A DNA stretch of 46,528 bases, from assembly GCA_015062395.1 (NCBI GenBank), contig SUUS01000009.1:1-46528 (forward strand), written 5' to 3'. Position 1 is the first letter of the stretch; every line of letters begins with the position of its first letter. The position numbers and the translations under genes are program-made. The stretch is from Alphaproteobacteria bacterium (GTDB lineage Bacteria > Pseudomonadota > Alphaproteobacteria > CAAHEQ01 > UBA3637). Of this stretch, positions 1 through 46,528 are shown one piece after another. A model generated the notes under the pieces. That model was given only the letters and a program-made list of their open reading frames with translations. It ran no database searches and was not told where the DNA came from.

Positions 1-1088
1 CATCCTCGTCAAGTAGTTCATCAAGTTCTTCCTCGAGCAGTAGCTCTTCGAGTAGTTCGAGTAGCAGCTCCTCTTCAAGTTCTTCGTCAAGTTCGAGTAG
101 TAGTAGTTCTTCAAGTAGTAGTTCTTCTTCTAGCAGTAGTAGTAGCTCGAGTAGTAGTAGCTCTTCTTCTAGCAGTAGTAGTAGCTCTTCAAGTTCTTCG
201 AGTAGTTCTTCAAGCTCAAGCAGTAGTAGCTCCTCTTCAAGTTCTTCGTCAAGCAGTAGCTCTTCTTCGTCGAGTTCAAGCTCTTCGAGCTCTTCAAGTA
301 GCTCAAGTTCATCGTCTTCGTCGAGTTCAAGCTCTTCAAGCTCGAGTAGCTCTGGTGGTGGTAGCTCCAGCTCATCCTCTGGTGGGGGATGCGCGCAAAC
401 AGAGTGTGAATATGATATTGAAAATTGTATAACATCAACGTTTAATATGGAAACTTGTTTGTGTGAATGTGATATATGTCGAGGATCTTTGTATGTACCA
501 AGTGAAGATCGTACTGAATGTGAATGTCTGCCCGTAGCAAATTGTACAGAATACATGAATGGACATCCTACAGACAATGATGATTGGGAAAACTCTTCAG
601 AAAATCCAAATGAAGATGGGGCAGGATATTGTTCTTGTCAAGGATGTAAAGGTGGCTATGAGCTGGTAAAAGGAGGCGAACAGAATGTTTGCTGTAAAAA
701 AATAGATAACTGTTCAGAATATAACACTGATTGTGGTTGTACCAAATGTGTGGATGGGTATGAACCAGAAAACGGTGGTGAATCCTGCGTTGAAAAAGAT
801 GTATGTTATATGCCTGATGGGACAAAAGGAAAGTTAGAAGATGAATGTTGCATCGCATCTACATCTAGTTGTGAGTGTGATGAATCTTCTGCATTTGTAC
901 TTGAATGTGACGATATCTACCCAAATTGTGAAATTAAAACAATGAGTTCTGTGGGCTGGTGTCCAGGAGATGATTTTATTTGTTGTACAAAAAATTCTTG
1001 GCGAGTTTTTGATAACAGTTATGGAGAACGTGAAGAAGGGGATGTTTTCTCTTGTGGTAGTTGTTGGGCCGTTTCTGAAAATGATTGA
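1..1088 (+). CDS. Poly-serine stalk, cysteine-rich surface protein (5' partial)
   Basis: The reading frame is open from the left edge of the window, so the protein starts outside it; the first in-frame ATG (447) is internal. Positions 3-353 encode 117 consecutive serines, then three Gly, six Ser, three Gly (354-389), then about 230 residues with roughly 32 cysteines to the stop at 1086-1088. The Cys-rich part repeats a CxCxxC pattern (CSCQGCKGGY near 631-660, CGCTKCVDGY near 733-762), reminiscent of EGF/furin-like disulfide modules. All six serine codons are mixed, so the tract is held at protein level rather than being a simple DNA repeat. The likely role is an extracellular adhesin or stalk protein whose flexible Ser linker carries a disulfide-rich head. 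The function is inferred; no named family was recognised. The C-terminus (ending SCWAVSEND) has no visible membrane segment or LPXTG-like anchor. Confidence 0.8.
   Translation, partial: SSSSSSSSSSSSSSSSSSSSSSSSSSSSSSSSSSSSSSSSSSSSSSSSSSSSSSSSSSSSSSSSSSSSSSSSSSSSSSSSSSSSSSSSSSSSSSSSSSSSSSSSSSSSSSSSSSSSSGGGSSSSSSGGGCAQTECEYDIENCITSTFNMETCLCECDICRGSLYVPSEDRTECECLPVANCTEYMNGHPTDNDDWENSSENPNEDGAGYCSCQGCKGGYELVKGGEQNVCCKKIDNCSEYNTDCGCTKCVDGYEPENGGESCVEKDVCYMPDGTKGKLEDECCIASTSSCECDESSAFVLECDDIYPNCEIKTMSSVGWCPGDDFICCTKNSWRVFDNSYGEREEGDVFSCGSCWAVSEND
3..380 (+). repeat. Poly-serine coding tract
   Basis: 117 uninterrupted Ser codons (3-353), a Gly3 spacer and six more Ser codons. TCN and AGY codons alternate irregularly, which gives a degenerate low-complexity DNA repeat prone to misassembly and length change. 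Confidence 0.9.
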
Positions 1089-1173
1089 TTAATTTAAAAC
1101 TTAATGGGTTTAAATACTGTTTTGATGGGATTGCATAAATATATTCAAAAAAATAAAAAAAAGCTTGCAATAG

Positions 1174-1203
1174 TTGTTTTTTTAGGCTATCGTGCAATAT
1201 GAT
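1174..1203 (+). promoter_or_regulatory. Candidate promoter of tRNA-Leu (and possibly tig)
   Basis: TTGTTT at 1174-1179 and TATGAT at 1198-1203 with an 18-nt spacer. The fit is weaker than at other promoters in this window. TTGCAA at 1165-1170 is an alternative -35 with a poorer -10. Confidence 0.4.
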
Positions 1204-1236
1204 TTTATAGGTTATCTTTACCTAGGACGGTTAAAT

Positions 1237-1321
1237 GCGGGCGTGGCGGAATTGGTAGACGCGTCGGATTTAGGTTCCGATGGGGAAACTCGTGGGGGTT
1301 CAAGTCCCTTCGCCCGTACCA
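1237..1321 (+). tRNA. tRNA-Leu(UAG)
   Basis: An 85-nt class II tRNA. The acceptor GCGGGCG pairs with CGCCCGT (one G-U), and the 3' ACCA is encoded. The anticodon stem TCGGA/TCCGA encloses loop TTTAGGT, giving anticodon TAG, which reads CUN leucine codons. A long variable arm, typical of tRNA-Leu, is present. Only 45 nt separate it from tig and no terminator is visible between them, so readthrough into tig is possible. Confidence 0.95.
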
Positions 1322-1366
1322 TCTAGACAAAGATAAATAGGTTGTACAACATATTAGGATAAACAA

Positions 1367-2695
1367 ATGAATATTACTGAAAATAAATCTGAAGGTTTAG
1401 TTAAATCTTTTAAAGTTGTCGTCGCTGCAGATGAATTTAAAGCGGCTTATGATAAGAAATTAGCAGAAACAGCTACAAAAGTAAAATTACCTGGTTTCCG
1501 TCCAGGAAATACGCCAATTGGTATCGTAGAACAAAAATACGGACAAGCTGTAAAAGGCGATGCTGCAGAAGCTTTGATACAAGACGCATCAAGCAAAATC
1601 GTTATGGAAAATAAGTTAAGATTGGCCGTCGCTCCTAAAGTGGATGTTGCTAAATTTGAAGATGGTCAAGATTTTGAATTTTCTATTGAATTTGAAGTTT
1701 TACCAGAAATCGGTTCTGTCGATTTGTCAAAAGTTTCAGTAGAAAAGCCAACGGCTCAAGTATCCGATGAAGAAGTTGAAAAAGCTTTAAAACGTTTGGC
1801 TGATGCGCGTAAATCAACAGAAGTTATCAATGAAGATCGTTTAACTAAAGAAGGCGATGTTGTCGTTATTGATTTCGTTGGGACAATCAATGGGGAAGAA
1901 TTCCGTGGTGGTTCTGGAAAAGACTTTTATTTAGCTTTGGGGTCTAATACATTTATTCCAGGTTTTGAACCTCAATTAGTCAGTAAAAAAATCGGTGAAA
2001 CAGTTAATGTCAATGTGACATTCCCTGCCGAATATCATGTCAAAGATTTGGCTGGAAAGGAAGCTGTTTTCGCAACGACATTGAAAGAATTACGTCAATA
2101 CAAAGAAGCTGAAGTAAATGATGAATTTGCAAAAACATTCGGTCAAGAAACTTTAGATGGTTTGAAAAATGTCATTAAAGAAGAATTGGCAAAAGAATAT
2201 GCAAATGTTTCTAATGTTCACTTGAAACGTGCTATTTTGGATGCTTTAGCGCCTGTTTGTTCCTTTGATGCTCCACAATCTATGGTCGATATGGAATTTG
2301 ATGCAATTTGGAAACAATTTGAAAATGCGAAAGCTCGTGGTCAATTAGATGAAGATGAAAAAAATGCTTCAGAAGAAGATTTGAAAGCAGAATATAAAGC
2401 TATTGCAGTTCGTCGAGTCAAATTAGGTTTGTTATTGGCTGAAATTGCAAATCAAAATAAAATTACTTTGGACGCTGCTGATATTCAAAAAGCTATTTCT
2501 GCAGAAGCAGCTCGCAATCCTGGATATGAAAAACAAGTTTTTGAATTCTATCAAAAGAATCCAAAAGCTATGGAAGCTTTGCGTGCTCCATTATTTGAAG
2601 AAAAAGTCGTTGATTTCGTTTCAAAGAATATTCAAATAACAGAAAAAGTTATGACTCCAGAAGAGTTGTATGCTTTTGATCCTGATAAAAAATAA
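1367..2695 (+). CDS. tig: Trigger factor, ribosome-associated chaperone and prolyl isomerase
   Basis: 442 aa, the normal family length. The N-terminal ribosome-binding domain carries the signature GFRPGNTP (residues 43-50), which docks at the exit-tunnel protein L23. A FKBP-type peptidyl-prolyl isomerase domain lies around residues 158-245 (GDVVVIDFVGTINGEEF start). The remaining C-terminal half is the helical chaperone domain. The ATG at 1367 follows an AGGATAA ribosome site. It is the first gene of a tig-clpP-clpX-lon series that is standard in Alphaproteobacteria and joins folding of nascent chains to ATP-dependent degradation. clpP follows after 15 nt, so the two are probably co-transcribed. 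Confidence 0.97.
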   Translation: MNITENKSEGLVKSFKVVVAADEFKAAYDKKLAETATKVKLPGFRPGNTPIGIVEQKYGQAVKGDAAEALIQDASSKIVMENKLRLAVAPKVDVAKFEDGQDFEFSIEFEVLPEIGSVDLSKVSVEKPTAQVSDEEVEKALKRLADARKSTEVINEDRLTKEGDVVVIDFVGTINGEEFRGGSGKDFYLALGSNTFIPGFEPQLVSKKIGETVNVNVTFPAEYHVKDLAGKEAVFATTLKELRQYKEAEVNDEFAKTFGQETLDGLKNVIKEELAKEYANVSNVHLKRAILDALAPVCSFDAPQSMVDMEFDAIWKQFENAKARGQLDEDEKNASEEDLKAEYKAIAVRRVKLGLLLAEIANQNKITLDAADIQKAISAEAARNPGYEKQVFEFYQKNPKAMEALRAPLFEEKVVDFVSKNIQITEKVMTPEELYAFDPDKK

Positions 2696-2710
2696 GAAAA
2701 AGGAATTATC

Positions 2711-3319
2711 ATGCTTGGATTTGACCCACATTTAGATTATTTAGTTCCAACCGTCGTCGAACAAACAGGTCGTGGTGAGCGTGCTTATGATATTTATTCG
2801 CGCTTGTTAAAAGAACGTATTATCTTTTTGACGGGGCAAGTCCAAGATGATGTTTCCAGTTTGATTTGTGCTCAACTGTTGTTTTTGGAAGCAGAAGATC
2901 CTAAAAAAGAAATTTCTTTTTATATTAATTCACCAGGTGGTGTTGTGACATCTGGTTTGGCGATTTTAGATACAATGAATTACATTAAATGTCCTGTTTC
3001 TACGATTGTAATGGGACAAGCTTGTTCAATGGGCTCTTTGCTCTTATGTTGTGGAGAAAAAGGTCGTCGTTTTGCATTGCCAAATTCCAGAATTATGATT
3101 CATCAACCTTCAGGAGGCTTTCAAGGTCAAGCAACCGATATCGAGATTCATGCTAAAGAAATTTTAGATTTGAAAGCCCGTTTAAATCAAATTTATGTCA
3201 ATCAAACAGGTCAAAAGTTAGAAGTCGTTGAAAAAGCAATGGAACGTGATAACTTTATGTCACCAGAAGAAGCTTTAAAATTTGGCTTAATTGATGAAAT
3301 TATTTCTGCCAGAAAATAA
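2711..3319 (+). CDS. clpP: ATP-dependent Clp protease proteolytic subunit
   Basis: 202 aa. This serine peptidase forms the double-heptamer chamber that degrades substrates fed by ClpX or ClpA. The catalytic triad is visible: Ser106 in GQACSMGS, His131 in IMIHQPSGG and Asp180 in AMERDNF. The oxyanion motif NSPGG is at 73-77. The protein begins [22 protein letters not shown] with a very short N-terminal propeptide region. The ribosome site is AAAAAGGA, 15 nt after tig. An independent promoter in the next gap suggests clpX can be made separately. Confidence 0.97.
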
Positions 3320-3328
3320 GAATTTCTA

Positions 3329-3357
3329 TTGCAATACGCATATGTGTTGACTATATA
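3329..3357 (+). promoter_or_regulatory. Promoter of clpX
   Basis: TTGCAA (3329-3334), 17-nt spacer, TATATA (3352-3357), located in the clpP-clpX gap just before the clpX ribosome site. Confidence 0.6.
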
Positions 3358-3380
3358 TGTATTTTAAAAAGGTGTGAATA

Positions 3381-4664
3381 ATGACTGAAAAGCAAAAAAA
3401 TTTAGTTTGTTCTTTTTGTAATAAAACACAGAATGAAGTTCGCAAGCTTATTGCTGGAAGGACTTTGTCTTTTGAAGGTTCTGATAAAGGTCAGACTGTG
3501 TTTATTTGCGATGAATGCGTAGATTTGTGTGCTAAAATTATTGCAGAAGAAAATAATGAACAAGGTGCATCTTCTCAAACAGAACAAGAGTTTAAATTAA
3601 CATCTCCACATGAAATTAAAAAGTTTTTAGATACGTATGTAATTGGTCAAGAAAAAGCTAAAAAAGTTTTGTCTGTTGCTGTTTATAACCATTATAAGCG
3701 TTTGTTTAATAAGTCAGAAGATGATGTTGAAATTAATAAATCGAATATCTTATTAGTCGGTGCAACTGGTTGTGGAAAAACTTATTTAGCCAGAACATTA
3801 GCTAAAGTTTTAAATGTTCCTTTTGCAATAGCTGACGCAACGACTTTGACAGAAGCTGGTTATGTTGGCGAAGATGTTGAAAACATTATCTTAAAGCTAC
3901 TTCAAAATGCGAATTATGATGTTGAAAAAGCGCAAAGGGGTATCGTTTATATTGATGAAATTGATAAAATTTCCAGAAAGAATGATGGGCCTTCAATTAC
4001 CAGAGATGTATCGGGAGAGGGGGTTCAACAGGCTTTATTAAAGTTGATGGAAGGTACTGTAGCTGCAGTTCCTCCTCAAGGGGGAAGAAAACATCCTCAA
4101 CAAGAATTTATTCAAGTTGATACAAGTAATATACTCTTTATTTGTGGTGGAGCTTTTGCTGGGTTGGAAAAAATGATTGAGCGCAGAACTGAAAAGTCTT
4201 CTATAGGATTCGGTGCTGTCGTTCATGATAAAGATGAAAAAACAACAGGTGAGTTGCTTTCTCAATTAGAACCTGAAGATTTGTTGAAATTCGGTTTGAT
4301 TCCAGAATTTGTAGGACGATTGCCTGTAATTGCAACATTGGACGATTTGGATGAAAAAGCGCTTGTTAAAATTTTGACAGAACCAAAGAATGCTTTGGTA
4401 AAGCAGTATCAAAGTTTGTTTAAAATGGAAAATGTAAATTTAACATTTACAAAAGATGCTTGTGTCGCTATTGCCAAAAAAGCTTTAGACAGAAAAACAG
4501 GTGCACGTGGTTTACGTTCAATTATGGAAAATTTACTGTTGGATTTAATGTTTGATTTATCGACGTTTCGAAATTTAACAGAGGTTGTTATTAATGGAAA
4601 AGTTGTCAATGGCGAATCTGAACCTTTATTAGTTTATGCCGAAGAAGAAAAAAGCGCCAGTTAA
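3381..4664 (+). CDS. clpX: ClpX unfoldase, AAA+ ATPase subunit of ClpXP
   Basis: 427 aa. It recognises and unfolds substrates and threads them into ClpP. The N-terminal zinc domain has C10, C13, C43 and C46. The AAA+ core has Walker A GATGCGKT (127-134, with Ala where Pro is usual), the pore loop GYVG (160-163), Walker B with VYIDEID (189-195), and the [13 protein letters not shown] stretch typical of ClpX. The gap between the two Cys pairs is about 11 residues longer than in E. coli ClpX (C15, C18, C37, C40), because extra residues follow RKLIAG. The ATG at 3381 follows AGGTGTGA. It has its own promoter upstream and lon 14 nt downstream. Confidence 0.97.
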
Positions 4665-4678
4665 AAAAGGGGGAAACT

Positions 4679-7108
4679 GTGTCTGAAAAAAAGAATGAAC
4701 AACAAGATGAAAACATCGAAGAATTAAAAATGCCTGAAGGTTTAGGGAATTTGTATCCTGTATTGCCTTTGCGAGATATTGTTTTATTCCCTCATATGGT
4801 TGTTCCTTTGTTTGTTGGACGGGAAAAGTCTGTCCATGCATTGGATGCTGTTTTAAGTGATAATAAAGAAATTTTATTAGTGACTCAAACAGATCCGAAT
4901 ATCGATGAACCAACCTCTGAAGATTTGCATAAAATTGGTACATTAGCAACCATTTTACAGCTATTACGGCTTCCAGATGGAACTGTTAAAGTTTTGGTCG
5001 AAGGTGTCAGACGTGCTCAAATTACGCATTTTAATTCGGAATATCCGTATTTAGAGGCGTATGCGATAGATGTACAAGATGAACAGAGTAAATCTGATGA
5101 GCTAGAAGCATTGACTCGTTCTGTGAGTGAACAATTTGAACGATATGCTGCATTAAACAGACGGTTGCCTCCAGAAGCATGGGCTACAGTTTCTCAACTA
5201 GAAGATCCTTCCAAATTAGCTGATGCAGTTTCGTCTCATTTATCTTTAAAAATTGATGAAAAACAAAAATTATTAGAATCTCGTTCGTTAGTTTCTCGTT
5301 TGGAAACGCTGTTTAGTTTGATGGAAAAAGAAATTAATCTTTTGCAAGTTGAAAAGAAGATTCGTAAGCGTGTAAAAACGCAAATGGAAAAAAGCCAAAA
5401 AGAATACTATTTGAATGAGCAAATGAAGGCTATTCAAAAAGAATTGGGGGATGGCGAAGAAGGAAACGATTTATTAGAAGTTAAGACTAAAATCGAAAAG
5501 TCTGCAATGCCTAAAGATACGAAAGAAAAAGCTCTGGGCGAGTTGCGTAAATTAAGAATGATGGGGCCTATGTCTGCAGAGGCTGGTGTTATTCGTAATT
5601 ATTTGGATTGGTTAATTTCTTTACCTTGGAAAAAAGTAGGGTCGTCGAAAATTGACTTGAAAAAAGCTGAAGATATTTTAAATGAAGATCACTATGGTTT
5701 GGAAAAAGTCAAAGAAAGAATTTTGGAATACTTGGCTGTTTTGAAAAAATCAGGTGGGTTGAAAGGACCTATTTTGTGTTTGGTCGGTCCTCCAGGGGTT
5801 GGAAAAACTTCTTTGGGACAATCGATAGCAAAAGCAACAGGGCGTCATTTTGTTCGAGCTTCGTTGGGGGGAATGCGCGATGAAGCTGAAATTCGTGGGC
5901 ATAGACGTACTTACATCGGAGCTATGCCTGGTAAGATTATTCAAGGTATGAAAAAATCAAAGACTTTAAACACTTTGTTTTTGCTGGATGAAATTGATAA
6001 ATTGGGAGCAGATTGGCGAGGAGATCCATCTTCTGCTTTATTGGAAGTTTTGGATCCAGAACAAAATGCTACATTTAACGACCATTATTTAGAGGTGGAT
6101 TACAACTTATCAGATGTTATGTTCGTCACAACAGCTAATACATTAAAAATGCCCAGACCTCTTTTAGATAGAATGGAAATTATACAGTTATCTGGCTATA
6201 CAGAAGATGAAAAGGTCGAAATTGCAAAGCGCCATTTGATTGCAAAACAACGAAAAGCAGCAGGTTTGACGGATAAAGAGTTTCAGGTTGATGAAGCTGC
6301 GATTCGCCAATTAATACGTCTTTATACGCGTGAGGCAGGTGTCAGAAATTTGGAACGGGAAATTGCTAATTTAGCTCGAAAAGCCGTAAAAAAATTATTA
6401 TCTGAAGATAAAAAATCTGTTCGTGTGACAGCTAAAAACTTGTCAGATTTTGCTGGTGTTCCACGTTATAGCTTTGGAATTGCAGAACAAGATGATCAAG
6501 TCGGTGTGACAACAGGATTGGCTTGGACAGAAGTTGGTGGAGATATTTTATCTATTGAAGCAGTCGTTATGCCTGGAAAAGGAAATATCATTCAAACAGG
6601 TCAATTAGGCGATGTAATGAAAGAATCGGTAGAAGCAGCCCGTTCATATATTCGTGCGAATCACCGTATGTTTGGAATTCCATCTTGTCTTTTTGAAAAA
6701 AATGATATTCATGTTCATGTGCCAGAAGGCGCGACTCCAAAGGACGGACCGTCAGCAGGGATAACAATGTGTACATCTTTGGTTTCTGCTTTGACAGGAA
6801 TCGCTGTACGTAAAGATGTAGCTATGACAGGGGAAATCACTTTAAGGGGGCGCGTTTTGCCTATTGGTGGTTTAAAAGAAAAGCTGTTGGCTGCTTTACG
6901 TGGTGGATTAAAGACAGTTTTAATTCCTGCAGAAAATCAAAAAGATTTAGCAGAAATTCCAGAAAATGTGAAAAAGGAACTGAAGATTATTCCTGTCACA
7001 TATGTGCGCGAGGTTTTGGATTTAGCGTTGACGAAAGAATTGCAACCTTTAGCAGCAGATATGAATATTTGCGAATCGGAAAACGAATCGGCTGGAATTT
7101 TAAATTAA
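4679..7108 (+). CDS. lon: Lon protease (ATP-dependent, La)
   Basis: 809 aa with a GTG start at 4679 preceded by AAGGGGGAAA. This cytosolic homohexamer degrades misfolded and regulatory proteins. It has an N-terminal LON substrate domain (about residues 25-220), a coiled-coil region (about 225-310), an AAA+ module with Walker A GPPGVGKT (370-377), and the C-terminal Ser-Lys protease with Ser692 in PKDGPSAG and Lys735 in GGLKEKLLAA. All catalytic residues are present. It ends in a strong intrinsic terminator, closing the quality-control block; HU follows under its own promoter. Confidence 0.97.
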   Translation: MSEKKNEQQDENIEELKMPEGLGNLYPVLPLRDIVLFPHMVVPLFVGREKSVHALDAVLSDNKEILLVTQTDPNIDEPTSEDLHKIGTLATILQLLRLPDGTVKVLVEGVRRAQITHFNSEYPYLEAYAIDVQDEQSKSDELEALTRSVSEQFERYAALNRRLPPEAWATVSQLEDPSKLADAVSSHLSLKIDEKQKLLESRSLVSRLETLFSLMEKEINLLQVEKKIRKRVKTQMEKSQKEYYLNEQMKAIQKELGDGEEGNDLLEVKTKIEKSAMPKDTKEKALGELRKLRMMGPMSAEAGVIRNYLDWLISLPWKKVGSSKIDLKKAEDILNEDHYGLEKVKERILEYLAVLKKSGGLKGPILCLVGPPGVGKTSLGQSIAKATGRHFVRASLGGMRDEAEIRGHRRTYIGAMPGKIIQGMKKSKTLNTLFLLDEIDKLGADWRGDPSSALLEVLDPEQNATFNDHYLEVDYNLSDVMFVTTANTLKMPRPLLDRMEIIQLSGYTEDEKVEIAKRHLIAKQRKAAGLTDKEFQVDEAAIRQLIRLYTREAGVRNLEREIANLARKAVKKLLSEDKKSVRVTAKNLSDFAGVPRYSFGIAEQDDQVGVTTGLAWTEVGGDILSIEAVVMPGKGNIIQTGQLGDVMKESVEAARSYIRANHRMFGIPSCLFEKNDIHVHVPEGATPKDGPSAGITMCTSLVSALTGIAVRKDVAMTGEITLRGRVLPIGGLKEKLLAALRGGLKTVLIPAENQKDLAEIPENVKKELKIIPVTYVREVLDLALTKELQPLAADMNICESENESAGILN

Positions 7109-7115
7109 TATGCTA

Positions 7116-7145
7116 AAAAAGCCCCGAGAATAGGGGCTTTTTTTA
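7116..7145 (+). terminator. Intrinsic terminator after lon
   Basis: GCCCC (7121-7125), a 7-nt loop and GGGGC (7132-7136), flanked by an A-run and a T-run that extend the stem. Confidence 0.9.
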
Positions 7146-7247
7146 TCGTTTTCCACTAAAAATAAAAATGATTTAAATAAAAGTTAAAAAAAAATAGAAA
7201 AAAAAGGAAAAAAACGCATAAAATATGAAAAAAAACGTTTTTTTGTG

Positions 7248-7276
7248 TTGACCTTTAAAAAAAAAGCTTTTAACAT
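7248..7276 (+). promoter_or_regulatory. Promoter of the HU gene
   Basis: TTGACC (7248-7253), 17-nt spacer, TAACAT (7271-7276). The surroundings are very A/T-rich with A-tracts. A roughly 70-nt leader separates it from the HU start. Confidence 0.7.
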
Positions 7277-7350
7277 AGAAAACGTAGTCGGAAACGGCTA
7301 AAAACTTATGTTTTTATGTTTTAATCAGGAATTAAAAAAGGAGTTCTTAA

Positions 7351-7632
7351 ATGAATAAAAATGAATTAGTCACTGCAGTGGCAAAAAAATCAAACGCTTC
7401 AAAAGCAGCAGTTGCAGATGTATTGGATGCATTCTTCGGTGTATCTACAGATGAATTGAAAAAAGGTGGCGATATCCGTTTAGTTGGTTGGGGTACATTC
7501 AGCGTATCAAAACGTGCTGCTACAGAAGGTCGTAATCCTCGTACAAAAGAAAAGATTCAAATTCCTGCATCTTATCAAGTTAAATTCCGTGCTGGTAAAG
7601 CTTTGAAAGAAGCTGTAAACAAAAAGAAATAA
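7351..7632 (+). CDS. hupB: DNA-binding protein HU
   Basis: 93 aa nucleoid protein of the HU/IHF family that binds and bends DNA without strict sequence preference. It begins MNKNELVTAVAKKS and has the flexible-arm signature GRNPRTKEKIQIPAS near residues 60-75. Its place directly after lon is the usual alphaproteobacterial arrangement. The ATG at 7351 follows AAAAAGGAG. The lysine/arginine-rich composition and full length agree with HU rather than IHF, which lies elsewhere in this window (27853). Confidence 0.95.
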   Translation: MNKNELVTAVAKKSNASKAAVADVLDAFFGVSTDELKKGGDIRLVGWGTFSVSKRAATEGRNPRTKEKIQIPASYQVKFRAGKALKEAVNKKK

Positions 7633-7662
7633 TAAAAAAATGAAAATTTTTTAAAATTTTTG

Positions 7663-7691
7663 TTGACAAAGTTTTAAAAGGGCTGTATTAT
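7663..7691 (+). promoter_or_regulatory. Promoter of tRNA-Val
   Basis: Near-consensus TTGACA (7663-7668), 17-nt spacer, TATTAT (7686-7691). Confidence 0.85.
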
Positions 7692-7723
7692 GATTTTGTT
7701 TTTGATGATGCGGTCCTTTTTAT

Positions 7724-7800
7724 GGGCGGTTAGCTCAGCTGGCTAGAGCATCTCGTTTACACCGAGAGGGTCGGGAGTTCGAATCTCTCACCGCCTACCA
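7724..7800 (+). tRNA. tRNA-Val(UAC)
   Basis: 77 nt with encoded CCA. The acceptor GGGCGGT pairs with ACCGCCT. The anticodon stem TCTCG/CGAGA encloses loop TTTACAC, giving anticodon TAC. The T-arm GTTCGAATC is intact. Confidence 0.97.
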
Positions 7801-7808
7801 AAGACAAG

Positions 7809-7832
7809 CGACCTGAAAAGGTCGTTTTTTTT
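7809..7832 (+). terminator. Terminator after tRNA-Val
   Basis: CGACC (7809-7813), 6-nt loop, GGTCG (7820-7824), then a run of eight T. Confidence 0.85.
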
Positions 7833-7927
7833 ATTTAAAAAAAACTATTGCTTTAAAAAGATGTTGTTGAAGTTAAGGATAATAGAGAAAGTAATTTTTT
7901 GTCATTTTTTTATGGAGAAATTTTTTT

Positions 7928-8548
7928 ATGAATAACACAGATTTGAACGAGGAATTCAAACGTTTTAGAGAGGAAGAAAGCAGAGTAAAACGTGCTTTTT
8001 TGAAAAGACAAAAACAAGAAAAAGAATTTAAAAGAAAACAATTACTAAAGTATGGGGTTTCTTATTCCTGTATATCGGCATTGATAGTTGCTCCAGCGTT
8101 GATGATGACAACTGATATGTCTAATGCATCTGCAATTACTTATTCTTTAATTTCTTCTGGTTTCATTGGTTTCTCGTTAGGAAATGTCAAATACAGCATA
8201 GATTTATTCAGAAAAAATGATGAGTTAGCAAAGGAAAATCTTGCTTTATCGCTGGCTCTTTTTTTGAGCGCGTGTTTTTTGGCTGGATTATCTAATAATG
8301 TTTTAAATAAAACAGTTTTTAGAAATGAACCATATGTTATCAAAAAACAAGAAAAAAGATTATTAGAAGAGGCAAAAGCATTATCTGTTGAAATCGATTC
8401 GTTCGCTTCTAAATTGCCATCGGAAAAACAGACCGAGTTTAAGGCTAAAGTTCAAGCTCTATTTAATCCTCAAAATCAAACTTCAGTTGTTGCAAAACAT
8501 AAAAGTTCGTTTCCATCCCTTCCAAAATCAAAAGAACGAACTAAATAA
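7928..8548 (+). CDS. Unknown small membrane protein with coiled N-terminus
   Basis: 206 aa; I do not recognise the family. The first 40 residues are highly charged and probably helical (basic and Glu-rich). About three hydrophobic segments follow: roughly residues 43-61, 69-87 and 103-122. A charged helical tail (about 135-206) ends in a basic Ser/Pro-rich stretch. The ATG at 7928 follows ATGGAGAAA. The general plan (charged helix, paired membrane segments, charged tail) resembles the unrelated-looking gene at 31677. A small gene follows after 18 nt and is probably in the same transcript. No function can be assigned. Confidence 0.75.
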   Translation: MNNTDLNEEFKRFREEESRVKRAFLKRQKQEKEFKRKQLLKYGVSYSCISALIVAPALMMTTDMSNASAITYSLISSGFIGFSLGNVKYSIDLFRKNDELAKENLALSLALFLSACFLAGLSNNVLNKTVFRNEPYVIKKQEKRLLEEAKALSVEIDSFASKLPSEKQTEFKAKVQALFNPQNQTSVVAKHKSSFPSLPKSKERTK

Positions 8549-8566
8549 AGCCGTTGTTATAACATC

Positions 8567-8803
8567 ATGACAAATAAAGATAATAAATGCAAAAGCTTAA
8601 CCAGAGCGCAACAATTTTGTTTAGATGTTGAAAAATTGGCATTGCAATATGAATTGCCATTTTTTTTGGTGACTGATGGTGCTTCGATAACTAGGAATAA
8701 AAATTGTCCAGCAGTTGAACATGCTAGGAAAGATCATATCGAATGGGAAAAAATGCATTCCATCGATTCAAAAGAAGATTGGCTTTGTGATAAAAAAATT
8801 TAA
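8567..8803 (+). CDS. Small conserved-looking protein of unknown function
   Basis: 78 aa soluble protein. The pattern FFLVTDGAS (residues about 33-41), a N-x-CPAVEHARKDH-like segment and a closing WEKMH...KEDWL resembles short proteins I recall from many gut bacteria, with a TDGAS core and a final EDW motif, but I cannot name the family. Four cysteines are spread along it. No good ribosome site precedes the ATG, so translation may be coupled to the membrane protein gene 18 nt upstream. Confidence 0.6.
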   Translation: MTNKDNKCKSLTRAQQFCLDVEKLALQYELPFFLVTDGASITRNKNCPAVEHARKDHIEWEKMHSIDSKEDWLCDKKI

Positions 8804-8855
8804 TCTTTTTGTCGATTCGTTTTGTAAGATAAATGACACATCCGATTATGACTGC

Positions 8856-8880
8856 AAACGCAGGGCGTTTAAATAATTTT
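8856..8880. terminator. Weak hairpin between convergent genes
   Basis: AAACGC (8856-8861), 3-nt loop, GCGTTT (8865-8870), followed by A/T-rich sequence. It overlaps the end of the HAD gene and could end transcription from either side. Confidence 0.3.
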
Positions 8881-9450
8881 TAAAATATCTTTGGGTGTTT
8901 GGGCTATGAAAATATCTTTTTTAATTTCCTCTGTTAAGTGTGGCAGTAAGAATAAATTATGTTTCCAGATTGGATAATTTACAAGACTTATACTTTGTTG
9001 TACATTTGCAGGTCTATCATCGCAAAAAAAACTGATATCATATTGATGTGCATAATGTGCAATTAATTCTTTTTTGTTGGTTGAACCAGTTAAATGAATG
9101 GCTGTAAAAACATCGCCAAAGCAATCATTTAAGTTTTTTAATCTTGCAGTTCTGATTTTATCTTCATTTGGACAGGCAGAAATAAGAATCAAATCAAAAT
9201 TATCTTCTTTTAATGTTTTTAACGTTTGTGCCATACCTGGAAAGGCTGGGATGCATTCAAAAAGTTTTGATTGCATGAAATAAAGACCAAAATCAGTATA
9301 AAGTGTTGTGTTTCTATCGTAATTTCTAACCATTTGAATGTATTCGTTTTTGTCTATGGTCCTTTTAAAGTATGAAGAACACAGATTAAACATAGCTTCG
9401 TGTAAATCTAATAAGACTCCGTCAACATCGAACAATGCAACTTTTTTCAT
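8869..9450 (-). CDS. HAD-superfamily hydrolase (phosphatase, 5'-nucleotidase-like)
   Basis: 193 aa. HAD motif I is FDVDGVLLD with nucleophile Asp8 and acid/base Asp10. Motif II is LILISACP (about residues 88-95), followed by a lysine-containing motif III region and the acidic motif IV FFCDDRPANV (about 140-150). The size and cap layout fit small phosphatases such as deoxyribonucleotidase-like enzymes, but the substrate is unknown. It starts 8 nt after the stop of the PHP phosphatase gene on the same strand, so the two are one transcript and may act on related phosphorylated metabolites. Confidence 0.8.
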   Translation of the reverse strand: MKKVALFDVDGVLLDLHEAMFNLCSSYFKRTIDKNEYIQMVRNYDRNTTLYTDFGLYFMQSKLFECIPAFPGMAQTLKTLKEDNFDLILISACPNEDKIRTARLKNLNDCFGDVFTAIHLTGSTNKKELIAHYAHQYDISFFCDDRPANVQQSISLVNYPIWKHNLFLLPHLTEEIKKDIFIAQTPKDILKII

Positions 9451-9458
9451 GATATATG

Positions 9459-10349
9459 TTATTCCTTTGTTTTTTGTAAATTTTGTCCGACAAGCTGAAA
9501 ACGATTGTTTCTTGAAATAGGCTGGTAAAAATTTGAAATACCAGCTTGCTGTGCATACTTTTCTGCAAATTCATATCCATTGCTCAATTGACTGATGTGG
9601 TGAGCGTCATCACTGAAAAATGTTTTAATGTTAAATTGTGAAAATAAGTATAGTAGCTGTAAAAAATAATCTTCCTTATAAGATGTTTTATTTAATGATG
9701 CAGTATTTATTTCTGCAGGCAGATTATAATCTGATAATAATGCAACAGTTTTTTCTTCTAATGGTAAAAACTTTTTATCTAAACCGATTCCTTGTCGTTT
9801 GTATAAATCTATATGAGCCATAAAATCAAAATAACCACTTTTTATCGCATTTTGTTCATTTTGCCAGTATTGATGGACTATTTGCTCTTGTTCTTCAGCA
9901 GAAAAACGTAAAATATCGTGCATATTGATGGGCTTATCATGGTTAATTGAAAAGTGACAAGACCCAATGACATAATCTGGTTTTAAAATTTTTAAAGCTT
10001 TTTCAAAGCCTTTATCCCATCCAGAATACTGAAAAAAGTCAACTTCCAATCCTTTGAATATGGGAAAATCACTTTTATAAGAATCTATTTGTTCAAAAAT
10101 GGGCAACATTTTTTCAATTGCTTCATCAAAATTTTCAGAATACATTTGATGGTATCTTTTAGCACTGGGTTTTTTAGGGGAAAAAGCTGCTGCATACATA
10201 GAGGTTTGTTTTATTTTGGGATGAACAATAAAGTGATTCGAAATACCAATTGAAAGAAAGCCGATTCGTTTTGCTTGTTCAATCATTTCAGCAACAGAAT
10301 TTCTTCCGTCAAACTCAATCGTATGGGTGTGAAGTGAAAAATTTTGCAT
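9459..10349 (-). CDS. PHP-domain phosphatase, histidinol-phosphatase-like
   Basis: 296 aa. The PHP metal site is visible: H7-T-H9 in SLHTHT, SNHF near 38-41, GLEVDF, GSCHFS, DFMAHIDLYKR and FFSDDAHH near the C-terminus. These supply the usual trinuclear metal ligands. The overall plan matches HisK/HisJ-type histidinol-phosphate phosphatases. No other his gene lies nearby, so a different phosphoester substrate is possible. It is the first gene of a two-gene operon with the HAD hydrolase and has a near-consensus promoter. The leader contains a TTTCC/GGAAA pairing that could mask its ribosome site. Confidence 0.8.
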   Translation of the reverse strand: MQNFSLHTHTIEFDGRNSVAEMIEQAKRIGFLSIGISNHFIVHPKIKQTSMYAAAFSPKKPSAKRYHQMYSENFDEAIEKMLPIFEQIDSYKSDFPIFKGLEVDFFQYSGWDKGFEKALKILKPDYVIGSCHFSINHDKPINMHDILRFSAEEQEQIVHQYWQNEQNAIKSGYFDFMAHIDLYKRQGIGLDKKFLPLEEKTVALLSDYNLPAEINTASLNKTSYKEDYFLQLLYLFSQFNIKTFFSDDAHHISQLSNGYEFAEKYAQQAGISNFYQPISRNNRFQLVGQNLQKTKE

Positions 10350-10370
10350 AATACTTTCCTTTTTAGGAAA

Positions 10371-10399
10371 ATTATATTTTATTTTTTTATAAAAATCAA
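10371..10399 (-). promoter_or_regulatory. Promoter of the PHP/HAD operon
   Basis: On the minus strand: TTGATT (10399-10394), 17-nt spacer, TATAAT (10376-10371), about 20 nt before the ATG. Confidence 0.8.
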
Positions 10400-10438
10400 T
10401 AAATTAGTAAAAAAAATCAAAAAAGTTCAAAAAAGTAC

Positions 10439-10467
10439 TTGACGAGATTTGCTTTTTTATGTATATT
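10439..10467 (+). promoter_or_regulatory. Promoter of tRNA-Lys
   Basis: TTGACG (10439-10444), 17-nt spacer, TATATT (10462-10467), ending 11 nt before the tRNA. Confidence 0.85.
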
Positions 10468-10478
10468 CTTTTTCATTC

Positions 10479-10554
10479 GAGTGTGTAGCTCAGTCGGTAG
10501 AGCATCTGACTTTTAATCAGAGGGCCCTGGGTTCGAGTCCCAGCACGCTCACCA
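10479..10554 (+). tRNA. tRNA-Lys(UUU)
   Basis: 76 nt with encoded CCA. The acceptor GAGTGTG pairs with CACGCTC (one G-U). The anticodon stem TCTGA/TCAGA encloses loop CTTTTAA, giving anticodon TTT. It borders the accessory region on its left side. Confidence 0.97.
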
Positions 10555-10560
10555 TTTTAG

Positions 10561-10586
10561 AAACCATCCGAAAGGGTGGTTTTTTT
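10561..10586 (+). terminator. Terminator after tRNA-Lys (copy 1 of duplicated terminator)
   Basis: Stem CCATCC/GGGTGG around a GAAA tetraloop, with flanking A- and T-runs. Positions 10561-10585 are identical over 25 nt to 12746-12770, so one copy lies on each side of the restriction-modification cassette. Confidence 0.9.
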
Positions 10587-10666
10587 GTATTTTTCAGCGA
10601 CTTAATTTTGTTCGATTGGACGCCACACAAAAAGCCCTAATTTTCATCAACAATCGAAAATTTATA

Positions 10667-10695
10667 TTGAACTATTGTAAATAATTATATATACT
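10667..10695 (+). promoter_or_regulatory. Promoter of the restriction-modification operon
   Basis: TTGAAC (10667-10672), 17-nt spacer, TATACT (10690-10695). The predicted transcript start near 10702 lies just upstream of the ribosome site, which supports the ATG at 10716 as the methylase start. Confidence 0.75.
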
Positions 10696-10715
10696 CACCT
10701 GTGGAGAGTTTTTTT

Positions 10716-11732
10716 ATGAATGCCAAAAAAGTGATTTTAGGACAATTTTTTACAAGAAATGATATATGGTTGAGACCACATATTGAAAAGTTCATATTAG
10801 ATAGTTGTTGTAAAGTTGCGTATGACCCATTTGCTGGGAATGGTGATTTATTAAAGGTTGCTGAAAAATTAAAGTTAGGAATAAAAGGGTTAGATATAGA
10901 TTCAACATTGGGATGGGACTATAATGATAGTTTAATCTCTATTCCTCGTGTAGAAAATGGGATAATTATTACGAATCCGCCATATATATCAAATTATTCA
11001 GCAGCAAGAAAAAAAGTTTTTAGCAGTATAAAACATTATTTTGATACTTCTTTCTATGATGATATTTATTTAATTGCATTAGATAGGATGTTAGAGGCAC
11101 AAGAATATGTTGTTGCTATTATTCCTGAAACGTTTATCAATTCATCATATAAATACAAAAATAGGCTATATTCCATTACAATTTTGGAGGAGAATCCCTT
11201 TACAGATACTGATACTCCTGTCGTAGTTGCCTGTTTTGATGGTAAAATTAAATCATTGGAAAAGGTTAAAGTATATAAGAATGATGAGTTTGTTGGTAAT
11301 TTACAATTTATAAATAATAAGCGATTAGAACCCACGCATATTATTCCAATGAACTTTAATGATAAAAACGGATGGTTGGGATTGAGAGCGATAGATTTAA
11401 CAGATCCTCATAATCAAATATATTTTGATTACAAAGATAATATAGATTACGATTGGGATAATGGAATAAAGGTAAGTTCAAGGTTGTATTCGTTGATAAA
11501 TATACAAATTGAAGATAAATACAAAAATGATTTAATTAAAGAAGCAAATAATATTTTGAAAGAGTTGAGGAAAAACACACAAGATATTATTTTATCACCA
11601 TTCAAAGGAAATATGAAAGATGGGCGTAGAAGAAGAAGATTAGATTTTAAAACTGCTCGAGCGATTTTAGAAAATGCTTATCAATCATTAAATGTGGGAG
11701 ATAATTATGAAAAGCAACTTGGACTTTTTTAA
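10716..11732 (+). CDS. Type II DNA adenine-N6 methyltransferase
   Basis: 338 aa from the ATG at 10716, which has GGAGAG at the right distance; the in-frame GTG at 10701 would lie at or before the predicted transcript start. SAM-binding motif I is DPFAGNG (37-43) and the catalytic motif IV is NPPY (87-90), in the I-then-IV order of gamma-type N6-adenine methyltransferases. The C-terminal half is the likely target-recognition region and ends in an Arg-rich stretch. It protects the host sites cut by the nuclease encoded next, whose gene overlaps it by 26 nt. The recognition sequence cannot be read from the protein. Confidence 0.9.
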   Translation: MNAKKVILGQFFTRNDIWLRPHIEKFILDSCCKVAYDPFAGNGDLLKVAEKLKLGIKGLDIDSTLGWDYNDSLISIPRVENGIIITNPPYISNYSAARKKVFSSIKHYFDTSFYDDIYLIALDRMLEAQEYVVAIIPETFINSSYKYKNRLYSITILEENPFTDTDTPVVVACFDGKIKSLEKVKVYKNDEFVGNLQFINNKRLEPTHIIPMNFNDKNGWLGLRAIDLTDPHNQIYFDYKDNIDYDWDNGIKVSSRLYSLINIQIEDKYKNDLIKEANNILKELRKNTQDIILSPFKGNMKDGRRRRRLDFKTARAILENAYQSLNVGDNYEKQLGLF

Positions 11733-12684
11733 TTTAATGAAGCAATATCCAGAAGAAGTGATTGATGGGTATTATTCTTACCTAAATGAAGAGATAATTA
11801 TTCCACAGAATAAAGATGAAAGTAATGCTTTAACAAAAGCAACGGATGAGTTATATAGATATATTGATACTTTTGAAACGTTATGTCTTGACTTTAATGA
11901 AAAAGACAATGCCAATTTAATTGGAAAAATCTTGAAAAAAATTGATGACATTTTAGTGAAGGTTAAAAATATCAATTATACATCTTTTTGTCAGTATTTT
12001 ATGGTTCAAAATCTATCTTATTCTATTTATACTTCATTGGAACAAGAACAGAGATATGATATACTAAAAGAACTGATTAAAGGATACATTCAACACAGGC
12101 ATCATCTATATAAAACACACGGATATAGTAATGTTGTTTTACAAACGATGAGCGATAATTATTCTCATAAAAGAAAAGGCAAAGCTGGAATTATTAAAAT
12201 AGAAAATCAATTAAAAGAGGTTGGGATTGTAAATAGGATAAAAACTATTGAAGATGATACATTAGATACATTTTACTTATTACCCGATAAGGGAGATAAA
12301 AAAGTTTTTAACGCTATATTGAAGAAACACAATATATCTTTTATTTTTAGCAAACAGAAACAAGGAAAATTACCAGATGTTATGATAAAAATAAAAGGAG
12401 ATTATTATATTGTAGAACATAAATCAATGAAAGAACCTGGCGGAGGACAGGATAAACAGATTGTTGAAGTTTTAGATTTTATTAGATATACGGAAAAGGA
12501 TTCACATATTCACTACATTACATACTTGGATGGAGTATTCTCTAATAGATTTTTAGGACATAGTAAAGCAAAAAATGAGGTACAGTATTTAGACCTACAA
12601 AACATTTTGAAAGAAAATACTCAAAACTATTTTGTAAATACAGCAACATTTAAGTTATTATTGGAAGAATTATTGAATTCGTAG
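11707..12684 (+). CDS. Type II restriction endonuclease (PD-(D/E)XK)
   Basis: 325 aa from the ATG at 11707, preceded by GGGAG; the in-frame GTG at 11692 is less likely. No named restriction family was recognised. The C-terminal part shows a PD-(D/E)XK site: Pro-Asp224, then IVEHK with Glu237 and Lys239, 12 residues on, in a predicted beta-hairpin context. The first 24 nt of coding sequence lie inside the methylase gene, so the pair is translationally coupled. This helps keep methylase ahead of nuclease. No controller (C) protein is visible. The N-terminal 200 residues are helical and charged and presumably carry DNA recognition or dimerisation. Confidence 0.8.
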   Translation: MKSNLDFFNLMKQYPEEVIDGYYSYLNEEIIIPQNKDESNALTKATDELYRYIDTFETLCLDFNEKDNANLIGKILKKIDDILVKVKNINYTSFCQYFMVQNLSYSIYTSLEQEQRYDILKELIKGYIQHRHHLYKTHGYSNVVLQTMSDNYSHKRKGKAGIIKIENQLKEVGIVNRIKTIEDDTLDTFYLLPDKGDKKVFNAILKKHNISFIFSKQKQGKLPDVMIKIKGDYYIVEHKSMKEPGGGQDKQIVEVLDFIRYTEKDSHIHYITYLDGVFSNRFLGHSKAKNEVQYLDLQNILKENTQNYFVNTATFKLLLEELLNS

Positions 12685-12745
12685 TTTTACGATTCTATTT
12701 TTTTGTCTTAACTTTCAGCTCTTATTCAGTTACCCCTCCTTTTAA

Positions 12746-12770
12746 AAACCATCCGAAAGGGTGGTTTTTT
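12746..12770 (+). terminator. Terminator after the restriction gene (copy 2 of duplicated terminator)
   Basis: Same hairpin, tetraloop and T-run as after tRNA-Lys. The 25-nt match to 10561-10585 is exact and extends through both arms and the T-run. Confidence 0.85.
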
Positions 12771-12821
12771 ATATTAATAAGCAATTACCTTCTTTCTTTT
12801 TATGATATAGGAAAATAATCC

Positions 12822-12850
12822 TTGACATTTGGCTTTTTTTATGATATAAT
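12822..12850 (+). promoter_or_regulatory. Consensus promoter of the tail-fibre operon
   Basis: Perfect TTGACA (12822-12827), 17-nt spacer, perfect TATAAT (12845-12850). The gap from 12685 to the start codon at 12989 holds only the preceding terminator, this promoter, a leader hairpin and the ribosome site. Confidence 0.9.
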
Positions 12851-12864
12851 TCCTATTGTTTAAA

Positions 12865-12893
12865 GGCGCTGGTGTATCTAGCGTCTTTTTTTT
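12865..12893 (+). terminator. Terminator-like hairpin in the tail-fibre leader
   Basis: GGCGCT (12865-12870), 9-nt loop, AGCGTC (12880-12885; one G-U pair), then eight T (12886-12893). It begins about 8 nt after the predicted transcript start, so most transcripts could stop after about 37 nt. It could be an attenuator or the end of a very small RNA. Confidence 0.6.
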
Positions 12894-12988
12894 ATTCAAA
12901 AATTTTGTATTGGTTAATAGAAGTATCTATTTTTAATGGATACTTCTCAATGATTTTTACTTTATTATATAATATAGGAGAAAATTTT

Positions 12989-14749
12989 ATGACAGAACAT
13001 ATGAAAGTTCGAGGGATAAAGCCACGAATACAGTACATAGCAAATGGAACTTCTAAAAAATATGAATTTCCATTTGTGATTTTTAAAACATCAGATATTA
13101 ATGTTTATTTTGACGATGTTTTGCAAGATGTTTCAACTTATACAGTTTCAGAACCAAAAAATTCTTTGGGTGGAGCTGTCACATTTGAAATAGCGCCTGA
13201 AAAAGATGTTATTATTACAATTTGTCGGATTCTTTCTATTGAGCGTACGACAGACTTTCAACCAGGAACTTCTTTGCGTGCAGATGTTTTAAATGATGAG
13301 TTTGATTATCAAATTGCTTGTCAACAAGAATTGGCTGAAAAATTAAATAGAAGCATGGTATTACCAGCGTATTATCAAAAATTGGATGAAGAATTAAATT
13401 TGCCTCTTCCCAGCGCAGGAAAGGCGATTATTTGGAATAAAGCAGGGACAAATTTAGAAAATTCAACCATTTCTGTGAATGAATTAGAAGGTACTATAAA
13501 TGGATATCGACAACAAGCACAAACAGCAGCAAATACAGCTGTAGAACAGGCAAACATTTCTGTTTCTAAAGCTTTAGAGGCGACAGAAGCTGCAAATCAG
13601 CTATCAGGAATAAAGGCTAATTGTATTACTAAAATACCTCAAGATATTAAAATGTCTTTGATGGATGGTGTTTTAACAATAAAGGCAGGTAGTAATTTTT
13701 ATTATCCAGATGGTGCTGGCGTTTTCAATAAGGTATCTAATTTATCTGATCTTACAGTTTCCGTAGGCGCAGCAACTGGGAAAAGAATGCTTTTTATAGC
13801 TATTAATAAAACAGGAACCTCTGCGTCTGTTCTACCAGGGATTAATGGAACAAATGTTTTTAGTGGAGAAACATCTCCAACTTTATCTGTTTCAACAGCA
13901 TATTGGTACGATACAAAAAATAATGTGATTAAGAGGACGCAGGATACAGGAAATTCTTGGGGGGCAATTCCTGGTTTGCAGATATGTTTTCCAGTAGCAT
14001 CTGTGACATTTGATGGTGGAATTTGTAGCTCTGTTGATCAAGTTTTTAATGGAGTTGGATATCTTGGAACAACGTTATTTGCTCTACCAGGGCTTGAAGT
14101 GTTGGTAGCAAATGGCAGAAATTCAGATGGAACATTAAATAATACAAAAATAAAAATAGCTGATTTAAAAACGATAGATGTAAATACAACGAATCGTGAA
14201 GAAACATATCTTTGTTGTTCTCGTTCGGGTTCATTGGGGGTATCATCTGTAATTTCGACAGGAAACGCCTATTACGATGAGTGTAAAAATTTATTTTTTG
14301 CAAATCCTCAAGATACAGGTGGTAATCATACCCCAATAGGGATTTATTCAATACAAAATAATTTGCCTTCAGTTGATGTGATGACGACATTTCATCCAGT
14401 TAATCATAATGAATTAAGTGGGTATTTGTTAAATTCAAAAGGGATAAGAACTGTTGTCAAAACATATACATCAGATACATCTTGGTACAGGATTTGGTCT
14501 GATGGCTGGATAGAGCAGGGAGGAATTGAAACTGCACCGACTTATACTTCAACAGGGGTTGTTAATTTCCTGTATCCGTTTGCAACAACAAATTATGTTA
14601 TTACTACGTCTGATAACAGGGCTTCTGCACAAAATTCTCAAGGACATTTTAATTTAAATAATAAAAGCACTACAGGTTTTAACTGGAACTTAATTGCAAC
14701 AGAAACAGATTTTGTGAATACATTAAATTGGTATGCTTGTGGTAAATAA
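12989..14749 (+). CDS. Phage-type tail fibre protein (orphan)
   Basis: 586 aa from the ATG at 12989, preceded by TAGGAGAAAA; an upstream in-frame GTG at 12872 lies inside the leader hairpin and is rejected. Residues about 14-125 (IQYIANGTSKKYEFPF start) resemble the N-terminal attachment domain of T7-like tail fibres. An Ala/Gln-rich helical segment (about 170-205) is a likely trimeric coiled coil. The middle is beta-rich, and the C-terminus (about 500-586, with WYRIWSDGWIEQGG) looks like a receptor-binding tip module seen at the ends of other fibres. No capsid, tail tube, integrase or lysis gene is nearby. It is either a prophage remnant or a domesticated fibre. Confidence 0.75.
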   Translation: MTEHMKVRGIKPRIQYIANGTSKKYEFPFVIFKTSDINVYFDDVLQDVSTYTVSEPKNSLGGAVTFEIAPEKDVIITICRILSIERTTDFQPGTSLRADVLNDEFDYQIACQQELAEKLNRSMVLPAYYQKLDEELNLPLPSAGKAIIWNKAGTNLENSTISVNELEGTINGYRQQAQTAANTAVEQANISVSKALEATEAANQLSGIKANCITKIPQDIKMSLMDGVLTIKAGSNFYYPDGAGVFNKVSNLSDLTVSVGAATGKRMLFIAINKTGTSASVLPGINGTNVFSGETSPTLSVSTAYWYDTKNNVIKRTQDTGNSWGAIPGLQICFPVASVTFDGGICSSVDQVFNGVGYLGTTLFALPGLEVLVANGRNSDGTLNNTKIKIADLKTIDVNTTNREETYLCCSRSGSLGVSSVISTGNAYYDECKNLFFANPQDTGGNHTPIGIYSIQNNLPSVDVMTTFHPVNHNELSGYLLNSKGIRTVVKTYTSDTSWYRIWSDGWIEQGGIETAPTYTSTGVVNFLYPFATTNYVITTSDNRASAQNSQGHFNLNNKSTTGFNWNLIATETDFVNTLNWYACGK

Positions 14750-14761
14750 GGAGATAATATA

Positions 14762-15052
14762 ATGAATAACTTTCAATTAAATGACATTTTTTCATTGGCA
14801 AATTACGATGTTTATCAACATTGGGCAACTCAAAATGGTTATATGATTTTGGAAATAGAAGCAAAGAACGCAGAACGACAATTTCAAGTAATTGAAGTTC
14901 CCGAAGTAAAAAGAACTTACGCTGAAAAAAGAGCTATTGCATATCCTTCAATTCCAGAACAATTGGATATGATTTATTGGGATAAAGTAAATGGAACAAA
15001 TTTATGGCAAGAAAAGATAGCTCAAATAAAAGCTAAATATCCAAAAGAGTAA
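14762..15052 (+). CDS. Small tail-fibre partner protein (phage assembly-like)
   Basis: 96 aa, 12 nt after the fibre gene, with GGAGATAAT before the ATG. The second half contains AYPSIPEQLDMIYWDKVNGT and ends in AKYPKE, a pattern I associate with the C-terminal part of small phage tail-fibre accessory or assembly proteins. The N-terminal half has no recognisable motif. The order fibre-then-small-partner is usual for fibre chaperones in phages. The role is inferred from this order and the motif only. Confidence 0.65.
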   Translation: MNNFQLNDIFSLANYDVYQHWATQNGYMILEIEAKNAERQFQVIEVPEVKRTYAEKRAIAYPSIPEQLDMIYWDKVNGTNLWQEKIAQIKAKYPKE

Positions 15053-15058
15053 TATATT

Positions 15059-15088
15059 AAAAAGCCTCACCTTAACAGGTGGGGCTTT
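15059..15088. terminator. Bidirectional terminator between tail-fibre and polysaccharide operons
   Basis: GCCTCACC (15064-15071), a 6-nt loop and GGTGGGGC, with an A-run on the left and T-rich sequence on the right. It serves the plus-strand fibre operon and the minus-strand polysaccharide operon. Confidence 0.8.
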
Positions 15089-15118
15089 CCTCTTGATTGT
15101 TTTGTTTTAACCAATGCA

Positions 15119-15381
15119 TTAATTTTGTCCAGAGCCAACATCAATTCTTATACTATTTAAATTACAACGATGCAAAATAGAAATATGGGCTCCATTACCT
15201 ATAATAACAATGGTCGTATTTTTAAACTGACAATCTTGACCGATTTTTATTTTGTTATTTTCATCTTTTATAATCAGATGAGTTTATTTGTTTCCCCGAT
15301 TTCATCTAAAGTTTTTACGATTCGCTCTTTACCATTTTTAGTGATGATGACTTAATTTTTTTCAAACCTTTTTATCTCCAT
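15119..15381 (-). pseudogene. Decayed hexapeptide-type acyltransferase remnant
   Basis: On the minus strand an ATG at 15381, 1 nt after the O-acyltransferase stop, opens a frame that breaks almost at once. Past an in-frame stop, codons down to about 15277 read VIITKNGKERIVKTLDEIG. After a further frame change, codons about 15272 to 15121 read IIKDENNKIKIGQDCQFK, then NTTIVIIGNGAHISI, ending at TAA (15121-15119). Alternating short hydrophobic/Gly/Asn units of this kind are typical of the start of left-handed beta-helix acyltransferases in polysaccharide clusters. At least two or three indels are needed to join the pieces, and no catalytic part remains. The position at the end of a glycan operon fits a lost decorating enzyme. 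Confidence 0.55.
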
Positions 15382-15382
15382 A

Positions 15383-16783
15383 TTAAAATCTAAAATAAAT
15401 AAAGGGATTGTAAGTAGATGCAGCAATACTTGCAGACGATAATACAAATAATATTAACAACCAACAATTAATCATCAATCTTAATATCTTACGTTCTTGA
15501 TTTATATGTAAGATATTTTTGAAAATAGGCATGGAGCAAATAAACGCAATCCAAAAGATAATTAAAACATTGTTGTTGATATAATAATCAAAATCATAAA
15601 TTCTGGATGGTCCGCTAAAAATATTGAACATGTTTTTTATATACCTTTTTGCATAGGAAAGACTATCTGCTCTGAATAAAACCCATCCTAAAATAAACAC
15701 AATGATTGTGTAAATATGTTTTATTCCATTTAATAATTTTCCACCTTCTTTTTTATGCCATTCTGTTAAACGTTCTAATATAATAAAGAAACCATGCCAT
15801 AATCCCCAAACTAAAAATGTCCATTCGGCACCGTGCCAAATTCCTGTTGCCAGAAATACAATAAATAGATTTAGATATGTTCTGCGTTTGGAAACGCGAT
15901 TTCCACCTAAAGGGATATACAGATATTCTTTGAACCATGTGGATAAGGAAATATGCCATCTGCGCCAAAATTCTGTGATGGATTTAGAAATATATGGATA
16001 ATTGAAGTTTTCTAAAAATTTGAAACCAAAAATAAATCCCAGTCCTATTGCCATATCCGAATAACCACTAAAATCATAAAAAATTTGGAAGGTATAAGCT
16101 AGTGCACCTACCCAAGCTGTTAATATATCTATTTCCTTTGCTGGTAGTGCAAAAATTTGATCTGCAACTAATCCCATAGAATTTGCAATTAACATCTTTT
16201 TTGATAAGCCAACAATAAAACGTTTGACACCATAAGAAACTTTATCAAAAGTAATGTTCCTTTTATCAATTTGATCTGAAACATCATGATATTTAACAAT
16301 AGGACCTGCAATTAATTGTGGAAACAGGCAAATATAAAGGGCTAATTTATAAATGTCTTTTTGAACTTTCGTTTCACCTCGATAAACATCAACAACGTAT
16401 GAAAGCGCTTGAAAGGTGTAAAAAGAAATACCAATAGGCATAATGACATCTAAAAATGGAATATCTGAAGCAAAGGCTTTGTTGATATTCGTCATAACAA
16501 AATTAAAGTATTTAAAATAGAATAGAAAACCTAAATCTATCAGAATAGTGCAAAATAATGTTAATCGTTTATATTTTGGTGATTTATCTATTAACATTGC
16601 TCCAACATAGTTAATTACAATAGTTGTGAGCATAATAGCCAAATATCGTGGCTCTCCCCAAGCGTAAAAAATGATGCTTGCAAGCAATAAGACGTAATTT
16701 TTTAATTCATTCCTGACGAATAAATATGTTGCACAAACAATTGGTAAAAATAGAAACAAAAATGTTGCAGAGGAAAAAAGCAT
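15383..16783 (-). CDS. MBOAT-family polysaccharide O-acyltransferase (AlgI-like)
   Basis: 466 aa polytopic inner-membrane protein with about 10 hydrophobic segments. It carries the family's FYAWGEPRY near residue 40, the FWRRWHISLSTWFKEYLYIPLGG block and the catalytic-His region GIWHGAEW. AlgI-type proteins move acetyl groups across the membrane for transfer to a glycan by a periplasmic partner. The partner is likely the AlgX/J-like protein just upstream, whose gene ends 3 nt before this start and contains its ribosome site (AAAGGAG). The length matches AlgI. The acetylated glycan is probably the product of this operon rather than alginate, since no alginate genes are present. Confidence 0.9.
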   Translation of the reverse strand: MLFSSATFLFLFLPIVCATYLFVRNELKNYVLLLASIIFYAWGEPRYLAIMLTTIVINYVGAMLIDKSPKYKRLTLFCTILIDLGFLFYFKYFNFVMTNINKAFASDIPFLDVIMPIGISFYTFQALSYVVDVYRGETKVQKDIYKLALYICLFPQLIAGPIVKYHDVSDQIDKRNITFDKVSYGVKRFIVGLSKKMLIANSMGLVADQIFALPAKEIDILTAWVGALAYTFQIFYDFSGYSDMAIGLGFIFGFKFLENFNYPYISKSITEFWRRWHISLSTWFKEYLYIPLGGNRVSKRRTYLNLFIVFLATGIWHGAEWTFLVWGLWHGFFIILERLTEWHKKEGGKLLNGIKHIYTIIVFILGWVLFRADSLSYAKRYIKNMFNIFSGPSRIYDFDYYINNNVLIIFWIAFICSMPIFKNILHINQERKILRLMINCWLLILFVLSSASIAASTYNPFIYFRF

Positions 16784-16786
16784 TCT

Positions 16787-18415
16787 CTACTCCTTTGGAA
16801 ATGTTAAATCTAAATGAACACTGAAACGTTCAACAACTTCTAAAATAATAAAATCAATGTTTTTTTGTCGAATTAAATCTAAATCTTCTTTTGTTATGTT
16901 TCGTCTGCTATACAGATATATTTCTTCAAAATTTGAATTTAAGAAAGGTTGTAAATTTTGAGTAAAAGAATCTCCTAATATAAATGCTTTCTTATTGCCC
17001 AGAGGATTTTTACAATAAATAAAGTCATTTGCCTTTTCAACGCAATTTGATATTAGATTTTTGGGGAGGGGATATTTTGTTTCATCTTTTACTTCTGATG
17101 TAAACATTTTCCATAAGTCACCATCATATGTGTTTTCGGAAAAATCAAAAGAATTTGCTTTTAACTGCATCTTTTCCATTAATTTTTGATATCCAATATA
17201 TGCACCTAATGGAGTCCAATGAGTATCTTGTTTATAATATAAAAAGCCCTTGTCTTTATTTTCGATTAAATCTTTATGAGGATAAACGACGTTAATGTTT
17301 GAATTTTCAGAGATATATTTTACCAACTGATGACCTATAGAATGTTCATCTGAACGAATTTTGTTGACGTAAGACGGGTAATGTTCTCCATAAATTCTGT
17401 TTTTATCAGGAGCAACAAAGAAATAAAAATCTTTCCCTTCTTTTTTAGTCCAATTATGTATGTCAGTTAAATAATTCAATGTTTTCTTCAAATGATTTTC
17501 TGTTAATTGAGGCGCATTTGCATAATTTTGAACGCTGTTGTTTCCACGATAAAACAACCACCCATCTTTTCCCACTAAAACGTTTTTATTTCCCGCTGAT
17601 TTTGCTATCTTATATTCGATAGCTTGATGTAAATCTGATAAAAAATCCCTTCCATAAAAATGGTCGCTGAACCACGCATCAAATTTTTTACCAAAATTAT
17701 TATCAATACGTCCATCCTTTTGAAATAGACTTGCTTTTGGTGCTAGCATACGATTTTCCTTTTCAGATTTTTGTGCATCAGAAATATTCGTCACTGGAAT
17801 AAATAAGAATATAAAAAATATCGATAATAAAACGATATCAGCAACGGAATGTTGTTCAAGTAATTTAAATTTAGATAGATATCTAATTGAACTGGAAAAC
17901 ACAAAGCTAAAGAAGCATATTAAAATCATCAATATACAATAATCTATGGTGTATCTTCCATCTAAATTAACGGGTTTTTTTAATACAATAAACGGATCTT
18001 TGGCATTTGAAACAATGATAGTAGTATTTTCATTAGGAATATAAGTCGAAATCGGAGCGTTTGGATTAAAGTTAGAAAAAGATAATGATTTTGTTTCTTT
18101 TCCATTTAGATTTAAGTTAGAAATTTCAATTTTCCCTGGTTCATCTCCAAAATCGATTCGGAGTTTTTTTAAATGGCTGATGGGAAGATTTATTTCAACG
18201 TGTTGTTGACCAGAACCTACTTTCTTTTTGACAGATTGTGTTTGATTGAAAATCTCACCATCCTTTTGCGTGTAAAAAATCTGTATTTGATATGGTTTTT
18301 CATTTACAACATCAAATGATGCAGTTATAACAGGCTTAACCCAGAGCGATCTAGATAAGAATAAAGATACTCCAAGACAAAAAACAAATAATAATGAATG
18401 GATTGTTTTCCTCAT
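16787..18415 (-). CDS. AlgX/AlgJ-like periplasmic O-acetyltransferase, membrane anchored
   Basis: 542 aa. A membrane segment at about residues 7-25 leads into a periplasmic beta-rich region; further hydrophobic segments lie at about 155-180 and 192-212. The catalytic SGNH-like AlgX/J domain follows with ENRMLAP, GKDGWLFYRG, DTHWTPLG (Asp-His pair) and GDSFTQ (nucleophile Ser). It should accept acetyl groups from the AlgI-like protein encoded next and put them on the glycan. The roughly 200-residue N-terminal extension with three membrane segments is longer than in standard AlgJ or AlgX. A 65-nt gap separates it from the preceding transferase gene. Confidence 0.85.
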   Translation of the reverse strand: MRKTIHSLLFVFCLGVSLFLSRSLWVKPVITASFDVVNEKPYQIQIFYTQKDGEIFNQTQSVKKKVGSGQQHVEINLPISHLKKLRIDFGDEPGKIEISNLNLNGKETKSLSFSNFNPNAPISTYIPNENTTIIVSNAKDPFIVLKKPVNLDGRYTIDYCILMILICFFSFVFSSSIRYLSKFKLLEQHSVADIVLLSIFFIFLFIPVTNISDAQKSEKENRMLAPKASLFQKDGRIDNNFGKKFDAWFSDHFYGRDFLSDLHQAIEYKIAKSAGNKNVLVGKDGWLFYRGNNSVQNYANAPQLTENHLKKTLNYLTDIHNWTKKEGKDFYFFVAPDKNRIYGEHYPSYVNKIRSDEHSIGHQLVKYISENSNINVVYPHKDLIENKDKGFLYYKQDTHWTPLGAYIGYQKLMEKMQLKANSFDFSENTYDGDLWKMFTSEVKDETKYPLPKNLISNCVEKANDFIYCKNPLGNKKAFILGDSFTQNLQPFLNSNFEEIYLYSRRNITKEDLDLIRQKNIDFIILEVVERFSVHLDLTFPKE

Positions 18416-18480
18416 TTTCTTCCTCTTTTTCAGAATAATATACTTCTTTTACTAAAAGTCAATGAAGTTAAATATGGTTT

Positions 18481-19743
18481 TTATGAACTTCCATTGCCTT
18501 TTTCGTAATAAGCTTCGATAATTTCTTTAGTTGTTAGTTCTTCTTTGCTTAAATCACCTACAAATTTCAAATAAGGGAAAAAGAATTTTGAATCATTTGC
18601 TTTTTCACGTGAAAATAGGTAATAATTTAAAAAGAAATTACGAATTTTTCCGATATTTTCTTTATATTTTTCATAATTTAAAATGCCATCTAAATACTCA
18701 TCTAAAGTTGGGAAAACATTTGTTGGCCTATAAACGGCATCGCCTAAAACAACAACGGGTTTTTCATAGAATAAAGCTTCAAATCCACTGGATGAGTTGA
18801 CTGTAATAACGACATCTGCAATTCTGAATAACGTGGAGTTTTGAATGGTTTTATCTTGGCACGTCAACCATACAACGTTTTCAAAGTCCAATGCATAAAC
18901 TTTTGCTTCCAAATTGGCATATTCAGAGCCCCTTCTTATATTCGAAGCAGGATGTTCTTTGATGATACATGTAAAACCTTTCTCTTTTAGAGGAGGGAGC
19001 ACTTTTTCCAATACTGCTTTAACGCTTTCAAATGGAGAATAATGAACTTGGTTTGCATCGTCATACAGTTGAAGTGAGATAATCGCGATTTTACTTTCTC
19101 CAATTTTATTTAAAATCTGTGTAGCATTTAAATATGCAAAATCTGCTTCATATGATTGGGAATTTAATCCACCACTGAATAAAAAATCTTCATAAGCATT
19201 AGACTGTGGGATATTGTCAAAATCTGAAATGTCAGATTTGGATAAAGCAGAGCTTCCATTAACACCCCATGGATCAGCGACAAGCGAATCTAAAAATGGA
19301 GATCTTGAACAACCTAATTCCATGTCAATAAAGCCGATATTTAAATCTTTTGCAGCCTGTTTTACGGCAAAATTGGTTCCCCAGCAAACAATGTAATCAA
19401 AAGGTTGACGTTGATAAACGTCTTTGATAATATCGATATATTTCCTAGATAATTCAGAATCTTCCATAAGACTTTCCCATTTTTCAATTCCACCACAATC
19501 CCAGTCAATCAAACAAGAATCAAAAAATTTACTTTCGTTTTTTGTGGGCAGAATAAAATGATTTTGCCAATTTTCATGTCTTTTTTTGTATTCTAATAAA
19601 GTTCTTTTATTCGCATAAATATAAAAATTATGTTCAGTTTTATTGCTGTCGAGCGCTTGCGAAAAATTATCTAAAATTGTACAAAAATAAACAAAGCTAT
19701 TTCTTATTGGATAGGGCTCTACATAAAATAAAAAATTTGACAT
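18481..19743 (-). CDS. Capsule-type glycosyltransferase (KpsC/Kdo-transferase-like)
   Basis: 420 aa cytoplasmic protein. The N-terminal half includes DMELGCSRSPFLDSLVADPWGVNG. The C-terminal half has IIKEHPASN, then DVVITVNSSSGFEALFYEKPVVVLG, the sequence style of capsule-synthesis (Capsule_synth/GT99-like) transferases in which HP and SSG..E residues bind the nucleotide sugar. I infer transfer of Kdo or another sugar to the growing glycan; the donor is not certain. It starts directly after the stop codon of the large glycosyltransferase gene (TAA then ATG), with GGAGGT as ribosome site inside that gene, so expression is tightly coupled. Confidence 0.7.
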   Translation of the reverse strand: MSNFLFYVEPYPIRNSFVYFCTILDNFSQALDSNKTEHNFYIYANKRTLLEYKKRHENWQNHFILPTKNESKFFDSCLIDWDCGGIEKWESLMEDSELSRKYIDIIKDVYQRQPFDYIVCWGTNFAVKQAAKDLNIGFIDMELGCSRSPFLDSLVADPWGVNGSSALSKSDISDFDNIPQSNAYEDFLFSGGLNSQSYEADFAYLNATQILNKIGESKIAIISLQLYDDANQVHYSPFESVKAVLEKVLPPLKEKGFTCIIKEHPASNIRRGSEYANLEAKVYALDFENVVWLTCQDKTIQNSTLFRIADVVITVNSSSGFEALFYEKPVVVLGDAVYRPTNVFPTLDEYLDGILNYEKYKENIGKIRNFFLNYYLFSREKANDSKFFFPYLKFVGDLSKEELTTKEIIEAYYEKGNGSS

Positions 19744-22026
19744 TTAAACCTCCATATTATCAAAAATTGATTTAAATTCACACAAGAAGGTGTTTTCTGA
19801 ACAATTTTGAACAATATAATCAAAATTATTTTGAATGTTTTTCGATATATCAATGTCTTGTCTGTTTAAAATGGTTTGTTCCCAATCTTTTGTCGTTTGA
19901 CAAAGCTGAATACCTGCATCCTTAACCCGTTTCATATCTCCGATAGGTGTTGCAAAAAGAGTCGCACCAGCAACGGAGCTTTCTAAAAATTTTACATTCG
20001 ATTTGCATTCATTAAATCGACTGTTTGCTTCTAATGGCGCTATTGTAAATGCACTGACAGACATGTGGCTAAATAAATCCCAGTAATCAGCAACATTATG
20101 GAAAAATACGCGCGAAGATTTTAAAATTTTATCACTAGCAGAAAGAACACCAAATATAAATAATTTTAATTTTTCGTCTTTTTCCAAACACGTTAGTAGT
20201 GTTTCTTCAATTTCTTTAAAGTCAGCATTATGCGATAAAGTTCCTGTACAATACATTAATAAATTTTTATCTTTTGGCTTTAATCGTGCTTTCATTTTAT
20301 TTGATAGTTGAATAATGCTGTTGGGAATAAAATTATGTACTACAAACACTTTTGCATCGGGGTAAATTCGTTCCACTTCTTTTTTTAAAGATTCAGTTGA
20401 AACAGAAATATAATCAAATTGCAATAACATTTGCATATTATTTAAAAATTGTTGTGTCACAGCTTCTAAAGGTCGATTTAAATTTTTAAAAATGGATGAT
20501 TGTTCAGCAATTTTTTGATTTCCAAAAATTAAATCGTCGTAATCGGCAATTAAAAATTTTCCCAATTTTTTTAAGGCTTTGATAATTTTTAACTCTGCCA
20601 TATTTGGTCGATGGAAAATGTAAACATCATAATGATAAGATAATGATTTTAAAAATACATCATGAGGTACAACAGTCACAAAAGCACCATTTTTTGATAA
20701 AACTTCGGCAGGGTGATAGCAACGATATCTTGTTGACCCATCTCCGATAGGTCTGTTTGTTTGGCTAGTTGTTGAAATGTAGCAAACTTTTAATCCCTTC
20801 ACATCATTATTTTTTATTTTTTCGATAATTTTTCCTTTGTTTTTATTTAATTCTAAAATAGAAAAATCATCAATATCTGATAATTTTTTGTTATTTTGAA
20901 AAACGCTTTCATAAGAACGTTTTTCCATAATTTTATCTAATTTTTTAACAAATTCATTTTGTTTTTTCGTTTCAGCTGCAATATCTTTTGTATTAGATAA
21001 TCGCCAGTATGTTATCTTTTTGTCTAAATAATGAATGCGATTTTTATAACAACATTGTCTCCATAACCACCAATCAAGGGCTGTTTTTTTAGGAACGTCA
21101 ATAAAAATACACGTTTTTAACAACGATTTATGAACACAGCAAGCTGAAAAAGTCATGATATAATTGCTTTGTTGAAATTGAAGTTCTGAAATAACTCCTT
21201 TTTGTTCTAAAATAATTTTTTTGCGCAAATTAATTACTTTTTGCATTTCAGTGCATCTATTTTTGTCACCAAATGTTTTAACATCATTAACTATAATTTG
21301 AACATTATTTTCAGAGTTAATTTTTTTATTGATTTCTTCTAAATGGTCCGTTGTCCAATAATCATCGCTTTCACAAAAAGCAATATATTCCCCTTTAGCC
21401 TTTTTAACACCCAAAGCTACCGTTTCGGGTAATCCTTTGTTTATCCCATTTTCATGTTGATATAAATGAATAAACGGATATTTATCTATGTACTTTTTTA
21501 TTACATCAACGCTGTTATCTTTAGAACCATCGTCAACCACAATTACTTCAAAATTTTTATAAGTTTGATTAATCAAACTGTCCAAAGTTTCTTGAATTAA
21601 GTCTTGATAATTATAACTGGCGACAATTATTGAAAAAAAGTAATCTTTATGCGCTTTTTTTTCTAAAACAGCTTTGTTAGGTTGTGGTACTGTTGTCGTT
21701 TTTTGAGCTGTGTTGTGACGACCTTCGGCTCTTCCAAATCTTTCGTAATGGACCAAAGGATTGATGTTTCTTTGTTTGACATCTGGATTCTGCGATAAAT
21801 ATAAAAATGAATCAAAATTGGAACTTGGATTTCTGCCTTCTTTCCATCCGAACAAAGCATAGTGTTTTGCTGCGTTGGCATTTTGATTCTTTACATCAGG
21901 ATATTTTTCATAATACCATTTTTCGTTAAATAAAGATGATTGTTTTATAATTTCAATATCCCTTTTTTTCTTATATGTATCTTTGGAAATTATATGCAAT
22001 AACTTCATTATTTTTAATTTTAACAT
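19744..22026 (-). CDS. Large two-domain glycosyltransferase (GT2 plus GT4-like)
   Basis: 760 aa from the ATG at 22026 (AAAGGAT ribosome site); an earlier in-frame codon would overlap rfbB. An N-terminal region (about 30-105) has two related units, WYYEKYPDV...HYALFGWKEGR and FLYLSQNPDV...HYERFGRAEGR, of a kind often seen in front of glycosyltransferases. A GT2 (GT-A) domain follows at about 128-330 with SIIVASYN, VVDDGSKD and ESDDYW. The C-terminal half (about 415-760) is GT-B-like, with STRYRCYHPA, VHNFIPNS and LMYCTGTLSHN. It probably adds two different sugars in sequence, one perhaps rhamnose given the neighbouring rfb genes. Confidence 0.8.
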   Translation of the reverse strand: MLKLKIMKLLHIISKDTYKKKRDIEIIKQSSLFNEKWYYEKYPDVKNQNANAAKHYALFGWKEGRNPSSNFDSFLYLSQNPDVKQRNINPLVHYERFGRAEGRHNTAQKTTTVPQPNKAVLEKKAHKDYFFSIIVASYNYQDLIQETLDSLINQTYKNFEVIVVDDGSKDNSVDVIKKYIDKYPFIHLYQHENGINKGLPETVALGVKKAKGEYIAFCESDDYWTTDHLEEINKKINSENNVQIIVNDVKTFGDKNRCTEMQKVINLRKKIILEQKGVISELQFQQSNYIMTFSACCVHKSLLKTCIFIDVPKKTALDWWLWRQCCYKNRIHYLDKKITYWRLSNTKDIAAETKKQNEFVKKLDKIMEKRSYESVFQNNKKLSDIDDFSILELNKNKGKIIEKIKNNDVKGLKVCYISTTSQTNRPIGDGSTRYRCYHPAEVLSKNGAFVTVVPHDVFLKSLSYHYDVYIFHRPNMAELKIIKALKKLGKFLIADYDDLIFGNQKIAEQSSIFKNLNRPLEAVTQQFLNNMQMLLQFDYISVSTESLKKEVERIYPDAKVFVVHNFIPNSIIQLSNKMKARLKPKDKNLLMYCTGTLSHNADFKEIEETLLTCLEKDEKLKLFIFGVLSASDKILKSSRVFFHNVADYWDLFSHMSVSAFTIAPLEANSRFNECKSNVKFLESSVAGATLFATPIGDMKRVKDAGIQLCQTTKDWEQTILNRQDIDISKNIQNNFDYIVQNCSENTFLCEFKSIFDNMEV

Positions 22027-22070
22027 AAATATATCCTTTCTAAAGAATGAATCCAGTTTTGAAACAATTC

Positions 22071-23075
22071 TTATTTTAAGTACCATTCGACTGTTTTAAT
22101 TATTCCTGTATCAAATGTTTCGTCGGCTTTCCATCCTAAATCAGTTTCCAACTTTGTTGCATCTATTGCATAACGGAAGTCATGTCCTGCACGATCTTGC
22201 ACAAAAGTAATCAACTCTTCGTATTTTTGCCCATTTGCGCGAGGTCTTTTTTCATCTAAAATTGCGCAAATCGTTTTGACTATAGTAATGTTATTGCGTT
22301 CGTTTCTGCCTCCAACATTATAAGTTTCGCCAGCTTTTCCAGTGTGATATATTAAATCTATTGCTTTACAATGGTCTAATACATACAACCAATCGCGGAT
22401 GTTTTCACCTTTGCCATAAATCGGTAAAGGCTTTTCGGATAAAGCCATTTCTATCATATGAGGAATAAGCTTTTCATTATGTTGTTTTGGACCATAATTA
22501 TTCGAACAATTGGATGTTGTCACATTCATTCCAAATGTATGATGATATGCTCTTACGATAAAATCAGAGCTAGCTTTACTTGCAGAATAAGGGCTATTTG
22601 GTGCATAAGGAGTCGTTTCTTTAAACATACCATTATTTCCTAAAGTTCCATAAACCTCATCTGTTGAAATATGGTGAAAGCGACAATTTTCATAGCCAGC
22701 CTTTACTTTGTTTGGACCATCCATCCAGTGACGGAATGCTGTGTCGATTAATGTAAATGTTCCTTCAATATTTGTTTTGATGAATGCGCCTGGATTTTTG
22801 ATTGAATTATCAACATGGCTTTCTGCGGCAAAGTGAAAAACACCACGTATATCATTTTCTTTAAACAGGCGTTCAATTAATTCTCTGTCGCAAATATCCC
22901 CTTGCACAAACGTATAGTTTGACATATTTTCGCATTCTTTTAAATTATCTAAATTTCCAGCATAAGTCAATTTGTCCAAATTAATAACTTTATATTCTGG
23001 GTGTGCTTCACAAAAATAAGGTACAAAATTAGACCCGATAAAACCAGCTCCTCCAGTCACTAAAATCGTTTTCAT
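22071..23075 (-). CDS. rfbB: dTDP-glucose 4,6-dehydratase
   Basis: 334 aa from the ATG at 23075, which overlaps the rfbD stop as ATGA and has GGAGAA upstream; longer in-frame starts are inside rfbD. This NAD-dependent short-chain dehydrogenase-like enzyme makes dTDP-4-keto-6-deoxyglucose, step 2 of dTDP-L-rhamnose synthesis. It has the NAD motif GGAGFIGSNF near the N-terminus, HFAAESHVDNS, STDEVYGTLG and the catalytic YSASKAS. The length is normal, and all four rhamnose genes are contiguous here. Confidence 0.96.
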   Translation of the reverse strand: MKTILVTGGAGFIGSNFVPYFCEAHPEYKVINLDKLTYAGNLDNLKECENMSNYTFVQGDICDRELIERLFKENDIRGVFHFAAESHVDNSIKNPGAFIKTNIEGTFTLIDTAFRHWMDGPNKVKAGYENCRFHHISTDEVYGTLGNNGMFKETTPYAPNSPYSASKASSDFIVRAYHHTFGMNVTTSNCSNNYGPKQHNEKLIPHMIEMALSEKPLPIYGKGENIRDWLYVLDHCKAIDLIYHTGKAGETYNVGGRNERNNITIVKTICAILDEKRPRANGQKYEELITFVQDRAGHDFRYAIDATKLETDLGWKADETFDTGIIKTVEWYLK

Positions 23076-23911
23076 TTTAAATTCTCCATTTCTTTTATGC
23101 ATTTGATTAAACTGTCTTTCCAATAAGGAATTTTTATTCCAAATGTCTGTTTGATTTTTTCTTTGCTTAAAACACTATAAAAAGGACGAGTCGCTTTTGT
23201 TGGATAAGCAGAAGAGGGGATTGGATTTACGTGACAATTTAAACCAGATAAATTCATAATTTCTGTCGCAAAATCGTACCAAGAACAAACACCTTCATTT
23301 GAAAAATGATAAACACCAGTGTTTTCTTTGTTTATTTGAGGCAAAATCTGAACAATAGCTTGTGCCAAATCTCCTGCAAACGTTGGCGTTCCTACTTGGT
23401 CGCAGACAACATTTAATTCTTCTTTTTCTTTTCCCAGACGTTGCATCGTTTTTACAAAGTTGTTTCCAAATACGGAATAAAGCCAACTTGTTCGAATGAT
23501 AACGGCTTCTGATGCATGCTTTAAAACGGCTAATTCTCCTGCGCGTTTCGTTTTCCCATAAACAGAAACTGGATTCGTTTCATCTTCAGGAGAATAAGGT
23601 AAATGAGCTTTTCCATCAAAAACATAATCTGTAGATATATGAACCAATTTACAACCTGTTTTTGCCAAGTTTTCAGGTCCTAAAGTGTTGATTTTTTCAC
23701 TTAAGGTAATTTCATCTTCAGCTTTGTCAACAGCCGTATAAGCTGCACAGTTAATGATTGTTGAGATGTTTTTTTCTTGTACAAAACGTTGAGCTGCATC
23801 AAAGTCCGTAATGTCTAAATCGCTTGCGTCGGTTTTAAATGCTTCAGGTAATAAAAGAGATAATTGTTGACCTAATTGCCCCTTTGCGCCCGTAATCAAG
23901 ATATTATTCAT
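23072..23911 (-). CDS. rfbD: dTDP-4-dehydrorhamnose reductase
   Basis: 279 aa. The last step to dTDP-L-rhamnose, an NAD(P)H-dependent reduction. It has the nucleotide motif ITGAKGQLGQQL at the N-terminus, NCAAYTAVDKAE, STDYVFDG and the catalytic tyrosine in VYGKTKRAGE. It starts inside the 3' end of rfbC (8-nt overlap) and ends overlapping rfbB by 4 nt, so it is fully coupled in the operon. Confidence 0.96.
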   Translation of the reverse strand: MNNILITGAKGQLGQQLSLLLPEAFKTDASDLDITDFDAAQRFVQEKNISTIINCAAYTAVDKAEDEITLSEKINTLGPENLAKTGCKLVHISTDYVFDGKAHLPYSPEDETNPVSVYGKTKRAGELAVLKHASEAVIIRTSWLYSVFGNNFVKTMQRLGKEKEELNVVCDQVGTPTFAGDLAQAIVQILPQINKENTGVYHFSNEGVCSWYDFATEIMNLSGLNCHVNPIPSSAYPTKATRPFYSVLSKEKIKQTFGIKIPYWKDSLIKCIKEMENLK

Positions 23912-24449
23912 TAGGAATGTCCTTTAATTTATTTGCTAATCTGTCCTTTTCAGAGGTAATGATTTTATCTGTCGGAATTTTCCAATCGATACCGATTTCT
24001 GCATCATCATAACGAATACCAAATTCTGCTTCTTTACAATAGAAGTTATCGCATTTATAAGCAAAAACAGCTGTTTCGCTTAAAACAGAAAAACCATGCA
24101 AAAAACCTCTAGGAATAAATAGTTGCCTTTGATTTTCGTCAGACAGTTCAACAGCAACATGTTTACCAAAGGTTGGTGAGTCTTTTCGAATATCAACGGC
24201 AACGTCCAATACTTTGCCTTGCAAGACGCGAACTAATTTGGCTTGAGCATGTTCGCCTAATTGACAATGTAAGCCTCTGATAACTCCGTAAGAAGACTTA
24301 CTTTGATTGTCCTGAACAAAGCGATTCGTTATTCCATTTTGAACAAATGTAGCTTCGTTATAACTTTCAAAAAAATAACCTCGAGCATCTTGAAAAATCT
24401 TTGGCTCAACAATAATGACGCCATCAATAGCTGTTTTAATAAAGTTCAT
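23904..24449 (-). CDS. rfbC: dTDP-4-dehydrorhamnose 3,5-epimerase
   Basis: 181 aa from the ATG at 24449, which has GAGGAA five nt upstream; the upstream in-frame codon lies deeper in rfbA and is unlikely. This cupin-fold epimerase converts the 4-keto sugar to dTDP-4-keto-L-rhamnose. It has DARGYFFESYNEATF, the catalytic His in RGLHCQLGEHAQAKLVRV, and FIPRGFLHGFSVLSE. The length is typical. It overlaps the end of rfbA by 14 nt. Confidence 0.96.
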   Translation of the reverse strand: MNFIKTAIDGVIIVEPKIFQDARGYFFESYNEATFVQNGITNRFVQDNQSKSSYGVIRGLHCQLGEHAQAKLVRVLQGKVLDVAVDIRKDSPTFGKHVAVELSDENQRQLFIPRGFLHGFSVLSETAVFAYKCDNFYCKEAEFGIRYDDAEIGIDWKIPTDKIITSEKDRLANKLKDIPNE

Positions 24450-25323
24450 GGTATTCCTCATATACTTTTTGTAAATACTTTTTGTAATTACCATCTTTAA
24501 AATGTGTAATTAATTTAAGCATTTGTTCATCGTTGATGAATTTACGACGATATGCAATTTCTTCGATACATGCAATTTTCAAACCTTGTCTTTGTTCTAT
24601 TATGCGAACAAACGTACCTGATTCCATCAAGCTGTCAGGTGTTCCCGCATCCAGCCAAGCATTTCCCCGTTTCATAGGAACAACGTTCATACGTTTTTCT
24701 TGTAAATACAGATTGTTTAAATCGGTTATTTCTAATTCTCCACGGGCAGATGGTTTTAATGTGCGAGCTTTTTCAACAACGTCTCCTGGATAAAAATACA
24801 AGCCGACAGAAGCATAGTTAGATTTTGGCTTTTGGGGTTTTTCTTCTATAGAAATTGCATTGAAGTCTTTATCAAATTCAACAACCCCAAAACGTTCTGG
24901 ATCATTGACGTGGTAAGCAAAAATAGTTGCCTTTTTTCCTGCGTTTTTAGCAACTTCTGTTTTGAAAAAGTGAAATTGTTCACCCATGTAAAATATATTG
25001 TCTCCCAAAATCAAACAAACATCATCATTACCGATAAAATCAGCTCCAATAGTGAATGCTTGCGCAATTCCTTTGGGTTCTTCTTGAACGGCATATTGGA
25101 TATTTAAGCCTAAATTTTCTCCAGAGCCAAACAATTTTTCAATGTTTGGTGTATCTTGTGGCGTTGAAATAATTAAAATATCTTTTATTCCAAATAGCAT
25201 CAGCGTTGATAAGGGGTAATAAATCATAGGTTTATCATAAACCGGTAATAACTGTTTAGACATGATTTTCGTTAGTGGATAAAGGCGTGTACCACTGCCA
25301 CCAGCTAATATAATTCCTTTCAT
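24436..25323 (-). CDS. rfbA: Glucose-1-phosphate thymidylyltransferase
   Basis: 295 aa. Makes dTDP-glucose from dTTP and glucose-1-phosphate, the entry to the rhamnose pathway. The nucleotide-binding GGSGTRLYPLT is at residues 8-18, with QLLPVYDKPMIYYPLS, LGDNIFYG-like (here LGDNIFYMG) and EEKPQKPKSNYA further on. The start codon overlaps the stop of the rgpF-like gene as ATGA, and its AAGGAGG ribosome site lies inside that gene. Confidence 0.97.
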   Translation of the reverse strand: MKGIILAGGSGTRLYPLTKIMSKQLLPVYDKPMIYYPLSTLMLFGIKDILIISTPQDTPNIEKLFGSGENLGLNIQYAVQEEPKGIAQAFTIGADFIGNDDVCLILGDNIFYMGEQFHFFKTEVAKNAGKKATIFAYHVNDPERFGVVEFDKDFNAISIEEKPQKPKSNYASVGLYFYPGDVVEKARTLKPSARGELEITDLNNLYLQEKRMNVVPMKRGNAWLDAGTPDSLMESGTFVRIIEQRQGLKIACIEEIAYRRKFINDEQMLKLITHFKDGNYKKYLQKVYEEYHELY

Positions 25324-26183
25324 TTAACCTCCTTTTTAGAATAAACGGGAATTTTAAAAATTTTGATAAGTTTTCTGTGTTTAGTTTCTTTATATTGGAA
25401 TATAAAACGTCTTATTGAAAAAGAAATCAATTTTGCGTAGTATTTAATGCTAATATATTTGTCTTCGTAAAGCGAATAAGATTGGGCTTCTATCAATGCA
25501 CCAAAGATGCGCTCTATGACATGAGCAAATGTACCATCTTTAACCGAGCCATTTGTTTGAGCAAAGTCATCAATGGTATAGCGCAAAAGTGGTTTTAGTA
25601 AATTCGCACGAACATAGAACATCGTTCCTGCGACAAAATGAAACGTTTCGACTTTGTTAAAACCACATCTTTGCATCACATCATTAATTTGGGGAAGTAA
25701 GGTGTCGTAGCATCTTTTTTCTGACGTAATACAAAATTTAGAAGAAAGCATTCCAATTTTTTTGTTTTGCTCCAGCAGATTTATCTTTTTTATAACGTTT
25801 TTTCTGGTTCCCAACAGAGAATCAAATAGAATGTTTTTCCATAATTTATTGTTAAAATAGTATCCATTTAAACAAGTTTGGTTTGGAGATATTTCGCTTT
25901 TTGTATGGATTTTTAGTATGTATTTATAGCTATCCAAATCAATTTTATGCAAAAAATCTATAAAAGGTCCAACGTCATACCCTTTGTTTTGGATGATGTA
26001 AATTTGGGCATTAGGATTAAAATTTCTTATTTGCCTTTCTGCGTTTTCATTTTTTTGAACCATGGTCACAAATAAATCTAAATCCAAACCATCTAAACAT
26101 TTTAAATGGTTTAAGATTTCAGGCAGCTGTTCTATATAAAAAAGATGCAAATGAACAGCTAATGTTTTTATTTGTTTTTCCAT
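25320..26183 (-). CDS. RgpF-like rhamnan synthesis protein
   Basis: 287 aa from the ATG at 26183. An in-frame GTG at 26195 would lie upstream of the transcript start predicted from the -10 at 26202-26197, so it is not used. Features of the rhamnan-synthesis F family are present: AVHLHLFY near the start, NKGYDVGPFIDFL, YILKIHTKSE and FVAGTMFYVRA. In streptococci and other bacteria RgpF-type proteins take part in building rhamnose polysaccharides. It is the first gene of the minus-strand polysaccharide operon, directly before the dTDP-rhamnose genes, which supports a rhamnose-containing product. The C-terminus is basic. Confidence 0.85.
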   Translation of the reverse strand: MEKQIKTLAVHLHLFYIEQLPEILNHLKCLDGLDLDLFVTMVQKNENAERQIRNFNPNAQIYIIQNKGYDVGPFIDFLHKIDLDSYKYILKIHTKSEISPNQTCLNGYYFNNKLWKNILFDSLLGTRKNVIKKINLLEQNKKIGMLSSKFCITSEKRCYDTLLPQINDVMQRCGFNKVETFHFVAGTMFYVRANLLKPLLRYTIDDFAQTNGSVKDGTFAHVIERIFGALIEAQSYSLYEDKYISIKYYAKLISFSIRRFIFQYKETKHRKLIKIFKIPVYSKKEVK

Positions 26184-26196
26184 ATTCTTCGACACG

Positions 26197-26202
26197 ATTA
26201 TA
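26197..26202 (-). promoter_or_regulatory. -10 element for the polysaccharide operon
   Basis: A perfect TATAAT on the minus strand, but the region 17 nt upstream (GAGTTT) is a poor -35. The gap 26196-26532 otherwise holds only A/T-rich sequence and the divergent rpmF promoters. Confidence 0.45.
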
Positions 26203-26397
26203 ACCTTGTTTTTATATGAAAACTCATAACAAACAACAAATCAAATTTGTAATAAAAATTAATTTGCGAATAATGTTAATCATAATACTGGCGTCAGTAT
26301 ATATGAAAATCTTTTAAATATCAATAAAAAATTTTCAAACTATTTGTTATTTATTTAGGTAGGGTAGATTGCCTTTTATTGTATGTTGTAATAGGTG

Positions 26398-26426
26398 TTG
26401 ACAAGTTGCATAAAAACGTATAGACT
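26398..26426 (+). promoter_or_regulatory. Distal candidate promoter of rpmF
   Basis: TTGACA (26398-26403), 17-nt spacer, TAGACT (26421-26426). Confidence 0.5.
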
Positions 26427-26447
26427 CTGAAAAAATGAAAAAAAGAC

Positions 26448-26476
26448 TTGCATTTGTTATAAAAATGATGTATAAA
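26448..26476 (+). promoter_or_regulatory. Proximal promoter of the rpmF-plsX operon
   Basis: TTGCAT (26448-26453), 17-nt spacer, TATAAA (26471-26476), about 55 nt before rpmF. Confidence 0.75.
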
Positions 26477-26532
26477 TGCTAGCCTTGAAGTTAGATAAGG
26501 TTTAACAGCTATTTAATAGAAGGAAAAAGAAA

Positions 26533-26718
26533 ATGGCAACACCAAAGAAAAAAACATCTAAATCCAGAAGAGATATGCGTCGTTCTCATGAAGCATTGAC
26601 TGCAAATCCAATGTGCGAATGCCCAAATTGTGGAGAAATGATGCGTCCTCATCACGTTTGTGAAGCTTGTGGTTATTATAATAAACGTGAAGTCATTACT
26701 CAACCAAAAGCAGAGTAA
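26533..26718 (+). CDS. rpmF: Ribosomal protein bL32
   Basis: 61 aa. It begins [19 protein letters not shown], the standard L32 start. It has a zinc-ribbon type Cys set, C30-x2-C33 and C43-x2-C46, which marks the zinc-containing paralogue form. Part of the large ribosomal subunit. The ATG at 26533 follows AAGGAAAAAG. plsX starts 5 nt after its stop. Confidence 0.97.
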
Positions 26719-26723
26719 GAAAA

Positions 26724-27770
26724 GTGACAGACAGGCTTGTTATTTCTATTGACGCGATGGGCGGCGATAATGCGCCCGAAACCGTCATTGCGGGTGTCAA
26801 ATTAGCACACGAGAAATATCCTGACGTGTTCTTTTTGTTGTATGGCGATGAAGCTCGGATTGAAGCTTTGGCAGAACAGAATGGGTTAGATAAACAAGCC
26901 TATCGTGTTTATCACACAACACAGGTTATAAAAGCAGATGAAAAGCCTTCTGCTGCTGTACGCTATGGGCGTGAAAGCAGTATGTGGAAGGCTATTTATG
27001 CTGTTCGTACAGGTGAAGCTTCAGCTGTTGTTTCTGCGGGAAATACTGGGGCTTTAATGGCTATGAGTAAAATTTGTTTAGGTACAATGGCAGGTGTTGA
27101 CAGACCTGCAATAGCCGCTATTATGCCAACTTCCGTTCAAGGGCAAGATGTCGTTGCTTTGGATTTGGGGGCAAATGCAGAATGTAATGCGACAAATTTA
27201 GTTGAATTTGCGATTATGGGTTCTGTTTTTTATCGAATCGTTTACGGATTGCAAAAACCTAGCGTCGGTTTGTTGAATATCGGTTCAGAAGAATCAAAAG
27301 GTCGTGAAGAAATTAAAGAAGCTGCTAACATTTTGAAAGCAAATGCAGAAAAAATCAATTATTATGGCTTTGTCGAAGGTTTTGATATTGGCGCAGGCAC
27401 GACCCATGTCGTTGTTTCTGATGGTTTTTCGGGAAATGTTGCTTTAAAAGCAATCGAAGGTACGGCTAAAATGATAAAGCGTATCTTTGGTCAACAAATG
27501 AAAAAGTCTTTGCTTGCATATCTTGGAATGATTTTTTTATTTCCGACTTTGTTGCGCTTGAAGAAAAGGGTTGATCCACGCAGATATAATGGCGCTATGT
27601 TTTTGGGATTAAATGGAATATCCGTTAAAAGTCATGGTGGTGCAGATGAATTAGGGTATTTTCATGCTGTAGAAACGGCAATCAATTTGGTACAAAATGA
27701 TTTTTGTGAAAAAATTCGCGTGGAGTTAGAAGAAGTTATCTTTTCATCCGAAGATTCTTTTGAGTATTAA
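26724..27770 (+). CDS. plsX: Phosphate acyltransferase PlsX
   Basis: 348 aa, GTG start at 26724. Converts acyl-ACP to acyl-phosphate for phospholipid synthesis at the inner face of the membrane. It has ISIDAMGGDNAPE at the N-terminus, SAGNTGALM and the later ALDLGANAEC and SDGFSGNVALK stretches of the family. Usually fabH lies between plsX and ihfA in this conserved cluster; here ihfA follows after an 82-nt gap and fabH is absent. Confidence 0.96.
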   Translation: MTDRLVISIDAMGGDNAPETVIAGVKLAHEKYPDVFFLLYGDEARIEALAEQNGLDKQAYRVYHTTQVIKADEKPSAAVRYGRESSMWKAIYAVRTGEASAVVSAGNTGALMAMSKICLGTMAGVDRPAIAAIMPTSVQGQDVVALDLGANAECNATNLVEFAIMGSVFYRIVYGLQKPSVGLLNIGSEESKGREEIKEAANILKANAEKINYYGFVEGFDIGAGTTHVVVSDGFSGNVALKAIEGTAKMIKRIFGQQMKKSLLAYLGMIFLFPTLLRLKKRVDPRRYNGAMFLGLNGISVKSHGGADELGYFHAVETAINLVQNDFCEKIRVELEEVIFSSEDSFEY

Positions 27771-27852
27771 AAATTTTTAATTATTACTTGCGTTTTTTCT
27801 TTTTCTTTATATACTTAAAGGAAAGACGGGAGTTTTAAAAAAAGAGGAATAA

Positions 27853-28155
27853 ATGTCTAAAAATATAACACGTGCTGATTTGGCTCATGCTGTTTATCGT
27901 AATCTAGGTCTTTCTTATTCGGAGTCTGAAAAATTAGTGGATTCTGTTTTTGAAGAGATTTGTTTGGCTTTTGAACGTGGGGAAGACGTTAAATTATCTT
28001 CTTTTGGAACATTTCATTTAAGAAAAAAAAATGCAAGGCTTGGGCGTAATCCGAAAACAGGTGTCGCATATGAGATAACCAGTCGCATAAGTGTTTCTTT
28101 TATTGCTTCTCAAATGTTGAAAAATTTAGTCAAAGAAACGGAAATAAAGGAATAA
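27853..28155 (+). CDS. ihfA: Integration host factor alpha subunit-like protein
   Basis: 100 aa HU/IHF-family DNA-bending protein. It starts with ITRADLAHAVYRNLGLSYSES and has VKLSSFGTFHLRKKNARLGRNPKTG, the IHF-type arm. The end of the arm region (SRISVSFIASQMLKN) differs from the usual ARRVVTF core. The location between plsX and a MerR gene is the standard place for ihfA in Alphaproteobacteria. RBS AGAGGAA precedes the ATG. Confidence 0.9.
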   Translation: MSKNITRADLAHAVYRNLGLSYSESEKLVDSVFEEICLAFERGEDVKLSSFGTFHLRKKNARLGRNPKTGVAYEITSRISVSFIASQMLKNLVKETEIKE

Positions 28156-28161
28156 CAAAAA

Positions 28162-28497
28162 ATGAAAGAAGAGGCTGTATATCAAACAATTTCGGATGTT
28201 GCAGCGTCTTTGAATTTACCTACTCATGTTTTACGGTTTTGGGAAACGCAATTTATTCAATTAAAGCCGATGAAGCGAGTAGGTGGGCGTCGTTATTACC
28301 GTGCCGAAGATGTTGAGTTAATCCAAAAAATTTACGACTTGCTTTATAAGCGAGGTTTTACAATTAAGGGCGCTCAAAAATTTTTAAAGGATAACGCTAA
28401 AAAGACCTCTCTTCAGATAGAAAACAAAGACAAAAAACAGCTTTTTATTGATGAGATTCGTTCTATTAAAGATTATTTAAAAGATTTTGTCGATTAG
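28162..28497 (+). CDS. MerR-family transcriptional regulator
   Basis: 111 aa. The N-terminal winged helix-turn-helix (about residues 8-75) has TISDVAASLNLPTHVLRFWE and the wing VGGRRYYRAEDVELI. No metal-binding cysteines are present and the C-terminal part is a short helix only, so the effector, if any, is unknown. It starts 6 nt after ihfA, an arrangement conserved in Alphaproteobacteria. Confidence 0.88.
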   Translation: MKEEAVYQTISDVAASLNLPTHVLRFWETQFIQLKPMKRVGGRRYYRAEDVELIQKIYDLLYKRGFTIKGAQKFLKDNAKKTSLQIENKDKKQLFIDEIRSIKDYLKDFVD

Positions 28498-28514
28498 GAT
28501 AGAAGGGACTTTCT

Positions 28515-29444
28515 ATGTTGCCATCGCCTCTTATTTTGGCATTGCAAGAGATATCAAAAATTTATCATTTTGATGTTTTACGGAAAAAAGCTTTAGAAAT
28601 CAGTGAAGTTTATCGTTTGGCAGAACGAACTGGAACGCGTTTAGTCACTGATAAAGCCAGTGTATTTTCCTATGCTTTAACACGAATGCCAGCAACTTTT
28701 GAAGTCGTTAACAGAGTTTTAGAATTTATACCAGAACAATCTTATACTTCTGTATTAGACGTAGGCGCAGGGACAGGGGCTGCAACGTGGGCATTTTTAG
28801 CTAAAAAAGATATTCATCAGGCTGTCTGTTTGGAACGCGAACCTGAAATGCTTCGAATGGGCGCTGATTTAATGGAAAATGCATTTCCTTTTGTAGAATG
28901 GAAACTTTTTGATTTAGTCAATGATGATATGAAAGAAAATGCAGATATTGTATTGACTTCTTATGTTCTTAATGAATTGGCTCCATCGGAAAGGTTAAAG
29001 GCTGTAGATAAGCTGTGGAATGTAAGCAATAAGGTATTGGTTGTTATTGATAATGGAACGCCAGAAGCATTTGAAATGATGAAAAAGATTCGGACTTATT
29101 TAATAGAAAAAGGCGCTTTTCTGGTTGCTCCATGTTCACATGATAAAGTGTGTCAAAATAATTGGTGCCATTTTTCCACACGTGTTCAAAGAACAAAAGA
29201 ACATAAAGACTTAAAAAATGCTCAAGCTCCTTATGAAGATGAAAAATTTACTTATTTAATTTTTTCGAAAACATTTCAAAAATGCTGTAATGCAAGGATA
29301 TTAAGGCACCCTAAAATTGAAAAAGGGAAAATAACTTTTCAATTATGTACATCTCAAGGAATTACAGAACAAATCATATCAAAGAAAGATAAGGAACTTT
29401 TTAAAAAAGCAAAAAAATTAAAAACAGGGGATGTTTTAATTTAA
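28515..29444 (+). CDS. Rsm22-type small-subunit ribosomal methyltransferase-like protein
   Basis: 309 aa. A SAM-binding domain with LDVGAGTGAATW (81-92) and TSYVLNEL (148-155). A later Cys cluster, C207 (APCSHD), C213 and C218 (NNWCHFSTRVQR), plus C257-C258, matches the zinc/iron-sulfur cysteines of the mitochondrial Rsm22/METTL17 family. These proteins act in assembly of the small ribosomal subunit. The bacterial homologues are common in Alphaproteobacteria, which fits the origin of mitochondria. It lies 17 nt after the MerR gene. Confidence 0.85.
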   Translation: MLPSPLILALQEISKIYHFDVLRKKALEISEVYRLAERTGTRLVTDKASVFSYALTRMPATFEVVNRVLEFIPEQSYTSVLDVGAGTGAATWAFLAKKDIHQAVCLEREPEMLRMGADLMENAFPFVEWKLFDLVNDDMKENADIVLTSYVLNELAPSERLKAVDKLWNVSNKVLVVIDNGTPEAFEMMKKIRTYLIEKGAFLVAPCSHDKVCQNNWCHFSTRVQRTKEHKDLKNAQAPYEDEKFTYLIFSKTFQKCCNARILRHPKIEKGKITFQLCTSQGITEQIISKKDKELFKKAKKLKTGDVLI

Positions 29445-29515
29445 TGTGGTGGGATATTTTGTGGAGTGATTTTCAACTTGACAAACTGAATGACATTTAT
29501 TAGACTGACATTACT

Positions 29516-29845
29516 ATGAAAAAGATATTTTTAATTTTTATACTTTTTATTGCTGCTTGTGCTACACCACAGGAACGACAAGCCAGTGCGATATTATCAA
29601 TGTCTTCACCAAAGACTTTGAGTATGTTGGAAGGAAAAACTCCAGAGCAGGTTCGCAATTTAATGGGTGAACCAACGTTTGTTCGTAAAGAAAAACCAAA
29701 TGAGTCATGGGTTTTTAAAGTTCCAGAATGTGCAGTTTTTGTCTTTTTTGATGAAACGGGAACTTCTGGGTTGGCTCAGTCCAAAGGGGTTTGTGACAAA
29801 AAAGTGACGCGAACAATAATGAGACAACGTGCCGCAGGATTATAA
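29516..29845 (+). CDS. Small lipoprotein with BamE/SmpA-like fold
   Basis: 109 aa. Lipoprotein signal MKKIFLIFILFIAAC with lipid-bearing Cys15. The mature part has the EGKTPEQVRNLMGEPTFVRK pattern of the SmpA/OmlA (BamE-like) fold, followed by a W-V-F strand. Outer-membrane-associated and possibly linked to envelope assembly; the exact role is unknown. It is the last gene before a strong bidirectional terminator. Confidence 0.75.
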   Translation: MKKIFLIFILFIAACATPQERQASAILSMSSPKTLSMLEGKTPEQVRNLMGEPTFVRKEKPNESWVFKVPECAVFVFFDETGTSGLAQSKGVCDKKVTRTIMRQRAAGL

Positions 29846-29871
29846 GTTTTATTATGTTAAGAAAAAACTAA

Positions 29872-29900
29872 AAAACCCCTTGAAAAGTCCAAGGGGTTTT
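29872..29900. terminator. Bidirectional terminator between lipoprotein gene and pyrG
   Basis: A perfect 11-bp stem, AAAACCCCTTG (29872-29882) with CAAGGGGTTTT (29890-29900), around a 7-nt loop. It serves both convergent genes. Confidence 0.9.
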
Positions 29901-29912
29901 ATGTGTGCAATT

Positions 29913-31556
29913 TTACAATAATTGACTTTGTTTAAATGCAGCTTCAACAAAAGCTTTAAATATCGGTTGAGCAGCAAAAGGTTTACTTTTAAATTCTGGA
30001 TGAAATTGTCCAGCAATAAAGAATGGATGTTCTGGAATTTCGATAATTTCAGGAAGTAATCCATCGGGTGATTTACCTGAAACAATCATTCCTTTTTCTG
30101 CTAACTTATTTTCCCACGATATGTCCATTTCATAATAGTGGCGATGGCGTTCATGAATAACATCAGCACCTTCGTAAATACGAGAAGCTAAAGAATCTTT
30201 TCGTAAAACGCAAGGATAAGCTCCTAAACGCATTGTTCCTCCTAAACCTTCATCGTCAGGACGAATGGATTTTACTCCATCTTTTTCACAAACTTTCATA
30301 CGGGTAATAACAGGTGTACACTCTTTTGTAAATTCAGAAGAATTTGCATCTTTTATTCCAAGTAAATTACGGCAAGCTTCTATAACAGCCATTTGCATTC
30401 CTAGACAAATTCCCAAAAACGGAACTTTCTTTTCTCTTGCATATTGAACGGCACGAATTTTCCCTTCGCAACCACGATAGCCAAAACCTCCAGGGACTAA
30501 AATTCCATCCAAATTATTTAATTTTTCAGCAAAGGCACTTTCATCTAAATTTTCTAAACTTTCGCTTTCAATCCAATCAATATCTACTTTTAATTTATTC
30601 GCAATACCAGCATGAACCAATGCTTCCTTTAATGACTTATAAGCATCTTCTAAACCACAATACTTTCCAACGACACCAATTTTGACTCTGCGTTCAAAAT
30701 TATTCATCGTATCAAGGATTTGATGCCATTTAGATAAATCAGGTTCTGGTGCTGTTTCAAACATTCCAAAGTGTTTTAAGACCTGAACATCCAAACCTTG
30801 TTCATGATAAGATAAAGGAATTTCGTAAATGTTTTTTACATCCAATGCAGCAACAACATTATCTTGATCTACATTACAGAATAAACCCAATTTGCGTCTT
30901 TCGTCATCCCCCAAAGGCATTTTGCTTCTGCAGAGTAAAATATCAGCTTGAATACCAGATTCCAGTAATTTTTTTACAGCTTGTTGCGTTGGCTTTGTTT
31001 TAAGCTCTCCAGCTGTTTCAATAAAAGGTAAAAGTGTTAAATATACAAAACAAACGTTTTTACGACCTTTTTCGTTGGCAAATTGGCGAGCAGCTTCCAA
31101 AAATAAAGTTCCTTCAATATCGCCAACAGTACCACCAACTTCATATAAAACAAAATCTTCATCTGTAATATCGGATTCCATAAATGCTTTTAATTCATTT
31201 GTGACATGTGGAATCATTTGAACCGTAGCACCACCATAATCACCCCTGCGTTCTTTTCGTAAAACCCTATCATAAATTTTTCCACCAGACACACTATCTG
31301 TTTTATGGCATGAAATACCAACAAAGCGTTCATAGTGACCTAAATCTAAATCTGTTTCGGCACCATCTTCTGTGACAAAAACTTCACCATGTTGATAGGG
31401 ACACATCATGCTGGGGTCTATATTCAAGTAAGGATCCATTTTCCTCATACGAACTTTGTACCCTCTTGCTTGAAGCAATGAACCTATAGCTGCAGAGGCG
31501 ATGCCTTTCCCTAACGAGGAAACAACACCACCTAAGATGAAAACATATTTAGTCAT
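29913..31556 (-). CDS. pyrG: CTP synthase
   Basis: 547 aa from the ATG at 31556, which has AGGAGAA upstream; an earlier in-frame codon lacks one. Makes CTP from UTP using glutamine. The N-terminal synthase domain starts MTKYVFILGGVVSSLGKG and includes CPYQHGEVFVTEDGAETDLD. The C-terminal class I glutamine amidotransferase domain has nucleophile Cys384 in GICLGMQ and a final QFHPEFKSKP. All expected motifs are present. Confidence 0.97.
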   Translation of the reverse strand: MTKYVFILGGVVSSLGKGIASAAIGSLLQARGYKVRMRKMDPYLNIDPSMMCPYQHGEVFVTEDGAETDLDLGHYERFVGISCHKTDSVSGGKIYDRVLRKERRGDYGGATVQMIPHVTNELKAFMESDITDEDFVLYEVGGTVGDIEGTLFLEAARQFANEKGRKNVCFVYLTLLPFIETAGELKTKPTQQAVKKLLESGIQADILLCRSKMPLGDDERRKLGLFCNVDQDNVVAALDVKNIYEIPLSYHEQGLDVQVLKHFGMFETAPEPDLSKWHQILDTMNNFERRVKIGVVGKYCGLEDAYKSLKEALVHAGIANKLKVDIDWIESESLENLDESAFAEKLNNLDGILVPGGFGYRGCEGKIRAVQYAREKKVPFLGICLGMQMAVIEACRNLLGIKDANSSEFTKECTPVITRMKVCEKDGVKSIRPDDEGLGGTMRLGAYPCVLRKDSLASRIYEGADVIHERHRHYYEMDISWENKLAEKGMIVSGKSPDGLLPEIIEIPEHPFFIAGQFHPEFKSKPFAAQPIFKAFVEAAFKQSQLL

Positions 31557-31586
31557 TTTAACGATTCTCCTTTGGTTGTTTTTCTC

Positions 31587-31614
31587 TTTATAACGCAATT
31601 AGAAAAAAAAGCAA
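31587..31614 (-). promoter_or_regulatory. Promoter of pyrG
   Basis: On the minus strand: TTGCTT (31614-31609), 16-nt spacer, TATAAA (31592-31587). Confidence 0.6.
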
Positions 31615-31640
31615 GTTAAAAACGCATAAATTTTTAAACG

Positions 31641-31669
31641 TTGCTTCTTTTCGTATTTTATGTTATAAA
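31641..31669 (+). promoter_or_regulatory. Promoter of the membrane protein at 31677
   Basis: TTGCTT (31641-31646), 17-nt spacer, TATAAA (31664-31669). The -10 ends 7 nt before the ATG, so the transcript would start at or next to the start codon. Confidence 0.7.
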
Positions 31670-31676
31670 TAAGGCT

Positions 31677-32507
31677 ATGCAAAATGAAGATATTTTAACA
31701 AAAGAAGAAAGGCGTTATTTATTTTTATCTGCGAAGAAAGAGTTGAATTTGCAGGAACAGTTGGAATATGCTCGATTTAAAAAAGAGGAAAATTTCCAAA
31801 CTTTTAAGAAAGCAGCGCGCCATGCCTTTAGTACAGGATGTTTAAGTGCTGCGATGTTAACAACAGCATTTATGCCATCTTTTGTATTGCCTGTAGGTCT
31901 TTGTTGTGCTTGTTTAGGATATTTGGCTCATATGGAACAGACTTATTTTCGAAAAGTTCAAGCAAAAGCAAATTATTACTTTAATATCTTAAAAGTCAAA
32001 GATGATGACAAAAATTATCAACGTATCTTACAACAGGTACGTACAGACGCATTTGATTATTCGAAAAATATGTTTTCTCGAATGAGGTCAGCAGAACAAT
32101 TTGCAAAGCAATTAGAACGGATAGATTTAGATCGCAAGCATGGTTTGGCATATGATTTGATGCAAGAGTATGCTTCGTTGCCTCGCTTTCGTATAGAACT
32201 TGCAACTGCAGCAGCAGTTGCTTTGGTTGCAGGTGCTTTTTTGCCTCAAATGGCTTTTTTGAGCGTTGGCGTTTGTACGGCAGGTTTATCTGCTTTATTA
32301 GGGGTTGTAGATGCTAAAACGATTAGAAAAAACAGATATGAGCATTGGCTGAAAAAAGAAGAAATTTTAAAAAGTCAAATGCAACAGAAAATCCAACAAT
32401 TCGAAAAAAATAAAACAGAATTAGAAGCTGAAAATAATTTAAAGACAGTATCTTCCCAAAAAAGCTTAAAACATCGTGTTGACAGTTCCCATCAAAAAGA
32501 AGATTAA
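31677..32507 (+). CDS. Unknown membrane protein with two hydrophobic pairs
   Basis: 276 aa from the ATG at 31677. An in-frame TTG at 31641 is part of the -35 hexamer and is rejected. The plan is a charged helical N-terminus (about 1-45), a hydrophobic pair (about 48-85), a charged linker of about 85 residues, a second hydrophobic pair (about 170-205) and a coiled-coil-like tail rich in Lys, Gln and Glu. I do not recognise the family. The very short or absent leader suggests leaderless translation. It overlaps the convergent rmuC stop by 4 nt. Confidence 0.75.
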   Translation: MQNEDILTKEERRYLFLSAKKELNLQEQLEYARFKKEENFQTFKKAARHAFSTGCLSAAMLTTAFMPSFVLPVGLCCACLGYLAHMEQTYFRKVQAKANYYFNILKVKDDDKNYQRILQQVRTDAFDYSKNMFSRMRSAEQFAKQLERIDLDRKHGLAYDLMQEYASLPRFRIELATAAAVALVAGAFLPQMAFLSVGVCTAGLSALLGVVDAKTIRKNRYEHWLKKEEILKSQMQQKIQQFEKNKTELEAENNLKTVSSQKSLKHRVDSSHQKED

Positions 32508-33589
32508 TTGGGCAGTGCTATTTTTTCATCTTCGGAGTCGATGTTTTCTGAAACATCGCGAAGTTTTCGTTCTATTGCTCTGGTTCTTGTTCCTGCTTCA
32601 TCAATAGCTTTTCCTGCGGCATCAATATGTTTTTTGACTTTTTCAACCCAATCAGCGTACTTATTAAATTCATTTTTTGCTTCGCCTAACGCTTGCCAAA
32701 CCTCTCCAGAACGTTTTTGAATAGCCAAAGTTCTAAAACCCATTTGCAGGCTTGTTAAAAAGGCACCCAATGTGCTGGGACCTGTGATTGTCACTTTGTA
32801 TTTTTTTTGGATTTCAGCAGACAGACCAGGGCGTCGCATAACTTCTGCATATAATCCTTCTGTAGGCAAAAACATAATCGCAAAATCGGTTGTTTTAGGA
32901 ACTTCAATGTATTTTTCGTTAATGCGTTTAGCCTCTATTTTAATGCGTTTTTCCAGCTCTGATGCTGCGTTTTCAACGCCAACGGCATCTGCTTTTTCGC
33001 TGGCTGCAATCAGTCGTTCATAATCTTCATAAGGAAATTTTGCATCAATAGGGATTAAACCATCGGGAAGACAGACTGCATACTCAACAACTTCTGTTGT
33101 ATTTTCTTTAATTTTTGCATTTTTGATATATTGATCTGGCGCCAACATTTGTTCCAGTAAAGCACCTAATTGAACTTCGCCCCATACACCTCTTGTTTTT
33201 ACATTGGTCAGAACGCGTTTCAAATCTCCCACACCTAAAACCAGATTGTGCATTTCTCCCAGACCTTGATGAACTTTTTCCAATCTTTCAGAAACTTGAT
33301 TAAAAGATTCCCCAATCCGTTTTTCCAAGGTCGTTTGAAGTTTCTCATCTACGGTAGAGCGAACTTTATCAAGCTGTCCTTCCACAGAGTTTCGAATAGC
33401 TTCATTAAAACGCAGCAATGATGCGTTTAACTCTTGTCTTAATAATCCTGTATCTTCTTTTTGTCCACGTTCTATTCGTGCTAAATCAGACTGTAAGTTT
33501 GGTTGACGAGATAATCTTACCATCAGGTAAATGACCAAAATCAAATTAATGAATAAAATGGCAGTTAATAAAATCAGTGTGACAGACAT
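32504..33589 (-). CDS. rmuC: RmuC-family DNA recombination protein
   Basis: 361 aa. An N-terminal membrane segment (about 4-25), a long coiled coil (about 30-115), then the RmuC domain with GVWGEVQLGALLEQ (134-147) and PIDAKFPYEDY (D182, K184 of a nuclease-like core). RmuC limits inversions and rearrangements at short repeats. The length is somewhat below that of E. coli RmuC. The gene starts 19 nt after tRNA-Gly on the same strand, and its GGAG lies in a hairpin with the tRNA tail. Confidence 0.9.
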   Translation of the reverse strand: MSVTLILLTAILFINLILVIYLMVRLSRQPNLQSDLARIERGQKEDTGLLRQELNASLLRFNEAIRNSVEGQLDKVRSTVDEKLQTTLEKRIGESFNQVSERLEKVHQGLGEMHNLVLGVGDLKRVLTNVKTRGVWGEVQLGALLEQMLAPDQYIKNAKIKENTTEVVEYAVCLPDGLIPIDAKFPYEDYERLIAASEKADAVGVENAASELEKRIKIEAKRINEKYIEVPKTTDFAIMFLPTEGLYAEVMRRPGLSAEIQKKYKVTITGPSTLGAFLTSLQMGFRTLAIQKRSGEVWQALGEAKNEFNKYADWVEKVKKHIDAAGKAIDEAGTRTRAIERKLRDVSENIDSEDEKIALPN

Positions 33590-33594
33590 ATCTC

Positions 33595-33614
33595 AAAAGC
33601 TCCACAAATGGAGC
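33595..33614 (-). promoter_or_regulatory. Hairpin joining tRNA-Gly 3' end and rmuC ribosome site
   Basis: On the minus strand GCTCCA (33614-33609, the tRNA 3' end), a 4-nt loop and TGGAGC (33604-33599), then TTTT. The right arm holds the GGAG nearest to the rmuC start. Confidence 0.5.
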
Positions 33615-33682
33615 GGGTGAAGGGAATCGAACCCTCGTCTTAAGCTTGGGAAGCTTCCACTCTACCATTGAGCTACACCCGC
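33609..33682 (-). tRNA. tRNA-Gly(CCC)
   Basis: 74 nt with encoded CCA. The acceptor GCGGGTG pairs with CACCCGC. The anticodon loop TTCCCAA gives anticodon CCC, and the T-arm GTTCGATTC is intact. Confidence 0.95.
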
Positions 33683-33694
33683 GAAGACATTTTT

Positions 33695-33723
33695 CTTATA
33701 ATATTTTTTTTGTTAAAGGTCAA
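33695..33723 (-). promoter_or_regulatory. Promoter of tRNA-Gly/rmuC
   Basis: On the minus strand: TTGACC (33723-33718), 17-nt spacer, TATAAG (33700-33695). The -35 overlaps the end of the upstream lipoprotein gene. Confidence 0.75.
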
Positions 33724-34264
33724 GTAAATTTTCTTTAAATTCTTTTGGCGTTTCTTTATCCAGTTGATCTTCCATTTCAGATAACATTTGAGCGAACATA
33801 TTATCCCTTTGTGTGACAGATGCTTTTTGTGGTAATTTTCTTGAAATAAAACCTTCGATGGAAGTGGATTTTAATACATTGTTGTCTTTATCTAAAATTT
33901 GGACCTTGATAGCGTAAGAAAGAATGTATTTATAGTTATCATAAACAAACCAACTTTTTTCTGGAGATTCTTCCCGAATCATTTGTGCTTTTTCTATGAT
34001 AAATTCGGCTTTATCATTTTTTTGATAATTGGGTCTGATACGAATTAATCCCCAATTTTTGAGTGCTTTTTCAGGCGAAAGAGGCATTATATTTTTGACA
34101 TGTGGCAATTTTTCCATTGCTTCAACTTTAGATATAATGTTGACGCGATTTACTGGCAACTCCAATAATGGAACTTGGCTGTAATCCTTTATTTTAGGGG
34201 CCTTTTCATAGTTAGGAATACAGGCACATAAGAACATCAGTACTGATAAAAAAATCTTTTTCAT
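33713..34264 (-). CDS. Lipoprotein of unknown function
   Basis: 183 aa. Lipobox LCAC gives lipidated Cys15 after a short MKKIFLSVLMFLCAC signal. The mature part is mixed alpha/beta with WGLIRIRPNY and SYAIKVQILDKDNNVL stretches and an acidic C-terminal helix. No catalytic motif is visible. It has its own promoter at 34289-34317 and no close partner on the same strand. The upstream -10 sits in a TTTAAGT/ACTTAAA inverted repeat shared with recX. Confidence 0.75.
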   Translation of the reverse strand: MKKIFLSVLMFLCACIPNYEKAPKIKDYSQVPLLELPVNRVNIISKVEAMEKLPHVKNIMPLSPEKALKNWGLIRIRPNYQKNDKAEFIIEKAQMIREESPEKSWFVYDNYKYILSYAIKVQILDKDNNVLKSTSIEGFISRKLPQKASVTQRDNMFAQMLSEMEDQLDKETPKEFKENLLDL

Positions 34265-34280
34265 TTGTCAAACTCCTTTT

Positions 34281-34300
34281 TTTAAGTTAACATACTTAAA
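34281..34300. promoter_or_regulatory. Inverted repeat in the lipoprotein/recX divergent region
   Basis: TTTAAGT (34281-34287), 6 nt, ACTTAAA (34294-34300). It overlaps the minus-strand -10 and is a candidate operator. It does not match the alphaproteobacterial LexA pattern. Confidence 0.4.
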
Positions 34301-34317
34301 AATAAAAGGAATGTCAA
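34289..34317 (-). promoter_or_regulatory. Promoter of the lipoprotein gene at 33713
   Basis: On the minus strand: TTGACA (34317-34312), 17-nt spacer, TATGTT (34294-34289). Confidence 0.75.
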
Positions 34318-34318
34318 T

Positions 34319-34834
34319 ATGGTAAAACAAATTACAGAAAAAAGATTAGAACATATATCTATTTACTATTTGCAAAGGTATGAAAGCTGTGCATCCAAGT
34401 TAAAGGATGTTCTTTATAGACGCGTTTTAAAAATTAAAATGCAGGGAGGAGAAATTCCTCCTCAAATTGAAGAGTGGATTTCAAAGATTGTTTTAAAAAT
34501 GCAAGATTTAGGTTATATAGATGATATGCGTTATATTGAAAATACTGTAAGACGTTTGCAAAATAACGGAAAATCCATGCATTATATTTTAAATAAACTA
34601 AAACAAGATGGTTTGTCTTCAGATTTACTGGACACTTTTTTACAAGAAAACACATCAAACACATTCCAAACCGATTTACAATCGGCTCAACGATTGGTCT
34701 ATAAAAAGAAACTAGGCTGTTTCAGAAATAAAGAACTTCAAAAGCAAATGTACCAAAAGGATTTAGCCGTTTTGGCCAGAGCTGGATTTTCCTATGAAAT
34801 AGCTAAAAAAGCTTTAGAAACTCTGGAAAATTAG
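34319..34834 (+). CDS. recX: RecX-family regulator of RecA
   Basis: 171 aa, all helical, in the RecX size range. Family-like segments are AQ-type repeats: YLQRYESCASKLKDVLYRRV, LQDLGYIDD-like (here MQDLGYIDDMRYIENTVRR) and a final LARAGFSYEIAKKAL. RecX binds RecA filaments and limits recombinase activity. No recA is nearby. RBS AAAGGA is 8 nt before the ATG. It overlaps the convergent lptG stop by 4 nt. Confidence 0.8.
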   Translation: MVKQITEKRLEHISIYYLQRYESCASKLKDVLYRRVLKIKMQGGEIPPQIEEWISKIVLKMQDLGYIDDMRYIENTVRRLQNNGKSMHYILNKLKQDGLSSDLLDTFLQENTSNTFQTDLQSAQRLVYKKKLGCFRNKELQKQMYQKDLAVLARAGFSYEIAKKALETLEN

Positions 34835-35931
34835 CCGTCTTCGCTGTGCAATAAGACTGAAGAACTAATAAAAATCATAATAATGGATGGTCCACAAACT
34901 GCTAAAAAGATGGGCAGATTTCCAGAAACACCAAGAGCTGTAGTTAGCTTTGATACAAAAAATAGCATAAATCCAAATAAAATGGCTCCAGCACTTTTCA
35001 TTAATGTACCACCTTGTCTTTGATTGGGGGATAGGGTAAACATTGATGAAATAAAAACCATAGCCAATAAATAAAGGATAGATGATAGAGTAGAATAAAA
35101 ATGTATCCGATGTTTTAGCGAAGAAAATCCTGCATTATCTAGTAATTTGATGAATTTAGGCAGTTTCCAAATGGAAATTTCTTCAGGAGATTCAAAAGTC
35201 TGCATAATTTTTTCTAAATTCAGTTGTGTTGGAATATGTAAATCAATACCTTCTTGATGTGTTCCGTCTGGCGCATATGAGATACCATTTTTAACAACTA
35301 ATGTATAATCTGATAATAAACCGTTGGATGCTTCTATCTGGTTTTGCAACGTTTCATTATCGTTTAAAACCAGTATTAAAACGCCTGATAAATTTAAATC
35401 ATTTCCTTTTTGTTGAACTCTGTCAGCATGAATAATTAACGGAGTATCGCCCAGTTTTTCACGAAGCCATAGACCTTGTTCATTCCAAGAAAAACCATTT
35501 TTCTTTCTTAATGTTTCGCTTTCTTCTTGTTGATAACGTTGTATCATAGCGCTGGAAAAAGGATTAATCAATGCAATGTTGATGATACCAATAAACGATA
35601 CCATCATAATTATGGGAAACAATATATTCCAAACAGATAAGCCAGCAGATCTGGCAATAACCAATTCATGTGTTTTGCTTAAACGTAAAAACGTGATAAT
35701 TGAAGAAATCAAAATAGAAAAGGGCAAAATTAATGGGAGCATTTGTGGCATTTTAAATAAACCCAAACGTACAACATCCCAAAATGTGACATAATCTCTG
35801 GAAGAAGCTCTTCGCAACAAATCAATGACATCAAATAATAAAATTAAAGATACCAATACAAATAAGGTTGCTAAAAATGTTAATAAAAAATTTTTTGCCA
35901 AATATCTGTAAAACATAAAAGGAAAGCGCAT
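34831..35931 (-). CDS. lptG: LPS export ABC transporter permease LptG
   Basis: 366 aa inner-membrane protein of the YjgP/YjgQ family. N-terminal membrane segments (about 12-35, 60-82, 98-125), a periplasmic beta-jellyroll region (about 130-265) and C-terminal segments (about 280-360). With LptF and LptB it extracts LPS for transport to the outer membrane. The start MRFPFMFYRYLAKNFLLTF and the LSKTHELVIARSAGLS loop are typical. lptF is not adjacent. Its presence implies an LPS-type outer membrane. Confidence 0.88.
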   Translation of the reverse strand: MRFPFMFYRYLAKNFLLTFLATLFVLVSLILLFDVIDLLRRASSRDYVTFWDVVRLGLFKMPQMLPLILPFSILISSIITFLRLSKTHELVIARSAGLSVWNILFPIIMMVSFIGIINIALINPFSSAMIQRYQQEESETLRKKNGFSWNEQGLWLREKLGDTPLIIHADRVQQKGNDLNLSGVLILVLNDNETLQNQIEASNGLLSDYTLVVKNGISYAPDGTHQEGIDLHIPTQLNLEKIMQTFESPEEISIWKLPKFIKLLDNAGFSSLKHRIHFYSTLSSILYLLAMVFISSMFTLSPNQRQGGTLMKSAGAILFGFMLFFVSKLTTALGVSGNLPIFLAVCGPSIIMIFISSSVLLHSEDG

Positions 35932-35973
35932 TTTTACCCTTTCAAAAGATTTAATCTTGATTGTATGGCTTTT

Positions 35974-36002
35974 GTTATACGATAAAAAAACGAAAAAGTC
36001 TA
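35974..36002 (-). promoter_or_regulatory. Promoter of lptG
   Basis: On the minus strand: TAGACT (36002-35997), 17-nt spacer, TATAAC (35979-35974). The -35 lies at the end of trxB. Confidence 0.55.
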
Positions 36003-36923
36003 TTTATTTTTTTTGATTAAGTATTTTTCTGCGCCCAAAGCGGCAATAGCGCCTGTTCCGCAAGCAATAATTGCCTGACGAAACGTTTTTTCTTGTACAT
36101 CGCCTGCAGCAAAAACACCTTTGACAGAAGTTTGTCTTGTTTGACAGTCCGTAATTAAATAACCATCCTTATCCATTTCCAACTGTCCTTTGAATAAAGT
36201 TGTATTGGGCGTTTGTCCGATTGCAATAAAAACGGCATCTGTTTTAATCGTTTTTTCTTTCGCAGTTTTGACGTTTTTTATTTTTATATTTTCTAATCGT
36301 TTATCACCATCAAAATGCGTGATAATACTTTCATTTATAATATCTATTTTGGGATTATTTAAAACTTGTTTTCTTAATGAAAATTCACCACCTAGTTGAG
36401 AATCCAAATTAACAATAGTCAAATGTTTTGCGATAGAAGATAAAAATATCGCTTCGTATAAGGCTGTATTTCCTCCTCCTGCAATTACGACATCTTTTTG
36501 TCTGTAAAAATATCCATCGCACGTTGCACAAACAGAAATTCCCCGTCCTTTAAACTTTTCTTCTGAAGGTATGTTTAACCATTTTGGCGTGGCTCCACAA
36601 GCAATGATGACGCTATCTGCTGTAATATCCGTTTTATCAGAAAGCTGTAATAAGAAAGGAGTTTTTTTTAAATTAACACTGCAGATTTTTTCAAAAATGA
36701 TGGATATTTTTAAATTTTGAGCTTGTTGTTGAAAAATCTGAATTAAATCTGGACCTGAAATACTTGGGACTCCTGGAAAATTTTCAATTTTGTGCGTGTA
36801 AAGTAATTGTCCACCATCTAAATTACCCGTAATCAGGACAGTATTTAAATTAGCTCTGGAAGCGTAAATGGCAGCCGTATAACCAGCAGGACCAGCTCCA
36901 ATAATTGCAACATCAAAATGCAT
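36000..36923 (-). CDS. trxB: Thioredoxin reductase
   Basis: 307 aa, normal size. FAD site GAGPAGYTAAIYASRA near the N-terminus, redox-active CATC (132-135), NADPH motif VVIAGGGNTALYEA and C-terminal FAAGDVQEKTFRQAI. It passes electrons from NADPH to thioredoxin. The NADPH-site GGGNTA replaces the commoner GGGDSA. RBS AAGGAGG before the ATG. Confidence 0.93.
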   Translation of the reverse strand: MHFDVAIIGAGPAGYTAAIYASRANLNTVLITGNLDGGQLLYTHKIENFPGVPSISGPDLIQIFQQQAQNLKISIIFEKICSVNLKKTPFLLQLSDKTDITADSVIIACGATPKWLNIPSEEKFKGRGISVCATCDGYFYRQKDVVIAGGGNTALYEAIFLSSIAKHLTIVNLDSQLGGEFSLRKQVLNNPKIDIINESIITHFDGDKRLENIKIKNVKTAKEKTIKTDAVFIAIGQTPNTTLFKGQLEMDKDGYLITDCQTRQTSVKGVFAAGDVQEKTFRQAIIACGTGAIAALGAEKYLIKKNK

Positions 36924-37010
36924 GGTTAAACCTCCTTAAAAAAGTAATAAGAAGAATTTTATAAAAAAACAATGCTCTTTTGGGATAGGTATATAAAAAA
37001 GCCCTCATGA

Positions 37011-37040
37011 TGAACTGTCTTCTCAAAATTAGACAGTTCA
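37011..37040. repeat. Perfect 10-bp inverted repeat in the trxB/37120 divergent gap
   Basis: TGAACTGTCT (37011-37020), 10-nt loop, AGACAGTTCA (37031-37040). No T-run follows, so it is not an ordinary terminator on either strand. It could be an operator or the scar of an insertion-sequence end. Confidence 0.5.
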
Positions 37041-37056
37041 AAATATGATTTTCAAC

Positions 37057-37085
37057 TTGTTTCAATCTGTTTTTTATGCTATACT
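37057..37085 (+). promoter_or_regulatory. Promoter of the gene at 37120
   Basis: TTGTTT (37057-37062), 17-nt spacer, TATACT (37080-37085). CTATAC/GTATAG (37079-37084 and 37090-37095) forms an inverted repeat over the -10. Confidence 0.65.
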
Positions 37086-37119
37086 AAAAGTATAGAGAAT
37101 GTAAAAAAAGGAGTTAGAA

Positions 37120-38439
37120 ATGGCAGGAAAATTAAAACAGGCGTTGGCGTCAACAGTTGCAGCTGTCGCACTGGGTGCTGGAACAGTCGTTCAGGCAGAA
37201 GAAGTAAAGCCTTTGCCAAAAGAAAAAATCGAACACGTTCAAAACAATTCAACATTCCTTGAAAAAGGCGCAAAGTATTTTTCATCGGGGCTTAAAAAAG
37301 CAGTTTCAGGTTTGACTTCTGTCATCACATGGCCAGCACAAAAGATTGTAAATTTAGCTACGGATACTGTTCGAACTGCAGGAAATTTGGTGGGAGACGT
37401 TAGCAATGCCGTTGGAGATAATTACGTTGGACCAACAATCAATTCAGCGGCAGCGACTGCTAGTAATTTTATAGATAACACCGTTTCGGATGTTGTTGAT
37501 TTAACGCACTCGACAATCAATAGTGCTGTTGATTTGGGGACAGATACTTTAGAAGGTGTTTCCTCTGTCATAAGTGGAAAGCCAGAAAAAGGATTAAGAA
37601 CAATAGGAGGTTCAGCTGTTCAAAATAGTGCAAAAATTCTTGGCGTTGCCATTGAAAAGACAAATAATGCAGTCGTTAATACACTTGATTTGGGGACGGA
37701 TATTGCTGCAGATGCTATTCATAACACAGTTGTAAGGCCTGTGGTTGATGGAACTGTTAATTTGGCAACAGCAGGAATAAAAACTGCGGCTGAAATAGCT
37801 TTAAATAATGCACCCAATAAAGAAGAAGCTAAACAAGTTAAGGGGGAACTGAAACAATCTTTGACAAATTTATCTGTGGCTGCTAAAGGAATGCCAGAGA
37901 TGGCACATCTTTTAGCTGAAAGCGTACAAGATACAGTTGTTGATGGCGCAAAATTAGCTGGGAGGGTTGTTCGGACTGGTTTAAGTGTCGCAGGTAATGT
38001 TGGCGACGCTGCTGTACGAAAAGATTTACCAGAATTTATTAAAACGATAGAACCACATTTAGAACCCTTTGGAGAGCAAATAAAAAACGATGTTGATGAA
38101 ACTCGAGATCAGGTGGTTTCTGTTGTTGATAATGTCGTGAAAAACGCACAATTTGCTGCAGCAGCATCAGAAAGGATTGCGACAACGAGTACGGTTGAAA
38201 AAAGTTCTCCACCAGAACTAAATGAAATTTCAGAAAACATGATGCTTTTAAATGCAGGCGCTCAAATGTCTGCTGTTGCGATACATGGCGTTCGAGTATC
38301 AACTATGCTAAATACACTAGATAAATTACAAAAGGCTGACGCTATGGTTGAAATCGCCAATGAAGCAAGTAAAGAAAAAGTGGGAAATAGCGAAACTGTT
38401 CAACAGGCGCTATCTATGTTGTCTGGGAAAGACAGATAG
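37120..38439 (+). CDS. Secreted helical-repeat protein of unknown function
   Basis: 439 aa. A cleavable signal peptide ends near VVQA at residues 23-26. The mature protein is low in aromatic residues and rich in Ala, Val, Asn, Thr and Asp in imperfect helical repeats (for example VNLATDTVRTAGNLVGDV, INSAVDLGTDTLEGV and VVNTLDLGTDIAADAI). This gives amphipathic helices over about residues 60-240, similar in style to LEA or apolipoprotein-like proteins. It probably lies in the periplasm or on an envelope surface. The C-terminal third is more acidic. I recognise no family. RBS AAAAAAGGAG precedes the ATG. Confidence 0.75.
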   Translation: MAGKLKQALASTVAAVALGAGTVVQAEEVKPLPKEKIEHVQNNSTFLEKGAKYFSSGLKKAVSGLTSVITWPAQKIVNLATDTVRTAGNLVGDVSNAVGDNYVGPTINSAAATASNFIDNTVSDVVDLTHSTINSAVDLGTDTLEGVSSVISGKPEKGLRTIGGSAVQNSAKILGVAIEKTNNAVVNTLDLGTDIAADAIHNTVVRPVVDGTVNLATAGIKTAAEIALNNAPNKEEAKQVKGELKQSLTNLSVAAKGMPEMAHLLAESVQDTVVDGAKLAGRVVRTGLSVAGNVGDAAVRKDLPEFIKTIEPHLEPFGEQIKNDVDETRDQVVSVVDNVVKNAQFAAAASERIATTSTVEKSSPPELNEISENMMLLNAGAQMSAVAIHGVRVSTMLNTLDKLQKADAMVEIANEASKEKVGNSETVQQALSMLSGKDR

Positions 38440-38475
38440 ACAAGTTAAGAAAATCTTTTTCAGTTATAAAGTAAT

Positions 38476-38510
38476 TATATTTTCGTATGTGAAAATATAT
38501 ACTGTACAGT
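38476..38510 (+). promoter_or_regulatory. Operator-like palindromes at the RND efflux promoter
   Basis: TATATTTTC (38476-38484), 6 nt, GAAAATATA (38491-38499), followed by the perfect palindrome ACTGTACAGT (38501-38510). A -10 TATACT (38498-38503) overlaps both; the -35 is weak (TTATAT, 38475-38480). This fits a repressed or activator-dependent promoter. Confidence 0.5.
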
Positions 38511-38580
38511 GATGGAAACTTGAAAGGATAAATAAAAGAAAACATTATTTAAATCAGATTGTTTTAAAAAAGGATTTTAA

Positions 38581-39771
38581 ATGAAAAAAACAGCTGTATT
38601 TTTGATGTTTTCTGGTTTTATTGTTTTAACTGTTTTAAATATATTCTTTTGGCAGAAAAATAAAGAAGATTTTATAGGCAAACAACAAAGTATTTCTTCA
38701 AACGCTCAAAACATTGTGACAGTTCAAAAGGTGCAAGCAATTCCTCTTGTTATCACAAACAGCTATATCGGTTTTGTGATACCAATACGTTCTGTAGAAA
38801 TTAAGCCGTTTATTTCTGGTTTTATCGAACGTGTATTGGTCGAAGGAGGTGCTTTAGTTAAAAAGAATGAAACTTTGTTTGTTTTGGAACAATCGCAATA
38901 TATAGCTCAAATGGATTTGCAACTGGCAAATGTGATGAGTACATCAGCTGATTTTGAAAACGCCAAAATTTACTATGAACGCTTAAAAAATGCAGGAGAT
39001 AAGGCTGTTTCTCAAAGCGATTTAGATAGTGCTAAAGCTAAATTTTTAACTGCAGGAGCCGCTGTCGGTGCAGCCATTGCAAATTATGAGTTGGCAGAAG
39101 TGATGTATAATTACACTTATGTAAACGCTCCGATAGATGGAGTATTAGGGAACGTGACAACTACAAAAGGAGAGTATGTTTCTCCACAAGGTTCTCCATT
39201 GGCTTATTTAATTCAATCAAGTCCTGTTCGTGTTGTTTTTTCAATTTCTAATTCAACTTATTTGAAAGAAAAAGCATTAAATCCGATATCTCCATTTGCA
39301 GATAAAGAAGTGCGTTTGAAATTGGCAGATGGACGATTTTATGAATTAACGGGACAAGTTCAATTTTTAGATAATGAAGTGACAGCAGCAACAGATTCTG
39401 TTCAAATTTTCGCAGATTTTAAAAATATAAATCAAACGTTGCTTCCTAATTCGTATGTGGATGTACAAATTTTAGAAAATATGGAACAGGCAATTACAAT
39501 ACCTCAAAAGTTTGTGCAAATTGAAAAAGATGGTTTATTCGTTTGGACGGTAAACGATGCAGGATATTTGGTTAAAAATCAGATAGAAGTAGCTGAAAAT
39601 GTTGTAGAAAACAGCTTTTACCTTGTGACAAAGGGATTAGAAAATGGTCAGTTAATTGTGACGAATAAATCTAATACAATAAATGAAAAGCATTCTGTTC
39701 AAATACAAATAGAAGAAACTCAATTACCAAAAACAATTTCTGTCTTAACGGAAAAAGGAAATATACAATGA
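38581..39771 (+). CDS. RND efflux periplasmic adaptor (MFP)
   Basis: 396 aa. N-terminal membrane anchor (about 4-24), then barrel-sandwich/lipoyl halves with VEIKPFISGFIERVLVEGG and YNYTYVNAPIDGVLGNV, an alpha-hairpin (about 105-165) and C-terminal beta-barrel and membrane-proximal domains. It bridges the inner-membrane pump and the outer-membrane channel. It is the first of three genes; its stop overlaps the pump start as ATGA. No lipobox, unlike AcrA, so it is anchored by the N-terminal helix. Confidence 0.93.
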   Translation: MKKTAVFLMFSGFIVLTVLNIFFWQKNKEDFIGKQQSISSNAQNIVTVQKVQAIPLVITNSYIGFVIPIRSVEIKPFISGFIERVLVEGGALVKKNETLFVLEQSQYIAQMDLQLANVMSTSADFENAKIYYERLKNAGDKAVSQSDLDSAKAKFLTAGAAVGAAIANYELAEVMYNYTYVNAPIDGVLGNVTTTKGEYVSPQGSPLAYLIQSSPVRVVFSISNSTYLKEKALNPISPFADKEVRLKLADGRFYELTGQVQFLDNEVTAATDSVQIFADFKNINQTLLPNSYVDVQILENMEQAITIPQKFVQIEKDGLFVWTVNDAGYLVKNQIEVAENVVENSFYLVTKGLENGQLIVTNKSNTINEKHSVQIQIEETQLPKTISVLTEKGNIQ

Positions 39772-42700
39772 ACTTTTCAGCGTTTTTTATTTACCGTCCT
39801 CGCTTTGCAATCGTAGTTTCATTGGTTTTAGTTTTGTTGGGAATTATGGCATTGTTTGTCTTGCCAATAGCGCAATACCCAGATATTACGCCACCTCAAA
39901 TTATTGTAGAAGCTAATTATCCAGGAGCATCAGCATCTGTTTTGGTTGATACTGTTGCTGTACCAATAGAAAATGAACTTAATGGTGTAGAAGGAATGCT
40001 TTATATGGAATCTTCTGCAGATGATACAGGCGCATATAAATTGACTATAACCTTTAACATTGGTGTGGATGCTGATATGGCTCAAGTTAAAGTGGAAAAC
40101 AGATTGCAACAAGTGACTTCTGAATTGCCTGCTATCGTGACGCAACAAGGTTTAAGTGTCACATCACAGTCTGCAAACATTTTGGCAATGGCAGTTTTGC
40201 GTTCTCCCAACCAAACCTATGATGATTTGTATTTAAGTAATTACGCTTATACGAATTTGAAAAATCCTCTTGCCAGAGTCGCAGGAGTTAGTGATGTTCA
40301 AGTTTATGGTCCTCAAAACAGTATGCGAATTTGGTTAAATCCACAAAAAATGACTTCTTTAGGAATTTCTTCATCTGATGTCGTCAAATTAATAGAAAGC
40401 CAAAATGTGCAGGCTGCTGTTGGTTCTATTGGTGCTGCACCATCTCCGTTAGGAAGTGAGCTTGTTTTATCTTTGACTGCAAAGGGGCTTTTATCTAGCG
40501 TTGAAGATTTTGAAAATATCATTGTGACAACGTCGAAAGGTGGAGGGGTCGTTCGATTAAAAGACATCGGTCGAGTTGAAGTTGGCGCTGACAGTTATGC
40601 TATTTCAGCCAGATACAACAATGCACCTGCCGTTGTTTTAGGTTTTTCTCAAACACCAAATTCAAATGCATTAGACATTATGAAAAATTTGGAAAAAGAA
40701 ATGCAAAATCTGACAGCTTCTTTTCCTGAAGATATGGAAATTAAAATAGCCTATGATTCAACAAAATTTGTAAAAGCATCTATTGAAAGTATCGTAGAAA
40801 CTTTGTTTTTGACTTTTTTATTGGTTGTATTAGTCGTTTTTGTTTTTTTGCAAGATCCCAAATCAACACTGATTCCGACAATTACTATACCTGTATCTTT
40901 GATTGCTACATTTATAGTTATTTATGCGCTGGGATTTAATTTAAACATTTTGACTTTGTTTGCAATGATTTTGGCGATAGGTTTAGTTGTTGATGATGCT
41001 ATTATTGTTGTTGAGCGTGCTCAATATCTTATTCAAACTGAAAATTTGAATGCAAAGGAAGCGTCTGTAAAAGCTATGCAGCAAATATCTGGAGCCGTAA
41101 TCGCAACGACGTTTGTTTTGTTGGCGATTTTTGTTCCAGTCGCTTTAATGGCTGGAATTACAGGAAAGATTTATCAGCAATTTGCTGTGACTATTGCAAC
41201 AGCCGTTGTTTTTTCTGCGATAAATGCATTAACGTTGTCTCCTGCATTATGTGCGATTTTTTTAGAAAAAGGAAATACTGAAAAAACAAAATTAACAAAA
41301 TTTTTTACCCCCTTCAATAAAGGATTGGAATGGTCAAAAATAAAGTACTTAAAAGGTGTAGAATTTTTAAGTAAAAAGCTTATCCTTACCTGTTTTCTTG
41401 TCTTTGGGGTGATTATTTTTATTGCTGGATTTTTTTACACATATCCGACTGCTTTTGTTCCTCAAGAAGATCAAGGATTAATTATGGGGTCTGTTCAATT
41501 ACCTGAAACGGCAGGAATAAATCAAACTCAAAAAGTCGTCGCTCAAATGGGGGAAAAAATTTTAAAAATAAAAGGTGTAGAATACTTTATTTCTGTAGCT
41601 GGGGTCAGTTTGTTAGGGGGAAGTGGAGAAAATATCGCACTGGTCGTTGTCGGGTTAGAGGATTGGAAAAAACGAACCTCTCCAGATTTATCTTTACAAG
41701 CAATAAACAATAAATTATCTCAAGAATTTTCAAATATGAATCAAGCATCTGTTGATTTTTATGGGCTTCCGTCAATTCCAGGCGTTGGAAACAGCGATGG
41801 TTTATCATTTAATATGATTGAATTGAAACAAAATATGTCAGAAGAAGAATTTTCAAATACATTAGATACGCTTTTGATGAGAATGAATGAAAATCCTGAT
41901 TTTGCTTATGCTTTTTCGACATATAGGGCTGATACACCTCACTTATATTTGGATATAGATAGAACAAAATTAGAAAGTTATGGTATCCCTGTATCATCAT
42001 TATTTGATACATTACAAAATAATTTAGGTTCTCGCTATGTGAATAACATTAGTGTTGCAGGTCAGATAAATAAAGTAATTATTCAGGCCGATTATAACTA
42101 CAGAAAAAGCATTCAGGATGTTTTAGATTTATATGCTTACACATCAAACGGGATACCAGTTCAAATACGTAATTTTGTCACATTTAGCACATTTATAACA
42201 CCTAAAATACTATATCGCTATAATCAATATAACAGCGCATCAATTATTGCTTCTGCTTCAAAGGGGATTTCAACAGGAACTGCAATAGATGAAGTCGAAA
42301 AATTAAATCAAAAATATCTTATAGATAATGGAGCCAGTATAGCCTGGACGGGATTATCTTTACAAGAAATTGAAACCAAAGGATTAGCGTTTGTTTTAAT
42401 TGTTTTAGCAATTGTTTTTGGTTATTTATTTCTTGTGGCTTTATATGAAAGCTGGTTGGTTGCATTATCTGTTATGTTTTCGAATGTTTTCGCTGTATCA
42501 GGAGGATTAATAGGATTATATCTGCTTAACTTGCCATTGTCAATTTATGCACAGTTAGGCGTTGTTTTATTGATAGGTTTAGCCAGTAAAAACGCCATTT
42601 TAATTGTTGAATTTATACTGAACTATAAACGGCAGGGCGAAGATTTGATTTGTTCTTGTATTAAAGGGGCTTCAGAACGTTATCGTGCTGTTTTAATGAC

Positions 42701-42911
42701 TGCCTTGACTTTTATTTTAGGTGTATTTCCAATGGTAATTGCTCAAGGTGCAGGTGCATCAAGTCAAAGAGCCATCGGAACAGCTGTCTTTTTTGGTATG
42801 ATATTAGCGACACTTTTAGGTATTTTATTTATTCCACCATTATTTGCTGTATTTGATAAAATATCTGATTATTTCAGTTTAAAAGAGCAGGGGAAAAGCC
42901 ATGAAAAATAA
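39768..42911 (+). CDS. RND multidrug efflux pump, HAE1-type
   Basis: 1047 aa, the usual AcrB/MexB length. Two large periplasmic loops and 12 membrane helices. The proton-relay Asp pair is in GLVVDDAIIVVERA (TM4), and the TM10 lysine is in GLASKNAILIVEF. The N-terminal MNFSAFFIYRPRFAIVVSL is the standard TM1 start. Substrates cannot be predicted, and the operon lacks a local regulator gene. The last 11 nt overlap the outer-membrane factor gene. Confidence 0.95.
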   Translation: MNFSAFFIYRPRFAIVVSLVLVLLGIMALFVLPIAQYPDITPPQIIVEANYPGASASVLVDTVAVPIENELNGVEGMLYMESSADDTGAYKLTITFNIGVDADMAQVKVENRLQQVTSELPAIVTQQGLSVTSQSANILAMAVLRSPNQTYDDLYLSNYAYTNLKNPLARVAGVSDVQVYGPQNSMRIWLNPQKMTSLGISSSDVVKLIESQNVQAAVGSIGAAPSPLGSELVLSLTAKGLLSSVEDFENIIVTTSKGGGVVRLKDIGRVEVGADSYAISARYNNAPAVVLGFSQTPNSNALDIMKNLEKEMQNLTASFPEDMEIKIAYDSTKFVKASIESIVETLFLTFLLVVLVVFVFLQDPKSTLIPTITIPVSLIATFIVIYALGFNLNILTLFAMILAIGLVVDDAIIVVERAQYLIQTENLNAKEASVKAMQQISGAVIATTFVLLAIFVPVALMAGITGKIYQQFAVTIATAVVFSAINALTLSPALCAIFLEKGNTEKTKLTKFFTPFNKGLEWSKIKYLKGVEFLSKKLILTCFLVFGVIIFIAGFFYTYPTAFVPQEDQGLIMGSVQLPETAGINQTQKVVAQMGEKILKIKGVEYFISVAGVSLLGGSGENIALVVVGLEDWKKRTSPDLSLQAINNKLSQEFSNMNQASVDFYGLPSIPGVGNSDGLSFNMIELKQNMSEEEFSNTLDTLLMRMNENPDFAYAFSTYRADTPHLYLDIDRTKLESYGIPVSSLFDTLQNNLGSRYVNNISVAGQINKVIIQADYNYRKSIQDVLDLYAYTSNGIPVQIRNFVTFSTFITPKILYRYNQYNSASIIASASKGISTGTAIDEVEKLNQKYLIDNGASIAWTGLSLQEIETKGLAFVLIVLAIVFGYLFLVALYESWLVALSVMFSNVFAVSGGLIGLYLLNLPLSIYAQLGVVLLIGLASKNAILIVEFILNYKRQGEDLICSCIKGASERYRAVLMTALTFILGVFPMVIAQGAGASSQRAIGTAVFFGMILATLLGILFIPPLFAVFDKISDYFSLKEQGKSHEK

Positions 42912-44310
42912 TGTTTTGCTTTTACGTTTAGGGATGTCAATTTTTTTCCTGTTTTGTTTGTTTTCTTGTACAGTAGGTCCAGATTTTGAAAAGCCTAAAT
43001 TATATGAAAATACAAAAATTCAAAAGGCATTAGAGTTAAAACCTTCGGAAAAAAATACTAAAAATTCATACTTAATTTTTAACGATAAGGTTCTTAATCG
43101 TTTAATAGGGATGGCTGTTGAAAATGCTCCATCTGTAAAGGAAGCTATATCGGCTGTTAAGCAAGCAAGATTGGCTGCTCAAATAGCGAATGCTCAAGGT
43201 TTGCCATCATTAAATTCTTCTGCACAATATGACTATGTTAAGGAAAGCAGAAATATCGGCTATATTTTAAATCAAGATGTCTATCAAGTAGGACTAGATG
43301 CTTCTTGGGAATTAGATATCTTTGGTTCGCTTCGCAGACGTTCAGAAGCAGCATTGGCTTCTGCTTATGCAACAATAGCAAATTTAGAAAATGTATACGT
43401 TTCTTTAACAAGCCAAGTGACGTTGGCATATATTTCTTTGCGACAAGGGCAAAGTATGGAAAAGTTATTAAATCAAGAACTTGAAATTCAAAATAACATT
43501 TTATCTGATACATTATCGTTGTGGCAATCAGGCCTTGTTAGCCAAGATGTTTTAAATCAAATTAAAATAGATGTGCAAAAAGTATTATCTCAAATTTCCA
43601 CAGTACAAACACAAATAAAAAATGCAGAAAATCAGTTGGCTTTGTTAACGGGACAGTTGCCAAATCAAATGACAGATTTGCTAAAAGTACAAAAAAACAA
43701 CATTGTTGACAGAACGTTTAGTTTTGACATTATGCGTTTTTACAATATGTCAGCAGATGTTTTGGAAAACAGGCCTGATGTAAAGGCAGTGCTTTATGAG
43801 TTAAAAGCACAAAATGCTCAAATCGGTGTCGCAGTTGCAGATCTTTATCCAAAGTTGTCTTTATCTGCAATGTTGGGATTTCAATCTTTACATTTAGGCG
43901 ATTTATTAAATCATAAAAGCTATGCATATTCTGTGACACCATCATTGTCTGTTCCATTATTTTACTTTGGGCAGCTGAAAAATAAAGTCAAAATTGAAGA
44001 AGAAAAGTATAATCAGTTATTTGCTCAATACGAAAATACTTTTTTGACTGCTGCGCAAGAGGTAAAAGATGCTATGATTGCTTTGCAAAACGCTCAAAAA
44101 CAATACGATACAGCTAAAAAAAGTTTGCTTGAAATGGAAAAAAATTATCAGTTAGCAAATAATAAAAAAGAAGCTGGATTGATAAACGAAATTGAATTAT
44201 ATAAAATTCAAATACAGTTTCTGACATTGCAACAAAATTATTTGTCAGCAAACAGTGCATTATATAAAGCAACAGTTCGTTTTTTTAAGTCAATAGGTGT
44301 GGTGTCATAA
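42901..44310 (+). CDS. Outer-membrane efflux channel lipoprotein (NodT/OprM-type)
   Basis: 469 aa. Lipoprotein signal with lipobox LFSC, Cys23, followed by TVGPDFEKP, the typical start of NodT-family factors. Two repeats of the TolC-like helical/barrel fold follow; the first ends around the LLTGQLPNQM boundary, and a RPDVKAVLYELKAQNA motif begins the second. It completes the tripartite pump. The gene ends before a strong terminator. Confidence 0.93.
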   Translation: MKNNVLLLRLGMSIFFLFCLFSCTVGPDFEKPKLYENTKIQKALELKPSEKNTKNSYLIFNDKVLNRLIGMAVENAPSVKEAISAVKQARLAAQIANAQGLPSLNSSAQYDYVKESRNIGYILNQDVYQVGLDASWELDIFGSLRRRSEAALASAYATIANLENVYVSLTSQVTLAYISLRQGQSMEKLLNQELEIQNNILSDTLSLWQSGLVSQDVLNQIKIDVQKVLSQISTVQTQIKNAENQLALLTGQLPNQMTDLLKVQKNNIVDRTFSFDIMRFYNMSADVLENRPDVKAVLYELKAQNAQIGVAVADLYPKLSLSAMLGFQSLHLGDLLNHKSYAYSVTPSLSVPLFYFGQLKNKVKIEEEKYNQLFAQYENTFLTAAQEVKDAMIALQNAQKQYDTAKKSLLEMEKNYQLANNKKEAGLINEIELYKIQIQFLTLQQNYLSANSALYKATVRFFKSIGVVS

Positions 44311-44320
44311 ACTTTTGTAA

Positions 44321-44346
44321 AAAAGCCCTAATTAAAGGGCTTTTTT
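44321..44346. terminator. Bidirectional terminator between RND operon and prfC
   Basis: GCCCT (44325-44329), 6-nt loop, AGGGC (44336-44340), extended by A4 and T6. Confidence 0.9.
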
Positions 44347-44359
44347 ATGAACAGAAAAA

Positions 44360-45949
44360 TTAATTTTGTTTTGTTTTGATGAACTTTATTTTTGGGAAAT
44401 CTTCAGCTGTTTTATTTAAATGCCAATCATTTCTAGCCAGCAAAACCCAATTTTCATCATGGTCTTGAGCAGCATTTGCTCTGTTTTTATCGACAAAATT
44501 TTTAATATCGTTTGGATTTCCTTTTAACCAGCGAGCTGTCATAAATGACGTTTGCTCAAATATAACAGGAACATCATATTCCGTTCGAATACGATCGGCT
44601 AGAATTTGAAATTGTAAAGCACCAACTACGCCAACAATCCAATCGGCACCGATTAACGGTTTAAAAACAGAAGCTCCACCTTCTTCTGCTATCTGCATTA
44701 ACGCTTTTCCCAAATGTTTTGCTTTCAACGGATCCACAGGACGTACTTTTTGCAACAATTCAGGAGCAAAAGACGGTATTCCAGTGAAAGAAAATTTTTC
44801 GCCTTCAGTTAAAGTATCTCCGATTCGCAAATTTCCATGATTCGGAACCCCCATAATGTCTCCTGCCCAAGCTTCAGAGGCTAATTCTCTATCTTGAGCT
44901 AAAAACAAAACAGGATTATGCAATAACAGTTGTTTTTCGCTTCTGACATGGTAAAGCTTCATTCCGTTTTTAAAATGACCAGAGCAAATGCGCATAAAAG
45001 CAATTCTATCACGGTGTTTTGGATCCATATTCGCTTGAATTTTAAAAATAAACCCGCTCACTTTATCTTCGGTTGGCTCGACCGTTCTTGCAGGTGTTTT
45101 TTGAGCTCTGGGAGCTGGCGCATATTTTACCAAACCATCCAACAGTTCTTGAACGCCAAAATTATTGATGGCACTACCAAAGAATACTGGCGTCATGTGA
45201 CCTTCTAAATAAGAATTTAAATCAAATGGTTTACATAAAGCTTTAGCCATTTCAACATTTTCACGCAGTTGTGTCGCATCATTTTGCCCTAGCAAAGCAT
45301 CAATTTTTTCATCCAAAATACCATCAGCTGTTAAAACAGGTTCTGAAAGGGTTGTTTTGTTGGTCTTATCTAACAATAAAAGTTTATCGTTTAATAAGTC
45401 ATAACAGCCTTTGAAATCACGACCCATTCCAATTGGCCAACTGGCTGGCGTCACATCTAAAGCCAAAGATTGTTCGATTTCTTCCAGTAAAGCAAACGGA
45501 TCTTGTCCATCTCGGTCCAGTTTGTTGATGAAAGTAATGATTGGAATGTCACGTAAACGGCAAACTTCAAATAATTTTAACGTTTGAGCCTCGATACCTT
45601 TTGCACAATCGATAACCATAACGGCACTGTCAACGGCTGTTAAAACACGGTAAGTATCTTCTGAAAAGTCCTCATGTCCTGGAGTATCCAGCAAATTAAA
45701 TGTACACCCCTTATATTCGAAAGTCATGACGGAAGATGCAACGGAAATTCCACGTTCTTGTTCTACTTTCATCCAGTCTGAACGAGCAGCTCGCTGTTCT
45801 TTTTTTGCTTTAACAGCTCCTGCCATTTGAATAGCTCCACCAAAAAGTAAAAGCTTTTCTGTTAAAGTCGTTTTACCAGCGTCAGGGTGAGAAATGATTG
45901 CAAAAGTTCTTCTTTTGGAAATAATATCGTCTTTTTTTTCTTCGGTCAT
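44360..45949 (-). CDS. prfC: Peptide chain release factor 3
   Basis: 529 aa translational GTPase that recycles RF1 and RF2 after termination. G1 is HPDAGKTT (21-28), followed by the RF3-specific RSDWMKVEQERGISV (switch I), G3 DTPGHEDFSEDTYR, G4 NKLD and G5 region. The length and the SDWM-x-E-QERGIS segment separate it from EF-G. Start ATG at 45949 follows AAAGGAAC. It has its own promoter 30-60 nt upstream. Confidence 0.96.
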   Translation of the reverse strand: MTEEKKDDIISKRRTFAIISHPDAGKTTLTEKLLLFGGAIQMAGAVKAKKEQRAARSDWMKVEQERGISVASSVMTFEYKGCTFNLLDTPGHEDFSEDTYRVLTAVDSAVMVIDCAKGIEAQTLKLFEVCRLRDIPIITFINKLDRDGQDPFALLEEIEQSLALDVTPASWPIGMGRDFKGCYDLLNDKLLLLDKTNKTTLSEPVLTADGILDEKIDALLGQNDATQLRENVEMAKALCKPFDLNSYLEGHMTPVFFGSAINNFGVQELLDGLVKYAPAPRAQKTPARTVEPTEDKVSGFIFKIQANMDPKHRDRIAFMRICSGHFKNGMKLYHVRSEKQLLLHNPVLFLAQDRELASEAWAGDIMGVPNHGNLRIGDTLTEGEKFSFTGIPSFAPELLQKVRPVDPLKAKHLGKALMQIAEEGGASVFKPLIGADWIVGVVGALQFQILADRIRTEYDVPVIFEQTSFMTARWLKGNPNDIKNFVDKNRANAAQDHDENWVLLARNDWHLNKTAEDFPKIKFIKTKQN

Positions 45950-45979
45950 TTTTTGTTCCTTTAGTTTGTTTTTGAAAGA

Positions 45980-46008
45980 TTTATAACGGATTTTTTAGCA
46001 AAAGTCTA
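45980..46008 (-). promoter_or_regulatory. Promoter of prfC
   Basis: On the minus strand: TAGACT (46008-46003), 17-nt spacer, TATAAA (45985-45980). The same TAGACT -35 is used before lptG. Confidence 0.65.
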
Positions 46009-46110
46009 GTTTTTTTATTTTCTTTTTATGTGTTCAAATTAAGTTTCCACAAAAAAAGGTCCTGTCATTTGGTTTCGTTTCCACCTTCCGTCATTCATCC
46101 CCAGTTCCAC

Positions 46111-46148
46111 TTTATCATTCTGAAGGGCGCTAGCCCGAAGAATCTCTT
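46111..46148. repeat. Imperfect palindrome with GGGC-GCTA-GCCC core
   Basis: Within the prfC-pilin gap, a GGGC/GCCC core flanked by TTCT and AGAA forms an imperfect palindrome. It is more GC-rich than its surroundings and looks like a dispersed intergenic repeat, but only one copy is in this window. Confidence 0.3.
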
Positions 46149-46208
46149 GAGTTTTTCCCAAAAAATAAAAAATCTTCAAAAAAAGGTCGTAGGAGAGCAA
46201 AAAAGGAC

Positions 46209-46239
46209 TTGACAGGGGGGGGAGGGGGTATGTTATAAC
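46209..46239 (+). promoter_or_regulatory. G-tract promoter of the pilin-like gene (possible phase-variable)
   Basis: TTGACA (46209-46214) and TATAAC (46234-46239) with a 19-nt spacer; reading TTATAA as the -10 gives 18. The spacer starts with eight G (46215-46222), A, then five G (46224-46228). It is the only promoter placed in this window with a homopolymeric GC spacer and with spacing far from 17 nt. Confidence 0.65.
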
Positions 46240-46240
46240 A

Positions 46241-46279
46241 ATAGCGTTGTACGACGATTTAAACGTCGTATAACGCTAT
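46241..46279 (+). other. 16-bp inverted repeat in the pilin leader
   Basis: Left arm ATAGCGTTGTACGACG (46241-46256) pairs with CGTCGTATAACGCTAT (46264-46279) through a 7-nt loop, with one G-U pair. Five T (46281-46285) follow one base later. An outer pair, GGGGGTAT (46224-46231) and ATACCCCC (46293-46300), surrounds it. It could be an mRNA stem-loop, an attenuator or a protein-binding site at the transcript start. Confidence 0.65.
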
Positions 46280-46323
46280 GTTTTTATGTGGGATACCCCC
46301 CTTTTTTTTGGAAGGTTTGAAAA

Positions 46324-46528
46324 ATGCAACAAAATCGTGATAAAAAAGCTTTGAAACAACACATTCAATCTGGTCGTTCGATGATTGAAATGATTGGTGT
46401 GTTGGCTGTGATTGGTGTTTTGTCTTTAGGTGGATTGCTGGCTTATAGTATTGCCATGACTTATTACAGAGCCAATCAAACTATTCACGATGTCATGTTG
46501 CGTGGGTCCAATGTTCCCATGATGTGGG
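46324..46528 (+). CDS. Type IV pilin-like (pseudopilin) protein, 3' partial
   Basis: The first 68 codons are in the window. A 17-residue basic leader ends at Gly17; then RSMIEMIGVLAVIGVLS begins the hydrophobic helix with Glu at +5 of the predicted prepilin peptidase cut, the hallmark of type IV pilins. Arg at +1 is unusual (Phe or Met is common). RBS GGAAGG lies upstream of the ATG. The N-terminus alone cannot tell a major pilin from a minor or secretion pseudopilin. The gene has an elaborate leader: a G-tract promoter and a large hairpin. Confidence 0.75.
   Translation, partial: MQQNRDKKALKQHIQSGRSMIEMIGVLAVIGVLSLGGLLAYSIAMTYYRANQTIHDVMLRGSNVPMMW

Follow-up and report, generated by a model that had tools for sequence, protein, structure and literature searches.

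The G tract between the -35 and -10 elements of a promoter near the right end of contig SUUS01000009.1 (the window, 46,528 nucleotides, the whole stretch of DNA analysed) is very likely a slipped-strand phase-variation switch of a type IVb-pilin-like gene, one of at least 14 of its kind in the genome and accompanied by a sister set of genes switched in translation. In this alphaproteobacterium, which has a 1.36-Mb genome, an entire family of surface pilins is probably subject to random on-off switching.

In the proposed mechanism, replication slippage (slipped-strand mispairing) would lengthen or shorten the G run that separates -35 from -10. Strong transcription would be expected at spacer lengths around 17 nt, and weak transcription or none at 13 or 19-24 nt. 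The 14 genes of the sister set (class II) would keep a constant 17-nt promoter and be switched in translation by slippage in a poly-C tract in codons 9-13. Recombination between copies would put either type of 5' cassette onto different pilin bodies, and the choice of pilin-like proteins would thus be random in each cell. Their processing would probably fall to the prepilin peptidase of the genome and their handling to its type IVb pilus machine.

The promoter and gene in the window

A sequence-only reading had described a TTGACA and a TATAAC separated by a 19-nt spacer containing G8-A-G5, and this promoter was confirmed letter for letter, including its coordinates (Table 1). The spacer reads G8-A-G5-TATGT in full, and the -10 hexamer is preceded by a TGn extended -10 (TG-T-TATAAC), absent from that reading. 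A homopolymer is therefore found between the -35 and -10 elements of a recognisable promoter, the arrangement of promoter-spacer phase variation of the porA type. The G8 is the sole G run of seven or more in the window (46.5 kb, 33.5% GC); shuffled sequence is expected to hold 0.16 G8 runs, so that by itself it is mildly unusual. A run of six or more Gs set between TTGACA and TATAA, on the other hand, appeared in none of 100 shuffles, which, together with the 14 copies in the genome, led to the rejection of a chance promoter-like match.

We agree with the earlier proposal that the loss of two Gs would give the window gene a 17-nt spacer. However, the tract is interrupted, which lowers slippage, and it should slip less than the uninterrupted G18 and G19 copies found elsewhere in the genome. 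Since an A interrupts it and its G8 falls short of the 9-11 G of porA tracts observed to switch, the window copy is probably a slow switch, weakly expressed at present, and the long uninterrupted tracts would be better candidates for fast switching. The extended -10 could also lessen the sensitivity of the promoter to spacer length.

Table 1. Features of the window, and tract states of both cassette classes across its genome
Feature	Position	Strand	Details
3' portion of a gene for a similarly built protein (poly-Ser and Cys-rich)	3..1088	+	left contig end
Dispersed palindromic repeat (TCATTCTGAAGGGCGCTAGCCCGAAGAATC)	46114..46144	+	
-35 hexamer TTGACA	46209..46214	+	sequence read directly
G tract G8-A-G5 in promoter spacer, proposed slippage site	46215..46228	+	G8 46215-46222, A 46223, G5 46224-46228, then TATGT 46229-46233
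Extended -10 (TGT) and -10 hexamer TATAAC (46234-46239)	46230..46239	+	same in 5/5 readable class I copies
Inverted repeat in leader; RNA hairpin with 16-pair stem, then GTTTTT	46241..46279	+	
C6-T8 stretch, precedes Shine-Dalgarno-like GGAAGG	46296..46309	+	C5-C7/T7-T9 among copies
Pilin-like gene, 5' part (MQQNRDKKALKQHIQSGRSMIEMIGVLAVIGV...)	46324..46528	+	start 46324, open to contig end, 68 codons visible
Class I C6 (window)			G8-A-G5, spacer 19 nt
Class I C8			G19, spacer 24 nt
Class I C23			G9, spacer 13 nt
Class I C31			G9TGAGG, spacer 19 nt
Class I C34			G18, spacer 23 nt
Class II C12			C5TC5, interrupted; in frame (ON), 237 codons
Class II C33			C5TGC7, interrupted; in frame (ON), 317 codons
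Class II C29			C6TC6; in frame, but meets TAG
Class II C38 (C13), C11 (C12), C2 (C6)			out of frame (OFF), stop after 14-27 codons

The reading frame behind this promoter is open to its last base because the window ends at the contig end. Its N-terminus, G-RSMIEMIGVLAVIGV, scores 17.0 bits against the NCBIfam prepilin N-terminal profile TIGR02532 (cut-off 16.3) and stays below the cut-off of Pfam N_methyl (14.9 against 21.2). It holds a prepilin peptidase site and a hydrophobic N-terminal segment with Glu at +5. Contig C40 starts with exactly the last 93 bp of the window, the sole exact overlap among 30 contig ends compared, and the window gene probably continues into it, a join that would give an ORF of 459 codons whose product has a Cys-rich region and a poly-Ser run. 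The protein encoded at the left end of the window is also of the pilin-like family, and the window is thus bounded on both sides by family members. Long poly-Ser stretches occur in family proteins (the left-end gene and locus L014), in DNA with tandem repeat units of 15-39 bp.

The leader is predicted to fold strongly (-32.1 kcal/mol for 46240-46330, z -5.6), and its hairpin does not differ between the five readable class I copies; it may act as an mRNA stabiliser, an attenuator, or an operator or regulator-binding element. No viral contig carried the leader palindrome, so that this route yielded no second isolate of the species, and a relaxed form of the promoter pattern matched one viral contig. 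Further upstream, the palindromic repeat TCATTCTGAAGGGCGCTAGCCCGAAGAATC precedes many genes of both classes and is present elsewhere in the genome. It is a possible recombination substrate, and the switch does not require it.

Two classes of 5' cassette and a pilus machinery in the same genome

The block around GACTTGACAGGG is present in at least 14 copies in the genome (class I), on contigs C5, C6, C8, C10, C21, C22, C23, C25, C28, C31 (twice), C34, C36 and C38. Thirteen of the 14 carry TTGACA, and the copy at the left end of C31 has TTGACG. Five can be read through to the -10 (C6, C8, C23, C31 and C34). The leaders of the three compared are 96-99% identical, while the spacers of these five range from 13 to 24 nt; with flanks this similar, the spacers differ because the G tract differs. 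All these differences are between paralogues, and exact lengths may be wrong, since short-read assembly is unreliable in poly-G and poly-C. As assembled, none of the five has a 17-nt spacer. Eight further copies stop at a contig end within the G tract, and a ninth incomplete one (C38) has G9 and stops inside the -10. An extra copy of the promoter (G000:C13:2141-2183, minus strand) reads TTGACAAGGGGGGGG and continues into unrelated sequence where the leader would be expected; either the locus is rearranged or the assembly is wrong at the G tract.

The class II genes carry another 5' cassette, with TTGACT and TAGAAT or TAAAAT separated by 17 nt in 13 of the 14 copies. Their ORFs start with ATGTCCATTAATTTATTCAAATTTA-C(n)-GAATTTTC, i.e., MSINLFKFTPPPP, where the poly-C tract lies in codons 9-13. 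As in translational phase variation, the ORF carries a homopolymer close to its start, with both ON and OFF frames found (Table 1). With the tract of class I in the promoter and that of class II in the ORF, the former is positioned for switching at transcription and the latter at translation. Seven contig ends lie within class II poly-C, and 15 fall in the tracts of either class. Across the genome, 31 G/C runs of eight or more are seen against about 1.4 expected from base composition, and the two cassettes contain 20 of these 31 and 11 of the 12 runs of ten or more.

The two classes share their pilin bodies. The body of the class I genes C8 or C31 shares 99% identity with the class II C38 body and 80-83% with the body of class I C6, which is in turn 96% identical to class II C12. 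Leader identity between classes is 48-63%. Bodies common to both classes behind class-specific leaders indicate that cassettes and bodies have been recombined.

These results bear on the sequence-only reading in two ways. Its interpretation as phase variation gains strong support from the at least 14 near-identical promoter copies, in which the G tract is the only large length difference, from the parallel class with coding-start poly-C in ON and OFF frames, and from the same designs in other genera (see below). Its single isolated switch has to be rejected, as the window promoter is one member of a large, multi-copy, two-mode system.

The genome also encodes a type IVb pilus set. A cluster on contig C22 includes TcpQ, a PilN-type secretin, PilO, a T2SSE ATPase, and a T2SSF inner-membrane protein, and a prepilin peptidase (Peptidase_A24) is found on contig C1. 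The Secretin, PAP_PilO and TcpQ profiles score above their cut-offs, and PilN, with 275 bits, falls just below its equivalog cut-off of 288. Because of this set and the peptidase, the pilin-like proteins could be processed and then assembled or displayed by the machinery of their own genome, as judged from gene content. Full-length family proteins compared with Pfam matched no pilin family above cut-off, DUF7107 in L105 being the only match. A single-sequence AlphaFold model of a relative from another genus (G010) was poor (pLDDT 46) and confident in the N-terminal helix only.

Occurrence in other genomes

A strict promoter pattern run over 385 genomes across Alphaproteobacteria matched only the genome of the window, and reversed-pattern controls gave zero or nearly so. 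Within the family, sampled through 43 genomes (all those sampled for the order), the poly-G promoter design occurs in two other genera, one of which (G006) also has the poly-C design. In G010, about 14 poly-G promoters were found, mostly with unlike flanks and most with a TATGN-type -10; many of them precede pilin-like N-termini, and several have spacers of 16-20 nt. G006, from a third genus, has ten poly-G promoter copies, mostly TTGACAGT-G(11-13). Among 20 further G10+ tracts sampled in this genome, nine are of the promoter type and eight of the 5'-ORF poly-C type, the latter with short M...TPPPP leaders and with both ON and OFF frames, and most of the tracts lie before pilin-like N-termini. 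Overlapping G10 words number 265 in G006 and 279 in G010. The genome G001, of the same genus as the window, has neither the promoter block nor a G10 run, and the system is therefore patchy within the lineage.

Several loci in these relatives depart from the common design. Poly-G promoters precede ORFs without a prepilin signature in G010:C28 (L226) and G008:C55 (L228), so in relatives the switch extends beyond pilin-like genes. In G010, the frames of two related pilin-like genes with a poly-G promoter (L109 and L224) seem to shift shortly downstream of the prepilin segment. At G010:C15:1305-1319 (minus strand, L108), TTGACA-G13 is joined straight to a pilin-like frame (GRTLLETLSVLAL) without -10 or leader, which reflects either a genuine fusion or a join made by the assembler in the poly-G.

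Beyond the Alphaproteobacteria, a scan of genome contigs (L179-L208) found TTGACA-G8..16-TATGNTATAAT before lipoprotein or other surface-type ORFs in unrelated bacteria, among them the isolate Anaerocaecibacter muris CLA-AA-M11 (three loci) and MAGs of Clostridia and Tenericutes. In a Bacilli MAG (L186), this promoter precedes a type IV pilin-like ORF. Such matches suggest that poly-G spacer switches have been used repeatedly and independently across bacteria.

Alternative readings and biological meaning

The observed differences in tract length may also be compatible with old, fixed differences between paralogues. The block would then be a dispersed repeat copied along with pilin genes, its tracts differing by old drift or assembly error with no ongoing switching. 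The variation is indeed seen solely between paralogues, the assembly breaks inside the tracts, and interrupted tracts exist (the window and the G9TGAGG of C31). However, the G run spans 8-19 while its flanks remain nearly identical; in G010 the flanks are mostly unlike, yet poly-G sits exactly between TTGACA and -10; and drift does not predict the placement of poly-C in the sister genes, inside the reading frame and with both ON and OFF alleles. We therefore consider this explanation unlikely.

Two further proposals leave the tract in place and move the control elsewhere. The G tract could tune the promoter as a site of protein binding or as a DNA-structure element (e.g., a G-quadruplex or A-form DNA), its changes in length being incidental. 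Poly-G always lies immediately 3' of the -35, and in Treponema pallidum CRP works together with poly-G at tpr promoters (PMC7864442). Such a role is nevertheless very improbable given the wide length differences among otherwise near-identical promoters and the poly-C of the sister class, placed in a coding start where the frame alone matters. Alternatively, the leader hairpin could exert the main control as an attenuator or operator, the promoter being constitutive through its extended -10. The strong, conserved hairpin with its GTTTTT and the TGn before TATAAC would fit this, but a hairpin identical in the five readable copies cannot explain the differences between copies, and the recurrence of poly-G at the same place in genera with other leaders would be left unexplained, which makes this proposal highly doubtful.

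Phase variation through the tracts, the preferred reading, has relatives among described systems. Switching by promoter poly-G is best known from a few pathogens. In porA of Neisseria meningitidis, which encodes a surface protein, poly-G likewise occupies the promoter spacer and its length sets expression, which is high with 11G, about 2-fold lower with 10G and about 13-fold lower with 9G (PMC3639595). Contrary to this single porin gene, here at least 14 copies drive pilin-like genes, alongside a matching set placed for translational switching. T. pallidum has several surface-protein genes, some of them paralogous, with poly-G in or beside the promoter (tp0126, tprE/G/J and tprL, tp0126 performing best at 17-nt spacing); the available part of the source describes neither a shared promoter block with exchanged bodies nor a sister set with poly-C in the ORF (PMC7864442). 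Phylum and protein family also differ from those studied here. The vlp-type families of Mycoplasma are multigene families of surface lipoproteins with a homopolymer, poly-A, in each promoter. The present family resembles them in being multigene, surface-type and equipped with one homopolymer per promoter, and differs in its pilin-like proteins, its poly-G and its additional ORF switching. The gut bacterium Bifidobacterium breve is reported to turn pilus expression ON and OFF through replication slippage (PMC9187656), although in a Gram-positive with sortase-dependent pili, a different pilus type and scale. A search of the open-licence literature for phase-variable pilins in uncultured Alphaproteobacteria found nothing relevant. 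The mechanism itself is known from porA and the treponemal promoters, and the present case differs from them in the protein family, the copy number, the translational set, and the shared bodies.

It is an even call whether the system amounts to a two-mode modular switch, in which interchangeable poly-G and poly-C 5' cassettes, recombined onto shared bodies at no fewer than 28 loci in each small genome and at more in relatives, give combinatorial pilus variation for escape from phage, immunity or attachment limits. The design extends across an entire multigene family of pilin-like proteins in a lineage of uncultured Alphaproteobacteria whose genomes are small, where it is paired with a translational switch, and short-read genomes hide it because their contigs break exactly in these tracts. 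If the tracts vary within populations, the system would offer a test case for the share of a small genome that is given to random surface variation, and for why graded transcriptional and ON/OFF translational switches coexist.
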